Program-made: the position numbers and the translations under genes
Assembly: GCA_003216255.1 (NCBI GenBank)
Contig: QCJD01000001.1
Coordinates: 1-64,000 of the forward strand
Direction: 5' to 3'
DNA length: 64,000 nucleotides
DNA from: Pelagibacteraceae bacterium AG-404-N13
GTDB taxonomy: Bacteria > Pseudomonadota > Alphaproteobacteria > Pelagibacterales > Pelagibacteraceae
The notes under the pieces: generated by a model
Database searches by the model: none
What the model saw: only the letters and a program-made list of their open reading frames with translations
Told to the model about the DNA's origin: nothing
In this document: piece by piece, positions 1 through 64,000 of the stretch
Layout: each line of letters begins with the position of its first letter
How positions within the stretch are numbered: position 1 is the stretch's first letter

Positions 1-88
1 ATTTTTATTAATTCTAGTATTCCAAATTGGTTTATTGTTTTTATTTTTACTCATGGTAGTTATTTATACAATTTACAATGAATTATAA
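1..88 (+). other. Possible 3' tail of an upstream gene
   Basis: Two + frames are open from the window edge. One stops at position 81 and overlaps the next start as ATGA. The other stops at 88 and encodes a very hydrophobic, Leu-rich stretch like a C-terminal membrane helix. One of them is probably the end of the gene upstream of the thioredoxin, but the sequence before the window is needed to tell which. I do not recognise a family. Confidence 0.3.
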
Positions 89-608
89 AAATTTAAATTT
101 ATTAGTATTTTTAATTTACTTAATATCATCTAGTAGCTCATATTCAATAGAGCGACCTGATGTAAAAAATCTAATTATTCATAATGAAAAGAAGAAAATT
201 GATAATATAGATTTTTTTAATTCAACAAATAAAAAAATAAGTTTAAATAATTATAAATCAAAAGTAGTAATTATCAATTTTTGGGCAACTTGGTGTGTGC
301 CTTGCAAAGAAGAAATGCCTCATTTAGATAAGTTAAAATCAAAATCTACATTTCAAGATTTAGAAGTTATACCAATAAATATAGCTGATGAAGAATTAGC
401 AAAATCTAAAGAATTTTTTGAAGAAATAAATATAAAAAATCTAGAAATTTTTTATGGACCTAGTATTGAATTGGCTAAAGCATTTAAGCTTCGTGGAGTT
501 CCAACGACAATTCTTATTGATAAGGAAGGATATGAATTTGCAAGAATTATTGGTTATATTGACTTTGAAAATAAATCTCTTTTGGAATGGTTATCTAAAC
601 AACTATGA
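78..608 (+). CDS. tlpA: TlpA-like periplasmic thiol:disulfide oxidoreductase
   Basis: This is a thioredoxin-fold protein anchored in or exported across the inner membrane, of the TlpA/ResA/CcmG group that reduces disulfides in the periplasm, often for cytochrome maturation. A hydrophobic N-terminal segment (about residues 6-22) looks like a signal peptide or anchor. The redox motif W-C-V-P-C is at residues 72-76, followed by KEEMP, and the cis-proline loop GVPTT is near residue 140. Length (176 aa) is normal. It overlaps the next gene by 4 bp (ATGA), so the two are probably co-translated. No cytochrome c biogenesis genes are visible, so the partner is unknown. Confidence 0.85.
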   Translation: MNYKNLNLLVFLIYLISSSSSYSIERPDVKNLIIHNEKKKIDNIDFFNSTNKKISLNNYKSKVVIINFWATWCVPCKEEMPHLDKLKSKSTFQDLEVIPINIADEELAKSKEFFEEINIKNLEIFYGPSIELAKAFKLRGVPTTILIDKEGYEFARIIGYIDFENKSLLEWLSKQL

Positions 609-1261
609 AGTTTTGTCTAAATACTACAATTATTGAGCCAGAAAAAAACAATGAGATAAAAAATGCAATAATATTACTCCATGGATACGGTGGAGATGGA
701 AAAGATATAAGCATGTTAACTTTAAACTGGAAAAGATTTTTAAAGAATACAATTTTTTTATGTCCTGATGCTCCTGAATTATGCAAAATTAATCCAAGTG
801 GTTTCCAATGGTTTGATCTTAACACTGAAGATAAAGATTTCATTTTAAATGAGTCTAAAAAAGCGGAAAAGAAATTGAAACAATATATAGAAGAAATTAA
901 ATTAGAGTATAAATTAAAAAATTCTAAAATTTGCATATCTGGTTTTAGTCAAGGTTGTATGATGTCAATCAATATTGGATTAACATCTAGTGAAAGCTTC
1001 AATTGTATAGTAGGATTTTCAGGAAAAATAATAGATAAAAATGACCTTTCATCTAGAATTAAAGCAAAAACGAATATATTGATGGTTCATGGTGAATTAG
1101 ATCCAATAGTTCCACCAAATAATTTGTTAGATGCTAAAGACTTTTTTATTAGACACAAAATAAATGTTGATACATTAATGATAAAAAATTGTGACCATCA
1201 TATACCAATTGAAGCATCAAGTGCAGCACTAAATTTTATTAAAAAAAATTTAGTTAATTAG
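605..1261 (+). CDS. Phospholipase/carboxylesterase family alpha/beta hydrolase
   Basis: This is an alpha/beta hydrolase of the small carboxylesterase (Abhydrolase_2, lysophospholipase-like) family. The oxyanion motif HGYGGDG lies at residues 26-32. The nucleophile is Ser115 in GFSQGC, the acid is Asp166 in GELDPIVP, and the base is His198 or His199 in the DHH near the C-terminus. At 218 aa it is full length. There is no signal peptide, so it should be cytoplasmic. It overlaps the TlpA-like gene by 4 bp. The natural ester or thioester substrate cannot be told from sequence. Confidence 0.85.
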   Translation: MKFCLNTTIIEPEKNNEIKNAIILLHGYGGDGKDISMLTLNWKRFLKNTIFLCPDAPELCKINPSGFQWFDLNTEDKDFILNESKKAEKKLKQYIEEIKLEYKLKNSKICISGFSQGCMMSINIGLTSSESFNCIVGFSGKIIDKNDLSSRIKAKTNILMVHGELDPIVPPNNLLDAKDFFIRHKINVDTLMIKNCDHHIPIEASSAALNFIKKNLVN

Positions 1262-1323
1262 TAAAATTTAAATTTTCATCTTGTGATCTTGATATAATCA
1301 AAAAGATATTATAGGATTGTTTT

Positions 1324-1893
1324 ATGTTTGAAATGTCAGATCAAAATATTTCCTTAGAAAAGTGTCCAGCATTAGTTTTAAATGCTGATTATAGACCTTT
1401 AAGCTATTATCCATTATCATTATGGAGTTGGCAAGACTCAATTAAATCAGTTTTTTTAGATAGAGTGTCCATAGTAAACTATTATGATAGAACTGTAAGA
1501 AGCCCTTCTTTTAGTATGAAACTTCCTAGCGTAATTGCACTTAAATCATTTATAAGACCTCAATCTAACCCAAATTTTACTAGATTTAATGTTTTTTTAA
1601 GAGATAAATTTAGTTGTCAATATTGTAGTAGTAAAAATGAATTAACATTTGACCATTTGTTGCCAAGATCTAAAGGTGGAAAAACAGACTGGAATAATGT
1701 TGTTACAGCTTGCTCTTCTTGTAATGTTAAAAAAGGAGGAAGGTTATTAAAAAATTCTGGTATGACACTTAATCAATGGCCTTATCAACCAACTACTGAA
1801 GATTTACACAAAAATGGTAAAAACTTTCCACCAAATTTCTTACACGAAAGTTGGATGGATTATTTGTATTGGGATGTTGAACTTGAAGCCTAA
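1324..1893 (+). CDS. HNH endonuclease domain protein
   Basis: This is a 189-aa protein of the standalone HNH family common in alphaproteobacteria. The core spans about residues 90-140: a CQYC pair, then FDHLLPRSKGG with the catalytic His, WNNVVTAC with the Asn, and a second CSSC pair, giving the zinc-ribbon form of the HNH fold. The family is predicted to cut DNA, but its job in these genomes is not established. Translation may begin at 1324 or at a second in-frame ATG four codons on. It converges on coq7, with its stop directly against the coq7 stop. No restriction-modification partner is nearby. Confidence 0.85.
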   Translation: MFEMSDQNISLEKCPALVLNADYRPLSYYPLSLWSWQDSIKSVFLDRVSIVNYYDRTVRSPSFSMKLPSVIALKSFIRPQSNPNFTRFNVFLRDKFSCQYCSSKNELTFDHLLPRSKGGKTDWNNVVTACSSCNVKKGGRLLKNSGMTLNQWPYQPTTEDLHKNGKNFPPNFLHESWMDYLYWDVELEA

Positions 1894-2427
1894 TTAGATT
1901 TTTTCTGAAATCTTTATAGCTAATTTAGACCCTGTTTTAATAACTTTGTCAATTATTGTATAAAAACCTTCTTTAGTAGCACCATTATCATAAGCAATAT
2001 CCTTATGATTTATCTCGTCATTTCTAAATTTAATTATATTTTTTTTTAATTCAATTTCATCTGGACCAATTTGATCTATTTGGTTTTTATAGTGACCGTC
2101 AATTACTTCTTCAACAGAAGCAGTGCATAACATAGTTGCTTTTTTTCCTAAAATTGTTGATCCAAAACCTAGTCCAAGACCAAGCAAATCCCATAAAGGT
2201 AATAATTTCGTAGGTCTTATATTTCTTTTTCTGATTTCATCTTCAAAAAAATTACAATGTTCCTGTTCATGCTCTTTCATATCTTTAATCATTTCTTTTA
2301 AATCATTATTCTTAACAACAGTGCTTAATGCAAGTAATTGTCCTTCATAAATCTTAATTGCTCCCCTTTCACCTGCATGGTCTACTCTTATAAATTCTTC
2401 TAGTTTTTTTGGATCAGTTTTTTTCAT
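1894..2427 (-). CDS. coq7: Ubiquinone biosynthesis monooxygenase Coq7
   Basis: This is a di-iron hydroxylase that converts demethoxyubiquinone to demethylubiquinone, the penultimate step of ubiquinone synthesis. All expected carboxylate and His ligands are visible: Glu in HAGERGA, the EHEQEH motif, Glu in EEVIDGHY, and the NDEINHKD motif near residue 145. Length (177 aa) matches the short bacterial and mitochondrial-like Coq7. Its start lies 14 bp inside dsbB, so it is the last gene of a - strand operon (DedA-like, dsbB, coq7). Confidence 0.92.
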   Translation of the reverse strand: MKKTDPKKLEEFIRVDHAGERGAIKIYEGQLLALSTVVKNNDLKEMIKDMKEHEQEHCNFFEDEIRKRNIRPTKLLPLWDLLGLGLGFGSTILGKKATMLCTASVEEVIDGHYKNQIDQIGPDEIELKKNIIKFRNDEINHKDIAYDNGATKEGFYTIIDKVIKTGSKLAIKISEKI

Positions 2428-2890
2428 AAAATAATGTTAAAAATGAATATATAATAATTAATAAAGATAATACAAAATTAATTCCAGCTAAAGACATACC
2501 AAATAATTTAAAAATTGCATCTTTACAACTTGCGACATTTTCATTTAATGAGTTTAGTAGCTCTGTTTTATCAACTATTCCAAGAGAGTTACCAGTACAA
2601 CCAGAAAATTCTTCAAAAATATTGTTCTCAATTCCATAATGATAACCTGAAATAAGAACACTTAATAAGAAAGTTAAAATTACTAAAAATAATATTTTAT
2701 CATTTTTAAAATAATTATAACCAACAAAACTAATAAAAATTGAAATTATATAAGGAATTCTTTGATATATACATAACTTGCAAGGTTTATAGCCTAAAAT
2801 ATATTCTATGTACAATGCAAAAAAAATTGCTGATAAAGAATAAAATAAAATGAATAAGTAAAAGTTTTTTTTATTAAAAAAAATATTCAT
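2414..2890 (-). CDS. dsbB: Disulfide bond formation protein B
   Basis: This is an inner-membrane quinone reductase that reoxidises DsbA, using ubiquinone. About four transmembrane helices are visible in 158 aa. The first redox pair is C-K-L-C (GYKPCKLCIYQR) in the first periplasmic loop, and the second pair is formed by Cys in FSGCTG and in ASCKDA. It overlaps coq7 by 14 bp. Co-transcription with a ubiquinone-synthesis enzyme is sensible because DsbB passes electrons to the quinone pool. Confidence 0.88.
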   Translation of the reverse strand: MNIFFNKKNFYLFILFYSLSAIFFALYIEYILGYKPCKLCIYQRIPYIISIFISFVGYNYFKNDKILFLVILTFLLSVLISGYHYGIENNIFEEFSGCTGNSLGIVDKTELLNSLNENVASCKDAIFKLFGMSLAGINFVLSLLIIIYSFLTLFYEKN

Positions 2891-2891
2891 A

Positions 2892-3500
2892 TTAATTCAT
2901 AAAATTTATCAAAAATTTGTAAATTAAATAAGCAAATGTAATTAATACAGCTGAAAAAATTAAAGAAAATTTTAATAATTTTTTTTCAATGATTTTTTTC
3001 ATAGCAGATCCAAAATTTCCAACTAAAAATGCAATTATAAAAAATCTTGAACCTCTTGTAATTAATGAAATGACTATAAAATATATTAAATTGAATTCAA
3101 CAAAGCCACTTGTAATAGTTAATAGTTTAAACGGTATTGGTGAAAATCCAGCTATGGCCAATAATGTTATCCAAGCAATAGTTCCACCTTCTGAAGACAT
3201 TTTGTCTTTTAAAAATGAAGTATTGTCGACACTATACAGTTCAAATATCTTGACACCTATTTCATTAAAAAAAACATATCCAATTAAGTATCCTAAGCAC
3301 GCACCAAGTACTGAGCCAATAGTAGCAATTAAAGCAATTTTAACCCATTCATTTTTTTTTGCTATTGTCATTGGAATTATTAAAACATCTGGCGGAATCG
3401 GAAAGATAAAACTTTCAATAAAAGACATTATGCCTAGAAAAAATTTTGAACTTTTATGCCCTGCTAGCTTAATAGTTTTAAAGTATAAGTCTTTAAACAT
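2892..3500 (-). CDS. YqaA-like DedA/VTT-domain membrane protein
   Basis: This is a multi-spanning inner-membrane protein (202 aa, about five hydrophobic segments) of the VTT/SNARE-associated superfamily. The typical re-entrant region reads ESFIFPIPPDVLIIP near residues 30-44, and a Gly-rich helix (GSVLGACLGYLIGY) follows. DedA-superfamily proteins are implicated in lipid-carrier scrambling and envelope homeostasis; the YqaA branch has no assigned substrate. It is the first gene of a - strand operon with dsbB and coq7. A second VTT protein lies at 61699. Confidence 0.8.
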   Translation of the reverse strand: MFKDLYFKTIKLAGHKSSKFFLGIMSFIESFIFPIPPDVLIIPMTIAKKNEWVKIALIATIGSVLGACLGYLIGYVFFNEIGVKIFELYSVDNTSFLKDKMSSEGGTIAWITLLAIAGFSPIPFKLLTITSGFVEFNLIYFIVISLITRGSRFFIIAFLVGNFGSAMKKIIEKKLLKFSLIFSAVLITFAYLIYKFLINFMN

Positions 3501-3565
3501 ATTTTCTTTTATTATATTACATGTTTTAATACTATTATTTATATTGTATGAAATTTATTATCTTT

Positions 3566-3652
3566 GGGCGAATGGCGGAACTGGTAGACGCGTTGGACTC
3601 AAAATCCAATAGTAGTAATACTGTGAGAGTTCGATTCTCTCTTTGCCCACCA
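3566..3652 (+). tRNA. tRNA-Leu(CAA)
   Basis: This is an 87-nt class II tRNA. The acceptor strands GGGCGAA and TTTGCCC pair with one G-T. The anticodon stem TTGGA/TCCAA encloses the loop CTCAAAA, giving anticodon CAA. A long variable arm and a TTCGATT T-loop are present, and the 3' CCA is encoded. It reads UUG codons and sits directly ahead of the acyl-CoA ligase. Confidence 0.95.
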
Positions 3653-3659
3653 AAAAATT

Positions 3660-5369
3660 ATGAATTTAGATAATCAAAATAGTTTAATCGAATTATTTTT
3701 TTCTCAAACAGATAAACAGGATAAAAAAAGTATTTTTTTGCAATGGTTAAATCCAAACAATAAAAAAACTTATACATGGGAAGAAGTTGAACAAAATATT
3801 TTTAAGTTATCAAAAGTTATAAAAGAAAATATACAAGAAGGTGATAGATGTCTTTTAGTATCAGAGAATAGACCTGAATGGTTTATTTCTGATTTAGCAA
3901 TTATGTTGTCTGGTGGAATTACAGTTCCGGCATATACAACATATACAGAAGAAGATTATAAGTATTTAATTGAAGATTGCGAGCCCGCCTTAGTCATTGT
4001 TTCAAATAATGAAATGTTTAAAAAATTGAAAAATATCATAGAGGAAAAAATATTTATTAAAAAAGTTATTACATTAGATAAAGTTGATTTATATAAAAAA
4101 GAAAATTATTTAGATTTTGAATCAATAATAAAAAAAGATTTATCTGAGAAAGATAAAATAAAAAATAATAATTTAAAAAGAACATCGCCTGCTTGTATAA
4201 TTTATACTTCAGGAACAGGCGGTAATCCAAAAGGAGTAATTTTAAGTCATGGTGGTATTTTAAATAATATCGTTGGAGCATGTGAAATTTTAAAACCAAT
4301 AATTAATACAAAACCGGTATTTCTAACTTGGCTTCCACTTTCACATTCTTATGAACATTGTGTGCAATTTGTACAGATAGCAGTTGGAGCAAAAGTTTTT
4401 TATGCAGAAAAAATAGAAAAGCTTTTAGAAAATATCTCTGAAGCAAAACCAACAATTATGACAGCCGTTCCAAGATTCTATCAAAATCTTTACAATAAGA
4501 TAAATATAAATTTAAAAAAACAAACAGGCTTGAAAGCTAAACTAATTGAAATAACAATTAGATTAGGAAAAAAAAGATTAAAAAATGAAAAAATGTCAAC
4601 TTTTGAAAAACTGCAAAATCAATTGGTCGAAACATTAGTAAGAAAAAAAATTAAAAAACAATTCGGAGGTAATTTGAAAGCGTTTGTTTCAGGGGGCGGA
4701 GCTTTAGACAAAGAAATAGGAGAATTTTTAAATTCCATAGGTTTACCAACACTCCAAGGCTATGGTTTAACAGAAACATCGCCTGTAGTTAGTTGTAATC
4801 CTATAAATAAAATAAAGGTCGAAACTGTTGGTCCGCCTTTTAAAGGAAACCAAGTCAAAATTGCAGAAGATGGAGAAATTTTAGTTAAAGGTGAAAATGT
4901 AATGCTAGGGTATTGGAATAAAAAAGAAGAAACAAATAAAGTTATAGTAGATGGATGGCTTCATACAGGCGATATAGGAGAAATAAACCCAGAAGATGGT
5001 TATTTAAAAATTACTGATAGAAAGAAAGATATAATTGTTAGCGCTGGAGGAGATAATATATCCCCTGCAAAAATTGAAAATATGATTTCAAATGAACCTG
5101 AAATTGATCAATGTATGGTTTACGGAGACAACAAAAATTATTTAGTAGCTTTAGTTGTACCTAATAAAGAATTTTTAAATGAAAAAGAAATAATAAACAA
5201 TGTAATTGAAAAAGTTAATAGAAAATTAACTTTAGTGGAAAAAGTTAAAAGAATTCAATTAATAGATGAAAATTTTTCTATAGAAAATGGTTTGTTAACA
5301 CCAACAATGAAAGTAAAAAGAAAAAAAGTTACAGAAAAATATAAAAATAAATTAGAAAAACTTTATTAA
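3660..5369 (+). CDS. Long-chain fatty acid--CoA ligase (AMP-forming)
   Basis: This is an adenylate-forming enzyme of the FAA1/FadD type, activating long-chain fatty acids to acyl-CoA for phospholipid synthesis or beta-oxidation. The P-loop-like motif IIYTSGTGGNPKGV is near residue 180. GYGLTETSPVV, the A5 motif, is near residue 368. LHTGDIG (A7) and TDRKKDIIVSAGGDNISP (A8) follow, and the catalytic Lys lies in the C-terminal PTMKVKRKK region. Length (569 aa) is normal. No other fatty acid genes are adjacent. Confidence 0.88.
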   Translation: MNLDNQNSLIELFFSQTDKQDKKSIFLQWLNPNNKKTYTWEEVEQNIFKLSKVIKENIQEGDRCLLVSENRPEWFISDLAIMLSGGITVPAYTTYTEEDYKYLIEDCEPALVIVSNNEMFKKLKNIIEEKIFIKKVITLDKVDLYKKENYLDFESIIKKDLSEKDKIKNNNLKRTSPACIIYTSGTGGNPKGVILSHGGILNNIVGACEILKPIINTKPVFLTWLPLSHSYEHCVQFVQIAVGAKVFYAEKIEKLLENISEAKPTIMTAVPRFYQNLYNKININLKKQTGLKAKLIEITIRLGKKRLKNEKMSTFEKLQNQLVETLVRKKIKKQFGGNLKAFVSGGGALDKEIGEFLNSIGLPTLQGYGLTETSPVVSCNPINKIKVETVGPPFKGNQVKIAEDGEILVKGENVMLGYWNKKEETNKVIVDGWLHTGDIGEINPEDGYLKITDRKKDIIVSAGGDNISPAKIENMISNEPEIDQCMVYGDNKNYLVALVVPNKEFLNEKEIINNVIEKVNRKLTLVEKVKRIQLIDENFSIENGLLTPTMKVKRKKVTEKYKNKLEKLY

Positions 5370-5477
5370 ATTAATTTTAAAAACAGTTTATTAATCGCAA
5401 TTTACTTAACTTTTTTTTATTATTTTTAAAAAACAAAAAAATAAATTTTTTTCTTTAAATTAAGAATAATTAAAGAT

Positions 5478-5506
5478 TTGACATAACTATTCAAAAAAAA
5501 TAAAAA
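5478..5506 (+). promoter_or_regulatory. Candidate promoter of the Lys/Arg peptide gene
   Basis: A perfect -35 hexamer TTGACA lies at 5478-5483. With a 17-bp spacer the -10 would be TAAAAA at 5501, a weak match inside an A-rich run. Transcription would then begin near 5513, just ahead of the hairpin at 5517. The -35 is good; the -10 is inferred. Confidence 0.4.
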
Positions 5507-5516
5507 AAGGTAACTA

Positions 5517-5537
5517 AACGAATCAAAAAGATTCGTT
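5517..5537 (+). promoter_or_regulatory. Leader hairpin upstream of the Lys/Arg peptide gene
   Basis: A perfect 8-bp inverted repeat, AACGAATC and GATTCGTT, encloses a five-A loop and ends 20 bp before the start codon. There is no T-run after it, so it is not an intrinsic terminator. If the promoter at 5478 is right, it forms the extreme 5' end of the transcript and could act as an mRNA stabiliser or a protein-binding site. Confidence 0.6.
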
Positions 5538-5557
5538 ATTAAAAAAGGGAGCTAAAG

Positions 5558-5638
5558 ATGGCTAAAAGAAGAAAAAAAGCTGCAAAGAAGACTAAGAAAA
5601 AAGCTAAGAAAAAAGCTAAAAAAAGAAGAAGAAGATAG
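5558..5638 (+). CDS. 26-residue Lys/Arg-rich basic peptide
   Basis: This tiny ORF encodes 26 residues, of which 20 are Lys or Arg, with only Met, five Ala and one Thr besides. It begins MAKRRKKAAKK and ends with four arginines. A clear Shine-Dalgarno (GGGAG, 5548-5552) lies at normal spacing from the ATG. The gene is framed by a 5' hairpin (5517-5537) and a strong terminator (5656-5694), so it forms its own transcription unit of roughly 180 nt. The composition suggests nucleic-acid binding, like a histone H1 tail or protamine, or a ribosome-associated peptide; function is unknown. It could also be a structured RNA with an incidental ORF, but the Shine-Dalgarno argues for translation. Confidence 0.7.
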   Translation: MAKRRKKAAKKTKKKAKKKAKKRRRR

Positions 5639-5655
5639 TTTTATTCTTTTTAAAG

Positions 5656-5694
5656 AACGCTTCTCATGGCGCTTGCGTGGGAAGCGTTTTTTTT
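5656..5694 (+). terminator. Rho-independent terminator after the basic peptide gene
   Basis: An 8-bp stem (AACGCTTC at 5656-5663 with GAAGCGTT at 5681-5688) has a 17-nt loop and is followed by a run of eight T from 5685. It is 17 bp past the stop codon. The hairpin also lies just downstream of the convergent carD stop, but the - strand copy lacks a T-tract, so it works best for the + strand. Confidence 0.85.
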
Positions 5695-6514
5695 ATTTAG
5701 ATACTACTGCTTCGTCTAATTTTTGTGCAGTACTCGACTCTTCAACTTGCTGAATTTGTTTTTCTAAATTTCTTTTAAGTGCTTTATCAAGTTTTTTCTG
5801 AGTATCTTCCAAGTTAGTATCCATAACAATTTGAAACTCAGATAAAAGTCTATCGTATGCTTTTTCAAATAATTGTCTTTCGCTATATGATTGGTCTATC
5901 ATTAAATCATCACCTTTATTAAGATCTCTAACAACTTCAGCTAAATCATAAATCTTACCCGAAGATATTTTGGCTTCATACTCTTGAGCCCTTCTGCTCC
6001 ACATAGATCTCTTAATTTTTGGTTTACCTTTTAATATACTTATACATTTATTGACTTGGTTGATTGTAGCTAGTGGTCTTAAATAAATTTGTTTATTTAC
6101 AGGCACCATTCCATTAGCTTTATCCTTTTCAAATTTTAAAACGTAAGTTTCAACTTCAATTCCACCAATATTAATTTTCTTTATTTCATTTATTTGACCC
6201 ACACCATGTTTTGGATAAACTACATATTCTTTAACTTTATATTGTTTTTTTTCAGTTTCTTGTTTTTTAATTTTTTTTATTTCTGGTTTTTGTTCATTAT
6301 TTTTAGATATTCTTAATGGCTCAGTTTTAACCTCAACATTTTTTTTTGTGTTGCTTTTATTAACTTTCAAACTCTTTGATTTATTCTTTATTTTTTTAGC
6401 CTTAACTACTTTTTTTGTTATTTTAGTTTTTTTTGTTATTTTAGCTTTTTTTGTTATTTTAGCTTTTTTTGCTACTTTTTTTTTATTCAAGATTTTCTTT
6501 AAAATATTTTTCAT
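5693..6514 (-). CDS. carD: CarD-family transcriptional regulator with Lys-rich N-terminal extension
   Basis: CarD/CdnL proteins bind the RNA polymerase beta subunit and stabilise open promoter complexes. The canonical domain starts near residue 95 ([14 protein letters not shown]) and runs through the helical region with [12 protein letters not shown] and the C-terminal helices. Ahead of it is a tail of about 90 residues, very rich in Lys, with a repeated six-residue unit KKAKIT. In DNA this is three copies of an 18-bp unit. The annotated start overlaps fdxA by 32 bp; a later start cannot be excluded, but the repeated tail keeps one frame throughout. It is last in a helicase > TerB > FdxA > CarD cluster. 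Confidence 0.9.
6411..6464 (+). repeat. Three tandem 18-bp repeats inside carD
   Basis: Three adjacent 18-bp units (TTTTTTGTTATTTTAGCT on +, the first with one change at the end) are followed by a degenerate fourth. They encode, on the - strand, the KKAKIT-type Lys-rich repeats of the CarD tail. The unit is a whole number of codons, so copy number could vary without breaking the frame. Confidence 0.85.
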
Positions 6515-6812
6515 ATTTATTTTCTACATCTTTAAATTTTTCATGATCCTCAGGCGGATCTTTTTTTTTATTAATGTTTGGCCAAATTTCCGAGTACTTT
6601 GTATTCATTTCCAGCCATTTGCTGCTTCCATCTTCTGTATCTGAAACTATAGCATTCACTGGACATTCTGGCTCACAAACGCCACAATCTATACACTCAT
6701 CCGGTTTAATTACAAGCATATTTTTTCCTTCATAAAAACAATCAACAGGACAAACTTCTACACAATCTGTTAGTTTACACTTAATGCATTTATCATTTAC
6801 TAGATATGTCAT
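6483..6812 (-). CDS. fdxA: Seven-iron ferredoxin FdxA
   Basis: This is a soluble electron carrier with one 3Fe-4S and one 4Fe-4S cluster. The first half carries [18 protein letters not shown], and the second carries [12 protein letters not shown] near residue 40. The C-terminal extension (about residues 65-109) is typical of the FdxA/FdII type. Length is 109 aa. Its 3' end overlaps carD and its start overlaps the TerB-like gene. The FdxA-CarD pairing is conserved in alphaproteobacteria. The redox partner is not known. Confidence 0.93.
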
Positions 6813-7227
6813 TTTTTTTCATAACCTTTCTTTTTATATCTCCCACAACCTTATTATCTAAATATAACAAGCCTGAAAGTCTTCTCATAAGGTTTGTTTC
6901 ATACATATCAGCATTTTTGTCTGAATAAACAATATTCCATAGTGCCTCAATAATTAATTTTTTCTTGTTTTCATCAACATTTTTAATTTCTCTAGTAAAT
7001 TCTAATATTTGATTTGAATCTTTTTCTTTTTTTTCTGCTTCTTCTATAATTTCTTCAATATTTTTAACTTGAGCACCCATTTCAATTAGTGTTTTTTTAA
7101 TTATTTTTCTTTCATTTTCTGTAAAGTTTTCATCTATTTTTGCTGAATGGATTAAAAGAGAAGTAATAGCGATTAAAGAAAAGTTATCTTTAGGATTAAC
7201 CTCGTCTTTTTTGAATAAATTAAACAT
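6793..7227 (-). CDS. TerB-like (tellurite resistance B fold) protein
   Basis: This is a 144-aa helical protein resembling the TerB/DjlA N-terminal superfamily. It has paired acidic segments, [12 protein letters not shown] near residue 30 and [10 protein letters not shown] near residue 112, spaced as in the family's metal-binding pseudo-repeats. TerB-like domains are linked to membrane-associated stress complexes, but this solo form has no assigned role. It overlaps fdxA by 20 bp and shares its first base with the helicase stop, so it is translated with them. No other ter genes are near. Confidence 0.7.
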
Positions 7228-9707
7228 TATTTTAAATTCAATTGGCTTAATATTTTAAAAGGATTATCTGTTGTTTTTATTACTTTTTCTTTTTTTCTAA
7301 TATTCTTTTTATTCGTAATATATTTAAAATATATATCATTATTTTTTTTGTATGTCTTATAATTCATTTTTTGTAATAATTTTACAAAATTTTCTTTATT
7401 TGATCCAAGCAAATTTAACATTTCAGGAATTAATTTAATTTCATTATTATTTTTATTTGAATTTAAAATCAAAATAAATAGTCTTTCCAATATATCTATT
7501 CTAACGAAAAAATTTTCAAATTTTTCAAATCCACAAAGCAACATAAAACTTTTACTAATATTTTTCTTATCTTCTAAAAAATTAAGACCAAAGGTTGGTG
7601 GAAAAAGATTTAAGTCTTTTTCGTTATAAATTTTCCACAAAAGAATTCTTAACGAAACAGCATTAGGTTTAAATAATTTAAATAAAAAAATATGGTATCT
7701 TCCAAATTTTACTCCAATTTTTCTTAACTTAGCTCTTTCTTCTTGATCTAATTTTTTCAAATATGAAGAAACATTTTCTCTTTTTACTACTCCATTATTC
7801 TCATATAAATGATAGGATAAAGCTCTAAGTTCTGAATTATTTTCTTTAATATTTTTTAAGTCTAAAAGACTTTTGAGTTCTGTTTTTATTTTATCATTTA
7901 TCCATTTTTGTAAATAATTATATAATTTTGACTTTTCATCATTTTCAATCATATCATCAATGATTAAATTAATTTTAGGATTTAAATAGTCAGATCCAGA
8001 AATTAATTTAGCTATTGGATATTTTTTCCAATAAATTTTAAAATCATCTTTTAACTCTATCAATCCTGTATCAATAATTTGTAAAATTCTTTTTATTATT
8101 TCTGGGCTAACATTATGTCTTGCAGCTTTTTTTAACGATTTAATATCAGCATCTAAATCATCCGATTTAAAATCCAATTCTAATTTTAACCCTTTTAGAT
8201 GACCAATATATTGTTGATTAATCATAACTCTTTCCTCATCAACTATTTTGGTATCAAATAATATGTCTTGTTTTAAACCTCTAGCTAAAACGCTTGCCCT
8301 TTTATCAATAAATGTTTTTGTTAATTCTTCATGCAGTCTGTCAGATAATTTGTCTTCTAAATTTTTTGTCCTTTCTATCCAGTAATCTTGATTTTCAACC
8401 CAATTTGATTTGTTTGAAACATAAGACCAGGTTCTGACATTTGCAATTCTATTTGATAAAGAGTCAACATTTCCTTCTAATTTATCCAAAACTGATAATT
8501 GTTCTTTCATGTACTGGTTAGGAATTTTTTTTGTTTTTCCTGTCAAGAATTTGAAAACTTTACTTACAACATCTAAATGATTTCCGTAAGCTTTCTTAAC
8601 AAAATCAGGAATTTGACAACATTCCCAAATTATTTTTAAAACTTCTAAACTATCCTCGATATTAATGTTGTGTTTATCATTTAAAAAATACTTTAAAACT
8701 TTTTCATCTTCACATTCATTTATCCTTTTAAGCCAATCTTTATTTGGTCTTTCTTCTAAAGACTTTAATAAACTTATTTTGTTATTAAAATTTAAATTAG
8801 AATTTCTCCAAAAAATGCTTTGAATTTCATTAAAATTGTGTTTCTCAACTATTTCAGTCTCCTCTGAGTTAACTTCCCCACAATCTCCAGTTATTCCAAA
8901 ATAACCATTATTTAAATATCTTCCAGCTCTTCCCGCAATTTGTCCAATTTCATATAAATTTAATCTTCTTAATTTTTTTCCATCAAATTTTTTTAAATTA
9001 GAAAAATAAATGTGATCTAAGTCCATATTTATACCCATTCCTATTGCATCAGTAGCTACAAGATAATCGACATCTCCAGACTGATATAAATTCACTTGAG
9101 AATTTCTTGTTTTAGGACTTAAGGATCCCATTACAATTGCTGCACCACCTTTTTGACGTCTAATTAATTCTGCAATTGCATAAACTTCTTCAGTAGAAAA
9201 AGCTATAATTGCACTTTTTCTATCAATTCTAGAAATTTTTTTATACCCACTATAAGATAATTTTGAAAATCTTTCTTTATTTATGAATTCAATATCGTCA
9301 TCTAATTTTTCAATAATACTTTTGATTGTGTTTGATCCCATAAGCATTGTTAATTTTTCACCTCTGAGATTTAAAAGTCTATCTGTAAAAATATGTCCCC
9401 TTTCATGATCATTGCACATTTGAATTTCATCAATACCAACAAACTCTAAATCCTTATCAATAGGCATAGATTCAACTGTACATAAATAATATTTAGCATC
9501 TAAAGGTATAATTTTTTCTTCACCTGTGATCAGGGCAACTTTTGAAGCGTCAATTTTTTTAATTACTTTATCGTAAACTTCTCTTGCTAATAATCTTAAT
9601 GGGAAACCTATCATTCCCGAGTTAAATGAAAGCATAGTTTCAATAGCTAAATAGGTCTTTCCAGTGTTAGTTGGCCCGAGTACCGCTGTTAGTTTATTTT
9701 TTTTCAT
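7227..9707 (-). CDS. SUV3-like DExH-box RNA/DNA helicase
   Basis: This is an 826-aa superfamily 2 helicase of the SUPV3L1/MgpS type common in alphaproteobacteria. Walker A is GPTNTGKT at residues 11-18, motif II is DEIQM near residue 93, and motif VI is GQIAGRAGR near residue 256. The long C-terminal half carries a SUV3-C-like region with YHLYENNG. The mitochondrial relative unwinds RNA for degradation with PNPase; the bacterial substrate is not established. It heads the operon helicase > TerB > FdxA > CarD. The last 30 residues are Lys-rich. Confidence 0.85.
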   Translation of the reverse strand: MKKNKLTAVLGPTNTGKTYLAIETMLSFNSGMIGFPLRLLAREVYDKVIKKIDASKVALITGEEKIIPLDAKYYLCTVESMPIDKDLEFVGIDEIQMCNDHERGHIFTDRLLNLRGEKLTMLMGSNTIKSIIEKLDDDIEFINKERFSKLSYSGYKKISRIDRKSAIIAFSTEEVYAIAELIRRQKGGAAIVMGSLSPKTRNSQVNLYQSGDVDYLVATDAIGMGINMDLDHIYFSNLKKFDGKKLRRLNLYEIGQIAGRAGRYLNNGYFGITGDCGEVNSEETEIVEKHNFNEIQSIFWRNSNLNFNNKISLLKSLEERPNKDWLKRINECEDEKVLKYFLNDKHNINIEDSLEVLKIIWECCQIPDFVKKAYGNHLDVVSKVFKFLTGKTKKIPNQYMKEQLSVLDKLEGNVDSLSNRIANVRTWSYVSNKSNWVENQDYWIERTKNLEDKLSDRLHEELTKTFIDKRASVLARGLKQDILFDTKIVDEERVMINQQYIGHLKGLKLELDFKSDDLDADIKSLKKAARHNVSPEIIKRILQIIDTGLIELKDDFKIYWKKYPIAKLISGSDYLNPKINLIIDDMIENDEKSKLYNYLQKWINDKIKTELKSLLDLKNIKENNSELRALSYHLYENNGVVKRENVSSYLKKLDQEERAKLRKIGVKFGRYHIFLFKLFKPNAVSLRILLWKIYNEKDLNLFPPTFGLNFLEDKKNISKSFMLLCGFEKFENFFVRIDILERLFILILNSNKNNNEIKLIPEMLNLLGSNKENFVKLLQKMNYKTYKKNNDIYFKYITNKKNIRKKEKVIKTTDNPFKILSQLNLK

Positions 9708-9870
9708 TTCAACTTTTAGTATGATATTTTTTTTATCTACTATATTTTGTTATCCAAAAAGAACAAAAATAGTCTAAAACAGGTCCGAATCAACGAGGAA
9801 AAAGTTCTCATTTTAGTTTTTTGTATATTAAAGGTTATCATAGATTTGATAAATTCAATATAATTTTTTT
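9708..9870. other. Divergent spacer between helicase and acetoacetyl-CoA synthetase
   Basis: This 163-bp spacer should hold both divergent promoters. It contains a segment that is GC-rich for this genome (about 9773-9818), bounded by CTAAAA and TTTTAG, which could pair as a closing stem and are followed by a T-rich stretch. I see no ORF and no recognised riboswitch. A small RNA or leader is possible but unproven. Confidence 0.3.
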
Positions 9871-11826
9871 ATGAGCAAAAAATTGTGGGAAGCCTCCTTA
9901 TCCATTAAGCAAAAATCAAATTTATTTAAGTTCGAAAAGTTTCTTTCGAAAAAATTTAATTATAAAATAAACAAAAATTACAGCAAATTATTTAAATGGA
10001 GTATTAACAACCTAGATCTATTTTGGAGTTCAGTTTGGGATTTCACGAATGTCAAAGGAAAAAAAATTGATAAATTTATACATTCAAAGGAATTTATAAA
10101 AAATAAATTTTTTGTAAAATCAAAGTTAAATTTTGCCGAAAATCTACTTTCAAAAAATGACAATTCTAAAGCAATTACATTTATAAGTGAAAATGGTCAT
10201 AGGGAAGTTAGATCTTGGAAAAAGTTAAACTCAAATACATCAAAATTAATTAATTTTTTTAAAAAAAATAATATTTCTGAAAAAGATCGAATAGCAGCAT
10301 ATATGATAAATCAAATTGAAACAGTTGAATGTTTTTTAGCATCTTCATCTATAGGTGCTATATGGTCTTCTTGCTCCCCAGATTTTGGAACAGAAGGTTT
10401 AATCGAAAGATTTTCTCAAATAAAACCAAAAATATTAATTATAACTGATAGATATTACTATAATGGTAAAGAAATTAACATTTTAGAAAGACTTCCTATG
10501 ATTTTAGATAAAATAAAATCAATAAAAACTGTTTTGGTAGTTAATTATCCTGGAAAAAAATATTTAAAACAAAAAAAAATAAAAGGAATAAGATTTTATC
10601 AGCTTAAAAAAATAAATAAAATTAAATACGAGGAAATTAAATTTAAAAGATTTGATTTTGACCATGAATTAGCAATTTTATACTCTAGCGGAACAACTGG
10701 TAAACCAAAATGTATCTGTCATAGATCAGGTGGAGTTTTATTACAACATTTAAAAGAGCATAAATTGCATTGTGAAGTAAAACCTGGAGATAATGTATTT
10801 TACTTTACAACTTGTGGCTGGATGATGTGGAATTGGTTACTAACATTTCTTGCATCTAAAGCATCAATTGTTTTATTCGATGGTTTTCCTATGTATAAAA
10901 AAGATGATTTATTACTCAAAATTGCAAATGATGAAAAAATTACACTTTTTGGAGTAAGCGCGAAATATATTGATCAATTAAGAAAAAAAAATATTTATAT
11001 AAAATCTAAATTTAAATTAAATAAATTAAAAATAATTTGTTCAACCGGATCGCCTCTTTCAGGTGATAACTTCCAATATGTTTATGATAGTATAAAAAAA
11101 AATGTTCACCTTGCATCTATAGCTGGAGGCACAGATTTAGTTTCTTGTTTTGTATTAGGTAATATTTATTCTCCTGTTTATAAAGGGCAAATTCAAAACA
11201 ATGGTTTGGGAATGAATACCGATGTATTTTCAGATAAAGGCAAGTCACTAATAAATAAAAAAGGAGAATTAGTTTGCAAATCTCCATTTCCGTCAATGCC
11301 AAAATTATTTTGGAATGATAGTAACAATAAAAAGTATAAGAAAGCTTATTTTAAGAAATTTAAAAATATCTGGCATCATGGAGACTATGCCGAAAGAAAA
11401 AAAAATGGTGGTTATGTAATATATGGCAGATCAGACGCAACATTAAATCCTGGAGGTGTAAGATTAGGAACAGCAGAAATTTATTCAGTTGTAGAAAAAT
11501 TCAAAGAAGTAAAAGAGTCAATTGTTGTCAGCCAAACTTGGGATAATGATGTAAGAATTATATTGTTTTTGGTTTTAGATATACCCAATTCATTGAATGA
11601 TGACCTTATTGAAAAATTAAAAAAAACTATAAGGTCTCAAGCATCTCCAAGACACGTACCCTCAAAGATTATTGAAGTTAATGATATTCCTAGAACAAAA
11701 AATGGCAAAATTGTTGAACTAGCAGTTAAGAATATAATTGAAGGGAACAAAATTAAAAATATTCAAGCTCTAGCGAATCCAAATGCCCTTAAGCAGTATA
11801 AAAATTTAAAACAATTAAAAACTTAA
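9871..11826 (+). CDS. aacS: Acetoacetate--CoA ligase
   Basis: This ATP-dependent enzyme activates acetoacetate to acetoacetyl-CoA, feeding ketone-body carbon to thiolase or polyester routes. At 651 aa it matches the family. The N-terminal ACAS-type region has WSSVWDF, then GAIWSSCSPDFG near residue 165. The P-loop-like motif YSSGTTGKPKCI is near residue 272, and HHGDYAE, GRSDATLNPGGVRLGTAEIY and the C-terminal KTKNGK-like motif with its acyl-adenylating Lys follow. It shares one base with the next start (TAATG). Acetyl-CoA synthetase is less likely because the GGVRLGTAEIY form is typical of acetoacetyl-CoA synthetases. Confidence 0.88.
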   Translation: MSKKLWEASLSIKQKSNLFKFEKFLSKKFNYKINKNYSKLFKWSINNLDLFWSSVWDFTNVKGKKIDKFIHSKEFIKNKFFVKSKLNFAENLLSKNDNSKAITFISENGHREVRSWKKLNSNTSKLINFFKKNNISEKDRIAAYMINQIETVECFLASSSIGAIWSSCSPDFGTEGLIERFSQIKPKILIITDRYYYNGKEINILERLPMILDKIKSIKTVLVVNYPGKKYLKQKKIKGIRFYQLKKINKIKYEEIKFKRFDFDHELAILYSSGTTGKPKCICHRSGGVLLQHLKEHKLHCEVKPGDNVFYFTTCGWMMWNWLLTFLASKASIVLFDGFPMYKKDDLLLKIANDEKITLFGVSAKYIDQLRKKNIYIKSKFKLNKLKIICSTGSPLSGDNFQYVYDSIKKNVHLASIAGGTDLVSCFVLGNIYSPVYKGQIQNNGLGMNTDVFSDKGKSLINKKGELVCKSPFPSMPKLFWNDSNNKKYKKAYFKKFKNIWHHGDYAERKKNGGYVIYGRSDATLNPGGVRLGTAEIYSVVEKFKEVKESIVVSQTWDNDVRIILFLVLDIPNSLNDDLIEKLKKTIRSQASPRHVPSKIIEVNDIPRTKNGKIVELAVKNIIEGNKIKNIQALANPNALKQYKNLKQLKT

Positions 11827-13052
11827 TGATAAAAAGCAAAATAAAAAATCTAGATTTATCTGCAACATTAAAAATAAATGAAATTTCAAAAAGTTTAGAA
11901 AAACAAGGAAAAAAAATAATTAAATTTGGATTTGGACAATCACCATTTCCAGTTCCAGATAGCATTGTTGAAGAACTAAAAAAAAATGCTCATCAAAAAA
12001 GTTATTTACCTATACAAGGATTAGATAATTTAAGAGATGCTATTTCAAAATATGAGTCAAATAAGAAAAATAAAAATATTTCTTCAGATCAAATAATTGT
12101 AGGACCTGGATCAAAAGAACTTATGTTTTTACTTCATATTTCTTTTGATGGAGATGTAATACTTCCTGCTCCAAGCTGGGTTTCGTATAAACCACATTCA
12201 GTTATTGCTGAAAATAAATATCATTGGATTGAAACTATTGCTGAGAATAATTGGTATCCAACAGGTGAAAGTATCGAACAATTAGTTAGAAAGGACAAAG
12301 ATAAAAATTATTTATTGATCTTAAATTCTCCAAACAATCCTTCAGGTCAGGTATGTAAAAATTTAAAAGAAATCAGTGAAATAGTAAAAAAATATAAAAT
12401 AACTGTTTTATCAGATGAAATTTACTCTGAACTGACTTTTGATGAAGTAAAAGAATCAATATCAGATTATTGTCCTGATAAAGTAATTATTAGTAATGGT
12501 TTAAGTAAATGGTGTGGAGCCGGGGGATGGAGACTCGGTTATTTTGTAATTCCACATTCATTAGACAATATAAAAAATTCTATGAAAGTTTTAGCTAGCG
12601 AAACGTTTTCAGCTGTTAGTTCGCCGATACAATTTGCTGCAATTTCTGCATTTAATAATGACCATTCAGATTATATTATAAAATCAAAAAAAATTTTAAA
12701 AGGAATTGGTGATTATGTTTATAATAATTTAAGGTCAAACAATATAATCATGAATAAACCTATGGGTGGATTTTATTTAATGCCTGAGTTTTTAAATAAA
12801 AAATTTGATACATCTACTCTAATGTGTGCAGACCTTTTAAACAAAAAAAATGTAGCGATATTGCCCGGGTCTGATTTTGGTTTTCCAATTAATAAAATGA
12901 TAAGTCGTTTAAGTTATACTGATTTTGATGGAAAGAATTTTATGTCTAAAATAAATTTAGAAACATCAATTGATAATGATCTAATTATAAAATATGCACC
13001 TAAAGTTGTAGAAGGAATAAAAAGACTGAAAGAGTGGGGTGAAATAGCCTAA
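11826..13052 (+). CDS. Class I/II aminotransferase (PLP-dependent)
   Basis: This is a fold-type I aminotransferase of 408 aa, in the aspartate/aromatic aminotransferase group. NSPNNPSGQV with the family Asn is near residue 165, and SDEIYSEL carries the Asp and Tyr that hold the pyridine ring. The Schiff-base Lys is in SNGLSKWCGAGGWRLGY near residue 227. A C-terminal Arg in the SRLSYTDFD region should bind the substrate carboxylate. It is translationally coupled (TAATG) to acetoacetyl-CoA synthetase. Substrate is unresolved. Confidence 0.85.
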   Translation: MIKSKIKNLDLSATLKINEISKSLEKQGKKIIKFGFGQSPFPVPDSIVEELKKNAHQKSYLPIQGLDNLRDAISKYESNKKNKNISSDQIIVGPGSKELMFLLHISFDGDVILPAPSWVSYKPHSVIAENKYHWIETIAENNWYPTGESIEQLVRKDKDKNYLLILNSPNNPSGQVCKNLKEISEIVKKYKITVLSDEIYSELTFDEVKESISDYCPDKVIISNGLSKWCGAGGWRLGYFVIPHSLDNIKNSMKVLASETFSAVSSPIQFAAISAFNNDHSDYIIKSKKILKGIGDYVYNNLRSNNIIMNKPMGGFYLMPEFLNKKFDTSTLMCADLLNKKNVAILPGSDFGFPINKMISRLSYTDFDGKNFMSKINLETSIDNDLIIKYAPKVVEGIKRLKEWGEIA

Positions 13053-13119
13053 ATAACTCTGGACAATCTTATTAATTTTTGTTTCAATTATTTATTATAA
13101 CTAACTATAGAGAGGGAAA

Positions 13120-14124
13120 ATGAAAAAAATATTATCTACCCTATCGAGTACTTTAGTTCTTTTTGCGGCATTGTTTTCATTTAATACAGTGGCAAAATCT
13201 GCAGAGTTTTTCACGATAGGAACAGGCGGACCAACTGGAGTTTATTTCCAAACTGGTAATGCTATATGCAAAATGTTGCATAAATCAGCAATAGCAAAAG
13301 AGCATGGTAGAAAAAAAGGTTTAGATAAAGCTTATAGATGTACTGCTCCTTCTACTGGAGGATCAAACTATAACATTGGCCAAATTAAAGAAGGAGAGTT
13401 TCAATTTGGTGTTGCTCAATCAGACTGGCAATTTCATGCTGTTAATGGATCAAGCAAATGGGAAGGAAAACAGTTCAAAGGTTTAAGAGCAGTATTTTCT
13501 GTACATAATGAACCATTTCAAATCTGGGCAAGCGCAAAATCTGGCATTACTAATTTTGAAGGATTAAAAGGAAAAGTAGTTAACATAGGTAACCCTGGTT
13601 CTGGACAAAGAGGAACTATGGAAGAACTTATGAAAGCGATGGGAGTTGATAACAGTTTCTTCAAATCAGTTACTGAATTAACTTCATCTGAACAAGTTAA
13701 AGCTTTATGTGATGGTAAAATAGATGCTTACGGTTATTCTGTTGGATTTCCTAATGGAGCTATGGAGCAAGCAGCTACTTGCGCGGCTAAAGCAAGACCA
13801 ATTAATTTAACTGGCGGACCTGTTCAAGGGCTAATTGATGGTGCTGATTATTATGCTAAAGCAGTAATTCCTGCTGGAACTTACACTGGACAAACATCAG
13901 ATGCTACTACATTTGGAGTTAAGGCAACAGTAGTAACCAGCAATGCAGTTGAAGCAGATCTAGTATATTTAGTGGTAAAAGCAGTTTTCGAAAATTTTGA
14001 TGATTTTAGAAAACAACATCCTGCTTTCGCGCCTCTAAAAAAAGAAGATATGATTGCAGACGGTTTATCTGCTCCTTTACATGAAGGTGCTGTGAGATAT
14101 TACAAAGAAGTTGGCTTAATGTAA
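13120..14124 (+). CDS. TRAP transporter solute-binding protein, TAXI family
   Basis: This is the periplasmic receptor of a TRAP transporter, 334 aa, with a signal peptide (residues 1 to about 28, cleaved near AKSAEF). The mature start FFTIGTGGPTGVYFQTG is the TAXI hallmark, and TAPSTGGSNYNI and the NPGSGQRGT segment line the predicted pocket. TAXI receptors include glutamate/glutamine binders, but the ligand here cannot be assigned. A good Shine-Dalgarno (GAGAGGG) precedes the ATG. It is separated from the permease by a terminator hairpin, which probably keeps receptor expression above permease. Confidence 0.9.
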   Translation: MKKILSTLSSTLVLFAALFSFNTVAKSAEFFTIGTGGPTGVYFQTGNAICKMLHKSAIAKEHGRKKGLDKAYRCTAPSTGGSNYNIGQIKEGEFQFGVAQSDWQFHAVNGSSKWEGKQFKGLRAVFSVHNEPFQIWASAKSGITNFEGLKGKVVNIGNPGSGQRGTMEELMKAMGVDNSFFKSVTELTSSEQVKALCDGKIDAYGYSVGFPNGAMEQAATCAAKARPINLTGGPVQGLIDGADYYAKAVIPAGTYTGQTSDATTFGVKATVVTSNAVEADLVYLVVKAVFENFDDFRKQHPAFAPLKKEDMIADGLSAPLHEGAVRYYKEVGLM

Positions 14125-14150
14125 TACAAAGATATAAACGAAATTGAAAA

Positions 14151-14182
14151 AGGCCCAATATAATTGTTGGGCCTTTTTTTTT
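14151..14182 (+). terminator. Terminator/attenuator between TAXI receptor and permease
   Basis: An 8-bp GC-rich stem (AGGCCCAA at 14151-14158 with TTGGGCCT at 14167-14174) with an 8-nt loop is followed by nine T. It ends 20 bp before the permease start, so partial read-through would give excess receptor over permease. Confidence 0.9.
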
Positions 14183-14202
14183 GTAGTATTATAATTTTTT
14201 AA

Positions 14203-16524
14203 ATGGACCAAAATACAAGTATAAAAATTAAAACTAAAATTCAGGAAGACTTATCTCCAACAAGAAATATTACTGGATTACATTTAAAAATTGTTGCAAC
14301 TATAGCAATCATTTGGTCTTTATTTCAACTTTGGTATGCCTCCCCTTTTCCATTTTGGTTTAATATTGGTATGTTTAAGGGTTTGCCAGCAAGAGCTATT
14401 CATCTAGGTTTTGCATTATTACTTGCATTTTTAATATTTCCTTATTCAAGAGGAAAAAAAATATCAGCAATAGATATTTTGATAAGTATAATTGCAGCAT
14501 TTTGTTGTCTCTATATTTATTTTTTTTATGATCAGTTAGTAGATAGAGGAGGTATTTTATTAAAAATTAATCTAACTGACGATTTGACAATACCTGTTGA
14601 ATTAATAATTGGTATTTGTGGAATTTTAATATTACTTGAAGCAACAAGAAGAGTGATTGGAATTCCTTTAGTTATCATAGCAATCTGCTTTTTATTATTT
14701 TCATATTTTGGGAAATATGCTCCCGAAATGATATCACATGGAGGTTTATCACTAAAAAGATTAGTAGGATTTCAATGGTTTGATCAAGAGGCTATATTTG
14801 GAATACCAATCGGTGTTTCTGTAGACTTTATATTTTTATTTGTACTGTTTGGCGCATTGTTAGAAACTGCTGGTGGAGGAAAATATTTTTTAAATTTGGC
14901 ATTTGCCATGGTTGGAAAAATGATAGGAGGTCCAGCCAAAGCAGCAATTTTAGGTTCAGGTATGACAGGTTTAATTTCTGGATCATCGATAGCGAATACC
15001 GTCACTACTGGCACTTTTACAATACCAATAATGAAAAAAACTGGTTTTTCAAAAGAAAAGGCAGGAGCAATAGAGGTTTCATCATCAGTTAATGGCCAAA
15101 TAATGCCTCCTGTAATGGGAGCAGCAGCATTTGTAATGGCAAGTTTTATTGGTGTAACTTATTTTGAAGTTGTTAAGCATGCATTTTTGCCTGCAATAAT
15201 TTCATATATTGCATTATTTTATATTTCTCATTTAGAAGCATTAAAATTAAATCTTAAAGGAATGGATGCTGATGAAGTTCCCAACTTAAAAAAAACTTTT
15301 CTTTCTGGACTTCATTTTTTAATTCCTATTTTTGTATTAGTTTATTTATTAGTTTTTATGAGATTTACAGCATCTTATTCAATATTTTATGCAACATTAT
15401 CTTTAATATTGGTTAACTTATTAAATAAAATTATTAAAGAATCTAATTTTAAAGATGCATTAGTAGTTTGGTATAATCAGACTATAGTTGGATTTGAAAA
15501 AGGTGCTATCAACATGGTTGGAGTAGGTATTGCAATTGCTACCGCAGGTATAATTGTTGGTGCAGTTGGTTCAACTGGTCTAAGTACTAACTTGATTATT
15601 GTTATAGAGTCTATTGCTAAAGATAATGTAATTATACTTTTATTTTTAACAATTATTTTATGTTTGTTGCTGGGGATGGGACTTCCAACTACCGCTAACT
15701 ATGTTGTAGTAGCGTCACTTATGGCGACAGTCCTAGTTGATGTAGGTAATGCCTCAGGATTTATATTTCCACTTATAGCAGTTCATCTATTTGTTTTTTA
15801 TTTTGGTTTAATGGCTGATGTTACTCCTCCTGTAGGCCTTGCATCATATGCAGCAGCAGCTATATCTGGTGGAGATCCACTTAGAACAGGAGTACAAGCT
15901 TTTTGGTATAGTTTAAGGACTGGAATTTTACCAATAGTATTTTTATTTAATCATGAATTATTATTGATAGGAGTAGAAAATTTTTGGCATGCAATTTTAA
16001 TTATAGTAACTTCTTTAATTGGCATTTTAATATTTACTGCAGCCACCCAAGGATGGTTTATTAATAAATTAAAATGGTATGAAACTATAATTTTTCTTGT
16101 TATTTCAATTTCATTCCTTGCACCAGAGTTTGTTTTAAATAAATTTTATCCAAAATATAATTATTTTGATATCAATCAAATTCAAAATTCAAAATTAGAT
16201 TCAGATAAAGAAGTAAGAATAAAGGTTACCAGATTAAGTGAGTATGGGGAAAGATATAAGCTATTTGTAATTAAAAAGAATACATTTAAAGAAAATTTCA
16301 GTTTTCAAGAATATGGAGTTAATCTAATAGAACAAGAGAACAAAATATTAGTTGATACGATAAAATGGAATGGTCTTGCAAAAAAATCTGGGATAGAGAT
16401 GGGAGATATTATTACTGAATTTAAAATTGAAAATTTAAATAGACCTGATAAAAAAATAATATATCCAATAGCACTATTCTTAATTTTAGTTTTTGGTTTT
16501 TTAAATAAGAGAAGGACTAACTAG
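14203..16524 (+). CDS. TRAP transporter fused DctQM permease (TAXI type)
   Basis: This is a 773-aa fused TRAP permease. The first part (about residues 30-180) holds four helices of the small DctQ subunit. The large DctM part follows, with the conserved segments GGPAKAAILGSGMTGLISGSS and PPVMGAAAFVMA, then GMGLPTTANY and DVTPPVGLASYAAA. After the last DctM helices there is a soluble region (about residues 665-745) with a PDZ-like stretch GLAKKSGIEMGDIIT, as in DUF3394-type permeases, and a final helix. It works with the receptor at 13120 as a sodium-driven importer. It overlaps the convergent thioesterase by 4 bp. Confidence 0.88.
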   Translation: MDQNTSIKIKTKIQEDLSPTRNITGLHLKIVATIAIIWSLFQLWYASPFPFWFNIGMFKGLPARAIHLGFALLLAFLIFPYSRGKKISAIDILISIIAAFCCLYIYFFYDQLVDRGGILLKINLTDDLTIPVELIIGICGILILLEATRRVIGIPLVIIAICFLLFSYFGKYAPEMISHGGLSLKRLVGFQWFDQEAIFGIPIGVSVDFIFLFVLFGALLETAGGGKYFLNLAFAMVGKMIGGPAKAAILGSGMTGLISGSSIANTVTTGTFTIPIMKKTGFSKEKAGAIEVSSSVNGQIMPPVMGAAAFVMASFIGVTYFEVVKHAFLPAIISYIALFYISHLEALKLNLKGMDADEVPNLKKTFLSGLHFLIPIFVLVYLLVFMRFTASYSIFYATLSLILVNLLNKIIKESNFKDALVVWYNQTIVGFEKGAINMVGVGIAIATAGIIVGAVGSTGLSTNLIIVIESIAKDNVIILLFLTIILCLLLGMGLPTTANYVVVASLMATVLVDVGNASGFIFPLIAVHLFVFYFGLMADVTPPVGLASYAAAAISGGDPLRTGVQAFWYSLRTGILPIVFLFNHELLLIGVENFWHAILIIVTSLIGILIFTAATQGWFINKLKWYETIIFLVISISFLAPEFVLNKFYPKYNYFDINQIQNSKLDSDKEVRIKVTRLSEYGERYKLFVIKKNTFKENFSFQEYGVNLIEQENKILVDTIKWNGLAKKSGIEMGDIITEFKIENLNRPDKKIIYPIALFLILVFGFLNKRRTN

Positions 16525-16946
16525 CCGCCAAAGCCAGCATTAGGCAAAGGTTTTTTTAATATTTTCCATATACCAGACGCAGAAGCAATTAGTTTACCTT
16601 TACACTCTAAATGGCAGATTAAGAAAACTAGACTATTTGTTACTTTTTGAATTTTAGTAAATCCAACTATTTCATCACTTAGTTTAGTTGAACCAATAAA
16701 CTTAATATCAAGAGAAATAGTAACACAGGATTTATTATTAGTTGATCTATGTGCTCCTGTACCTGCGCCCGCATCAATGATAGAAGCTATATATCCTCCA
16801 TGCGTAATTCCTGCCTTATTTAAATGGTTTTTTTTTATTTTGGTTTTAAATTCGTATTCATGTTTTGATATTTTTCTAAAAAAAAGTCCTCCATTATGTT
16901 TCATGTATCCGGACTTACTGCTCAACTGTTCAAATTTTTTTTTCAT
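16521..16946 (-). CDS. PaaI-like hotdog thioesterase
   Basis: This is a 141-aa hotdog-fold acyl-CoA thioesterase. The core motif GITHGGYIASIIDAGAG near residue 55 carries the family's HGG and acidic residue. I chose the ATG at 16946 (MKKKFEQL) because the longer open frame to 17090 runs back into tRNA-Arg and adds 48 residues unlike the family. The C-terminal four bases overlap the TRAP permease stop. Substrate is unknown; PaaI-type enzymes often clear stalled CoA esters. Confidence 0.8.
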   Translation of the reverse strand: MKKKFEQLSSKSGYMKHNGGLFFRKISKHEYEFKTKIKKNHLNKAGITHGGYIASIIDAGAGTGAHRSTNNKSCVTISLDIKFIGSTKLSDEIVGFTKIQKVTNSLVFLICHLECKGKLIASASGIWKILKKPLPNAGFGG

Positions 16947-17041
16947 TATATAAATATTGTGATTAAAAATAATAATATTAATACCAAAGAAAAAAAATAA
17001 ACTACAGACTTTTGTAATGATACTTTCATTTAACCTCTTTT

Positions 17042-17118
17042 TGGTGCGCCTGCTAGGAGTTGAACCCAGAACCTCCTGGTCCGTAGCCAAGCGCTCTATC
17101 CAATTGAGCTACAGGCGC
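17042..17118 (-). tRNA. tRNA-Arg(ACG)
   Basis: This is a 77-nt tRNA. The acceptor GCGCCTG/CAGGCGC pairs perfectly. The anticodon stem CTTGG/CCAGG encloses CTACGGA, giving anticodon ACG, the form edited to inosine by TadA to read CGU/CGC/CGA. The T-loop is TTCAACT and the CCA end is encoded. Confidence 0.95.
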
Positions 17119-17193
17119 AATTTGTTAATTTTTTACATTATTATTAATGTAAATTATTTATTTAGCAATTATTGATATATATTATACTAGATT

Positions 17194-20100
17194 ATGAGTT
17201 TAGAATTATTAGTTCCGGATATCGGTGATTTTGAAAACGTAGAGATAATCGAAATCTTGGTTAAAAAAGGTGATAAAATCAATAAAAATGATTCTGTTGT
17301 AACATTAGAAAGTGACAAATCAAGTGTTGAAGTTCCATCAACCTTTGAAGGCATTATTGAAAATATCAAAGTTAAAATAGGTGATAAAGTTTCTAAAGGA
17401 GATTTAATATTAACTTTATCTTCTAGCGAAAATCAAATTAACAAATCATCTGAAAAACAAAAAATTGATGAAAAAATACCTCCTGTAACAGAAAAAATTA
17501 TCCAAGAAGCTGAAGGTTCAATAAAGAAAATAGAAGAAAAAATTGAGGATAAAAAAATTGAAAATGAAGTTAAAATGATAACTAGCAAAGATGATATTGA
17601 CCCAGTTGAAACAAAAGAATGGCTTGATTCATTAAGTGCAGTTCTTCAAAATGATGGTTCAGAAAGAGCTCATTTTTTAATTAAACAACTAATAGATCAA
17701 TCATATAAGGCTGGATCTAAAATCCCTTACACTCAAACAACACCTTATATAAATACCATACCTCCAGAAGAAGAAAAAAAATCACCAGGCGATCAAAACA
17801 TAGAGCGCAAAATTAGATCCTTCATAAGATGGAATGCTGCTGCGATGGTAGTAAGAGCAAATAAAAAATTTCCAGAATTAGGTGGTCATATTGGTACATT
17901 TGCATCAGCTGCAACCTTATATGATGTTGGTATGAATCATTTTTGGAGAGCAAAAAATAATAAATTTGGTGGAGATTTAATTTATTTTCAAGGTCACAGT
18001 GCACCGGGTATGTACGCCAGAGCTTTCCTTGAAGGAAGATTAACGGAAAGGCAATTAAATAGTTTTAGGCAAGAAGTAAAAAATGATGGACTTTCTTCCT
18101 ACCCACATCCATGGTTAATGCCAAAATTTTGGCAGTTCCCAACTGTTTCAATGGGTCTTGGACCTATGTTAGCAATATATCAAGCTAGATTTATGAAATA
18201 TTTAATTAATAGAGGTCTAATTAAAGATGAAGGTAGAAAAGTTTGGGCATTTCTAGGAGATGGAGAAATGGATGAACCAGAGTCATTAGGCGCAATAGGT
18301 TTAGCAGCAAGAGAAAAGTTAGATAATTTAATTTTTGTAATTAATTGCAACCTTCAAAGATTAGATGGCCCAGTCAGAGGAAATGGAAAAATTATTCAAG
18401 AGCTTGAGGGGATTTTTAGAGGAGGAGGATGGAATGTTATAAAGGTAATTTGGGGATCTTATTGGGACTCTTTATTAGCTAATGACAAGACTGGTCATCT
18501 AGTTAAAATAATGAACGAAACAGTTGATGGAGAATATCAAGCATTTAAGGCTAGAAATGGTCTTTATGTTAGAGAAAAATTTTTTGGAAAATATCCAGAA
18601 ACAACAGAATTAGTTTCATCTATGTCAGATAAAGATATTTGGAGATTAAACAGAGGAGGTCATGATCCCCACAAAGTTTATGCAGCCTATGACAAAGCAA
18701 TAAAAAATATTGGAAGCCCCACTGTAATAATAGCAAAAACTATCAAAGGTTATGGAATGGGTAAAACTGGTGAAAGTGTTAATACAACTCATCAGCAAAA
18801 AAAATTAGATGTAGATGATTTGTTATATTACAGAGATAGATTTGATGTTCCTTTAACAGATGAGCAAGTTAAAAATATAGAATATTATAAACCAGATGAA
18901 AATTCTGAAGAAATTAAATATTTGAAAAAAAGAAGAATGGAATTAGGAGGCTTTATTCCGGAAAGAACTTCATATTCAAAACCAATTAAAACTCCAAATA
19001 AAGATATTTTTGATTTTATGAAAATTTCAACTGGAGAAAAAGAAATGTCAACTACAATGGCTTTAGTAAGGTTGTTGACTAACTTGTTAAGAGATAAAAA
19101 TGTGGCGCCTAAATTAGTTCCTATTATTCCAGATGAAGCCAGAACTTTTGGTATGGAGGGCTTTTTTCAAAAAATTGGAATTTATGCTCATGAGGGTCAA
19201 AAATATGAACCAGAAGACTCTGCTCAACTTTCATCTTATAAAGAAGAAAAGAGCGGACAAGTTTTAGAGGAAGGAATAACCGAGGCAGGATCGATGTCCT
19301 CATGGATTGCTGCAGGTACGTCTTATTCAAATCATGATATTGAAATGATTCCAATTTATTTATTTTATTCCATGTTTGGTTTTCAAAGAATAGGGGACTT
19401 TGCTTGGGCAGCTGGAGATAGTCAAGCTAGAGGATTTTTAATAGGAGCAACAGCTGGTAGAACAACATTAGCTGGTGAAGGTTTACAGCATCAAGATGGA
19501 CATAGTCATCTAATTGCATCAACTATACCAAATTGTATATCATATGATCCAACTTTTCACTATGAGCTAGCAATTATTTTTAGAGAAGGATTAAGAAGAA
19601 TGCATGAAAAAAATGAAAATGTTTTTTATTATATTACAACTATGAATGAAAATTATACTCATCCAGATATTCCAAAAGATAAAGATTGTGAAGATGGAAT
19701 TTTAAAAGGTATGTATAAAATTAAAGATTATTCAAATTATAAAAAAAATAAAATTCAATTGTTGGGATCAGGAGCTATACTTAGAGAAATGATATCAGCT
19801 GCCGAGATTTTGCAAAAAGATTACCAAATAGATAGTGAAGTATGGAGTGTAACAAGTTTTAATGAACTAAGAAGAGATGGGCTAGAAACTGAAAGATATA
19901 ATTTATTAAATCCTGGAGAACATAAAAAAATATCTTATGTTGAAAAATGTTTAGGAAAAAAAGATGGTCCAATTTTAGCTGCATCGGATTATATGAGGAT
20001 GAATTCAGATCAAATTAGACCTTATACATCAAAAAGCTTTTATTCTCTTGGCACAGATGGATATGGAAGAAGTGATACTAGAAAAAGTTTAAGGAAATTT

Positions 20101-20241
20101 TTTGAGGTTGATAAAGAACATATTGTTGCATACAGTTTAAGTGTGTTAGCGAATGAACAATTAATTGCATCCAAATATGCAAAAGAAGCAATTAAAAAAT
20201 ATAATATTGACAAAGATAAACCAATGCCAACAAAACTATAA
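17194..20241 (+). CDS. aceE: Pyruvate dehydrogenase E1 (homodimeric type) with N-terminal lipoyl domain
   Basis: This enzyme decarboxylates pyruvate with thiamine diphosphate and passes the acetyl group to lipoyl. At 1015 aa it is longer than the usual AceE (about 890) because residues 1-75 are a complete lipoyl domain: LVPDIGDF, then ESDKSSVEVPS with the lipoylated Lys42. A charged Lys/Glu linker (about 80-130) leads to the E1 body. The ThDP motif GDGEMDEPES is near residue 353 with its Asn partner in VINCN, and EGLQHQDGHSH is near residue 765. The E2 gene follows directly (TAA then ATG) and lacks a lipoyl domain, so E1 supplies the swinging arm. Confidence 0.93.
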   Translation: MSLELLVPDIGDFENVEIIEILVKKGDKINKNDSVVTLESDKSSVEVPSTFEGIIENIKVKIGDKVSKGDLILTLSSSENQINKSSEKQKIDEKIPPVTEKIIQEAEGSIKKIEEKIEDKKIENEVKMITSKDDIDPVETKEWLDSLSAVLQNDGSERAHFLIKQLIDQSYKAGSKIPYTQTTPYINTIPPEEEKKSPGDQNIERKIRSFIRWNAAAMVVRANKKFPELGGHIGTFASAATLYDVGMNHFWRAKNNKFGGDLIYFQGHSAPGMYARAFLEGRLTERQLNSFRQEVKNDGLSSYPHPWLMPKFWQFPTVSMGLGPMLAIYQARFMKYLINRGLIKDEGRKVWAFLGDGEMDEPESLGAIGLAAREKLDNLIFVINCNLQRLDGPVRGNGKIIQELEGIFRGGGWNVIKVIWGSYWDSLLANDKTGHLVKIMNETVDGEYQAFKARNGLYVREKFFGKYPETTELVSSMSDKDIWRLNRGGHDPHKVYAAYDKAIKNIGSPTVIIAKTIKGYGMGKTGESVNTTHQQKKLDVDDLLYYRDRFDVPLTDEQVKNIEYYKPDENSEEIKYLKKRRMELGGFIPERTSYSKPIKTPNKDIFDFMKISTGEKEMSTTMALVRLLTNLLRDKNVAPKLVPIIPDEARTFGMEGFFQKIGIYAHEGQKYEPEDSAQLSSYKEEKSGQVLEEGITEAGSMSSWIAAGTSYSNHDIEMIPIYLFYSMFGFQRIGDFAWAAGDSQARGFLIGATAGRTTLAGEGLQHQDGHSHLIASTIPNCISYDPTFHYELAIIFREGLRRMHEKNENVFYYITTMNENYTHPDIPKDKDCEDGILKGMYKIKDYSNYKKNKIQLLGSGAILREMISAAEILQKDYQIDSEVWSVTSFNELRRDGLETERYNLLNPGEHKKISYVEKCLGKKDGPILAASDYMRMNSDQIRPYTSKSFYSLGTDGYGRSDTRKSLRKFFEVDKEHIVAYSLSVLANEQLIASKYAKEAIKKYNIDKDKPMPTKL

Positions 20242-21180
20242 ATGACAGAAAATATAGAAAAAAATTTAGATAAAACTTCTGCAAGCCCAAAAGCAAGGAA
20301 GTTTGCTAGGGAGTTAGGCGTAGATATAAATGAAGTTTCAGGTAGCGAAAGAATTGGAAGAGTAATTGAAAAAGATATAAAGCATTTTATATCTTCAAAA
20401 ATAAATAAATCTAATAAACGTGAAAATGAAATAAAAAATAAATCTATAAAAATGGAATATAAACACTCCGAATTTGGAGAGATTGAAATTAAAGATATTC
20501 CAAGAGTAAAAAAAATAGCTGCTCCTCATTTAAGTAATTCTTGGACAAATATCCCTCATGTCACAAATCATGATGAAGCAGATATAACTGAATTAGAAGA
20601 ATTTAGAAGTTCATTGACAGACAGTTTTACAGGAGAAAGAAAAAAAATTACTCCTTTAGCCTTTATAATAAAAGCAATTGTTCTATCTTTAAAAAAATTT
20701 CCAAGATTTAATTCATCAATTGATGATATTGAAAATGGAAAAATTACATTAAAAAAATATTTTCATATAGGTATAGCAGTGGATACTCCACACGGTTTAA
20801 TGGTTCCAAAAATAAGAAATGCAAATGAAAAAGATATTAATCAATTAAGCATAGAATTAAAAAATGTAAGCGATGATTGTAGAAATTTAAAAATAGATAA
20901 GAAGGAATTTTTTGGAGGATCCATGACAATAACAAGTTTAGGAGGAATAGGTGGATCATTTTTTACACCAATAATTAACTATCCAGAGGTCGCAATTCTT
21001 GGTGTAGGTAGATCTTATAAAAAACAAGTATTTTTGGATGGAAAATTTATGCCTCGAACAATTTTACCTTTATCATTATCCTATGATCATAGAATTATTG
21101 ATGGCGCAGAAGCAGCAAAATTCAATAATGATTTAAAATATAATTTAGGTCCAAATTTTGCATATAATTTAGCCAAATGA
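20242..21180 (+). CDS. aceF: Pyruvate dehydrogenase E2 acetyltransferase, lacking lipoyl domain
   Basis: This is dihydrolipoyl acetyltransferase, the core of the PDH complex, reduced to 312 aa. Residues about 12-50 are the peripheral-subunit binding domain (ASPKARKFARELG, then GRVIEKDI). The catalytic CoA-acyltransferase domain runs from about residue 80 to the end, with the active site YDHRIIDGAEAA near residue 290. No lipoyl domain precedes the binding domain, unlike usual E2 proteins. It starts immediately after aceE, and its last four bases overlap the dioxygenase start (ATGA). The E3 gene is not in this window. Confidence 0.93.
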   Translation: MTENIEKNLDKTSASPKARKFARELGVDINEVSGSERIGRVIEKDIKHFISSKINKSNKRENEIKNKSIKMEYKHSEFGEIEIKDIPRVKKIAAPHLSNSWTNIPHVTNHDEADITELEEFRSSLTDSFTGERKKITPLAFIIKAIVLSLKKFPRFNSSIDDIENGKITLKKYFHIGIAVDTPHGLMVPKIRNANEKDINQLSIELKNVSDDCRNLKIDKKEFFGGSMTITSLGGIGGSFFTPIINYPEVAILGVGRSYKKQVFLDGKFMPRTILPLSLSYDHRIIDGAEAAKFNNDLKYNLGPNFAYNLAK

Positions 21181-22271
21181 TTAGAAAGATAAAAATTTTA
21201 TCTGATGATCTTCATGTATATTTCAATGAAAATGATGAGATATTTTCAAATATATGGCTTAGAGATCATGCAAGAGATGAGGAAAACTGGGATAAAAGAT
21301 CTAGTCAAAGGAAAACATTTACAGCAGCTTTGGATTTCAAAATTAAAATTAAAAGTGCTGAAATTTTTGATGATGGAAAATCTATAAAAATATTATGGCC
21401 AGATTTACAAAAGCCTGTAACTTACTCTTATGAGTTTCTATCTAGTAACTCACTTAATAATAAAAAAAAAATAAGTAATTTAAAATTGTGGAAAGATATT
21501 GACTTAAAAGATCAAATTTATATAGATTTTGAAACTATTCAATCAAACCAAGGTTATAAAGATTTTTTAAAAAAATTATATAAATATGGATTTGCCGTTG
21601 TGACAAATTGCAAAACAGAAATTGGTTCAGTTGAAAATATTGCAAAAAAAATTGGTTATGTAAGAAATTCTATTTTTGGAGGTTTATGGAGCTTCGAATC
21701 TAACGAAGATAAAGCAGACAGTGCGTATACACAAGAAGAGTTAAGACCTCATACAGATGCAACATACAGTAATGATGCTCCAGGTTTGCAATTATTGTTA
21801 TGCTGCAAATATAAAGCTAAAGGTGGACATTCAATAATGGTAGATGGATTTAAAATTGCTGAAATAATAAAAAAGGAGAGCAAAGAACTATTTGAAATTC
21901 TTTCGACAATAAATGTTAAAGGAAATTATATTGGTGATGGCGTATTCTTAGAAGCAGAAAGGCCAATTTTTAATTTAAACTCGAATAAAGAACTTTTTCA
22001 AGTTAGTTTTAATAATTATGATAGAGCGCCGTTTAGGTTTGAAAAAGAATTAACAACTAAATTTTATGAAGCTATAAGAAAATTTGATTTAATGGCAAAT
22101 AGTAGAGAATTTCAATGGAGACATATTTTAAAACCTGGAGAATTATTGATATTTAACAATTGGAGAGTTCTTCATGGAAGAGGTTCATTTGAAGGAACTA
22201 GAAAAATATCTGGCTGTTATATTAATAAAGAAGATTTTGATAGTTCTTGTAGAATGAATGACATTTATTAA
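21177..22271 (+). CDS. Gamma-butyrobetaine dioxygenase-like 2-oxoglutarate/Fe(II) oxygenase
   Basis: This is a 364-aa member of the TauD/BBOX1/TMLH branch of 2OG-Fe(II) oxygenases, which hydroxylate gamma-butyrobetaine or trimethyllysine in carnitine synthesis. The N-terminal DUF971-like domain includes IWLRDHARDEENW. The iron ligands are His and Asp in RPHTDATY near residue 192 and the distal His in WRVLHGRGSF near residue 331, followed by the 2OG-binding Arg in GTRKISGCY. The cysteines that bind zinc in the N-domain of animal BBOX1 are absent. It overlaps aceF by 4 bp. The actual substrate is inferred only from family. Confidence 0.8.
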   Translation: MIRKIKILSDDLHVYFNENDEIFSNIWLRDHARDEENWDKRSSQRKTFTAALDFKIKIKSAEIFDDGKSIKILWPDLQKPVTYSYEFLSSNSLNNKKKISNLKLWKDIDLKDQIYIDFETIQSNQGYKDFLKKLYKYGFAVVTNCKTEIGSVENIAKKIGYVRNSIFGGLWSFESNEDKADSAYTQEELRPHTDATYSNDAPGLQLLLCCKYKAKGGHSIMVDGFKIAEIIKKESKELFEILSTINVKGNYIGDGVFLEAERPIFNLNSNKELFQVSFNNYDRAPFRFEKELTTKFYEAIRKFDLMANSREFQWRHILKPGELLIFNNWRVLHGRGSFEGTRKISGCYINKEDFDSSCRMNDIY

Positions 22272-22295
22272 AGAATTTAATCTAAAATAAATAAA

Positions 22296-23186
22296 ATGAA
22301 AATGAGTAAATCTACTTCAATGATTTGTGCTTTAATTACAACTTTTATTTGGGGTACAGCATTTATCGCTCAAGATACTGGAATGGATAATATAGGGCCA
22401 TTAACATTTAACTTTTCTAGATTTTTTGTTGGATTTATTACAATTTTGCCTATTGCATTATTTTTTGAGAGAAAAAAAATACTTGTAGAAATAAGTTCAA
22501 ATTCAAAAGTTTTTTATAAATATCTTCTTTTTATGGGGATATCTTTATTTTTAGGAACTTATTTACAACAAGCTTCTCTTCAATATACAAATATTGCAAA
22601 TGCAGCTTTTTTTACAGTGTTTTATGTACCTCTAGTACCTATCTTATTATTTTTTATTTATGCAAGTAAAGTTCACTGGAGCATTTGGCCTTCCATAGGT
22701 CTGTGTGTTTTTGGTGTTTATCTTTTAAGTGATTTTTCTAATTCAGAAGTAATGTTAGGTGACGCATTAGTAATTTTATGTTCAGTATTTTGGGCTCTTC
22801 ATATTATTTTTGCTGGAAAGTTCATGGAGACTTTCAATATACCCATTTTTTATGCTGCGCTTCAGGCATTACTTGTTGCAACTTTATCTCTTTTATTTTC
22901 ATATTTTTTTGAAGAAATTAAATTTTCAAATATTCTTTTAGAAAGTAGTTCTATTGTTTATGCTGGTGTTTTTTCTGGTGGAATTGCATTTACACTTCAA
23001 ATGTTTGCTCAAAAAAATATAGAAGAAGCCCCAGCAGCAATTATATATTCATTGGAGGGTGTTTTTGCAGCATTGGCAGGTTGGATAATATTAAATCAAT
23101 TTTTAGACTTAAGCAATATAATTGGTTGTTGCTTAATTTTGATCGCTGTAATATTTTCACAACTTGCTCCAACTTCAAAAAATTAA
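22296..23186 (+). CDS. EamA/DMT-superfamily transporter
   Basis: This is a 296-aa membrane protein with about ten hydrophobic helices in two EamA repeats. The first begins TTFIWGTAFIAQDTG and the second LVILCSVFWALHIIFAG; the C-terminal half has APAAIIYSLEGVFAAL, typical of metabolite exporters in the drug/metabolite transporter superfamily. Translation may start at either of two near ATGs (MKMSK). It lies 24 bp after the dioxygenase and converges on uppP. Substrate cannot be assigned. Confidence 0.85.
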   Translation: MKMSKSTSMICALITTFIWGTAFIAQDTGMDNIGPLTFNFSRFFVGFITILPIALFFERKKILVEISSNSKVFYKYLLFMGISLFLGTYLQQASLQYTNIANAAFFTVFYVPLVPILLFFIYASKVHWSIWPSIGLCVFGVYLLSDFSNSEVMLGDALVILCSVFWALHIIFAGKFMETFNIPIFYAALQALLVATLSLLFSYFFEEIKFSNILLESSSIVYAGVFSGGIAFTLQMFAQKNIEEAPAAIIYSLEGVFAALAGWIILNQFLDLSNIIGCCLILIAVIFSQLAPTSKN

Positions 23187-23950
23187 TTATAAACTATTAC
23201 AAAAAGTATTAAGGCTAAAAGTATTCTATAATATATAAATAAGTTTAAATTAAAATTTTTTATATAAATTAAAAAATACTTAATTGTCAGATAAGAAATT
23301 ACAAATGATAGAATAATTGAATAAAAGAAAATAAAATTTAAAACAACTCCAGTATCAAAAATATCTTTAAGACCCAAAAAGCTAGCACCACTTATTGCAG
23401 GTATAGACAAATAGAATGCAATCTTCGAAGAGTCTATTCTGTCAAAATTTAAAAATCTTGATGCTGTTATAACTATCCCCGATCTACTCACACCCGGAAT
23501 TATTGCCAAAACTTGAAGTAAACCAATTATAATAATATTTTTATAACTTAGTTTTGTATCCAACTTATTGTTTATTTTTGATCTATCTGAAAAATATAGT
23601 AGAATTCCAAAAAATAACGTGGTCCATGCAATTACTTCTAAATTTCTGAAATAATCAATTAAACCAGTAGAATAAAAAATATAACCGACAATTATTAACG
23701 GTATAGATCCTACAATAATTAAGAGCGCTAAACTTTTATTTTTTGTTAAATTAAATAAATCTTCTCTAAAGTAAAATATGATTGCAATTAAAGACCCCAA
23801 GTGAAGACTAATATCAAGCTGTAAAGAGCTAAAATTAAAATTATTAATTTTTGAAAATAAAATTAAATGAGCTGAGGAGCTTACAGGTATAAATTCAAAT
23901 ACACCTTGAATGATTGCTAAAAAAAAAGTTTCAATGTATTGAGAAATCAT
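23183..23950 (-). CDS. uppP: Undecaprenyl-diphosphatase UppP (BacA)
   Basis: This integral membrane phosphatase recycles undecaprenyl pyrophosphate for peptidoglycan and polysaccharide synthesis. At 255 aa it has about eight helices. The signature GVFEFIPVSSSAHLIL is at residues 16-31 (Glu and Ser residues of the active site), and PGVSRSGIVITASR is near residue 157. It overlaps the EamA gene end by 4 bp and has a 175-bp divergent spacer to gltD. Confidence 0.92.
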   Translation of the reverse strand: MISQYIETFFLAIIQGVFEFIPVSSSAHLILFSKINNFNFSSLQLDISLHLGSLIAIIFYFREDLFNLTKNKSLALLIIVGSIPLIIVGYIFYSTGLIDYFRNLEVIAWTTLFFGILLYFSDRSKINNKLDTKLSYKNIIIIGLLQVLAIIPGVSRSGIVITASRFLNFDRIDSSKIAFYLSIPAISGASFLGLKDIFDTGVVLNFIFFYSIILSFVISYLTIKYFLIYIKNFNLNLFIYYRILLALILFVIVYN

Positions 23951-24002
23951 TACAATTTTACTTGTTAATTAAAAGTTACCCAAAATAAAGCAATAACTTT
24001 AG

Positions 24003-24019
24003 TGCATAACTATTATGCA
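24003..24019. promoter_or_regulatory. 17-bp palindrome upstream of gltDB, NtrC/NtrX-like geometry
   Basis: TGCATAACTATTATGCA has 7-bp inverted arms around 3 bases, about 107 bp before the gltD start. The outer TGCA...TGCA with 17-bp total length matches the geometry of NtrC-family operators (TGCACC-N5-GGTGCA), though the inner bases differ. A nitrogen-responsive NtrY/NtrX-type regulator is the natural candidate, since glutamate synthase is a classic nitrogen gene. This is inference from one site. Confidence 0.45.
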
Positions 24020-24084
24020 TAAATTTCTAAAATCCCTTATTTTAATGGTTTTTTTAAAATATAAGACATAAATTATGACCTTAT

Positions 24085-24090
24085 TATAGT
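24085..24090 (+). promoter_or_regulatory. Candidate -10 box of gltDB
   Basis: TATAGT lies 36 bp upstream of the gltD start, within reach of the palindrome at 24003. A -35 at the usual distance is poor (TAAGAC), which would fit an activated promoter, but the assignment is weak. Confidence 0.3.
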
Positions 24091-24125
24091 TTATTCAGGA
24101 AAAATATTGTTATATAGCAATCGCG

Positions 24126-25559
24126 ATGTCAGAAAAAATGTTAAAATTTATTGATATTGATCAAAAAAACCCCTCAAAAAGGAATGAAATAGAGAGAAAG
24201 AGTGATTTTAACGAAATATATGCTGAATTTATTCATGAAAATGCAAATAAACAGTCTAGTAGATGCTCGCAATGTGGAGTTCCATTTTGCCAAGTTCATT
24301 GTCCTTTAAGCAATAATATCCCAGATTGGCTAAAATTAACTGCAGAAAACAGACTTGAAGAGGCTTATGAATTATCACAAAGCACAAATAATATGCCTGA
24401 AGTATGTGGAAGAATTTGTCCACAAGATAGATTGTGCGAAGGAAATTGTGTTATTGAACAATCGGGTCATGGAACAGTAACAATTGGTTCAATAGAAAAA
24501 TATATAACAGAGACAGCATGGACAAAAGGCTGGGTAAAACCGATAGAGGTTAAAAATGAAATTAATCAAAGCGTTGGTATTATTGGAGCAGGTCCAGCTG
24601 GATTAGCATGTGGAGAAGAACTAAGAAAAAAAGGTTACCAAATTACCATATACGATCGTTATGACAGAGCAGGAGGTTTATTAATTTATGGGATACCAAA
24701 TTTTAAATTAGAAAAACATGTAGTTAATAGGAGAATTAAACTTTTGAAAGATGGGGGTATTAACTTTGTTCTTAACTTTGAAGTTGGAAAAGATTTAACT
24801 TTAAAAGATCTTAGAGAAAAACATGATTCAATATTAATTGCGACTGGTGTTTATAAACCTAGAGAAGTTGAAATACCAGGAGGAGATTTAGAAAATATTT
24901 TCCCTGCAATGCAATTTTTAACAGCATCTAATCGAAAAGGCTTAGGAGACAAAGTTGAATTATTTGACAATGGAATTTTAGATGCAAAAGATAAAGATGT
25001 AATAGTTATAGGTGGTGGTGATACTGCTATGGATTGTGTTAGGACATCAATTAGACAAAAAGCAAAATCAGTAAAATGTATTTACAGACGAGATAAAGAA
25101 AATATGCCAGGATCAGCAAGAGAGGTTGCGAATGCTGAGGAAGAAGGTATTGAATTTATTTGGTTAAGTAATCCGAAAGAATTTAAAGGTAATAAAAAAG
25201 TTCAAAGCTTAATAGTTGATAAAATTAAGTTAGGAGACCCAGATGAAAGTGGAAGAAGAAAACCAATAATAGAAAAAAATTATGAATTTGAAATTAAGGC
25301 AGATATAGTTATAAAAGCTTTGGGTTTTGATCCAGAAGAACTTCCTTTATTATTTGACGAGAATAGATTGCAAACTACTAAATGGGGAACAATAAAAACA
25401 AATTTTGATACAATGGAAACAAATATACCTGGTGTATTTGCTGCTGGTGATATTGTAAGAGGAGCATCACTTGTTGTTTGGGCAATAAAAGATGGAAGAG
25501 ATGCAGCGTTGTCTATAGATAATTATTTACAATTAAAAAAAAATAAGAAAGTAGCTTAA
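24126..25559 (+). CDS. gltD: Glutamate synthase (NADPH) small subunit
   Basis: This is the beta subunit of glutamate synthase, which takes electrons from NADPH via FAD and passes them to the large subunit. At 477 aa it is full length. The N-terminal Fe-S segment has CSQCGVPFCQVHCP and CGRICPQDRLCEGNC. The FAD-binding GAGPAGLACGEEL is near residue 153, the NAD(P) motif GGGDTAMDC near residue 299, and the final FAD motif GVFAAGDI near residue 437. Its stop shares a base with the gltB start (TAATG). The order gltD-gltB is the reverse of E. coli. Confidence 0.95.
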   Translation: MSEKMLKFIDIDQKNPSKRNEIERKSDFNEIYAEFIHENANKQSSRCSQCGVPFCQVHCPLSNNIPDWLKLTAENRLEEAYELSQSTNNMPEVCGRICPQDRLCEGNCVIEQSGHGTVTIGSIEKYITETAWTKGWVKPIEVKNEINQSVGIIGAGPAGLACGEELRKKGYQITIYDRYDRAGGLLIYGIPNFKLEKHVVNRRIKLLKDGGINFVLNFEVGKDLTLKDLREKHDSILIATGVYKPREVEIPGGDLENIFPAMQFLTASNRKGLGDKVELFDNGILDAKDKDVIVIGGGDTAMDCVRTSIRQKAKSVKCIYRRDKENMPGSAREVANAEEEGIEFIWLSNPKEFKGNKKVQSLIVDKIKLGDPDESGRRKPIIEKNYEFEIKADIVIKALGFDPEELPLLFDENRLQTTKWGTIKTNFDTMETNIPGVFAAGDIVRGASLVVWAIKDGRDAALSIDNYLQLKKNKKVA

Positions 25560-28500
25560 TGAATTTAAGAAAAAAAAATTTACAAATTTTAAAAAAAAAT
25601 TTTATTTATGATGAGTCAATGGAACATGACTCTTGTGGAGTTGGATTAGTAGCATCAACAGAAGGTATAAAGTCCAGAAAAGTTGTTGAGCAAGGAATAG
25701 AGGCTCTAAAAGCAGTCTGGCATAGAGGAGCGATTGATGCAGACGGAAAAACGGGAGATGGCGCAGGTATTCACATTGAAATACCTTCAGACTTCTTTAT
25801 TGAAAAAATAGAAAATTATGGACGTAAATATGATGGAGGAATAATTTGTGTTGGAATGATTTTTTTACCTAGAAATGACTTTAATTCACAAGAAAAATGC
25901 AAAACAAATATAGAAACTGAAATTTTAAAAAATAATTTTAATATTTACAGATGGAGGCAGGTTCCAATTAATACTAGTGTATTAGGTTCAAAAGCTGAAA
26001 TAACTAGACCTGAAATAACTCAAGTTTTATTCACTCCTAAAGACAAAACTTTAAATGGAAAAGATTTAGAGAGGAAACTTTATGAAACTAGAAGAAAAAT
26101 AGAAAAGGAGTGTTTAAAAAATAATTTAAACCAGTTCTATATTTGTTCTTTTAGTTCTAAGTCAATTATTTATAAAGGAATGTTCTTAGCAGAGTCTTTA
26201 TCAGAATTTTATAAAGACTTAAATGATGAAAGATTTATATCTAGGTATGCTATTTTTCATCAAAGATTTTCAACAAATACTGCTCCTAGTTGGGACCTAG
26301 CTCAACCATTCAGATCTATTGCTCACAATGGCGAAATAAATACTTTAAAGGGTAACATTAATTGGATGAAAGTTCATGAAGAAGAAATGTTTAGTCCTAT
26401 GTTTGAAGATATGGAAAATTTAAAACCGGTAATTCCCAAAGATAATTCAGACTCAGCTTCATTGGATAATGTTTTTGAATTATTGAGTATATCTGGACAC
26501 TCAGCACCCTTAGCTAAAATTATGTTAATACCCGATGCATGGTCTAAAAAAAGCAAAATACTACCAAGAGAACATTTGCAATTGTTTAATTTTTTAAATA
26601 GTACCATGGAACCGTGGGATGGTCCTGCAGCTATAGCTGCTACTGATAACGAATGGGTTATTGCAGCAACAGATAGAAATGGTTTAAGACCTTTAAGATT
26701 CACAGTTACCAAAGATAAATTATTATTTGCAGGTTCAGAGACTGGAATGGTTAATGTAGATGAAAATAAAATTGTTAATAAAGGAAGATTAGGGCCAGGA
26801 GAAATTATTGGTATAAGAATTGAAAAAGGAAAAGTTTATAATAATAGCCAAATAAAAAATTATTTAGCTAAAGAATATAAAAATTTTAATAATCAAATTA
26901 TAGATTTAGATAAAAAATTTTTAATTAAAGATGAAAAAAAACAATTTTCTGGAGAAGAATTAAGGATCTTTCAACATTGTTTTGGTTATAGTATTGAAGA
27001 CTTGGAGCTAATCCTTCACCCAATGGTAGAAGATTCTAAAGAGGCAACAGGATCTATGGGAGATGATACACCTCTAGCAGTTCTTTCAGATAAATATCGG
27101 CCACTTTATCATTTTTTTAGACAAAATTTTAGTCAAGTGACTAACCCACCAATTGATTCTTTAAGAGAGAATAAAGTTATGAGTCTTAAGACTCGATTTG
27201 GAAATTTAGGTAATATCTTAGACTTTAAAAATTTAACCGAAGAAAATATTTATGTCCTAGATAGTCCTATATTGTCAAATTCTCAATTTAATAAATTTAT
27301 TAATTATTTTGGTGATAATTCCAAAATTCTAGACTGTACTTTTAAAAAGGAAGATAATCTTGAATCTGCATTGATTAACCTTAAAAATAATGCTGAAAAA
27401 TCAGTTCGAGAGGGAATCAAACAGTTAATACTTACTGATAAAAATATAACAAAAGATAAGTTACCAATTCCAATGCTATTGTGCATTGGTGCTATTAATT
27501 CTCATTTAACTAATCTTGGATTGAGAGGATATGTTTCGATTAATGTTCAAACAGGAGATGCTCTAGATACCCATTCTTTTGCAACCTTAATTGGTGTTGG
27601 GGCAACAACTGTTAATCCCTATTTAGCTTTTGATAGCATACATCAAAGGTACTCAAAAATGCTTTTTGGTAATTTGAGTTTTGATGAGTGTGTATCAAGA
27701 TATATTAAATCAGTTAATCTTGGATTGTTAAAAATTATGTCTAAGATGGGTATTTCAGTGTTAAGTTCATATAGAGGAGGATGTAATTTTGAAACAGTGG
27801 GATTAAGCAGGACACTAGTAAAAGATTTTTTTCCAGGAATATTATCAAAAATTTCTGGAATTGGATTAAATGGAATTGAGAAGAAAATAAGAGATATTCA
27901 TTTTGACAGTTTTCAATCTAATTCTAAAGTTCTACCAATCGGTGGAATTTATAAATATAGAAAAAATGGCGAAACTCATCAGTATCAAGGTAAGTTAATA
28001 CACCTAATTCAATCAGCTGTTACGCAAAATTCCTACGATATTTATAAAAAATATGTTCACGGAATTTACAATCTTAAACCAATTAATTTAAGAGATTTAA
28101 TTGATTTTAAGATAAAAAAACCAATAAACATTGATGAAGTAGAATCTGTTCCAAGTATTATGAAAAGATTTGGAAGCGGAAGCATGTCTCATGGCGCTTT
28201 ATCAAAAGAAGCACACGAAACTTTAGCAATTGGAATGAATAGAATTAAGGGTGCATCATGTAGTGGCGAAGGAGGAGAAGATGAAAAGAGATTTAAAGTA
28301 AAAGAAAATGGAGATAGCGAAAATTCTAGAGTTAAACAAATAGCATCTGCTAGATTTGGAGTTACAATTAATTATTTAAATAATTGTAATGAAATAGAAA
28401 TTAAAATTGCACAAGGTGCAAAACCTGGGGAAGGAGGCCAACTTCCTGGATTTAAAGTTACTGATGAAATAGCAAGGCTAAGACATTCAACACCTGGAGT

Positions 28501-30055
28501 TACATTGATTTCTCCTCCTCCACATCATGATATTTACTCCATAGAAGATCTGGCACAATTAATTTATGATCTTAAACAGATAAATCCTAAAGCAAGAATA
28601 AGTGTTAAATTAGTTGCATCTTCAGGAATTGGAACAATTGCAGCTGGCGTTGCTAAAGCAAAAGCAGACATAATTTTAATAGCGGGACATTCAGGGGGTA
28701 CTGGAGCGACTCCTCAAACAAGCGTCAAATATGTTGGAATTCCATGGGAGATGGGTCTAACCGAAGCTAATCAGGTGTTAACACTAAATAATTTACGACA
28801 TAAAGTTACACTAAAAACTGATGGGGGTATAAAAACTGGCAGAGATGTAGTAATAGCTGCAATGATGGGAGCTGAAGAGTATGGCGTTGCCACAACTGCT
28901 CTTGTCGCAATGGGTTGTATTATGGTTAGACAATGCCATTCAAATACTTGTCCTGTAGGCATTTGTACACAAGATGAAAAATTAAGAGAAAAATTTAGTG
29001 GAACCCCAGAGAAAGTTGTAAATCTTTTTAAATTTCTTGCTGAAGAAGTAAGAGAGATTCTAGCAGAATTAGGATTTAAAAATTTAAATGAGATAATTGG
29101 AAGGACTGATCTACTAAAACAAATTAGCAAAGGTTCCTCCAATTTAGATGACTTAGACTTAAACCCTCTATTTGTTCAAGCTGATCCTGGTTTAAACAAG
29201 AGATATTGTGACAATAAAATTATTAATTCTGTTCCAGATACTTTAGATCAGGAAATATGGCCTAAAATAGAAGAGCATATTAATAAAGAAGAGAATGTGG
29301 ATAAAGTATTTAAAATTAAAAATACTCATAGAGCAGTAGGAACTAGAATTTCTTATCATCTATATAAAAAATTTGGCAACGATATGCTAAATGAAAATTC
29401 AGTTTCTTTAAAATTTGAAGGATCGGCTGGACAATCTTTTGGCGCTTTTGGCATAAAAGGATTAAAGTTAAACTTAAAAGGTGACGCAAATGATTATGTT
29501 GGAAAAGGATTGTCAGGAGGAACTATAGTAATCAAACTACCTGAAGAAAGTAATATAATTTCTAATGAGAATACAATAATTGGAAATACTGTTTTATATG
29601 GAGCTACATCTGGATATTTATATGCAGCTGGTCAGGCGGGAGAAAGATTTGCTGTTAGAAATTCTGGAGCATCAGCAGTAATAGAAGGGTGTGATTCTAA
29701 CGGATGTGAATATATGACTGGTGGAAATGTTGTTATTCTAGGTGAAGTTGGAGATAATTTTGCAGCTGGAATGACAGGAGGAATGGTATTCGTTTATGAT
29801 GCTAATAATAATTTTGAAAAAAAAGTCAATCCAGAAAGTGTTATTTGGCAACGACCAGAAACAGATTATTGGATAAATTTTCTAAAAAATTTAATTTTAA
29901 ATCATTCAACGGAAACAGATTCAATTTTTGCAAAAAATTTAATAAATAATTTTGATAATGAAATTGAAAATTTTTTTCAAGTATGTCCAAAAGAAATGTT
30001 AGATAAACTTGATAATCCTATATCGTTGAATAAAAATTTAAGTGTTGCAATTTAA
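25559..30055 (+). CDS. gltB: Glutamate synthase (NADPH) large subunit
   Basis: This is the alpha subunit, converting glutamine plus 2-oxoglutarate to two glutamate. At 1498 aa it has the full order of domains. The N-terminal glutamine amidotransferase has Cys26 (HDSCGVGLVAS) exposed by propeptide removal. The central domain is followed by the FMN/2OG-binding domain with GSMSHGALSKEA and GAKPGEGGQLPG. The 3Fe-4S cysteines are in QCHSNTCPVGIC near residue 1130. The C-terminal GXGXG beta-helix has repeated G-G-T/N-V patterns. Together with GltD it forms the GOGAT arm of ammonium assimilation. It overlaps the next, convergent gene by 4 bp. Confidence 0.96.
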   Translation: MNLRKKNLQILKKNFIYDESMEHDSCGVGLVASTEGIKSRKVVEQGIEALKAVWHRGAIDADGKTGDGAGIHIEIPSDFFIEKIENYGRKYDGGIICVGMIFLPRNDFNSQEKCKTNIETEILKNNFNIYRWRQVPINTSVLGSKAEITRPEITQVLFTPKDKTLNGKDLERKLYETRRKIEKECLKNNLNQFYICSFSSKSIIYKGMFLAESLSEFYKDLNDERFISRYAIFHQRFSTNTAPSWDLAQPFRSIAHNGEINTLKGNINWMKVHEEEMFSPMFEDMENLKPVIPKDNSDSASLDNVFELLSISGHSAPLAKIMLIPDAWSKKSKILPREHLQLFNFLNSTMEPWDGPAAIAATDNEWVIAATDRNGLRPLRFTVTKDKLLFAGSETGMVNVDENKIVNKGRLGPGEIIGIRIEKGKVYNNSQIKNYLAKEYKNFNNQIIDLDKKFLIKDEKKQFSGEELRIFQHCFGYSIEDLELILHPMVEDSKEATGSMGDDTPLAVLSDKYRPLYHFFRQNFSQVTNPPIDSLRENKVMSLKTRFGNLGNILDFKNLTEENIYVLDSPILSNSQFNKFINYFGDNSKILDCTFKKEDNLESALINLKNNAEKSVREGIKQLILTDKNITKDKLPIPMLLCIGAINSHLTNLGLRGYVSINVQTGDALDTHSFATLIGVGATTVNPYLAFDSIHQRYSKMLFGNLSFDECVSRYIKSVNLGLLKIMSKMGISVLSSYRGGCNFETVGLSRTLVKDFFPGILSKISGIGLNGIEKKIRDIHFDSFQSNSKVLPIGGIYKYRKNGETHQYQGKLIHLIQSAVTQNSYDIYKKYVHGIYNLKPINLRDLIDFKIKKPINIDEVESVPSIMKRFGSGSMSHGALSKEAHETLAIGMNRIKGASCSGEGGEDEKRFKVKENGDSENSRVKQIASARFGVTINYLNNCNEIEIKIAQGAKPGEGGQLPGFKVTDEIARLRHSTPGVTLISPPPHHDIYSIEDLAQLIYDLKQINPKARISVKLVASSGIGTIAAGVAKAKADIILIAGHSGGTGATPQTSVKYVGIPWEMGLTEANQVLTLNNLRHKVTLKTDGGIKTGRDVVIAAMMGAEEYGVATTALVAMGCIMVRQCHSNTCPVGICTQDEKLREKFSGTPEKVVNLFKFLAEEVREILAELGFKNLNEIIGRTDLLKQISKGSSNLDDLDLNPLFVQADPGLNKRYCDNKIINSVPDTLDQEIWPKIEEHINKEENVDKVFKIKNTHRAVGTRISYHLYKKFGNDMLNENSVSLKFEGSAGQSFGAFGIKGLKLNLKGDANDYVGKGLSGGTIVIKLPEESNIISNENTIIGNTVLYGATSGYLYAAGQAGERFAVRNSGASAVIEGCDSNGCEYMTGGNVVILGEVGDNFAAGMTGGMVFVYDANNNFEKKVNPESVIWQRPETDYWINFLKNLILNHSTETDSIFAKNLINNFDNEIENFFQVCPKEMLDKLDNPISLNKNLSVAI

Positions 30056-30807
30056 TTTGTTTGATTAATTATATTTTGTAATTCATTTATAATCTTTTTT
30101 TGATATTTAACGCTGAAAAGACTATGATCTCCACCTTTAATAATTAAAACTTTTTTTTGAGAACTTTTAAAAATTTTTATAAGTTTTTTTGAATACACAG
30201 CCGACACAGCCTCATCTTTAGATCCATGAAATAAAGTTATAGGTATTTTTGTATAAATTTTTTTATTTAAAACCTTATTTTTTCTTCCATCTTTTATTAA
30301 TTGATATGTAATTGGATACTCAAAACCACCATGTTTAAGGTTATAAACCCCATTTTTTATTGTTTCTTTTTTCATTTTTTTTGAAAATTTTTTCCACATA
30401 ACTTTTTCTAAAAATTCAGGAGCTGACCCTATTCCAATGAACCCCTTAATTTGGTTTTTATAATATTCAAATTGTTTCGTTGAAATCCAAGAACCCATAC
30501 TTGAACCAACTAGGATGAAATTATTTTTTTTTACTATTTTTTTTATTGTAAATTTAACTTGATGACTCCATTTACTAATATTTCCGCTGGTAAACTTTCC
30601 AGTTGATTTGCCATGACCAGAATATTCTATTCCTAAAAAGCCAATCCTTTTTTTATCGCAGAATTTTTTTAATTTTTTTGGTTTTTCACCTTCCAGATCT
30701 GACATAAAGCCATGTAAAAAAACAACATAAGGATTCTTCTTAAAGTTGTTTTTTAAATATCTAATTTTTATGGATTTTGATATTTTTAAGTATTTAAATT
30801 TGCTCAT
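30052..30807 (-). CDS. Alpha/beta hydrolase (S33-like serine hydrolase)
   Basis: This is a 251-aa cytoplasmic alpha/beta hydrolase, similar to the conserved alphaproteobacterial family annotated as S33 peptidase or palmitoyl-thioesterase-like. HGFMSD near residue 32 is the oxyanion loop. The nucleophile Ser is in GSSMGSW near residue 103. The acid is Asp in HGSKDEAVS near residue 198, and the base is His in GGDHSLF near residue 228. Very Lys-rich. Substrate unknown. It is divergent from the glycosyltransferase. Confidence 0.82.
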   Translation of the reverse strand: MSKFKYLKISKSIKIRYLKNNFKKNPYVVFLHGFMSDLEGEKPKKLKKFCDKKRIGFLGIEYSGHGKSTGKFTSGNISKWSHQVKFTIKKIVKKNNFILVGSSMGSWISTKQFEYYKNQIKGFIGIGSAPEFLEKVMWKKFSKKMKKETIKNGVYNLKHGGFEYPITYQLIKDGRKNKVLNKKIYTKIPITLFHGSKDEAVSAVYSKKLIKIFKSSQKKVLIIKGGDHSLFSVKYQKKIINELQNIINQTN

Positions 30808-30849
30808 AAAAGTTTATTCAGATTATTACTTAATATATAAATATAACGA

Positions 30850-32004
30850 ATGTCATCAAAAATAAAAGTTTTACAAGTAATTCCAAAGCTTGGTTATGGA
30901 GGGGCAGAAACAGGATGTTTTGATATTGCACATTATTTAAATGAAAATGATTGCAAGTCTTACATTATTACTAGTGGTGGTGAATTAACAAAGTTTATAA
31001 ACAAAAAAAAAGTAAAATTAATAAAACTTCCAGTTCAATCTAAAAATCCAATAATTATGTTATTTAACACATTGATAATTTCATTAATTATTCTTTTTTT
31101 TAATATCAATATAGTTCATGCAAGAAGTAGAGCGCCTGCTTGGTCTTGTTTTTTTGCAACAAAAATTACAGGTAGAAAATTTGTTACAACTTTTCACGGA
31201 ACTTATAATTTTAATAGTAAAATAAAAAAATTTTATAATTCTGTTATGGTTAGATCAGATTTGATAATTGCAGGTTCAAATTTTATTTTTTCACATATAA
31301 ATGAAAATTATTCTGAATATTTAAATACAAATAAAAAATTCTTAGTAATTTTTAGAGGGATCAATACAGACTATTTTGATCCTTCAACGACATTAGAAAA
31401 AGATGAAGATAATTTATTTAAATCTTGGGAATTAGTTGTTGGAAAAAAAATTATATTATTTCCAGGAAGACTAACCTCTTGGAAAGGTCAAGAAATATTT
31501 TTAGAAGCAGTTAATAAAGTTAATATTCAATTAGGTCATGATGCGTTTATTGCAGTATTACTTGGAAGTGATCAAGGTAGACATTTATATAAAAAAAAAC
31601 TTATTAGATTAGTAGAGCAATATAGATTAACTAATCAGATAAAATTTATAGAACACTGTAAAAATATGCCAGCAGCATACAAGATTTCTAATTTTGTCGT
31701 ATCTGCATCTATCGAGCCAGAGTCTTTTGGAAGAGTATCTGTTGAAGCTCAATCAATGCAGAAGCCAATTTTAGCAAGTAATATTGGTGGATCAAAAGAA
31801 ACTATTATTGATAATAAAACTGGTATTTTGTTTGAAGCAGGTAATTCAGAAGATATGTCAAAAAAAATTATTGAATTATTAAATTTAGACGAAAGTACAC
31901 TAAATCAAATGGGTATTGAGGGTCGAAAAAACATAATAAACAAATTTAATGTTGAAAAAATGTGTTTTTCTACTTATTCAGAGTACAAAAAACTAATAAA
32001 TTAA
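30850..32004 (+). CDS. GT4-family glycosyltransferase
   Basis: This is a 384-aa GT-B glycosyltransferase. The N-terminal domain has the donor/acceptor loop PKLGYGGAETG at residues 12-22. The C-terminal Glycos_transf_1 domain has FPGRLTSWKGQE near residue 205, and the motif EPESFGRVSVEAQSMQKPI near residue 297 with the paired Glu residues that hold the nucleotide sugar. Such enzymes build LPS core or other envelope glycans; no other glycan genes are adjacent. It ends directly before the thrS start (TAA-ATG), so it may be co-transcribed with the translation genes. Confidence 0.88.
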   Translation: MSSKIKVLQVIPKLGYGGAETGCFDIAHYLNENDCKSYIITSGGELTKFINKKKVKLIKLPVQSKNPIIMLFNTLIISLIILFFNINIVHARSRAPAWSCFFATKITGRKFVTTFHGTYNFNSKIKKFYNSVMVRSDLIIAGSNFIFSHINENYSEYLNTNKKFLVIFRGINTDYFDPSTTLEKDEDNLFKSWELVVGKKIILFPGRLTSWKGQEIFLEAVNKVNIQLGHDAFIAVLLGSDQGRHLYKKKLIRLVEQYRLTNQIKFIEHCKNMPAAYKISNFVVSASIEPESFGRVSVEAQSMQKPILASNIGGSKETIIDNKTGILFEAGNSEDMSKKIIELLNLDESTLNQMGIEGRKNIINKFNVEKMCFSTYSEYKKLIN

Positions 32005-33924
32005 ATGCCTAATATAACTCTTCCCGATGGAAAAAAATTAAACTTTGAAAAAAGTGTAACAGGTTCAGAAGTCGCAGAAAAAATTAGCAAATCTTTAGCA
32101 AAAAAAGCTTTAATAATGAGTGTAAACGGTGAGTTAAAAGATTTATATTCAATAATAGATAAAGATAGTTCTGTTAAAATTTTTACTTCAAAAGATCCTG
32201 AGGGATTAGAAGTTATTAGGCATGATACCGCACACATAATGGCTATGGCTGTTCAAGAATTATACCCAGGTACACAAGTAACTATTGGACCAGTAATAGA
32301 AAATGGATTTTATTACGATTTTGCAAGAAAAGAACCTTTTACTAACGATGATCTTAAAAATATTGAAAAAAGAATGTCCGAGATAATTGATAAGGATGTA
32401 AAAACAAGAAGAGAAGTTTGGAAAAGAGATGAAGCTATTAACCATTTCAAAAAAATTGGTGAAAAATATAAAGCAGAAATAATTGAAGGTATTCCTGAAA
32501 ATGAAATGCTTACAATTTATCATCATGGAGATACATGGTATGATTTATGTAGAGGTCCTCATTTAGTTTCCTCTGGTAAAATTGGAAAATCTTTCAAATT
32601 AACAAAAGTATCAGGAGCTTATTGGCGTGGAGATTCCAATAATGAAATGTTGCAAAGAATTTATGGTACTGGATGGGCCAATCAAAAAGATCTAGATTTA
32701 TATCTTCAAAGAATAGAGGAGGCAGAAAAAAGAGATCATAGAAAAATTGGAAAAGAGATGGACCTATTTCATTTTAGAGAGGAAAGTCCTGGATCTGTAT
32801 TTTGGCATCAAAAAGGATGGAATTTATTTCAAAAACTTATTTCCTATATGAGAATGAAGCAAGAAACTGCAGGTTATCAAGAAATTAACACTCCAGAAAT
32901 ATTAGATCGATCACTTTGGGAGAAATCTGGTCATTGGGAAAAATTTGGTGCAAACATGTATACATCTACAACACCAGATGAAAAAGTTTTTGCAATAAAA
33001 CCGATGAATTGTCCTGGATGTGTTCAAGTATTTAATCAAGGCTTAAAAAGTTATCGAGATTTACCTCTTAAAATGTCAGAATTTGGAAAGGTGCATAGGT
33101 ATGAGCCATCTGGAGCACTTCATGGACTATTACGTGTAAGGGCTTTTACCCAGGATGATGCGCATATTTTTTGTACTGAGGAACAAATTACAGAAGAATG
33201 TTTGAGCGTAACTAACTTAATTTTAGAAATTTACAAAGATTTAGGATTTGAAGACGTTATTTTAAAATATTCTGACCGTCCAGAGTTAAGAGTTGGTGAT
33301 GACAAAGTTTGGGATAAATCAGAAGCAGCTTTACTAGAAGCAATTAAAGCTACAAATTTAGAATATTCTATAAATAAAGGAGAGGGAGCATTTTATGGTC
33401 CAAAAATAGAATTTGTTTTAAGAGATGCAATTGGTAGAGATTGGCAATGTGGAACTTTACAAGTGGATCTTAACTTACCAGAAAGATTGGGTGCGTCTTT
33501 TGTTGATAAAGATGGAAACAAAAAAATTCCAGTTATGCTTCATAGAGCATTATTTGGTTCTTTAGAAAGATTTATTGGAATATTAATTGAAAACTATGCA
33601 GGAAAATTACCTTTTTGGATAACTCCCCTACAATCAGTCGTGATACCCGTTTCAAATGATTTTGATGGATATGCAAAAAAAGTTTGTGAACAATTAAAAA
33701 AATCAGGAATATCAGTAGAGGCAGATCTTAAAAATCACAATTTAAACTATAAAATTAGAGATCATTCTTTATCCAAGGTACCTATGCTCTTAATTTGTGG
33801 AAAAAAAGAAGTTGACACAAACTCAGTAACTATTAGAAGATTGGATTCTAATAAACAAGAAAATATGGAACTAAAAGAATTTATTAAAAAATATTCTGCT
33901 CTTAACAAAGCACCCTCAATCTAA
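32005..33924 (+). CDS. thrS: Threonyl-tRNA synthetase
   Basis: This class II aminoacyl-tRNA synthetase charges tRNA-Thr. At 639 aa it has the standard order: TGS domain (residues 1-60), an editing domain with HDTAHIMAMAV near residue 74 and the Cys-containing YDLCRGPHL near residue 180, the catalytic domain with zinc ligands MNCPGC near residue 336, FTQDDAHIFC, and HRALFGSLERF, and the C-terminal anticodon-binding domain. ATG follows the previous stop directly. Confidence 0.97.
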   Translation: MPNITLPDGKKLNFEKSVTGSEVAEKISKSLAKKALIMSVNGELKDLYSIIDKDSSVKIFTSKDPEGLEVIRHDTAHIMAMAVQELYPGTQVTIGPVIENGFYYDFARKEPFTNDDLKNIEKRMSEIIDKDVKTRREVWKRDEAINHFKKIGEKYKAEIIEGIPENEMLTIYHHGDTWYDLCRGPHLVSSGKIGKSFKLTKVSGAYWRGDSNNEMLQRIYGTGWANQKDLDLYLQRIEEAEKRDHRKIGKEMDLFHFREESPGSVFWHQKGWNLFQKLISYMRMKQETAGYQEINTPEILDRSLWEKSGHWEKFGANMYTSTTPDEKVFAIKPMNCPGCVQVFNQGLKSYRDLPLKMSEFGKVHRYEPSGALHGLLRVRAFTQDDAHIFCTEEQITEECLSVTNLILEIYKDLGFEDVILKYSDRPELRVGDDKVWDKSEAALLEAIKATNLEYSINKGEGAFYGPKIEFVLRDAIGRDWQCGTLQVDLNLPERLGASFVDKDGNKKIPVMLHRALFGSLERFIGILIENYAGKLPFWITPLQSVVIPVSNDFDGYAKKVCEQLKKSGISVEADLKNHNLNYKIRDHSLSKVPMLLICGKKEVDTNSVTIRRLDSNKQENMELKEFIKKYSALNKAPSI

Positions 33925-34470
33925 GTGGCAGACTTCAAACAAAATTATTTTCAAAGAAGAACTAAACCTAAGGGGCCTAGGTCAAACAACAGAATAACTT
34001 CACCTGAAGTTCAAGTTATAGGAAGTGATGGAGAAAATCTTGGAATATTAAATTTGAATGATGCAATTAATAGATCAAAAGATTTAGGTTTAGATTTAAT
34101 TGAAATTGCTCCAAATGCAAAACCCCCAGTCTGTAAAATTATGGATATGGGAAAGTATAAATATGATGCCCAAAAAAAAGCAAATAAGGCAAAAAAGAAA
34201 CAAAAAAAAATTGAATTAAAAGAGATAAAATTACGACCTGTTACAGAAACTCATGATTATAATTTTAAAATTAAAAATGCACAAAAATTTATAGCCAAAG
34301 GAGATAAAGTTAAATTTACTATAAGATTTAAAGGCAGAGAGCTACAACATTCAAGTCTTGGAAATGATCTAATGGAAAAAATAAAACAAGATATGCAGTC
34401 AATTGGTAGAGTTGAGTTACAGCCAAAGTTTGATGGAAAGCAAATGATTATGGTAATTCAGCCTTTATAG
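33925..34470 (+). CDS. infC: Translation initiation factor IF-3 (GTG start)
   Basis: IF-3 binds the 30S subunit and proofreads start-codon selection. Length is 181 aa. The N-domain carries NLNDAINRSKDLGLDLIEIAP and KPPVCKIMDMGKYKY; a Lys-rich linker is followed by the C-domain with ELKEIKLRPVTETHDY and VKFTIRFKGRELQH. The start codon is GTG, directly after the thrS stop. Non-AUG starts are typical of infC and support autoregulation in enterobacteria; here GTG is only moderately unusual. Confidence 0.96.
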   Translation: MADFKQNYFQRRTKPKGPRSNNRITSPEVQVIGSDGENLGILNLNDAINRSKDLGLDLIEIAPNAKPPVCKIMDMGKYKYDAQKKANKAKKKQKKIELKEIKLRPVTETHDYNFKIKNAQKFIAKGDKVKFTIRFKGRELQHSSLGNDLMEKIKQDMQSIGRVELQPKFDGKQMIMVIQPL

Positions 34471-34483
34471 TCTATATTTCTAG

Positions 34484-34512
34484 TTGTAAATTAATATTAA
34501 TATTTGTATAAC
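34484..34512 (+). promoter_or_regulatory. Strong sigma70-type promoter for rpmI-rplT
   Basis: TTGTAA (34484-34489) and TATAAC (34507-34512) have an ideal 17-bp spacer. The -10 ends only 11 bp before the rpmI ATG, so initiation about 7 bases on would give a leader of about 5 nt. The same TTTGTATAAC string forms the -10 region of rpmH. Confidence 0.6.
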
Positions 34513-34523
34513 CCCGTGAAATT

Positions 34524-34730
34524 ATGCCTAAATTAAAAACAAAAAGTTCAGCAAAAAAAAGATTTAAGATTTCAGCTAAAGGAAAAGTGATTACCTCACA
34601 AGCTGGTAAAAGACATGGCATGATTAAAAGAACTAACTCACAAATTAGAAATCAAAGAGGAACAACGGTAATGTCCAAACAAGATGGTAAAATTGTTAAG
34701 TCATATATGCCGTATAGTTTAAGAGGATAA
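34524..34730 (+). CDS. rpmI: Ribosomal protein L35
   Basis: This is a 68-aa basic ribosomal protein of the large subunit. It starts [15 protein letters not shown], which is canonical for L35, and ends with a short C-terminal helix. It lies between infC and rplT in the conserved infC-rpmI-rplT order. Confidence 0.97.
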
Positions 34731-34731
34731 A

Positions 34732-35088
34732 ATGGCTAGAGTAAAAAGAGGCGTAACAAGCAGAGCTAAACATAAAAAAGTTCTTAAAGCAGTTAAGGGT
34801 CAGTGGGGACGAAGAAAAAACACCATAAGAGTTGCAAGACAGGCAATGGAAAAAGCTATGCAATATGCATATAGAGATCGAAGAAATAAAAAAAGAGAAT
34901 TTAAATCTTTGTGGATACAAAGGATTAATGCAGGGGTAAGATCTGAGGGAATAACTTACTCAAAGTTTATAAATGGATTAAGCAAATCAGGTATTAAAAT
35001 AGACAGAAAAATACTTGCAGAAATTGCATATGATAATCCTGAAGCATTTAAAACTATAGTTAAAAAGGCTCAAGCAGCATTAAATTAA
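34732..35088 (+). CDS. rplT: Ribosomal protein L20
   Basis: This is a 118-aa early-assembly 23S rRNA-binding protein. Canonical motifs are [26 protein letters not shown] and [11 protein letters not shown]. In E. coli L20 represses its own operon by binding the mRNA; here the very short apparent leader would not leave room for such a site ahead of rpmI unless the thrS-infC read-through transcript is used. Confidence 0.97.
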
Positions 35089-35131
35089 TCTTCACTATTG
35101 TTTTTCTGAAGTTAACAAATAATCTACAAAT

Positions 35132-36199
35132 ATGTCCGATATTAAAAAAATCAAAGATGATTATTTAGGTAAGTTAAGTTGTGAATTAAATCTAGATGAA
35201 GTAAATCAAATTAAAATAGAATTATTTGGTAAAAATGGTTTAATTTCTAATTCATTCAAGGAACTTGGTTCGGTGCAATCAGAAGATAGAAAAAAATTTG
35301 CATCAGACTTAAATTTTATTAAAGATGAGTTGCAAGAAAAGATAAATAGTAAAATTCAAGAAATTGAAATAAATGAAATCAATTCCAAACTAAAAAATGA
35401 AAAAATAGATGTAACTTTACCTGAAAGAGATATTAATCAAGGGAAAATTCACCCAGTCTCCCAAGTAATTGATGAGATATCATCAATCTTTTCAGAAATT
35501 GGATTTAGTGTAGAAGAAGGGCCAGATGTTGAAAATCAACATTATAATTTTACAGCGTTAAATACACCAGATAATCATCCCGCAAGAGATATGCATGATA
35601 CTTTTTATCTAGATGATAAAAAAGAATTACTCTTACGGACACATACTTCCCCAGTTCAAGTACGTACTATGTTAAAAAGTAAGCCGCCTTTTAAAATAAT
35701 AGCGCCAGGAAGAACATATAGATCTGACAGTGATCAAACTCATTCTCCGATGTTTCATCAAGTTGAGGGACTTCATATAGATAAAGATATTAATATGGGT
35801 CATTTAAAAGGTTGTTTGAATTATTTTATTAAAGAGTTTTTTGAAGTTGATAAAATCCAAATGAGATTTAGACCAAGTCATTTTCCTTTTACTGAACCGT
35901 CTGCAGAAGTTGATATTGGGTACGAGTTAAAAGATGGTAAAATAGTTATTGGAGAAGGCGATAAATGGTTAGAAATTCTGGGATGTGGAATGGTACATCC
36001 AAACGTTCTTAAAAATGTAAATGTAAATCCAGATAAATATCAAGGTTATGCTTTTGGTATTGGTATTGATAGACTTGGAATGCTTAAATATGGAATAAAC
36101 GATTTAAGAGCTTTTTTTGATACCGACTATAGATGGCTTAACCACTTTGGATTTGATCCATTGGATGTACCATCGAACTATAGAGGCCTTAGCAGATGA
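35132..36199 (+). CDS. pheS: Phenylalanyl-tRNA synthetase alpha subunit
   Basis: This is the catalytic subunit of the alpha2beta2 enzyme, 355 aa. An N-terminal coiled-coil (about 1-90) contacts the tRNA. The class II core has [12 protein letters not shown] near residue 153, THTSPVQVR near residue 172, the motif 2 region [13 protein letters not shown], and motif 3 [16 protein letters not shown] near residue 308. It overlaps pheT by 4 bp (ATGA). Confidence 0.96.
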
Positions 36200-38604
36200 A
36201 ATTTACAATAGCATGGCTTAAGGAACATCTAGATACAAAATATAAAGATAATAAAATAATTGAAAAGTTAACTGATGTTGGGCTTGAAGTTGAAAGTTTT
36301 GAAAATGTTAAATCTGAACTTGATAGTTTCAAAGTAGCAAAAATTATAAACGCTAAGCAACATCCAAATGCTGACAGATTAAGAGTATGTGATGTTGATA
36401 TAGGTGAAAAAGAAACAATTAAAGTTGTATGTGGTGCACCAAATGCAAAAAAAAATCTTTTAACAGTTTATGCTGGTCCAGGATCAATAATACCAAAAAA
36501 TAAAATGAAGATTACCATAAGTAAAATTAGAGGAGTCACCTCACACGGAATGTTATGTTCAGAATCCGAATTAAATTTATCTAATGAGAGCGAAGGCATA
36601 ACAGAGCTTAAACAAGCAAAATACTCAGATCAAATAGGAAAAAATTTTTTTCAAAATGATATTGAAAAAGTAGTTGACTTATCAATAACCCCAAATCGTT
36701 CTGATTGTTTAGGTGTGAGGGGTATCGCCAGAGATCTTGCGGCTGCTGGAGTAGGTAAATTTAAAAAAATTCAGATTAAAAATATTGAAAAAAAAGGATC
36801 TCAAAATATTAAAGTTTCAATTTCTAAAGATAAAAATCAAGGATGCACTATATTTGGAAGCTGTTTGATTAAAGGCGTTAAAAACAAAGAAAGCCCGAAG
36901 TGGTTAAAAGATAAAATTGAGTCACTTGGTCAGAAACCAATCTCCGCAATAGTTGATATAACTAATTATGTAATGTTTGATTTAAATAGACCACTTCACG
37001 CTTACGATGCAGATAAAATTGATAAAGAAATCATTGTGAGAAATTCTAAAAAAGGTGAAACTTTTGAAGCACTTGATAACAAGAAATATAAACTTGATGA
37101 TAATATGTGTGTTATATCTGATAAGTCAGGTGTATTAGGTTTAGGTGGTATAATTGGAGGTACACGATCTGGAACTGAATTTAATACTAAAAATATTCTT
37201 TTAGAGGCCGCATATTTTATACCGAAATCTATAAGAAAAACTTCAAAACTATTAAATATAAATACAGATGCAAAGTTTAGATTTGAAAGGGGAATAGATC
37301 CAAAATCAATCGAAGAAGGCTTAACTAGAGCCGCAATGTTAATTAATGAAATTTGTGGAGGTAAAATTAGTAAATTTGATATTCAAAATACTAAAAAATA
37401 TAAAAAAATTAAAATTAAATTTAAACTTTCTCTCTTTGAAAAAGTTACTGGTTTTAAAATAAAAGATAAAGAAATTATAAAAATTTTATCAAATTTAGGT
37501 TGTGAAATAACAAAAAAAAAATATGAACTAGAATTGAAAATACCTTCTTGGAGACCCGATATAACTCAACCAATCGATATTGTGGAAGAAGTAGTAAGAA
37601 TTAAAGGTTACAATAATATTGAGACTTTAGAACCAGAAAAAATTAGAAATAAAGATACTTTAAACAAACAGCAAAAACTTTTCCATTTCCTTCAGCGTTC
37701 AGTAGCATCAAAAGGTTATTACGAGGCTGTTACTTGGTCTTTTACAGATTCAAAAATTAATGAATTATTCAAAGAGTGTAAAAATGAAGTTAGAATTGTA
37801 AATCCAATTAGTTCAGATCTAAATGTTTTGAGAAATTCTATTCTCCCAAATCTAGTGTTTTATTTAAAAAAGAATTTAGATAGAGGATTTAAAGATATTT
37901 CACTTTTTGAAATAGGCCCAATTTTCAAAGGCAATCAACCCGGGCAACAATTAACTGTTATAGGAGCGATAAAATCCGGAAAGATAAATAGATTGATCTG
38001 GAATGAAAAAGATAGATTAGTTGATGTATTTGATGCAAAAAAAGATGCTATTCAAACACTAAATGAAGCAGGATATGATAAAAATGCTTTTTTTATTAGA
38101 GATAAGTCTCCTTCATATTATCACCCAGGAAAGTCAGGATCAATTTATCTTGATAAAGATGATATAGAACCCGTTGCATATTTTGGTGAAATTCATCCAA
38201 ATATTATAAAAAAATTAGATATTAATACAGAAGCATTAGTAAATTTTGAAATATATTTAGATCACCTAAAAGATAATAAAATAATGCTAAAAGATAGGAA
38301 GTCTAAATTTGAATACTCAGATTATCAAAAATCTGAGAGAGATTTTGCTTTTATTGTTGATAAAAATATAAAAGCTCAGGATTTGATAGAAATAATAACT
38401 TCTATTGATAAAAATTTAATTAAATCAGTAAAAGTATTTGATGTTTATGAGGGAGAGAATATTCCTTCTGATAAGAAATCAATAGCTTTGAATGTTACTA
38501 TTCAATCGTCAGATAAAACATTAGAAGAAAAAGACTTAGAAAGAATTAATAATTTAATAATTTCTACCGTTGAAAATAAATCTGGCGCAAAAATTCGATC
38601 TTAA
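36196..38604 (+). CDS. pheT: Phenylalanyl-tRNA synthetase beta subunit
   Basis: This 802-aa subunit shows the full bacterial PheT order: an N-terminal EMAP/tRNA-binding OB-fold ([13 protein letters not shown] near residue 56), the B3/B4 editing domain ([15 protein letters not shown] near residue 357), the B5 domain, the pseudo-catalytic core with SWSFTDSK-like segments, and a C-terminal anticodon-binding domain with [11 protein letters not shown] near residue 715. It is coupled to pheS by a 4-bp overlap and lies 2 bp before lepA. Confidence 0.96.
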
Positions 38605-38606
38605 AT

Positions 38607-40418
38607 ATGACCACTGCTCTAGAGAACATAAGAAATTTTGCAATTATTGCACATATCGATCATGGAAAATCGACAATTGCAGATAGAATAATTCACAAGT
38701 GTGGAGGTCTTACAGACAGAGAGATGAAAGCTCAAGTTTTAGATTCAATGGATATAGAAAGAGAAAGAGGGATAACGATTAAAGCCCAAACAGTTAAATT
38801 AAATTATAAAGCTAAAGATGGGAAAATTTATGTTTTAAATATAATTGATACTCCAGGTCATGTAGATTTTAGTTATGAAGTAAGTAGGTCTTTATATGCA
38901 TGCGAAGGTTCAATTTTAATTGTAGATAGCACTCAAGGTGTAGAAGCACAAACATTAGCAAATGTTTATCAAGCATTAGATATTAATCATGAAATAATAC
39001 CAATATTAAATAAAATTGATTTACCAGCGTCAGATATAGACAAAACAAAAAAACAAATTGAAGATGTTATTGGTATTGATACCTCTAATGCTGTTTCATG
39101 TTCAGGAAAGACTGGAGATGGAATAGAGGATATTTTAGAAACAATAGTTACCGCTTTACCTTGGCCAAAAGGTATAAAAAATGAGAAATTAAAATGTTTA
39201 TTGGTTGATAGTTGGTATGATGCCTATCTAGGTGTTGTAATTTTGGTAAGAGTTATAGATGGTAAAATTTCAAAAGGTATGAAGATTAAAATGATGTCAA
39301 CAAATCAAGATTATATCGTTGAAAAAGTTGGTGTTTTTACCCCCAAACCAAAAGATATTAACGAATTAAATGCTGGAGAAATTGGTTTTATTACAACTGG
39401 TATAAAAGTTTTATCTGATACCAAAGTAGGAGATACAATATGTGATGCTAAAAATATTTTAAATGAAGCGTTACCTGGATTTAAACCTAGTAAACCAGTT
39501 GTTTTTTGTGGTTTGTTTCCTGTTGATAGTTCTGAATATCAGAAATTAAAAGATGGTCTGGCAAAACTACAATTAAATGATGCTAGCTTTTCATTTGAAC
39601 CAGAGTCGTCTTCAGCTTTAGGTTTGGGTTTTAGGTGTGGTTTTCTTGGTCTATTGCATCTTGAAATTGTGACGGAAAGACTTGAAAGAGAATTTGATAT
39701 AAATTTGTTAACAACTACACCAGGAGTTGTTTATAAAATTCACTTGAATAATGGAAAAATTGAAGATTTACAAAATCCTTCAAGTTTACCAGATCCAACG
39801 CTTATAAAATTTATTGAAGAACCTTGGATAAAAGCTACTATTATTACTCCCGATCAATACCTAGGTTCAATAATTAAGATGTGTCAAAGTAAACGAGGTG
39901 TTCAAACTAACTTAAGTTATTCAGGAAATAGGGCTGTTATAAATTATGAATTACCTTTGAATGAAGTAGTTTTTGATTTTAATGATAGGCTTAAATCTAT
40001 GACTAGTGGATACGCTAGTTTTGATTATGAAATAATTGGCCACAAAGAAGGAGAGTTAGTAAAAATGGGAATTTTAGTAAATGGCGAACACGTAGATGCT
40101 TTAGCAATGATGATCCATAAAGATTTTGCTCAATCTACAGGAAGAGATGTATGTGAAAAATTAAAAGATCTAATACCAAGGCATAATTTTATGATTCCAA
40201 TTCAAGCTGCAATAGGAGGTAAAATTATTGCAAGAGAGACTATTAAAGGATTTAAAAAAGATGTATTGACCAAAATCCATGGTGGAGGAGCCACTGATAG
40301 AAAAAGAAAACTCTTAGAGAAACAAAAAAAAGGTAAAGCAAGAGCAAAACAATTTGGTAAAGTTGAAATACCCCAGGAAGCTTTTATTGGCGTATTAAGA
40401 ATTAATAAAGATAATTAA
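38607..40418 (+). CDS. lepA: Elongation factor 4 (LepA)
   Basis: This ribosomal GTPase assists late 30S biogenesis and translation under stress. At 603 aa it has AHIDHGKST (G1) at residues 15-23, DTPGHVDF (G3) near residue 77, NKID (G4) near residue 131, the EF-G-like domains, and the LepA-specific C-terminus ending [13 protein letters not shown]. It shares one base with the next start (TAATG). Confidence 0.97.
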
Positions 40419-41203
40419 TGATAAAGTTAATATTATTTTTTTCATTATTTGCAAATTTATGTTTATTTATACTGTTAAATAAAAAAAAAATTAAAAATTT
40501 TTTTTACAAAAAGAATATAACAACTGTTTCGATAGAATTTATTCATCCAATATTTAAACATAAGATAATAAACAGTGAAACAAAGTTTCCTTTGGATTTG
40601 CACGTTTCAAAAATGATTTTGGTTCATGACAAAGATTATAACGTTAAAGGTTTAATTACTGATTATGAAACATGGATATTATCATTAATGTCAAAAATTT
40701 CGCCAAATATATTTGAATTTGGAACTTGCAGCGGAAAAACAACTTATATAATGGCATTAAATTCACCTCCGCAAGCAAAAATTAAAACTATCACACTTAA
40801 TGAAAGTCAGGCATCAAAATTAGTAATGAGCAAAGGTGAAAATAAAATTGCTTTTAAAAATATAAAAAATGAAAGTTCTTATAATCAATTCATGTTTAGT
40901 AATACAGATTGTGAAAATAAAATTGAAATTTCTTATGAAAATTCAATAGATTTAAATATTGAAAATTTAAAGAACAAATATGATCTAATTTTTATTGATG
41001 GTGGACACACTTATTCAATTATAAAAAATGATTCTGAAAAAGCATTACAAATGGTAAAAAAAAATGGATATATTTTTTGGCACGACTATATTCCAGGAAA
41101 AACTTCCACAAAAGATGTTTATAAATATCTAAATTATTTATCAAAAAAAATAAAAATTTTTCATATTAAAGATACCAATATGTGTTTTTATAAAAAAGAT
41201 TAA
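40418..41203 (+). CDS. Membrane-anchored class I SAM methyltransferase-like protein
   Basis: This is a 261-aa protein with an N-terminal hydrophobic helix (residues 3-20), so likely inner-membrane anchored with the body in the cytoplasm. The rest resembles the Methyltransf_24 type: FEFGTCSGKTTYIMAL near residue 95 resembles the SAM loop (motif I), and LIFIDGGHTYSIIKND near residue 195 is characteristic of the family. Translation is coupled to lepA (TAATG). Substrate is unknown, and AT-rich drift makes the family call moderate. Confidence 0.65.
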   Translation: MIKLILFFSLFANLCLFILLNKKKIKNFFYKKNITTVSIEFIHPIFKHKIINSETKFPLDLHVSKMILVHDKDYNVKGLITDYETWILSLMSKISPNIFEFGTCSGKTTYIMALNSPPQAKIKTITLNESQASKLVMSKGENKIAFKNIKNESSYNQFMFSNTDCENKIEISYENSIDLNIENLKNKYDLIFIDGGHTYSIIKNDSEKALQMVKKNGYIFWHDYIPGKTSTKDVYKYLNYLSKKIKIFHIKDTNMCFYKKD

Positions 41204-41217
41204 CGTTAAATTTTTTA

Positions 41218-41259
41218 TGAAAGATAAAATTGCAATTTTGGCTCTAGGTAAACATTGAA
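41218..41259 (+). other. Very short ORF, possibly a gene remnant
   Basis: A 13-codon reading frame begins MKDKIAILALGK, the kind of start seen in nucleotide-sugar or glycosyltransferase proteins, and stops at once. It has no convincing Shine-Dalgarno. It may be a decayed gene start or chance. Confidence 0.2.
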
Positions 41260-41331
41260 GCAATCTTATTTCATATATATAAAATTTGAAAAAGTAACAA
41301 ATATTTTTAATAATAATGAAAATTGATTTTA

Positions 41332-41421
41332 GGAGAGATGGCCGAGTGGTTTAAGGCGCACGCTTGGAAAGTGTGTGTACCCTCGCAGGTACCGTGGGTT
41401 CGAATCCCACTCTCTCCGCCA
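41332..41421 (+). tRNA. tRNA-Ser(GGA)
   Basis: This is a 90-nt class II tRNA with encoded CCA. The acceptor GGAGAGA/TCTCTCC is perfect. The anticodon stem CACGC/GTGTG encloses TTGGAAA, giving anticodon GGA for UCC/UCU. The long variable arm (TACCCTCGCAGGTA) and the T-loop TTCGAAT are clear. Confidence 0.96.
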
Positions 41422-43645
<2,224 letters not shown>

Positions 43646-43648
43646 CGA

Positions 43649-44929
43649 ATGGAGTTAAAGCAAGCTTCCGAAATTTATTCTTTAAATAAATCAACATATG
43701 TTAATCTTAGATGGATAGGAATACTTGGTCAACTTATAACTATTAATTCTGTAAAGTTTATATTTAATTTTGAATTTGATTTTCTATCAGCGAATTTAAT
43801 TATATTTATTGGATCAATTAGTAATATTTTTTTAATAACCAATTATAAAAAAATACAATTACCAAATAGATCAGCTTTTTATTTTCTTTTAATTGATATT
43901 ATTCAGCTTAGTTTATTATTATTCCTAACAGGAGGAGTTGTGAATCCTTTTTCTATTTTTTTGTTGATTCCAAGTGTTTTTGCTTCATCTAATTTAAAAA
44001 TTGAAACCAATTTGTCACTTATACTTGTGACATTAATTTCAATTATTTTTCTTACTTTCTTTTCATTAGATTTACCAAAACCTTTAAGCGATCATTTTCA
44101 TATTAGTCCATATTATTATTACGCTATTCCAACTGGCTTAGTAATTGCATTATTATTTTTAAATTATTTTGCTTTAATCTTTGGCAGAGAGTCAAATCTT
44201 AGAAAAGAAGCATTAAATAAAATTCAAGAATTGATTTCCAAGGAACATGAATTAGTATCTTTAGGTACTCAAGCGGCTGCAGCAGCACATTCATTAGGAA
44301 CTCCCTTATCTACTATAAAAATTATATCCCAAGATTTACTCCTACAGTTTAATAATGATAAAGATACAAAGAAGGATATAGAGCTACTTGTAAGTCAAGT
44401 TAATAGATGTAATGAAATTTTAAAAAGGTTATCAATAAACTCTACTCTCGAAGATGATTTTATAGACAAAGATTTGAGTTTAAATAACTATTTAAAAGAA
44501 ATCATAAATTCTTTTAAAGAAATCTCAGACAAAAATTTTATTCTAAATACAGAGCAAGATTATAACTCATTTGATATTAGGAAATCTATTGAGATTATTT
44601 ATGGGATTAGAAATTTTGTAGGAAATGCAAATAAATATGCAAAAAAAAATATTTATGTTTCATTAAAAAGTGATAGTGAAACTTCAGAAATAGTAATAGA
44701 GGACGATGGTCCTGGTTTTTCAAAGGATATATTAGTCAAGATTGGTGAACCTTATATCAAATCTTTAAGAACAAAAGATAAGCAAAAAGCTGGATTAGGA
44801 CTTGGTATTTTTATTGGAAAAACCCTTTTAGAAAAAAATTATGCTAAAATATTATTTAGAAATTCGGAAACAAGAGGTGGAGCAGAAATTAAAATTGAAT
44901 GGACAAATAAAAATTTAATCAAAATTTAA
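43649..44929 (+). CDS. regB: RegB/PrrB-like redox sensor histidine kinase
   Basis: This is a 426-aa membrane kinase with about six N-terminal helices. The loop [12 protein letters not shown] near residue 96 matches the quinone-sensing motif of RegB. The phosphorylated His is in [14 protein letters not shown] near residue 213. The redox-active Cys of RegB appears to be kept in [11 protein letters not shown] near residue 253. The ATPase domain has [15 protein letters not shown] and [14 protein letters not shown]. RegB controls respiratory and carbon genes according to quinone redox state. The regulator RegA is not in this window. It is convergent with cobT (4-bp overlap). Confidence 0.88.
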
Positions 44930-46728
44930 TGAAATTTTTTTTTATTTTCGAATAATCCACTTAGTTGACTTATCATTACATCACCAAGTTCCTGGACGTC
45001 TGTAATTTTAATAGCTTTTTGATAATATCGTGATACATCATGACCTATTCCAATGGCTAAAATTTCAATTTGACTATTGTTTTCAATAAATTTTACTATT
45101 TTTTTTAAATGCTTTTCTAAATAATCTCCAGAATTTACGGAAAGTGTTGAGTCATCTACTGGAGCACCGTCTGAAATTACCATTAAAATTTTTCTTTCCT
45201 CCTTTCTTTTGTTCAATCTGTTAAAAGCCCAAGTAATGGCTTCTCCATCAATATTTTCTTTTAATAAACCTTCTTTTAGCATTAATCCTAAATTTTTTTT
45301 TGATTGTCTCCAGTGTGTATCTGCAGATTTATAAATTATATGACGTAAATCATTCAATCTACCAGGAAATTTTTGTTTACCTTTTTTATTCCAATCTTCT
45401 CTACTCTTGCCTCCTTTCCAATTCTTTGTTGTAAAACCAAGTATTTCAACTTTGACCGAACATCTTTCTAGTGTTCTTGAAAGTATATCTGCACATATTG
45501 CAGCAATAGTAATAGGTCTCCCTCTCATTGAACCAGAATTATCAATTAATAAAGTAACAACTGTATCCTTAAATTCTAAATCTTTTTCTTTTTTAAATGA
45601 TAATGAATTATATGGATCAATTATAACTCTAGGCAATTTAGAACTATCTAACAATCCTTCTTCTAAATCAAAATCCCAGGATCTATTTTGTTTAGCTAAT
45701 AATTGTCTTTGTAATTTATTTGCTAATTTTGTAATTAAATTTTGAAAATTTGTAAGTTGCTGATCTAAATTTTTTCTAAGTTTAATAATTTCATCTTGTT
45801 TTTCTAATGTTTCAGCTTTTGCTATTTCGTCAAATTCAGTTGTAAAAATTTTATATTCTTTATCACTTATACCAGATTTTGATTTTTGAATTATATTTTC
45901 TGAACTATCACTTTCAGAGTCAGCATCTAATAATTGTTCGTCTAATCTGAATTCATTATTATCATCAATTCCATCTACTCCTTCCTTCAAGTTATCATCT
46001 TGACTACTTTCTTCTGATTTAGAAGATTCATTCGTTTCATTTTTATTTGAATTATTTTCGTCCTGCTTATTTTCCTCTTCTGATTTTTTTTCATCCTCAT
46101 TTTTTTCTGAGTCAAAAATCTCCATATTTTGTAAAATTTCAGAGAATTTAGAATTGTAAGAATCTTGATTTTCCAAATTATTTGATAAGTATTTAATATG
46201 ATTTTTAAATGAATTATTAAAATCTTTCTCCCAATAACTTAATGTTTTTTCTGATAAGGAGTCTAATTTTATTTCCATGAAATTTTTTAACATATATAAT
46301 TCGAATGCTTCTGCTATTTCGACATCTTCTTTAGATTTTATATGATCCTTTTTTTTATTTAATATTTTAAAAGAATAATTATTTTTTAAGTTCCTTGATA
46401 TACCTTTAAGCATTTTTGTTCCAAGAACTTCGTACCTTATTTTTTCTGAAATATTATAAAGTAATTTGCATGAAGAATTGTTTGGGGAATTTTTTTGATA
46501 AATGTCATTATTAGAAAATTTTCTTTTTAAAGCTTCCGAGTCAGTTTCTGCTCTAATTTTATTATAATCTTGTTTATTTTTTATTTTATCAATTTCAAGA
46601 AAATTAAAGTTTTTTGATTTAAGATTTTTGTTTTCATTCTCATTAACTTTATAGTCATCTGAAATTACCTTTAAAGTCGAGATTAAAGCTTCTTTAAATT
46701 TTTCTTTAAAATTATCTTCTTTATTCAT
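44926..46728 (-). CDS. cobT: CobT-like VWA-domain cobaltochelatase subunit
   Basis: This is a 600-aa protein with the CobT architecture: a helical N-terminus, a long acidic Ser/Glu/Asp-rich linker (about residues 200-290), and a C-terminal von Willebrand A domain with the MIDAS motif [11 protein letters not shown] near residue 395. In aerobic cobalamin synthesis CobT works with the AAA+ protein CobS and the large subunit CobN to insert cobalt. No CobN or other cobalamin genes are visible, so the pair probably acts on another target. Its start abuts the cobS stop. Confidence 0.88.
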
Positions 46729-47703
46729 TTAAATCTGAATATTTATCATTGATTCTGGCAAGTCTTCGCCAAAGCATCTTTGATAATATTCAGCTATAGT
46801 AGCTTTTTCTGAGTCGTCACATTTATTTAAAAATGTTATTCTGAATGCATATCCAGTATCTTTAAAAATTTCTGAATTTCCACACCAATTTAATACTGTT
46901 CTTGGGCTCATCACCGTAGATATATCGCCCGCAATAAATCCTTTTCTAGTTAGTGACGCTACTTTAATCATATTCGCAACTTTTTCTTTTCCCTTTGGAT
47001 TATTTAATTTTTTATTTTTCGCTAAAATAATTTCCATTTCTCTTTCTAAACTTAAATAATTTAGTGAAGTTACTATTTCCCATCTATCTAATTGTGCCTG
47101 ATTAATTTGTTGTGTTCCAGTATATAAACCTGAAGTATCTCCTAGGCCAATTGTATTAGCGGTTGCAAATAATCTAAAATATTTATTTTGCTTTACTACT
47201 TTGTTTTTGTCTAAGAGAGTAAAATAACCATCGCTTTCCAAAATCCTCTGAAGCACAAACATAACATCACTTCTTCCTGCATCATATTCATCAAATACTA
47301 ATGCCACAGAAGATTGAAAAGCCCATGGCAAGATACCTTCTTTAAATTCTGTAACTTGTTTTCCATCTTTTAGTACAATTGCATCTTTTCCAATTAAATC
47401 TATCCTACTTATATGAGAATCAAGGTTAATTCTAACACATGGCCAATTTAATCTTGCTGCAATTTGAGTAATATGAGTAGATTTTCCAGTACCATGATAT
47501 CCATGAACTATTACTTTTTTATTATGTAAAAAACCGCTCAGTATTGCAAGAGTAGTATCACGGTCGAACTTATAATCTTTATCAATTTCTGGAACAAATT
47601 CATTTTTTTTAGAAAAAGCTTTAACTTCCATCTCACTTTCTATCCCAAAAGTTTGCTTAACTGATAAATTTATATCTGGTTCTATGTTTAAATTAGTAGT
47701 CAA
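46729..47703 (-). CDS. cobS: CobS-like AAA+ ATPase (MoxR type)
   Basis: This is a 324-aa hexameric AAA+ ATPase of the MoxR/CobS group. Walker A is HGYHGTGKST near residue 68, Walker B LVFDEYDAGRSD near residue 135, sensor 1 ATANTIGLGD near residue 180, and the Arg finger region PRTVLNW lies near residue 267. It partners CobT as ATPase and VWA pair. Its last residues overlap no other gene, while its start overlaps the J-domain gene by 11 bp. Without CobN it cannot make a cobaltochelatase alone. Confidence 0.9.
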   Translation of the reverse strand: MTTNLNIEPDINLSVKQTFGIESEMEVKAFSKKNEFVPEIDKDYKFDRDTTLAILSGFLHNKKVIVHGYHGTGKSTHITQIAARLNWPCVRINLDSHISRIDLIGKDAIVLKDGKQVTEFKEGILPWAFQSSVALVFDEYDAGRSDVMFVLQRILESDGYFTLLDKNKVVKQNKYFRLFATANTIGLGDTSGLYTGTQQINQAQLDRWEIVTSLNYLSLEREMEIILAKNKKLNNPKGKEKVANMIKVASLTRKGFIAGDISTVMSPRTVLNWCGNSEIFKDTGYAFRITFLNKCDDSEKATIAEYYQRCFGEDLPESMINIQI

Positions 47704-48220
47704 TTTTCTCTCTATATGTATTTTTTAGTTGAGTATAAGCTAGTGTTATTATTTTTAGTTTATCTTCAAATTTTTTATTTCCAGAATTCATATCAGGGTG
47801 AAATTTTTTGACAAGCTTTTTGAACTTCTCTTGAACTTTTTCCCACTTTAAGCCCACATCTACACCTAAAATACTAAAGGCTTTAATGTCGCTGTGGTTA
47901 AACTTAAATCTATGCATGTTATTAAATTCTTTTTTGAATTTTGATTTATCTTTTTCATCTTTTAATGCATCATTCCATAATATTTTAAAAAAATTATACG
48001 AAGAACTAAAACTTTGTGTGGGTTTGTGCCAAGTCATATCTGACTTTAAAAACTCCATTATTTGGTCGTCATTCATACCAGAAAAATAATTCCATTTTTT
48101 GTTGAATTCTTTTACATGCTTCAAGCATAGCAATCTAAAATCCTTACTATTATCTCTCTCTTTTGGCGCCTTATAGTTGGCTTCTTCAGAACAATTATCC
48201 CAATCACAAATATTTTTCAT
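47693..48220 (-). CDS. J-domain (DnaJ-like) protein
   Basis: This is a 175-aa protein with a C-terminal J domain: ILGVDVGLKWEKVQ, then KKFHPDMNSG with the HPD tripeptide that stimulates Hsp70 ATPase. The N-terminus is Cys-containing (CDWDNCSEEANYKAP and LLCLKHVKEFN), possibly a small metal site. I chose the ATG at 48220 because the 47 residues of the longer frame are hydrophobic junk reading through the divergent bolA start region. It overlaps cobS by 11 bp. The DnaJ-CobS-CobT order is conserved in alphaproteobacteria. Confidence 0.85.
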   Translation of the reverse strand: MKNICDWDNCSEEANYKAPKERDNSKDFRLLCLKHVKEFNKKWNYFSGMNDDQIMEFLKSDMTWHKPTQSFSSSYNFFKILWNDALKDEKDKSKFKKEFNNMHRFKFNHSDIKAFSILGVDVGLKWEKVQEKFKKLVKKFHPDMNSGNKKFEDKLKIITLAYTQLKNTYREKIDY

Positions 48221-48240
48221 GCTATATAATACTTTAAAAT

Positions 48241-48501
48241 ATGGATATAAATCAACTTTCAAAAATTGTAAAAAAAAAAATTCTAGATAATAAATTAATT
48301 GAACATTTAGAAATAGAGGATAAATCATTTTTACACAAAAATCATAAAACAAATAATCCAAATAAATTTCATATTAAGCTTAAAATAAAGTCAGAAAAAC
48401 TAAAGAATATGGGAAGAATTCAATCTAATAAAATTATTTTTAAACTATTAGAAAATGAATTAAAAAAATATATTCATTCCCTGCAAATATTATTTCTTTA
48501 A
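48241..48501 (+). CDS. BolA-family protein
   Basis: This is an 86-aa protein of the BolA/IbaG family, which pairs with monothiol glutaredoxins in iron-sulfur trafficking. The core LEIEDKSFLHKNHK carries the conserved His-rich loop, followed by FHIKLKIKSEKLKNMGRIQSNKIIFKLL-type helix-strand pattern (residues about 42-70). It is divergent from the J-domain gene with only 20 bp between starts and overlaps aroB at its 3' end by 12 bp. Confidence 0.85.
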   Translation: MDINQLSKIVKKKILDNKLIEHLEIEDKSFLHKNHKTNNPNKFHIKLKIKSEKLKNMGRIQSNKIIFKLLENELKKYIHSLQILFL

Positions 48502-49596
48502 TTCAGAAATAAGAAACTGTTTTAAAGTATTCTGATCAAACTGATAATTTGTTTTAATTTTTCCAAAATCTTTAATTAAAATAATATTTATTTTTTTTGT
48601 GGTATTTTTTTTGTCAGATTTCATAAAAGAAATGATTTTACTTACATCTTTCTTATTAAATATATTTGTAAATTTTTTTTTTAATGGGATTCTTTCTAAA
48701 TGTTTTTTAATAAAATTATATGTTTTATTTTTTATAAGTCTTCTTTGGTAGCTAAATTCTAAAGCGATTGTTATACCAATTATAACAGCCTCACCATGAT
48801 TCAATTTACTTGAAAAACCCAAGCAAGACTCAAAGGCATGAGCAAACGTGTGACCTAAATTAAGTATTTTTCTTAAATTTTTTTCATCCTCGTCTTTCTG
48901 AACAACCATTTTTTTTAAATTACAACTGTTTAATATTGCATTCTCAATAAAGGGTTGTTTTAATTTTAATATGCTGTTTAGATTATTATCCAAATATTTA
49001 AACTTTTTAATACTGTCCAATAGACTACTTTTAAGTATTTCTGCATAGCCACAAATTATCTCTCTTGAGTTTAGAGACTTGAGTAAATCTGTATCTGAAA
49101 TTACCAAATTAGGTTGATAAAAACTTCCCAGTAAATTTTTACCATAAGAATTGTTTATTCCAGTTTTACCTCCAATTGATGAATCTACTTGGGAAAGCAA
49201 AGTTGTTGGAATATTAATAAACTTAATTCCTCTTTTATAGATACTTGCACAATAGCCAACTACATCTCCGGTGATACCCCCTCCAAACGCAACTATACAA
49301 TCATCTCTATTGAATCTATTTTTAAATAAAATATTATGAATTAAATCTACATTTTTTTGATTTTTATTTCTCTCATTTGCAATAAAAATATATTTTTTTA
49401 CAAATTTAGAATTTAATTTTTTAATTAATATTGATTTAAATTTTGAAGGTATATTTTTATCAATAACCATCATAACTTTGGGAAATGAAATTTTTTGAGA
49501 TATTAAAATTTTGTCTAATTTACTTATTAATTTAGACCCTATAAAAATAGAATATTTTTTTGATTTAGTATTAATTTTTATTTGTTGAGCTTTCAT
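48490..49596 (-). CDS. aroB: 3-Dehydroquinate synthase
   Basis: This NAD- and metal-dependent enzyme performs step two of the shikimate pathway, DAHP to 3-dehydroquinate. At 368 aa it has FGGGITGDVVGYCASIYKRG near residue 104 (NAD and phosphate binding), the STLLSQVDSSIGGKTGIN region, and metal ligands Glu in GYAEILKSS, His in LNLGHTFAHAFE and a second His in LNHGEAV. It overlaps aroK by 26 bp. Confidence 0.95.
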   Translation of the reverse strand: MKAQQIKINTKSKKYSIFIGSKLISKLDKILISQKISFPKVMMVIDKNIPSKFKSILIKKLNSKFVKKYIFIANERNKNQKNVDLIHNILFKNRFNRDDCIVAFGGGITGDVVGYCASIYKRGIKFINIPTTLLSQVDSSIGGKTGINNSYGKNLLGSFYQPNLVISDTDLLKSLNSREIICGYAEILKSSLLDSIKKFKYLDNNLNSILKLKQPFIENAILNSCNLKKMVVQKDEDEKNLRKILNLGHTFAHAFESCLGFSSKLNHGEAVIIGITIALEFSYQRRLIKNKTYNFIKKHLERIPLKKKFTNIFNKKDVSKIISFMKSDKKNTTKKINIILIKDFGKIKTNYQFDQNTLKQFLISELKK

Positions 49597-50095
49597 ATAA
49601 TTCTATAATTTTTTTTACAATTTCTTTTTTACTCAATTTATCACAATTAATTTTGTAGTCAGACAAATTATATGTTGTTGATCTTTTGCCTATTAATTTA
49701 TTCAATTCCAAGTTATTTAATTTCATAGCCAAAGGTCTTTTTTTACTATTTTTTATTCTGTTTATTAAAGTTTCATTTTTCCAATTAAGCCAAAAAGAAA
49801 TACAATTTTGTAAAGTATATTTTCTGATAGCTGGATTAATATATCCACCTCCTCCTAAGGCTATAACTTTATTATTTAATTTAAGTGATTTTAGAGAAAT
49901 TAGTTCTTCGACATCTCTAAAATATTTTTCACCATTAATTTTAAATATCTCAGGAATAGCTTTTTTTTCTTTTTCTTCAATTTGACTATCTGTATCAATG
50001 AAATCAAAATTTAGTTTTCTTGATAATATTTTGCCAATTAAGGATTTTCCAGATCCCATCATTCCTACTAGAACTAAACTTTTATATAATTTCAT
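49571..50095 (-). CDS. aroK: Shikimate kinase
   Basis: This enzyme phosphorylates shikimate. Length is 174 aa. Walker A GMMGSGKSLIG is at residues 11-21, DTDSQIEEKEKK holds the shikimate-binding Asp, GEKYFRDVEE follows, and ALGGGGYINP near residue 78 is the Walker-B-like glycine loop. It overlaps aroB, the usual aroK-aroB pair. Confidence 0.94.
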   Translation of the reverse strand: MKLYKSLVLVGMMGSGKSLIGKILSRKLNFDFIDTDSQIEEKEKKAIPEIFKINGEKYFRDVEELISLKSLKLNNKVIALGGGGYINPAIRKYTLQNCISFWLNWKNETLINRIKNSKKRPLAMKLNNLELNKLIGKRSTTYNLSDYKINCDKLSKKEIVKKIIELYESSTNKN

Positions 50096-50152
50096 GAGTT
50101 TCTATATTGAAATAACACAAATTTGTCGTATTTTTGAAATTACTTAAAATAT

Positions 50153-50338
50153 ATGCAATTTACAAAAAAAACAAGCTCAGGAAAACTAGGTGCAATTGGT
50201 AAATTTTCATTAAAATTTATTTTAGTGATTTTAATTATTTTTATAGGAATAATATTGATTTCTAAAATTGATTTTCCCGCTCCAAATAAACAAATCCAAA
50301 AAATTATACCTAATGAAAATTTTAAAACAATTAAGTAA
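50153..50338 (+). CDS. Small single-helix membrane protein of unknown function
   Basis: This 61-aa ORF has a basic N-terminus (about 24 residues), one transmembrane helix (FILVILIIFIGIILI, about residues 26-40) and a polar tail with PAPNKQIQKIIP. The pattern, Lys-rich cytoplasmic end then helix then periplasmic tail, looks like a real type II membrane peptide, and such a gene often precedes a secreted protein in alphaproteobacteria. It overlaps the next gene's start by 26 bp. No function is proposed. Confidence 0.65.
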   Translation: MQFTKKTSSGKLGAIGKFSLKFILVILIIFIGIILISKIDFPAPNKQIQKIIPNENFKTIK

Positions 50339-52055
50339 ATATTTTACAATTTTCACTTTAAATTGCTTTTTTATAAATACTGCAATTTCCAATGAACCTG
50401 TTGATATATGGAGTATTGAAAAGACAGAAGATGTTATTCAAAAAAAATTAACAAATGATGATAAAGAAAATATAAGCGAAAACATTATTCAAGAAATCGA
50501 AGTTGGAGAGAAAAATGAAAATGTAATTGTTAATACCTCATTAGATTTAAATGCCATAAAATTGGCAGGCCTATATGATCCCGCTGAAAATGGATTATCA
50601 ATTGATATGTGGTCTTATAGCAATGGAAACGATATAAAAAGTATTTTACAAGAACTAAATTCAAAAAAACTATCAAAATTTTCAGAAAAAATATTAGATG
50701 TTGCCTTACTTACAAATTCTTATTTACCTTCAAAAAATATTTCTAGTCAAGAATTTTTAGATTTTAAATTTCAGCACTTGATAAATAAAAAAGATTTTGA
50801 ATTAATAAAAAATTTTATAATTAAAAATCCTTCAATTAAAAATAGTGATAAATTAATAAGGTTTTATGTAGATTACTATTTGTCAAATTCTCAATTAGAT
50901 AAATCGTGTGAAATTTTTGAATATGCAAATGAATTAATAAGCGATTATTTAAATAATTTTAAAATTTACTGTCTAATAAATGATAATAAAAAAGAAGAGG
51001 CTCAACTTTTAATAGATCTTAAATCTGAATTTGGATCACTAGATGAATTTTTCTTAAAAAAATTTAATATTTTAATGGGTTATGAAAAAAAAGATGAACT
51101 TATATCTGATAAAAATATATTAAAATTTCATTTATCACATAAAACAAATGAGGTTTTTTCTTATGAGCCAAAAATTGATACACCAAACTATTTATGGAAA
51201 TATCTTTCAACTTCAAATCTACTAAAAGATACAGATTCAATAAATATAGAAAATCCTGAGCAAGTAAAATTAATAGAAAAAGCAACAAATGAGGGAGCTT
51301 ATGAGGAAAAACAATTATTTAATTTATATAAAAGATTCCAATTTGATATAAATCAATTAATTAATGTAAATGATGCCTATAAACTTCTTCCTGACTATCA
51401 AGCTAGAGCTCTAATTTATCAAAGATTATTATTAACATCCGATAATTCTCTGAAGCTTAATTTATCTTTAATGCTAAATAAATCTTTTGATGAGTCTAAT
51501 TTATCAAATACATTTGATGTAGAACTTTCAAAAATTTTAAATTCAATAAATGAAGATCAAATTCCATCAAATTTTTCAACTTTTTATAATCAAAATAAAG
51601 AACCAGATAAAAAAGAAAAGGTAAAGATAAAAATTAATAATAAAATTTTCCATCAATCAAAATTATTAAATTATTTTTTAAATAAAACTAGCCTTCCAAA
51701 AGTAGAAAAAGAAACAAATGACTTTCTAAAAAAAATAAAAAAAAATAAAAAATATATTTTTTCGAAAAAAGATATAATGATGATCGAATCATTAAAATCT
51801 GATGGAGTTCAAGTCTTAAAAAAATATGATAAAATTTATGAAAACAAAAAAAATGTTCCAGTTGAAATTAACTCTATGATTGTAAATGGAGAAACAGGAT
51901 TGATTTTACTCAAAATAGCCCACTTAATAGGAGAAGATGAACTAGAAAATATTGATCTAGACTCTTTAAACTTTATTGTTGGAATACTGAACGAATTAAA
52001 CACAATTAATTTAAGAAATGAAATTTTACTATCAGTTCTTCCTTTAAAAGTTTAA
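50313..52055 (+). CDS. Large secreted protein of unknown function
   Basis: This is a 580-aa protein with a signal peptide (start at 50313, MKILKQLSKYF, hydrophobic to about residue 21). The ORF is open earlier, but the upstream in-frame ATG at 50268 would bury the signal. The body is helix-rich and charged, with TPR-like helical pairs (for example a segment with CEIFEYANELI and KIYCLINDNKKEEAQLL), and no known catalytic motif. It lies 14 bp upstream of the def ORF. I do not recognise the family beyond the SAR11/alphaproteobacterial context. Confidence 0.7.
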   Translation: MKILKQLSKYFTIFTLNCFFINTAISNEPVDIWSIEKTEDVIQKKLTNDDKENISENIIQEIEVGEKNENVIVNTSLDLNAIKLAGLYDPAENGLSIDMWSYSNGNDIKSILQELNSKKLSKFSEKILDVALLTNSYLPSKNISSQEFLDFKFQHLINKKDFELIKNFIIKNPSIKNSDKLIRFYVDYYLSNSQLDKSCEIFEYANELISDYLNNFKIYCLINDNKKEEAQLLIDLKSEFGSLDEFFLKKFNILMGYEKKDELISDKNILKFHLSHKTNEVFSYEPKIDTPNYLWKYLSTSNLLKDTDSINIENPEQVKLIEKATNEGAYEEKQLFNLYKRFQFDINQLINVNDAYKLLPDYQARALIYQRLLLTSDNSLKLNLSLMLNKSFDESNLSNTFDVELSKILNSINEDQIPSNFSTFYNQNKEPDKKEKVKIKINNKIFHQSKLLNYFLNKTSLPKVEKETNDFLKKIKKNKKYIFSKKDIMMIESLKSDGVQVLKKYDKIYENKKNVPVEINSMIVNGETGLILLKIAHLIGEDELENIDLDSLNFIVGILNELNTINLRNEILLSVLPLKV

Positions 52056-52075
52056 ATAATATTATAAAATTGGTT

Positions 52076-52600
52076 ATGGCAATTAAGACTATCATTACAG
52101 AACCTAACAAAATTTTAAGACAAAAATCATTACCAGTAAAACAGGTAGGTGTGGAGGAACAAAGGTTAATGGATGATATGCTAGAAACCATGTATGATGC
52201 AAATGGAATAGGTTTAGCTGCAATTCAAATAGGAGTTCCAAAAAGGATAATAGTAATGGATATCTCAAAAAGTGGTGAAAAAAATAATCCTATGTATTTT
52301 GTTAATCCTTTAATAAAGGATAAAGTTGATGAAACTTCAACATATGAAGAAGGCTGTTTGTCAGTTCCTAATTTCTTTGCTGAAGTAAATAGACCAAAAG
52401 AGTGTCATGTTGAATATCTAGATTATGAAGGTAAGAAAAAAAAATTAAAAGCAGAAGGTTTACTAGCAACCTGTATCCAACATGAAATGGATCATTTGGA
52501 GGGAATTTTATTCATTGATTATTTGTCAAAATTGAAAAAAACAATGATTGTTAAAAAATTATCAAAGCAAAAAAATAGACCTGATAGAATAATTGTTTAA
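52076..52600 (+). CDS. def: Peptide deformylase
   Basis: This metallo-enzyme removes formyl from nascent N-terminal Met. All three motifs are present: GIGLAAIQIG, EEGCLSVP with the metal Cys, and QHEMDHLEG with the two metal His and catalytic Glu. I prefer the ATG at 52076 (MAIKTIITEP), giving 174 aa, over an ATG two codons earlier. It is 2 bp before fmt, its usual partner. Confidence 0.96.
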   Translation: MAIKTIITEPNKILRQKSLPVKQVGVEEQRLMDDMLETMYDANGIGLAAIQIGVPKRIIVMDISKSGEKNNPMYFVNPLIKDKVDETSTYEEGCLSVPNFFAEVNRPKECHVEYLDYEGKKKKLKAEGLLATCIQHEMDHLEGILFIDYLSKLKKTMIVKKLSKQKNRPDRIIV

Positions 52601-52602
52601 CA

Positions 52603-53526
52603 ATGTTTAAAAAAATTGTTTTTATGGGTACTTCAAATTTTGCTGTACCGATTTTGAAATCATTGTATCAAAATGGATACCCAATTTCAGTTGTTTACAC
52701 ACAGGCACCTAAAAAATCAAATAGAGGTCAAAAATTTAACAAATCACCAATAAATTTATTTTCTGAAAACATTAGCTTAGAGATTAGAACACCTAATATT
52801 TTAAAAAATAATATTGAAGAAGAACAATACTTAAATAAATTAGAACCTGATCTAATTTTGGTTGTTTCATATGGTCAAATTATTCCAAAAAATATTTTAA
52901 AAATTCCTAAATATGGATTTCTAAATATTCATGCTTCTTTATTACCAAAATGGAGAGGAGCAGCCCCAATACAAAGATCGATAATGAATTTAGACAAAGA
53001 AACAGGAATTAGCATTATGAAAATAAATGAAAATTTAGACGAAGGTCCAGTTTGTAATCAATACCAAATTAAAATTTCTGAAAATATGAATGCAGATGAA
53101 TTATCAGGTAAACTATCATTGCTGGCCTCAGAAAAAATATTAGATATTTTAGATAATATTTATCGTAATAAAACACAATTTAAAGATCAAGACCATTCAA
53201 AAGCTAGTTATGCAAAAAAAATAGAAAAAATTGAAGGAAAAATTAATTGGGCCGAAAGCCCAGATAAAATAATTGGAAAAATTAATGGACTTTATCCATT
53301 TCCTGGAGCTTTTTTTTTATTCAATGGAGAGAGATATAAAATACTTAAAGCAGAAAAATCCCATACTAATGGAGAGCCCGGAAGTGTAATAAGTGAAGAT
53401 TTAGAAATATGCTGCGGAGAAGGATCGGTAAAAGTATTAATTATCCAAAGGGAAGGTAAAAGAGTTCAAAAAATAAATGAATTTTTGCCTGGAAATCAAA
53501 TAAAAAAAGGCTCCAAAATTACCTAA
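52603..53526 (+). CDS. fmt: Methionyl-tRNA formyltransferase
   Basis: This enzyme formylates initiator Met-tRNA. At 307 aa it has FMGTSNFAVPIL at the N-terminus, the SLLPKWRGAAPIQRSI catalytic region with Asn-His (NIHAS) near residue 109, and ISIMKINENLDEGPV with the catalytic Asp. The C-terminal OB domain is present. It shares one base with the truA start. Confidence 0.96.
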   Translation: MFKKIVFMGTSNFAVPILKSLYQNGYPISVVYTQAPKKSNRGQKFNKSPINLFSENISLEIRTPNILKNNIEEEQYLNKLEPDLILVVSYGQIIPKNILKIPKYGFLNIHASLLPKWRGAAPIQRSIMNLDKETGISIMKINENLDEGPVCNQYQIKISENMNADELSGKLSLLASEKILDILDNIYRNKTQFKDQDHSKASYAKKIEKIEGKINWAESPDKIIGKINGLYPFPGAFFLFNGERYKILKAEKSHTNGEPGSVISEDLEICCGEGSVKVLIIQREGKRVQKINEFLPGNQIKKGSKIT

Positions 53527-54266
53527 TGCACAGGTATCAAATATTAATCGAGTACGTTGGAACGTCGTTTGTTGGTTGGCAAATTCAAAAAAAGGGAACT
53601 TCTATTCAAAAAGTAGTTCAAATAACCTTATCAAAATTATTGAAGCAGAAAATTTTGTTATATGGTTCTGGTAGAACTGATTCAGGAGTTCATGCATTAG
53701 AACAATCAGCTCATTTTGATGTAAAAAACAAAATTCAAAATATCCACAAAATAATTAAGTCACTAAATTACTTCTTAAATAATAAAATGATTTCAATAAT
53801 TGATATTAAAAGAAAAAAAAATAATTTTCATGCAAGGTATTCTGCTAAAGAAAGGATATATTTGTATATAATTAGAAATAGACTATCACCTTCAATTCTT
53901 AACAAAGATAGAGAATGGCATATAAGAAAAAAATTAGATTTAAATTTAATTAAAAAAGGATCTAAAAAATTAGTTGGAAAACATGATTTTTCAACATTTA
54001 GGTCTTCTAACTGTAGTGCAAAAAGTCCAGTAAGAACTATAAATGAAGTTATAATTAGGAAATCAAAAGATCAAATTAAAATAAAATTTAAATCCAAATC
54101 ATTTTTGAAAAATCAAGTTAGATCAATGGTAGGATGCTTAAAATATCTTGGGGAAAAAAAATGGAATCTAAAAAAGTTTGCAAAAGTTATTAAAATGAAA
54201 GATAGAAGAAAAGTTGCTCCTCCTGCTCCTCCTCATGGACTATATCTTGAGAAGATTATCTATTAA
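53526..54266 (+). CDS. truA: tRNA pseudouridine synthase A
   Basis: This enzyme makes pseudouridine at positions 38-40 of tRNA anticodon stems. At 246 aa it has YGSGRTDSGVHALEQ near residue 47 with the catalytic Asp, and FHARYSAKERIY and KNQVRSMVGCL regions of the family. It completes the def-fmt-truA operon and overlaps the convergent SET gene by 11 bp. Confidence 0.95.
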   Translation: MHRYQILIEYVGTSFVGWQIQKKGTSIQKVVQITLSKLLKQKILLYGSGRTDSGVHALEQSAHFDVKNKIQNIHKIIKSLNYFLNNKMISIIDIKRKKNNFHARYSAKERIYLYIIRNRLSPSILNKDREWHIRKKLDLNLIKKGSKKLVGKHDFSTFRSSNCSAKSPVRTINEVIIRKSKDQIKIKFKSKSFLKNQVRSMVGCLKYLGEKKWNLKKFAKVIKMKDRRKVAPPAPPHGLYLEKIIY

Positions 54267-54732
54267 TTTCTAAGGACTTTTTAAATTTTTTGTTTATTCT
54301 CCAACGACTCTCAGTTCTAACAATATAACCACAGCAATTGTTTGATTTACAATTGCATGGAAATTGTTTGTAATCTGAATCATATCCAAAACCATAGTCA
54401 CATGTAAATTCTTCACCTTTTTTTATATCTTTTATTGAAGTTACCCATAGCTTTAAACCTTTGCCTTCATATTCACAGTTATTAGAACAAGAATGGTTAA
54501 TTAAGCGTGCAGTATTCCAAGGAACATCTCCATCTAGATCATATCTACTATTCAAATTAAATAGATAAATTGGTTTTGCGTTATCAAACTTTTCGGATTT
54601 TTCAGTTTGTTTTTTCGTAATTATATTTCCAACATAATTTATAATTTTTGTACCTGCTTTAATGTCTTTTGTGGCGTAAAGTCCACGACCTTTTCTATCA
54701 ATATTAGATTTTTTTATTCTATAGAGTTTCAT
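54256..54732 (-). CDS. SET-domain lysine methyltransferase-like protein
   Basis: This is a 158-aa protein that is almost only a SET plus post-SET domain. It has GRGLYATKDIKAG near residue 15, the pseudoknot motif RLINHSCSNNCEY near residue 81, GEEFTCDYGFGY with the catalytic Tyr near residue 112, and a Cys-rich post-SET tail (PCNCKSNNCCGYI) that would bind zinc. SET proteins transfer methyl groups from SAM to Lys side chains; the bacterial substrate is unknown. The gene lies 31 bp downstream of a histone-deacetylase-family gene on the same strand. Confidence 0.88.
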   Translation of the reverse strand: MKLYRIKKSNIDRKGRGLYATKDIKAGTKIINYVGNIITKKQTEKSEKFDNAKPIYLFNLNSRYDLDGDVPWNTARLINHSCSNNCEYEGKGLKLWVTSIKDIKKGEEFTCDYGFGYDSDYKQFPCNCKSNNCCGYIVRTESRWRINKKFKKSLEINR

Positions 54733-54763
54733 AATTATTTCTTTAATGAAAATTATTTTAATT

Positions 54764-55693
54764 TCAATTAAATTCTAAAAGAGCATCAACATGTCTCTTA
54801 GTACTATCTCGAAGCGCTTTCAGGTCATAACCGCCCTCTAAAATTGAAACAACTTTTCCATTACAAAATTTTTTAGAAGTCTCTAATATTCTATTTGTAA
54901 TAGTGAAATAATCCTCTGTTTTTAGATTAAATTGAGCGAGAGGATCATCCTCATGGGCGTCAAAGCCAGCACTGATTAATATAAATTCTGGATTAAACTC
55001 TTCCAATTTTTTCAGCACACGGTCAAATACGTTTAAATATTCTTCTGAACTTATACCAGCTGGCAAAGGTATGTTAAAGATGTTGTTAAACTTACCTTTT
55101 TCTTGTTCCGAACCAGTTCCAGGATAGTAGGGATATTGATGAGTTGATATAAAAAGGACATTTTCATTTTCATAAAAAATATCTTGTGTTCCATTACCAT
55201 GATGTACGTCAAAATCTATTATTGCAACTTTCTTATATTGATATTTTTTCAACAAATAATTTGCACCGATACTCACTGAATTTAAAATGCAAAAACCAGC
55301 TGCCTTATTTTGCGAGCTATGATGTCCAGGAGGTCGAACACCACAGAATGCATTTCTAAATTCTTTTTTTTCTACTCCGTCAATTGCAGTAATTATTGAT
55401 CCTACAGCATCAAAAGTTGCTTCTTTGCTTCCAGGTGAAATAATTGTATCACCATCAAGTGAAGAAAAACCTTTTTTTGGAAAAGAACTTTTAACTAAAT
55501 TTAAGTAATTCGTTTCATGTGTCGTTAAAAGAATTTCATCTGAAACTTTAGATGGTTTCTTCCATATAAGATTTTTATTATTAAGTTTTTTAAAATTTTC
55601 TATTATGACAGATACTCTTGCTATTTGCTCTGGATGACTAGGACCTGTATCATGATTTTGAGATGTATCTGATGTAATTAAACCAGTTTTCAC
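54764..55693 (-). CDS. Histone deacetylase-family (class II-like) amidohydrolase
   Basis: This is a zinc-dependent deacetylase of the HDAC/AcuC/acetylpolyamine amidohydrolase superfamily, 309 aa. GPSHPEQIARV is at residue 18. The active-site GVRPPGHHSSQNKAAGFC near residue 118 holds the paired His. Zinc ligands are in IDFDVHHGNGTQD near residue 170 and SAGFDAHEDDPLA near residue 252. It overlaps dapE by 4 bp and is followed by the SET gene. Substrate could be acetyl-lysine in proteins or acetylpolyamines. Confidence 0.9.
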   Translation of the reverse strand: MKTGLITSDTSQNHDTGPSHPEQIARVSVIIENFKKLNNKNLIWKKPSKVSDEILLTTHETNYLNLVKSSFPKKGFSSLDGDTIISPGSKEATFDAVGSIITAIDGVEKKEFRNAFCGVRPPGHHSSQNKAAGFCILNSVSIGANYLLKKYQYKKVAIIDFDVHHGNGTQDIFYENENVLFISTHQYPYYPGTGSEQEKGKFNNIFNIPLPAGISSEEYLNVFDRVLKKLEEFNPEFILISAGFDAHEDDPLAQFNLKTEDYFTITNRILETSKKFCNGKVVSILEGGYDLKALRDSTKRHVDALLEFN

Positions 55694-56832
55694 TTAAAGT
55701 AATTCTTTAAAATATTATAATAAATAAAAGTTAATTTTTTCAAATCTGAAATTGAAGTTCTTTCATTTACTTGATGAATACTGTTATTTCTTAAGCCTAA
55801 TTCAAGTCTTGGAATTGAACCCAAAAAACGACTATCACTAGTTCCACCTTTACAATTTAATTTTGCATTAAGTTTAGTAACTTTTTTTACGACTTTTTTA
55901 ACCATATGAATATCTTTATTTGGTTCAGTATAAAAAGCCTCACCACTTACTTTATATTCTATCTTAGTTTGACATTTTTGTTTTTTTGCAACTGCATTAA
56001 TAATTTTATTTAGTTTTTTCTTTAAAGCAGAAGATTTGTATTTAGAGTTAAATCTCACATTAAATTTTGCACTTGCAGACTGAGGAACTACATTTTCTGA
56101 TAAATTATCAACATTTATTTTAGTAAATTCTAGATTAGATGGTGGCATGTATTTAGTTCCATTATCTAAAGTAAAACTTTTTAATTTTGCAATTATTTTA
56201 GCTAAAGCAGTACAGGGATTAATATAAGAGCCATAAAATGCTGAGTGACCACTTTTTCCAAATACAGTTATAACTCCATTCATAGAACCACGTCTTCCAA
56301 TTCTTATTTCATCTCCAACTGACTTGTTTGAAGATGGCTCTCCAACTATAGAAAAATCAATTTTTTCACCTTTTTTTCTTAAATATTTTATAACTGCTGG
56401 GCAACCATAACCCGTAGTTTCCTCGTCTGCAGAAATAATAATCGAAATAGATCCTTTAAATTTATTATACTTTACAAAATTACTCACTGCACTTATCCAG
56501 CAAGCTATACCACCCTTCATATCTTGAGCACCTCTTCCATTTAAATATCCTTTGCTTACAACAGCTTTAAAAGGTGGAAGTTTCCAGTTATCTAAGTTCG
56601 CAACAACATCTGTATGACCTAAATACATAATGTGAGGCTTTGATTTACCATATCTTGCATATAGATTGAGAGCTCGTTTTGATCCAGTTCCTCTTGATTT
56701 TATTATTGTGCATTTAAAGCCGATAGCAGTTAATTTTTTTGATAAGAATTTCATTATACCCTTATCCTCTGTTTTGATCGTAGGAAATCTTATTAGCTCT
56801 TGAGCTAATTTTATTTGATTGTAAGTTTTCAT
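55690..56832 (-). CDS. dapE: Succinyl-diaminopimelate desuccinylase
   Basis: This di-zinc peptidase-M20 enzyme of lysine/meso-DAP synthesis is 380 aa. YLGHTDVV near residue 69 gives the metal His and Asp, GRGAQDMKGG the bridging Asp, SADEETTGYGCPA the catalytic and metal Glu near residue 134, and IVGEPSSNK follows. A late GGTSDSRFLG motif holds another substrate/metal residue. Directly downstream of dapD (4 bp). Confidence 0.94.
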   Translation of the reverse strand: MKTYNQIKLAQELIRFPTIKTEDKGIMKFLSKKLTAIGFKCTIIKSRGTGSKRALNLYARYGKSKPHIMYLGHTDVVANLDNWKLPPFKAVVSKGYLNGRGAQDMKGGIACWISAVSNFVKYNKFKGSISIIISADEETTGYGCPAVIKYLRKKGEKIDFSIVGEPSSNKSVGDEIRIGRRGSMNGVITVFGKSGHSAFYGSYINPCTALAKIIAKLKSFTLDNGTKYMPPSNLEFTKINVDNLSENVVPQSASAKFNVRFNSKYKSSALKKKLNKIINAVAKKQKCQTKIEYKVSGEAFYTEPNKDIHMVKKVVKKVTKLNAKLNCKGGTSDSRFLGSIPRLELGLRNNSIHQVNERTSISDLKKLTFIYYNILKNYFK

Positions 56833-56836
56833 TAAT

Positions 56837-57667
56837 CTATTCTCTCAAAAGATCATTAACTGAAGTTTTTGATCTAGTTTTTTCGTCAACTTGTTTAATT
56901 ATTACTGCACAATATAAAGATGGTGCTTGTGGATTTTTTTTGTCTGGCAAAGATCCTGGAACAACTACTGAATAAGGAGGTATTTTTCCATAAGATATTT
57001 CACCTGTTTTTCTATTAACAATTTTTGTTGATTGTCCAATGTACATTCCCATACTTAAAACAGAGCCTTCTCCAATTATTACACCTTCTACTACTTCTGA
57101 CATTGCACCTAAAAATACATTATCTTCAATTATTGTTGGTAGTGCTTGAGCGGGTTCCAAGACACCCCCAACTCCAGTCCCAGCTGAGATATGACAATTT
57201 TTTCCAATCTGACAACAACTCCCTGCACGACTGAATGTATCCATCATAGTACCTTCGTCAATATATGCTCCAATATTTACATAGCATGGCATCAAAACTG
57301 CATTCTTTCCTACAAAAGATCCTTTTCTTACCGGTGAATTAGGCACCATTCTAAAACCAGCTTTTTGATGATCTTCTTTTGTCCATCCAGCTGTTTTTCC
57401 TTTTAGTAAATGAGCTTTATCATACCAGCTACTGTAAGGACCATTTAAATTTTCCATTGGATACATTCTAAAGCTTAACATGATAGCTTTTTTAAGATGT
57501 TGATGAGTAATCCATTCACCATTGATTTTTTCAGCTACTCTTACTTTTCCACTGTCTAAATCATCAATAATTTGATTAACAGCATTCCTTAGAGACTTAT
57601 CTGAATTTTGGTTAACTTGGTCTTTATTTTCCCAAGCATCATTTATTATTTTTTCTATGTCGCTCAT
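56837..57667 (-). CDS. dapD: Tetrahydrodipicolinate N-succinyltransferase
   Basis: This left-handed beta-helix acyltransferase uses succinyl-CoA in lysine/DAP synthesis. At 276 aa it shows hexapeptide repeats from about residue 115 (VLMPCYVNIGAYIDEG, CQIGKNCHISAGTGVGG, VIGEGSVLSMGMYIG). It belongs to the dapD-dapE pair, both needed for the succinylase route. Confidence 0.95.
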   Translation of the reverse strand: MSDIEKIINDAWENKDQVNQNSDKSLRNAVNQIIDDLDSGKVRVAEKINGEWITHQHLKKAIMLSFRMYPMENLNGPYSSWYDKAHLLKGKTAGWTKEDHQKAGFRMVPNSPVRKGSFVGKNAVLMPCYVNIGAYIDEGTMMDTFSRAGSCCQIGKNCHISAGTGVGGVLEPAQALPTIIEDNVFLGAMSEVVEGVIIGEGSVLSMGMYIGQSTKIVNRKTGEISYGKIPPYSVVVPGSLPDKKNPQAPSLYCAVIIKQVDEKTRSKTSVNDLLRE

Positions 57668-57671
57668 AATT

Positions 57672-58361
57672 TTATTGTTCTTTTAATAACCTTATTTTTT
57701 TTAAAAATAAAGCAAGATTATCAATTTTATAATCTACTACATTTTTATATTTATCAATGTTATTTATTGGCTCATCATTACTAAACCAAACTTTGATCAT
57801 ATTTTTTGCTGTTTCAGAAGTAAGATTTTTGCAAATATCTTCTACATAAACAGTTTCTTCGTTAGTGGGTATTTGAAATTTATCACATAACAATTTTAGA
57901 GATTCTGGGTTTGGTTTTGGTTTGAATTTGAAATCTACAATATCCATTATTTTTCCTTCAAACAAATCATCAATTCCTACTCTTTTCATACAGTTTATTG
58001 CATGTTCTCTAGAGCCATTAGTTGCACAAAATGTTTTTGCATCAATTTTCAATAATTCTTCTCTAAGTTCAATATCTTTATCAAGACAATCATAATTTAT
58101 TGAATGAACAAATTTCAAAAATTCGTGGGCATCAATTTTATCTGGATAATTTTTCATTAATCCATTTAAAGAAGTATCGTACTTATAAAAATAATCTGCT
58201 TGAATTTCTTTTGCCTTAATTTTATCTATACCAAGTTTTATTGAGATAAATTCTGTCATTCTTGCTGATACTTGGCCAAATAAAGTTTTCAAATATTTTG
58301 GATGGTAGACACATCCATCCATATCAAGAATAATATATTTTACTTTTTTTAATTCCTTCAT
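57672..58361 (-). CDS. HAD-family pyrimidine 5'-nucleotidase-like hydrolase
   Basis: This is a 229-aa haloacid-dehalogenase phosphatase of the Sdt1/pyrimidine nucleotidase type. The nucleophile motif is LDMDGCVYHPKY at residues 12-23, motif II is FCATNGSREH near residue 111, and the late Asp is in YVEDICKNL. In alphaproteobacteria this gene commonly lies between argB and dapD; here it overlaps argB by 4 bp. The true substrate may be a nucleotide monophosphate. Confidence 0.85.
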   Translation of the reverse strand: MKELKKVKYIILDMDGCVYHPKYLKTLFGQVSARMTEFISIKLGIDKIKAKEIQADYFYKYDTSLNGLMKNYPDKIDAHEFLKFVHSINYDCLDKDIELREELLKIDAKTFCATNGSREHAINCMKRVGIDDLFEGKIMDIVDFKFKPKPNPESLKLLCDKFQIPTNEETVYVEDICKNLTSETAKNMIKVWFSNDEPINNIDKYKNVVDYKIDNLALFLKKIRLLKEQ

Positions 58362-59206
58362 TTTCTGATTAAGGTTCCAGCTCCTTTATCAGAAAAAAGC
58401 TCAAATAGAATTGAATGGGGTTTTCGGCCATCGACAATCACAACACCTGTTACCCCATTGTTTACCGCATCAAGACAAGTATTAATTTTTGGTATCATTC
58501 CTCCAGAAATATCCCCATCTTTTAGCATTTTTAAAGCAAGTTTAGAGTCAATTTCAGAAATTAAATTTTTATCTTTATCTAGAACTCCTTCAACATCAGT
58601 CATCAGCAGCAATCTTCTTGAATTTAGCTCCTTTGCAATTGATCCACTGACTACATCAGCATTTATATTGTAAATTTTACCATCATCCCCAACTCCCATT
58701 GGAGCTACAATCGGAACTTTTTTTTCTGTTACTATATTTAATAAAGCTTCTTTATTTATTTTTTTTGGATTTCCAACAAATCCAAGTTCTTTTTTTTCGG
58801 GAGTTATTTTAATTATATTTTCACTCTTAGGAGTTACCGATTTTGCATTTGCTTCTTTATTAGTTAAATTGTTTAAAATCTCAGTATTCAACTCCAGTAA
58901 TGCTTTTTCAACAATTGTCATAGTATTTTCATCCGTAACTCTTAAACCATCTATAAATTTTGATTCTATTTTATGCTTATCAAGTTCCTTTTTGATATTT
59001 TTTCCACCACCATGCACGACAATTACAGATAATCCCAGATGATTAATTGCTGATATATCTTCTATAAACTGGTTAAACAAACTCACATCAAGTAATACTG
59101 AGCCACCACACTTAATTACAATTAGTTCATTAGAATATTTTTTTATATATTTTTTTACCTCTTCGATGGATGGTCCATCTTTAGGTATAATATTCTCTAA
59201 ATTCAT
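58358..59206 (-). CDS. argB: Acetylglutamate kinase
   Basis: This enzyme phosphorylates N-acetylglutamate in arginine synthesis. At 282 aa it has KCGGSVL near residue 35, VVHGGGKNIKKEL near residue 63, DGLRVTDENTM near residue 86, NINADVVSG near residue 175 and GGMIPKI near residue 236, all normal for the amino acid kinase family. It sits 4 bp after yidC. Confidence 0.94.
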   Translation of the reverse strand: MNLENIIPKDGPSIEEVKKYIKKYSNELIVIKCGGSVLLDVSLFNQFIEDISAINHLGLSVIVVHGGGKNIKKELDKHKIESKFIDGLRVTDENTMTIVEKALLELNTEILNNLTNKEANAKSVTPKSENIIKITPEKKELGFVGNPKKINKEALLNIVTEKKVPIVAPMGVGDDGKIYNINADVVSGSIAKELNSRRLLLMTDVEGVLDKDKNLISEIDSKLALKMLKDGDISGGMIPKINTCLDAVNNGVTGVVIVDGRKPHSILFELFSDKGAGTLIRK

Positions 59207-59210
59207 TTAG

Positions 59211-60893
59211 CTAAACTGTTTTTATTTTGGTCTGTCTCATGACAATATACTGCTGAATCATTTGAAGTATATTATTTGTTACCCAGTAAAGTAAAAGTCC
59301 GCTTGGAAAAGGTGCGAGTATCACCGTTAAAAATATAGGAAAAAACATAAAAATTTTTGCTTGAACAGGATCTGGTGGGGCAGGATTCATTTTTTGTTGT
59401 AACCACATCGTGAAACCAAAAAATAGAGGTAGCGCTCCTATAAGTAAAAAATCTGGAGGCGTCCAATTTATTAACCCAAATAAGTTAAACATAGAGGTTG
59501 GATCACGTTCAGATAGGTCAACCAAATATCCATAGAATGGTTTATGTCTTCCATCTAAGGTTACAAATAAAACCTTATACAGAGCAAAGAAAATAAAAAT
59601 CATGGGGAGAATTGGCAGGCATCCACTCAAAGGATTTACCTTCTCTCTACGGTATAGGTTCATCATTTCCATCTGAACCTTTTTCTTATCATCCTTATTT
59701 GCTTCCTTAATTCTTTGCATCTCAGGTTGCAATAATTTCATACGTGACATCGACTTAAAAGAAAGTTGTGCTAATGGAAAAAGTGCTACCCTAATACAAA
59801 CTGTGACTGCAATAATTGCTAAACCATAGTTTCCTAGCAATTTATAAAAGTAATCCAAAGCAAACCACATTGGGCGTGTTAAAAAGTACAGATAGCCCCA
59901 GTCAATAACTAAATCTAACTTTTCAATATTTAAATTTTTAGCATATTCATCAATAACCCTTACTTCTTTTGCAGCTAACAAAATTTTTATCTCATTAGAT
60001 TTAGTTTCATTTGCACCAATTTCAGTTGCGTTTGTTTCAATAAAGTTAGTTCTAAATTTATTTTTATAATCAAAATCTGCTCTAAATTTTCTATTTTCTT
60101 GTGGTATTAAACTAGTAATCCAAAATTTATCAGTTATTCCAACAAATCCTTTTTCAGCATTAATTGAAAATGGTTTTTCTTGAATATCATCATAATCTTC
60201 TTCGACAAGTTCAGAGTCAAATACGCCTAAAGGTCCCTCATGTAGTATGAAAAAATTAGTTATTTTAGGTATTTCATTTCTAATTATCTGACCATAAGGA
60301 TAAAAACTATATTTTTTTTCAGAATTATTAGTTATTTTTTGTTTTACGGTAAACAAATATTGATTATCGATACTTATTTCTTTTTCAAATTTTATATTTT
60401 GATTGTTTAACCAAACTAAATTTATTGGAGTATTGGGAGTTAGTTTACTATTACCTTGGATTTCCCAAATTGATTTTGAATTTGGAGTGTCTATGTTTTT
60501 ATTTGTTGTTGCCCAACCTGTTTCAACATAATATCCACTTTTAACTTTACTTGGGTTTAACAAGATAACATTTTTAACTCCATTTAACTCTTCCTTAAAC
60601 TTTTTAAATTCTAAGTCGTCAATTTTACTCCCTGTCAATGAAATTGAACCTTTGATATTTTCATTTTCAAATAATATTCTTTTGCCCTCATTCATGGCTT
60701 CTTCTCTTGAAATTTTTATAGTCTCATTATTTTGGTCAAGTGATGGTGCGTCACCAGATGCATTTTGGGAAGTTTTATTTTTTTCTGAATAAATTTGCTT
60801 TCTTTCCTGAGGTGAAGGAGCAAAAAATAAACTATAAAGAATTATTACAGCAGCACTTAATGATATTGCAGCAATAATATTTTTTGTATCCAT
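59211..60893 (-). CDS. yidC: Membrane protein insertase YidC
   Basis: This is the inner-membrane insertase, 560 aa. An N-terminal helix (residues 6-26) is followed by a large periplasmic domain (about 60-335) and the five-helix core with ALYKVLFVTL, LPLFFGFTMWLQQKM and GLLLYWVTNNILQ near the C-terminus. Directly downstream of yidD, as in most bacteria. Confidence 0.95.
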   Translation of the reverse strand: MDTKNIIAAISLSAAVIILYSLFFAPSPQERKQIYSEKNKTSQNASGDAPSLDQNNETIKISREEAMNEGKRILFENENIKGSISLTGSKIDDLEFKKFKEELNGVKNVILLNPSKVKSGYYVETGWATTNKNIDTPNSKSIWEIQGNSKLTPNTPINLVWLNNQNIKFEKEISIDNQYLFTVKQKITNNSEKKYSFYPYGQIIRNEIPKITNFFILHEGPLGVFDSELVEEDYDDIQEKPFSINAEKGFVGITDKFWITSLIPQENRKFRADFDYKNKFRTNFIETNATEIGANETKSNEIKILLAAKEVRVIDEYAKNLNIEKLDLVIDWGYLYFLTRPMWFALDYFYKLLGNYGLAIIAVTVCIRVALFPLAQLSFKSMSRMKLLQPEMQRIKEANKDDKKKVQMEMMNLYRREKVNPLSGCLPILPMIFIFFALYKVLFVTLDGRHKPFYGYLVDLSERDPTSMFNLFGLINWTPPDFLLIGALPLFFGFTMWLQQKMNPAPPDPVQAKIFMFFPIFLTVILAPFPSGLLLYWVTNNILQMIQQYIVMRQTKIKTV

Positions 60894-60895
60894 TT

Positions 60896-61138
60896 TTATT
60901 TAATTTTCTTTTTTACAGGATCAAATCCTTCACCACCGCCTAAAAATCTTATAGGATGGCAAGATAAAATTCTTTTAGTTCCTTTTAAAGATCCTTTCAA
61001 AACACCATACTCTTCTAGGCTCTCCACAAAATATTCAGAACAAGTTGGCATATATCTACAATTATTACCAAGGTATGGAGATATAAATAATTTATAAAGT
61101 TTTATTATTTTTATTAATATGAATTTAATTATTTGCAT
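60896..61138 (-). CDS. yidD: Membrane protein insertion efficiency factor YidD
   Basis: This is an 80-aa protein thought to aid YidC-dependent insertion. Family motifs YKLFISPYLGNNCRYMPTCSEY and RILSCHPIRFLGG are present in the usual order. It shares one base with rnpA and lies 2 bp upstream of yidC. Confidence 0.94.
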   Translation of the reverse strand: MQIIKFILIKIIKLYKLFISPYLGNNCRYMPTCSEYFVESLEEYGVLKGSLKGTKRILSCHPIRFLGGGEGFDPVKKKIK

Positions 61139-61479
61139 TATTTTATTTTTTGAAAATCACTAAACAAAACTCTTTTAATATTCTCATATGGTTCATTTAA
61201 CACCGATATCTTTGCAATTAACAAATAACAATATTTTAAGTTAAGATCTAATTTTTTTGTTGCATCATTCATTATATTTCTAAGTCTTCTTTTTATTTTA
61301 TTCCTTCTTACTGCGTTACCAATTTTTTTTTTTGTTACAAAACTTATATTTAATTTTTTTTCGTTTTTATTAGATATTTTTTTAAAGAAAATTGTTAAAT
61401 ATTTATTTGAGATTTTTTCTCCATTAAGAATTGATTTAAAATCCTCGTTTTTAGAGAGACTTGTTATCTTACTTTTCAT
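61138..61479 (-). CDS. rnpA: Ribonuclease P protein component
   Basis: This basic 113-aa protein assists the RNase P ribozyme in tRNA 5' maturation. The RNR-type motif reads KKKIGNAVRRNKIKRRLRN near residue 49, and FVTKK lies before it. Its start base overlaps the rpmH stop. Confidence 0.94.
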   Translation of the reverse strand: MKSKITSLSKNEDFKSILNGEKISNKYLTIFFKKISNKNEKKLNISFVTKKKIGNAVRRNKIKRRLRNIMNDATKKLDLNLKYCYLLIAKISVLNEPYENIKRVLFSDFQKIK

Positions 61480-61613
61480 TAAACTGTAAGTTTTTTTCTT
61501 CCTCTTGCTCTTCTTCTTTTTATTAATTTTCTTCCACCTTTTGTCTTCATTTTAGATCTAAATCCGTGACGTCTTTTTCTTACTTTTCTACTTGGCTGAT
61601 ATGTACGTTTCAT
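61479..61613 (-). CDS. rpmH: Ribosomal protein L34
   Basis: This is a 44-aa ribosomal protein, too short for many gene callers. It begins [18 protein letters not shown] and continues [13 protein letters not shown], canonical for L34. It heads the - strand operon rpmH-rnpA-yidD-yidC-argB-HAD-dapD-dapE. Confidence 0.97.
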
Positions 61614-61645
61614 TTTGTTTGTTAGTTTATTGTTAAATTTCGGTA

Positions 61646-61651
61646 GTTATA
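61646..61651 (-). promoter_or_regulatory. -10 box of rpmH
   Basis: On the - strand TATAAC is preceded by TTTTTG, the same context as the rpmI -10. It lies 32 bp ahead of the ATG, so the leader would be about 26 nt. The -35 is AT-rich and weak. Confidence 0.45.
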
Positions 61652-61698
61652 CAAAAATATATATATAAATAAAGCTATTTTTAATAAACTTAAGTTAT

Positions 61699-62418
61699 AT
61701 GAGAAAAGAAAAAAAAATAAAAATTTTTTTAGGCATAACTTATATTCTTATAATTATAAGTTTTTTATGGGTATTTTTTGATAAATTCTCATTAAACGAA
61801 TTTACAAGCTACGAATTTATTAAAAATAATATCGATTATTTTAATCAACTTAAAAATAAAAATTTTTTAATAATAAGTTTATTATTTTTCATTTTCACAG
61901 TTCTTTGGGTATTGCTTCTTGGATTTGGATCTCCAATATTACTTTTATCAGGTTTTATTTTTGGAAAATGGTTTGGATTCATTTATGCAGTTCTTGGTTT
62001 AAGCTTAGGAGCCACTTTACTTTATATTTTTGCAAATTATTTTCTTAAAGATTTAGTTGAAGAAAAATTTTCTAAAAAGTTTTCTAATTTAAATGAAAAA
62101 TTTAAAAAAAATGAATTTATATTTTTTATAATATATAGATTTGTGGGTGGGATACCGTTTCAAATTCAAAATATTTTACCGGTTTTATTTAATGTGAAAT
62201 TAAAAAATTATTTTTTTGGGTCCGTATTAGGAATGACCCCTCAAATTTTTGTTGGCGCAACTCTTGGCGCTGGTATTAATGAAATAATCCAAAAAAATAT
62301 AGAAGTTCCATCATTAATAGATCTTTTGTTTTCACAGGAAATTTATGTTCCAATAATTGCTTTTATTATTTTAATTATAATTGGGATAATTATTAAAAAT
62401 ATTTTTTATAAAAATTAA
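61699..62418 (+). CDS. TVP38/TMEM64-family membrane protein
   Basis: This is a 239-aa VTT-domain membrane protein with about six hydrophobic segments. The characteristic region GFGSPILLLSGFIFGKWFGF is near residues 75-94, followed by LGLSLGATLLYIFANYF, and the re-entrant IYRFVGGIPFQIQNILP near residue 145 and GMTPQIFVGATLGAGI near residue 175. DedA/TVP38 proteins are linked to lipid translocation; the substrate is unknown. It is divergent from rpmH, and its stop abuts the CCA end of tRNA-Thr on the other strand. Confidence 0.86.
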   Translation: MRKEKKIKIFLGITYILIIISFLWVFFDKFSLNEFTSYEFIKNNIDYFNQLKNKNFLIISLLFFIFTVLWVLLLGFGSPILLLSGFIFGKWFGFIYAVLGLSLGATLLYIFANYFLKDLVEEKFSKKFSNLNEKFKKNEFIFFIIYRFVGGIPFQIQNILPVLFNVKLKNYFFGSVLGMTPQIFVGATLGAGINEIIQKNIEVPSLIDLLFSQEIYVPIIAFIILIIIGIIIKNIFYKN

Positions 62419-62492
62419 TGGTGCCCCCACCCAGAATTGAACTGGAAACTCATCCTTACCATGGATGTGTTATACCATTTAACTACAGGGGC
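62419..62492 (-). tRNA. tRNA-Thr(GGT)
   Basis: This is a 74-nt tRNA with encoded CCA. The acceptor GCCCCTG pairs with TGGGGGC (two G-T pairs). The anticodon stem CATCC/GGATG encloses ATGGTAA, giving anticodon GGT for ACC/ACU. T-loop TTCAATT. It ends with zero spacing against the stop of the convergent TVP38-like gene. Confidence 0.93.
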
Positions 62493-62582
62493 TATATTTA
62501 AATTAGTGTATAAAATAATATTTTTCAAATTATTGCCTTAATTTTTTTTAAAAATGGGTTATATCTATTTAAAAATAATGCC

Positions 62583-62780
62583 ATGGGAATTCATTACGAT
62601 TATAAATCTACTAGAGGGGCCAAAGCTATGGAGAAGCAAGCAAAAAGAGAAAAAAAACTTGCTGAGAAGAAAGCTAAAAGAGAAGCCAAACAAGGACCAT
62701 TAAAAACAAAAGAAGATAAATCAATTCCTTTAGATCAGGTAATCACATTAGACCATCTTACAAATCCTGAAAAAAAGTAA
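62583..62780 (+). CDS. Small Lys/Ala-rich protein of unknown function
   Basis: This 65-aa ORF begins MGIHYDYKSTRGAKAMEKQ, has a charged helix with KREKKLAEKKAKREAK (about residues 21-36), and a conserved-looking end with SIPLDQVITLDHLTNP. The central part would form a long basic helix. The mixed ends suggest a real protein rather than low-complexity read. It precedes another small Lys-rich ORF and dcd. Function unknown. Confidence 0.7.
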   Translation: MGIHYDYKSTRGAKAMEKQAKREKKLAEKKAKREAKQGPLKTKEDKSIPLDQVITLDHLTNPEKK

Positions 62781-62783
62781 TTA

Positions 62784-62888
62784 ATGAATTCAAAAAAGGA
62801 AAAAATTACCAAACTAGAGATTGCACTAAAAAAAAATTTGAAGAAAAGAAAAATTTTCCAAAAAAAAAATAAAAAAAATAAACAATAA
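62784..62888 (+). CDS. Small Lys-rich ORF coupled to dcd
   Basis: This 34-aa ORF ([18 protein letters not shown]...) is half Lys or Arg, with a helix-like first part resembling a short coiled coil. It starts 3 bp after the preceding small gene and its stop overlaps the dcd start as TAATG, which supports real translation. Too short for a family call; low-complexity A-rich DNA makes a chance ORF possible. Confidence 0.5.
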
Positions 62889-63445
62889 TGTCTATTCAGC
62901 CAGATTCTTGGATTAAAAAAATGTGTAAGGAAAACAAGATGATAGATCCTTTTGTAGATCATCAAGTATCAGAAGGCAAAATATCTTACGGTCTAAGTAG
63001 CATGGGATATGATGTAAGAATTTCTGATGAATATAGAATTTTTACAAACGTAAATACCTCTTTGGTTGATCCAAAAAATTTTTCGGATGATAACTTCATT
63101 GAAAAAAAAGGACCTTATTGCATAATTCCTCCTAATTCTTTTGTATTAGCAAAGACTGTTGAATATTTTAAAATACCAAAAGATGTACTTTGTATATGTG
63201 TTGGCAAAAGCACATATGCAAGAACTGGTATTATTTGTAATGTTACTCCTATTGAAAATGAATTTGAAGGAAATATAGTAATTGAACTTTCAAACACAAC
63301 TCCTAATCCTGCAAAAATTTATTCAAATGAAGGAATAGCTCAATTTTTATTTTTTAAATCTGAAACTCAACCTGAAACAACATATAAATCAAAGAACGGT
63401 AAATATCAGGGACAAACAACGATACAGGTTGCTAAAATAAAATAA
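62888..63445 (+). CDS. dcd: dCTP deaminase
   Basis: This enzyme deaminates dCTP to dUTP on the way to thymidylate. At 185 aa it has [14 protein letters not shown] near residue 36, [23 protein letters not shown] near residue 112 with the catalytic Glu, and a C-terminal GKYQGQ-type tail. It starts at a TAATG overlap with the small ORF and is 1 bp before murA. Confidence 0.95.
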
Positions 63446-63446
63446 A

Positions 63447-64000
63447 ATGGATAAGTTTTTGATCAAAGGTCCCTGTAAAATTAAGGGGCAGGTTTCAATA
63501 TCTGGTAGTAAGAATGCGGCCTTACCAATTTTAGCATCAACCATTCTTTTTGATAAAACAGTTATCATAGAGAATCTTCCAAGAGTTAAAGACATAGTTA
63601 CAATGCTAAAATTATTGAAATCTCTTGGCTCTAAAATTGAATTTTTTCAAAATAAAAAAACTGTAAAAATAACAAAGAGCAAGAAACGAAAAATTCTTGC
63701 ATCTTACTCACTAGTTAAAACTATGAGAGCAGGCATTCTGGTGCTCGGACCAATGATTGCGAAGTTTAATAAATCAATTACTTCATTACCGGGAGGATGC
63801 TTGATAGGAGCAAGGCCAGTTAATTATCATTTAAATGCATTAAAGAAACTTGGAATGAAATATGAAATTAAAAAAGGATACATCCATGCATTTTCAAAAG
63901 GAAAATTAAGAGGAGCAGATATAAAATTTTCAAAAATAAGTGTTGGAGCAACTGAAAACACAATTATTGCTGCTTGTCTTGCTAAAGGAAAAACTATTTT
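63447..64000 (+). CDS. murA: UDP-N-acetylglucosamine 1-carboxyvinyltransferase (5' part)
   Basis: This is the first committed enzyme of peptidoglycan synthesis, adding enolpyruvate to UDP-GlcNAc. Only the first 184 codons are in the window; the gene runs off the end. ISGSKNAALPILA near residue 18 is the start signature with the catalytic Lys-Asn, and LPGGCLIGARPVNYH near residue 113 contains the catalytic (fosfomycin-reactive) Cys. MRAGILVLGP and VGATENTIIAA are also typical. Confidence 0.95.
   Translation, partial: MDKFLIKGPCKIKGQVSISGSKNAALPILASTILFDKTVIIENLPRVKDIVTMLKLLKSLGSKIEFFQNKKTVKITKSKKRKILASYSLVKTMRAGILVLGPMIAKFNKSITSLPGGCLIGARPVNYHLNALKKLGMKYEIKKGYIHAFSKGKLRGADIKFSKISVGATENTIIAACLAKGKTI

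Follow-up and report, generated by a model that had tools for sequence, protein, structure and literature searches.

A conserved palindrome between uppP and gltD in SAR11 bacteria as a candidate NtrX operator of nitrogen assimilation

The window, i.e., the whole stretch of 64,000 nucleotides that was analysed, comes from the genome of Pelagibacteraceae bacterium AG-404-N13, whose assembly amounts to 1.17 Mb in 40 contigs and is 83% complete. The interval 23951-24125 is the entire 175-base divergent spacer between uppP on the minus strand and gltD on the plus strand (Table 1). The latter gene was labelled glutamate synthase in the first-pass annotation, correctly so, as it exceeds the cut-off of TIGR01318. 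Among the best 80 of 538 relatives, the closest named gltD is that of the SAR11 single cell AG-430-A09 (Pelagibacteraceae), with 95% identity. An Rfam search of the window yielded nothing at the gathering score besides four tRNAs, and a search of the spacer gave just two chance-level matches (E-values of 3.1 and 4.5).

Table 1. Features of the uppP-gltD region and the small gene that faces glnA in the same genome
Feature	Position	Strand	Remarks
uppP	23183-23950	-	BacA-type undecaprenyl-diphosphatase, divergent neighbour; PF02673, 205 bits versus 33
Putative uppP -35, TTGCTT	23988-23993	-	by eye
CAAT	23991-23994	+	on the minus strand, ATTG of the putative uppP -35
Site 1, TGCATAACTATTATGCA	24003-24019	.	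palindrome TGCATA-N5-TATGCA, i.e., T-GCA-N9-TGC-A; putative operator
Element 2, AAGACATAAATTATGACCT	24063-24081	.	another conserved palindrome (AGGTCA-N7-TGACCT), at 61 bp from site 1, centre to centre
Weak -35-like region, AGTTTATT	24088-24095	+	putative gltD promoter; TTT position conserved in the alignment; by eye
Putative gltD -10, TATATA	24111-24116	+	alignment; by eye; start expected near 24123
gltD	24126-25559	+	glutamate synthase small subunit; TIGR01318, 528 bits versus cut-off of 483
gltB	25559-30055	+	putative glutamate synthase large subunit; ORF of 1498 aa, named from its sequence
Small ORF facing glnA	L162:1513-1734		own genome, contig 13; uncharacterised

Within the spacer lies a 17-bp palindrome, here called site 1, which the first-pass annotation had noticed ahead of gltDB and which was confirmed to the letter. 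Its geometry, described there as that of NtrC-family sites (outer TGCA...TGCA, 17 bp), was borne out as the T-GCA-N9-TGC-A geometry of NtrC and NtrX sites. The palindrome alone carries no weight, since inverted repeats with 7-bp arms and a 3-base spacer occur in the window at chance level (18 observed vs. 17.9 expected from 100 dinucleotide shuffles). TGCA-N9-TGCA was found once, vs. 0.77 expected from shuffles. The fuller pattern TGCATA-N5-TATGCA, which was picked after the site was seen, occurs once in the window vs. in none of 100 shuffles, and a second place for the 17-mer was not found in the window at up to three mismatches. It is the conservation and the location of site 1 in relatives that place it beyond chance.

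The promoter parts of the spacer were assigned by eye. A -10 had been supposed ~65 bp downstream of site 1, which is doubtful, as the conserved TATATA is found ~92 bp downstream, adjoining the ATG. With a start near 24123, the gltD transcript would therefore be almost leaderless. Counted from the putative starts, again by eye, site 1 lies around position -112 for gltD and -54 for uppP, with element 2 around -51 for gltD. The distance from site 1 to CAAT is exactly 8 bases in 106 of 110 distinct upstreams.

The best upstream 17-mer was scored at 124 gltD loci with a readable 5' end, which include some truncated ones and some duplicates from the same genome. All 12 letters of TGCATA-N5-TATGCA were present in 61 of them, 11 in 39, 10 in 14, 9 in seven, and 7 in three. 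Removal of identical upstreams and of two loci of the outgroup family f2 left 110 distinct Pelagibacteraceae upstreams, and 55 of these are exact, 92 have at least 11 of the 12 letters, and 106 have at least 10. Among 11,000 shuffles, at least 11 letters were reached in 0.03% and at least 10 in 0.4%. Thus, the palindrome is conserved in related strains, where its absence had been named in the first-pass annotation as a reason to abandon it. Many upstreams stem from close relatives, and the counts are, therefore, not independent; clustering of the gltD upstreams at 80% identity gave 37 groups, two being f2. At the six mirrored arm positions, the 110 upstreams show 75 one-sided changes, no compensatory ones, and one non-pairing double change. 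Arm position 6 is A in 99% of upstreams. Arm changes that are one-sided and never compensatory indicate a DNA site rather than an RNA hairpin. An RNA element at gltD was rejected, given the lack of Rfam support and of compensatory changes. As judged from the compared sequences, site 1 is very probably a real, conserved DNA operator.

The spacing between site 1 and element 2 is fixed. Of 112 distinct upstreams, 102 have 60 or 61 bp between the two centres and 109 have 59-62 bp, in a count that used a fixed scan range and missed the f2 copies of site 1. The three outlying spacings are 19 (L031), 34, and 55 (L060). Like site 1, element 2 changes without compensation. In the genome of the window, its pattern occurs at up to two mismatches in 14 places, and is thus rarer than the reversed control with 73; the gltD place is the sole intergenic one among the 14. 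In f2, GTCA-N7-TGAC was found in 20 of 20 distinct upstreams, and a copy of site 1 stands exactly 61 bp from it in 13 of these; nine of the copies keep 11 of the 12 letters, two keep 10, and two keep 9. The other seven show no copy at this distance. Of 50 distances listed, 61 bp came out on top, with a mean score of 7.8 against 5.55 for the runner-up. The f2 copy shares bases of its left arm with the uppP start codon, and coding may thus constrain some letters of this arm. The exact TGCATA-N5-TATGCA was not found at gltD in f2 genomes, where all eight exact matches are within genes. Element 2 is more widely kept than site 1.

Across 147 Pelagibacterales genomes, the exact pattern was found at 58 places in 51 genomes, and its reversed control at none. 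These places comprise 33 at gltD, 13 between regA and a gene for an Orn/DAP/Arg-type decarboxylase, 10 in coding sequence (eight of them in f2), one at amtB (G075), and one at another intergenic position (L065). The sites are thus concentrated at few loci, mainly gltD, and not equally common at unrelated genes, as they would be in the other case against the palindrome that the first-pass annotation had foreseen. A scan of 19 genomes of family f1 with one mismatch gave, among the matches listed, 73 loci, with four places counted twice, of which 22 were intergenic and 51 coding. The intergenic ones were eight at gltD, five at regA/decarboxylase, two at amtB (L062, L204), one at a small ORF (L200), one at a glyoxalase-like gene (L205), and five at unrelated genes (L192, L213, L214, L220, L232). 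The genome of the window has three places with no more than one mismatch, each of them between genes, i.e., at gltD, at regA/decarboxylase, and beside a small ORF; of 12 two-mismatch places examined there, three are intergenic, at unrelated genes. At L205:1001-1017 (G064, genus g5), TGCATGGCTGCTATGCA lies 79 bases upstream of the glyoxalase-like gene, and G061 has the same 17 letters.

Sites had also been predicted at glnA and amtB. For amtB, the prediction holds in two other genera, with the one-mismatch sites already mentioned, and fails in a survey of 30 amt loci apart from the exact intergenic site in G075 (genus g7) and a two-mismatch place in G012. For glnA, it holds for the left half of the site: TGCATA is invariant upstream of the gene in 8 of 8 genomes examined and is followed by GGTG(T/A)TAT in six, and only part of the right half is there. 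A small ORF that converges on glnA was found between this gene and a sufA-like gene in 8 of 19 genomes searched; the remaining genomes gave a weak match, a match at another place, or none. Neither Pfam nor NCBIfam gave a family above cut-off for this ORF. Upstream of it, TGCATA-type half-sites occur in tandem, with up to three of them, in seven of the eight genomes (not in G124). G065 contains a 64-residue ORF (L358:1453-1644) with AGCATAACTGATATGCA 44 bases upstream, and this ORF is weakly similar to the small ORF beside glnA (E-value of 0.06).

A profile made from 45 gltD sites only was run on 15 genomes, with 150 candidates scored in each. It ranked gltD first in 9 of 12 f1 genomes (eight g1 genomes and G124, with G062 and G068 confirmed), and gltD was absent from its listed places in G075, G064, and G065. 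It listed glnA in five genomes (G012, G067, G062, G071, and G124), the small gene in four (G012, G067, G000, and G065), amtB in two (G064 and G075), and regA/decarboxylase in G000, G068, and G071. Since E-values outside gltD were weak (0.02-4.2) and coding places, i.e., 10 of 18 loci examined, scored alike, the profile scan supports a regulon but does not prove it. In phage-infected SAR11, a joint rise of glnA, gltB, gltD, and amt is described (PMC12753301), which fits the explanation favored below. From the places at which its copies stand, site 1 probably belongs to a nitrogen-assimilation regulon.

The copies between regA and the decarboxylase gene are of another kind. Among 27 distinct spacers, those that contain the site have it after a conserved promoter-like TTTACA-N17-TAAWKG (by eye) and before eight T. 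Its distance to the decarboxylase start is fixed at 35-39 bases, and that to regA varies from 92 to 127. A hairpin of 10-13 pairs followed by a T-run is formed in 17 of 17 leaders of the TGCATA type, with internal mismatches in L415 and L231. Four Pelagibacter leaders without TGCATA (L292, L385, L386, and L383) keep a hairpin of other letters; thus, stem and U-run are kept despite letter changes, as in a terminator. In six leaders of other genera, no clear hairpin was seen. These copies resemble intrinsic terminator or attenuator hairpins, unlike the gltD site, where both a T-run and compensatory changes are lacking. Their interpretation as independent operators was withdrawn, given their position downstream of a conserved promoter and within a terminator-like hairpin. 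Yet, they have the same core as the gltD site and may serve in both ways. The leader of the decarboxylase gene, divergent from regA, with its terminator-like hairpin and eight U (L161:1420-1550 and relatives), possibly acts as an attenuator.

In six genomes, the carriers of a Fis-type helix-turn-helix (HTH) were NtrX, RegA, one extra ORF (G012, 368-aa frame), and very weak matches. An NtrX domain was detected in 22 of 24 genomes and not found in G050 or in the 83% complete genome of the window (G000), and RegA orthologues were found in 23 of 24 (not in G040). Each positive genome has one full-length protein with an activator domain. Four proteins with a sigma54-activator domain were typed and scored best as NtrX, with 451-537 bits, below the cut-off of 600, and far lower as NtrC. 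A simple pattern search for the GAFTGA loop in 11 of the 22 NtrX ORFs, i.e., those listed, gave nothing save one unrelated string. In an alignment with Brucella NtrX (5m7n), the recognition helix of SAR11 NtrX, GMERSALHRKLK, is identical. A place resembling site 1 before ntrY was not found in 10 genomes at up to two mismatches. In other organisms, NtrX is autoregulatory.

The consensus of NtrC operators is TGCACC-N5-GGTGCA. Site 1 shares with these operators the length of 17 bp, the outer TGCA...TGCA, and similar target genes, but its inner pairs in the window are TA/TA instead of CC/GG, so that the NtrC core is not present. The NtrC regulon includes glnA, amtB, and sometimes gltBD (PMC5343134). 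However, the two-component systems reported for SAR11 are four, i.e., PhoRB, NtrYX, EnvZ/OmpR, and RegBA, and the only sigma factors in the same report are sigma70 and sigma32, with no sigma54 on its record (PMC13198564). Given these reported systems and the NtrX-like typing of the four proteins, NtrC proper, which the first-pass annotation had suggested, was rejected as the binder, and its "NtrC" should read "NtrX-like, unproven." The motif GCA-N9-TGC has been proposed for NtrX from ChIP-seq in R. sphaeroides and a footprint in Brucella (PMC7240162; PMC9223101), and site 1 matches it in every GCA/TGC letter and in the 9-base gap. The latter account gives CAA-N2-5-TTG as the reported site in Brucella and Sinorhizobium, and the Sinorhizobium data did not yield GCA-N9-TGC (PMC9223101). 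In R. sphaeroides, NtrX is presented as a regulator of the cell envelope, and the study found no evidence that it controls nitrogen assimilation (PMC7240162). The known NtrX targets are ntrYX and cell-envelope genes, whereas the SAR11 copies are found at nitrogen-assimilation genes and none was found before ntrY in the 10 genomes scanned. Taking motif and recognition helix together, we consider NtrX, by a slight preponderance, the probable binder of site 1.

The alternative that deserves most attention is that not NtrX but RegA, the redox response regulator of RegBA, binds the site and that the copies at regA/decarboxylase reflect autoregulation. RegA has a Fis-type HTH and uses the same 15-bp frame, its orthologues are nearly ubiquitous in the genomes searched, 13 of the 58 exact sites adjoin its gene, and sites with at most two mismatches are present upstream of regA in 7 of 16 f1 rows. 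However, the boxes of RegA/PrrA carry G/C rather than A/T at the third base: the R. capsulatus sites are described as GCG-N9-CGC-like (PMC5359404), and the 21 complete SAR11 RegA rows all share one HTH. The GCG...CGC halves are not found in site 1, with GCA...TGC being exact in 55 of 110 upstreams and in most others. Furthermore, the copies near regA keep their distance to the decarboxylase start and not to regA, they are part of a terminator-like hairpin, and a site at regA was found in none of six f2 rows. Altogether, RegA is an unlikely binder. It is less likely, at around half the weight of the RegA alternative, that the protein belongs to a fold other than the Fis type. Only carriers of the Fis-type HTH were surveyed as candidates, and even among these an extra ORF and weak matches exist; yet, the letters and the 15-bp frame from G to C are those of Fis-type sites as described for NtrX (PMC7240162) and RegA (PMC5359404).

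Another question is which gene the operator serves. Its constant 8-base distance to the ATTG of the putative uppP -35 and the role of NtrX in the envelope of R. sphaeroides (PMC7240162) would agree with an envelope site for uppP, as in Rhodobacter, with gltD as a mere divergent neighbour. Against this, the distance to element 2 of gltD is equally fixed. It remains 61 bp in f2, although the copy there shares bases with the uppP start codon, a position from which an upstream activator of uppP could not act; in addition, the copies at glnA, the small gene, and amtB have no adjoining uppP. Since f2 retains the 61-bp distance to element 2 in spite of this overlap, gltD is the likelier target, and a site dedicated to uppP appears rather improbable. 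Site 1 may control uppP as well. Finally, the palindrome might be a product of chance or an RNA hairpin to which no protein binds, a view for which one may invoke the chance level of inverted repeats of such size in the window, the hairpin with eight U formed by the regA/decarboxylase copies, and the coding constraint on the left arm in f2. This is highly improbable, as site 1 is conserved at gltD, its arms change on one side only, its flanks fail to pair along their whole length, and Rfam gave no matches in window and spacer beyond those listed above.

We favor, at about even confidence, the explanation that site 1 is the operator at which a dimeric response regulator of the Fis type, most probably NtrX, acts on sigma70 promoters in a nitrogen set and raises gltDB expression. 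Phosphorylated NtrX would bind site 1 under nitrogen limitation and, together with a second factor at element 2, would raise gltDB expression. Besides gltDB, the set would take in glnA with its half-conserved site, the small gene that faces glnA, and, in two other genera, amtB. A more speculative extension, which we regard as improbable as a whole, is that SAR11 has a minimal nitrogen regulon in which NtrX works at sigma70 promoters, with neither PII nor NtrBC nor sigma54, and which consists of gltDB, glnA, amtB in some genera, and the small protein of ~56-71 residues. The latter, under control of tandem half-sites, might be a nitrogen-responsive modulator of glutamine synthetase that replaces PII.

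Smith and colleagues are said to have observed in 2013 that SAR11 responds to nitrogen limitation without PII. Searches of the open-access literature on SAR11, judged by titles and the openings of abstracts, gave no description of such an operator, and an earlier one is possible, as Smith et al. 2013 was outside this search. With a concrete operator, a list of genes, and a leading candidate regulator, the control of nitrogen metabolism in SAR11 becomes directly testable at the promoters.
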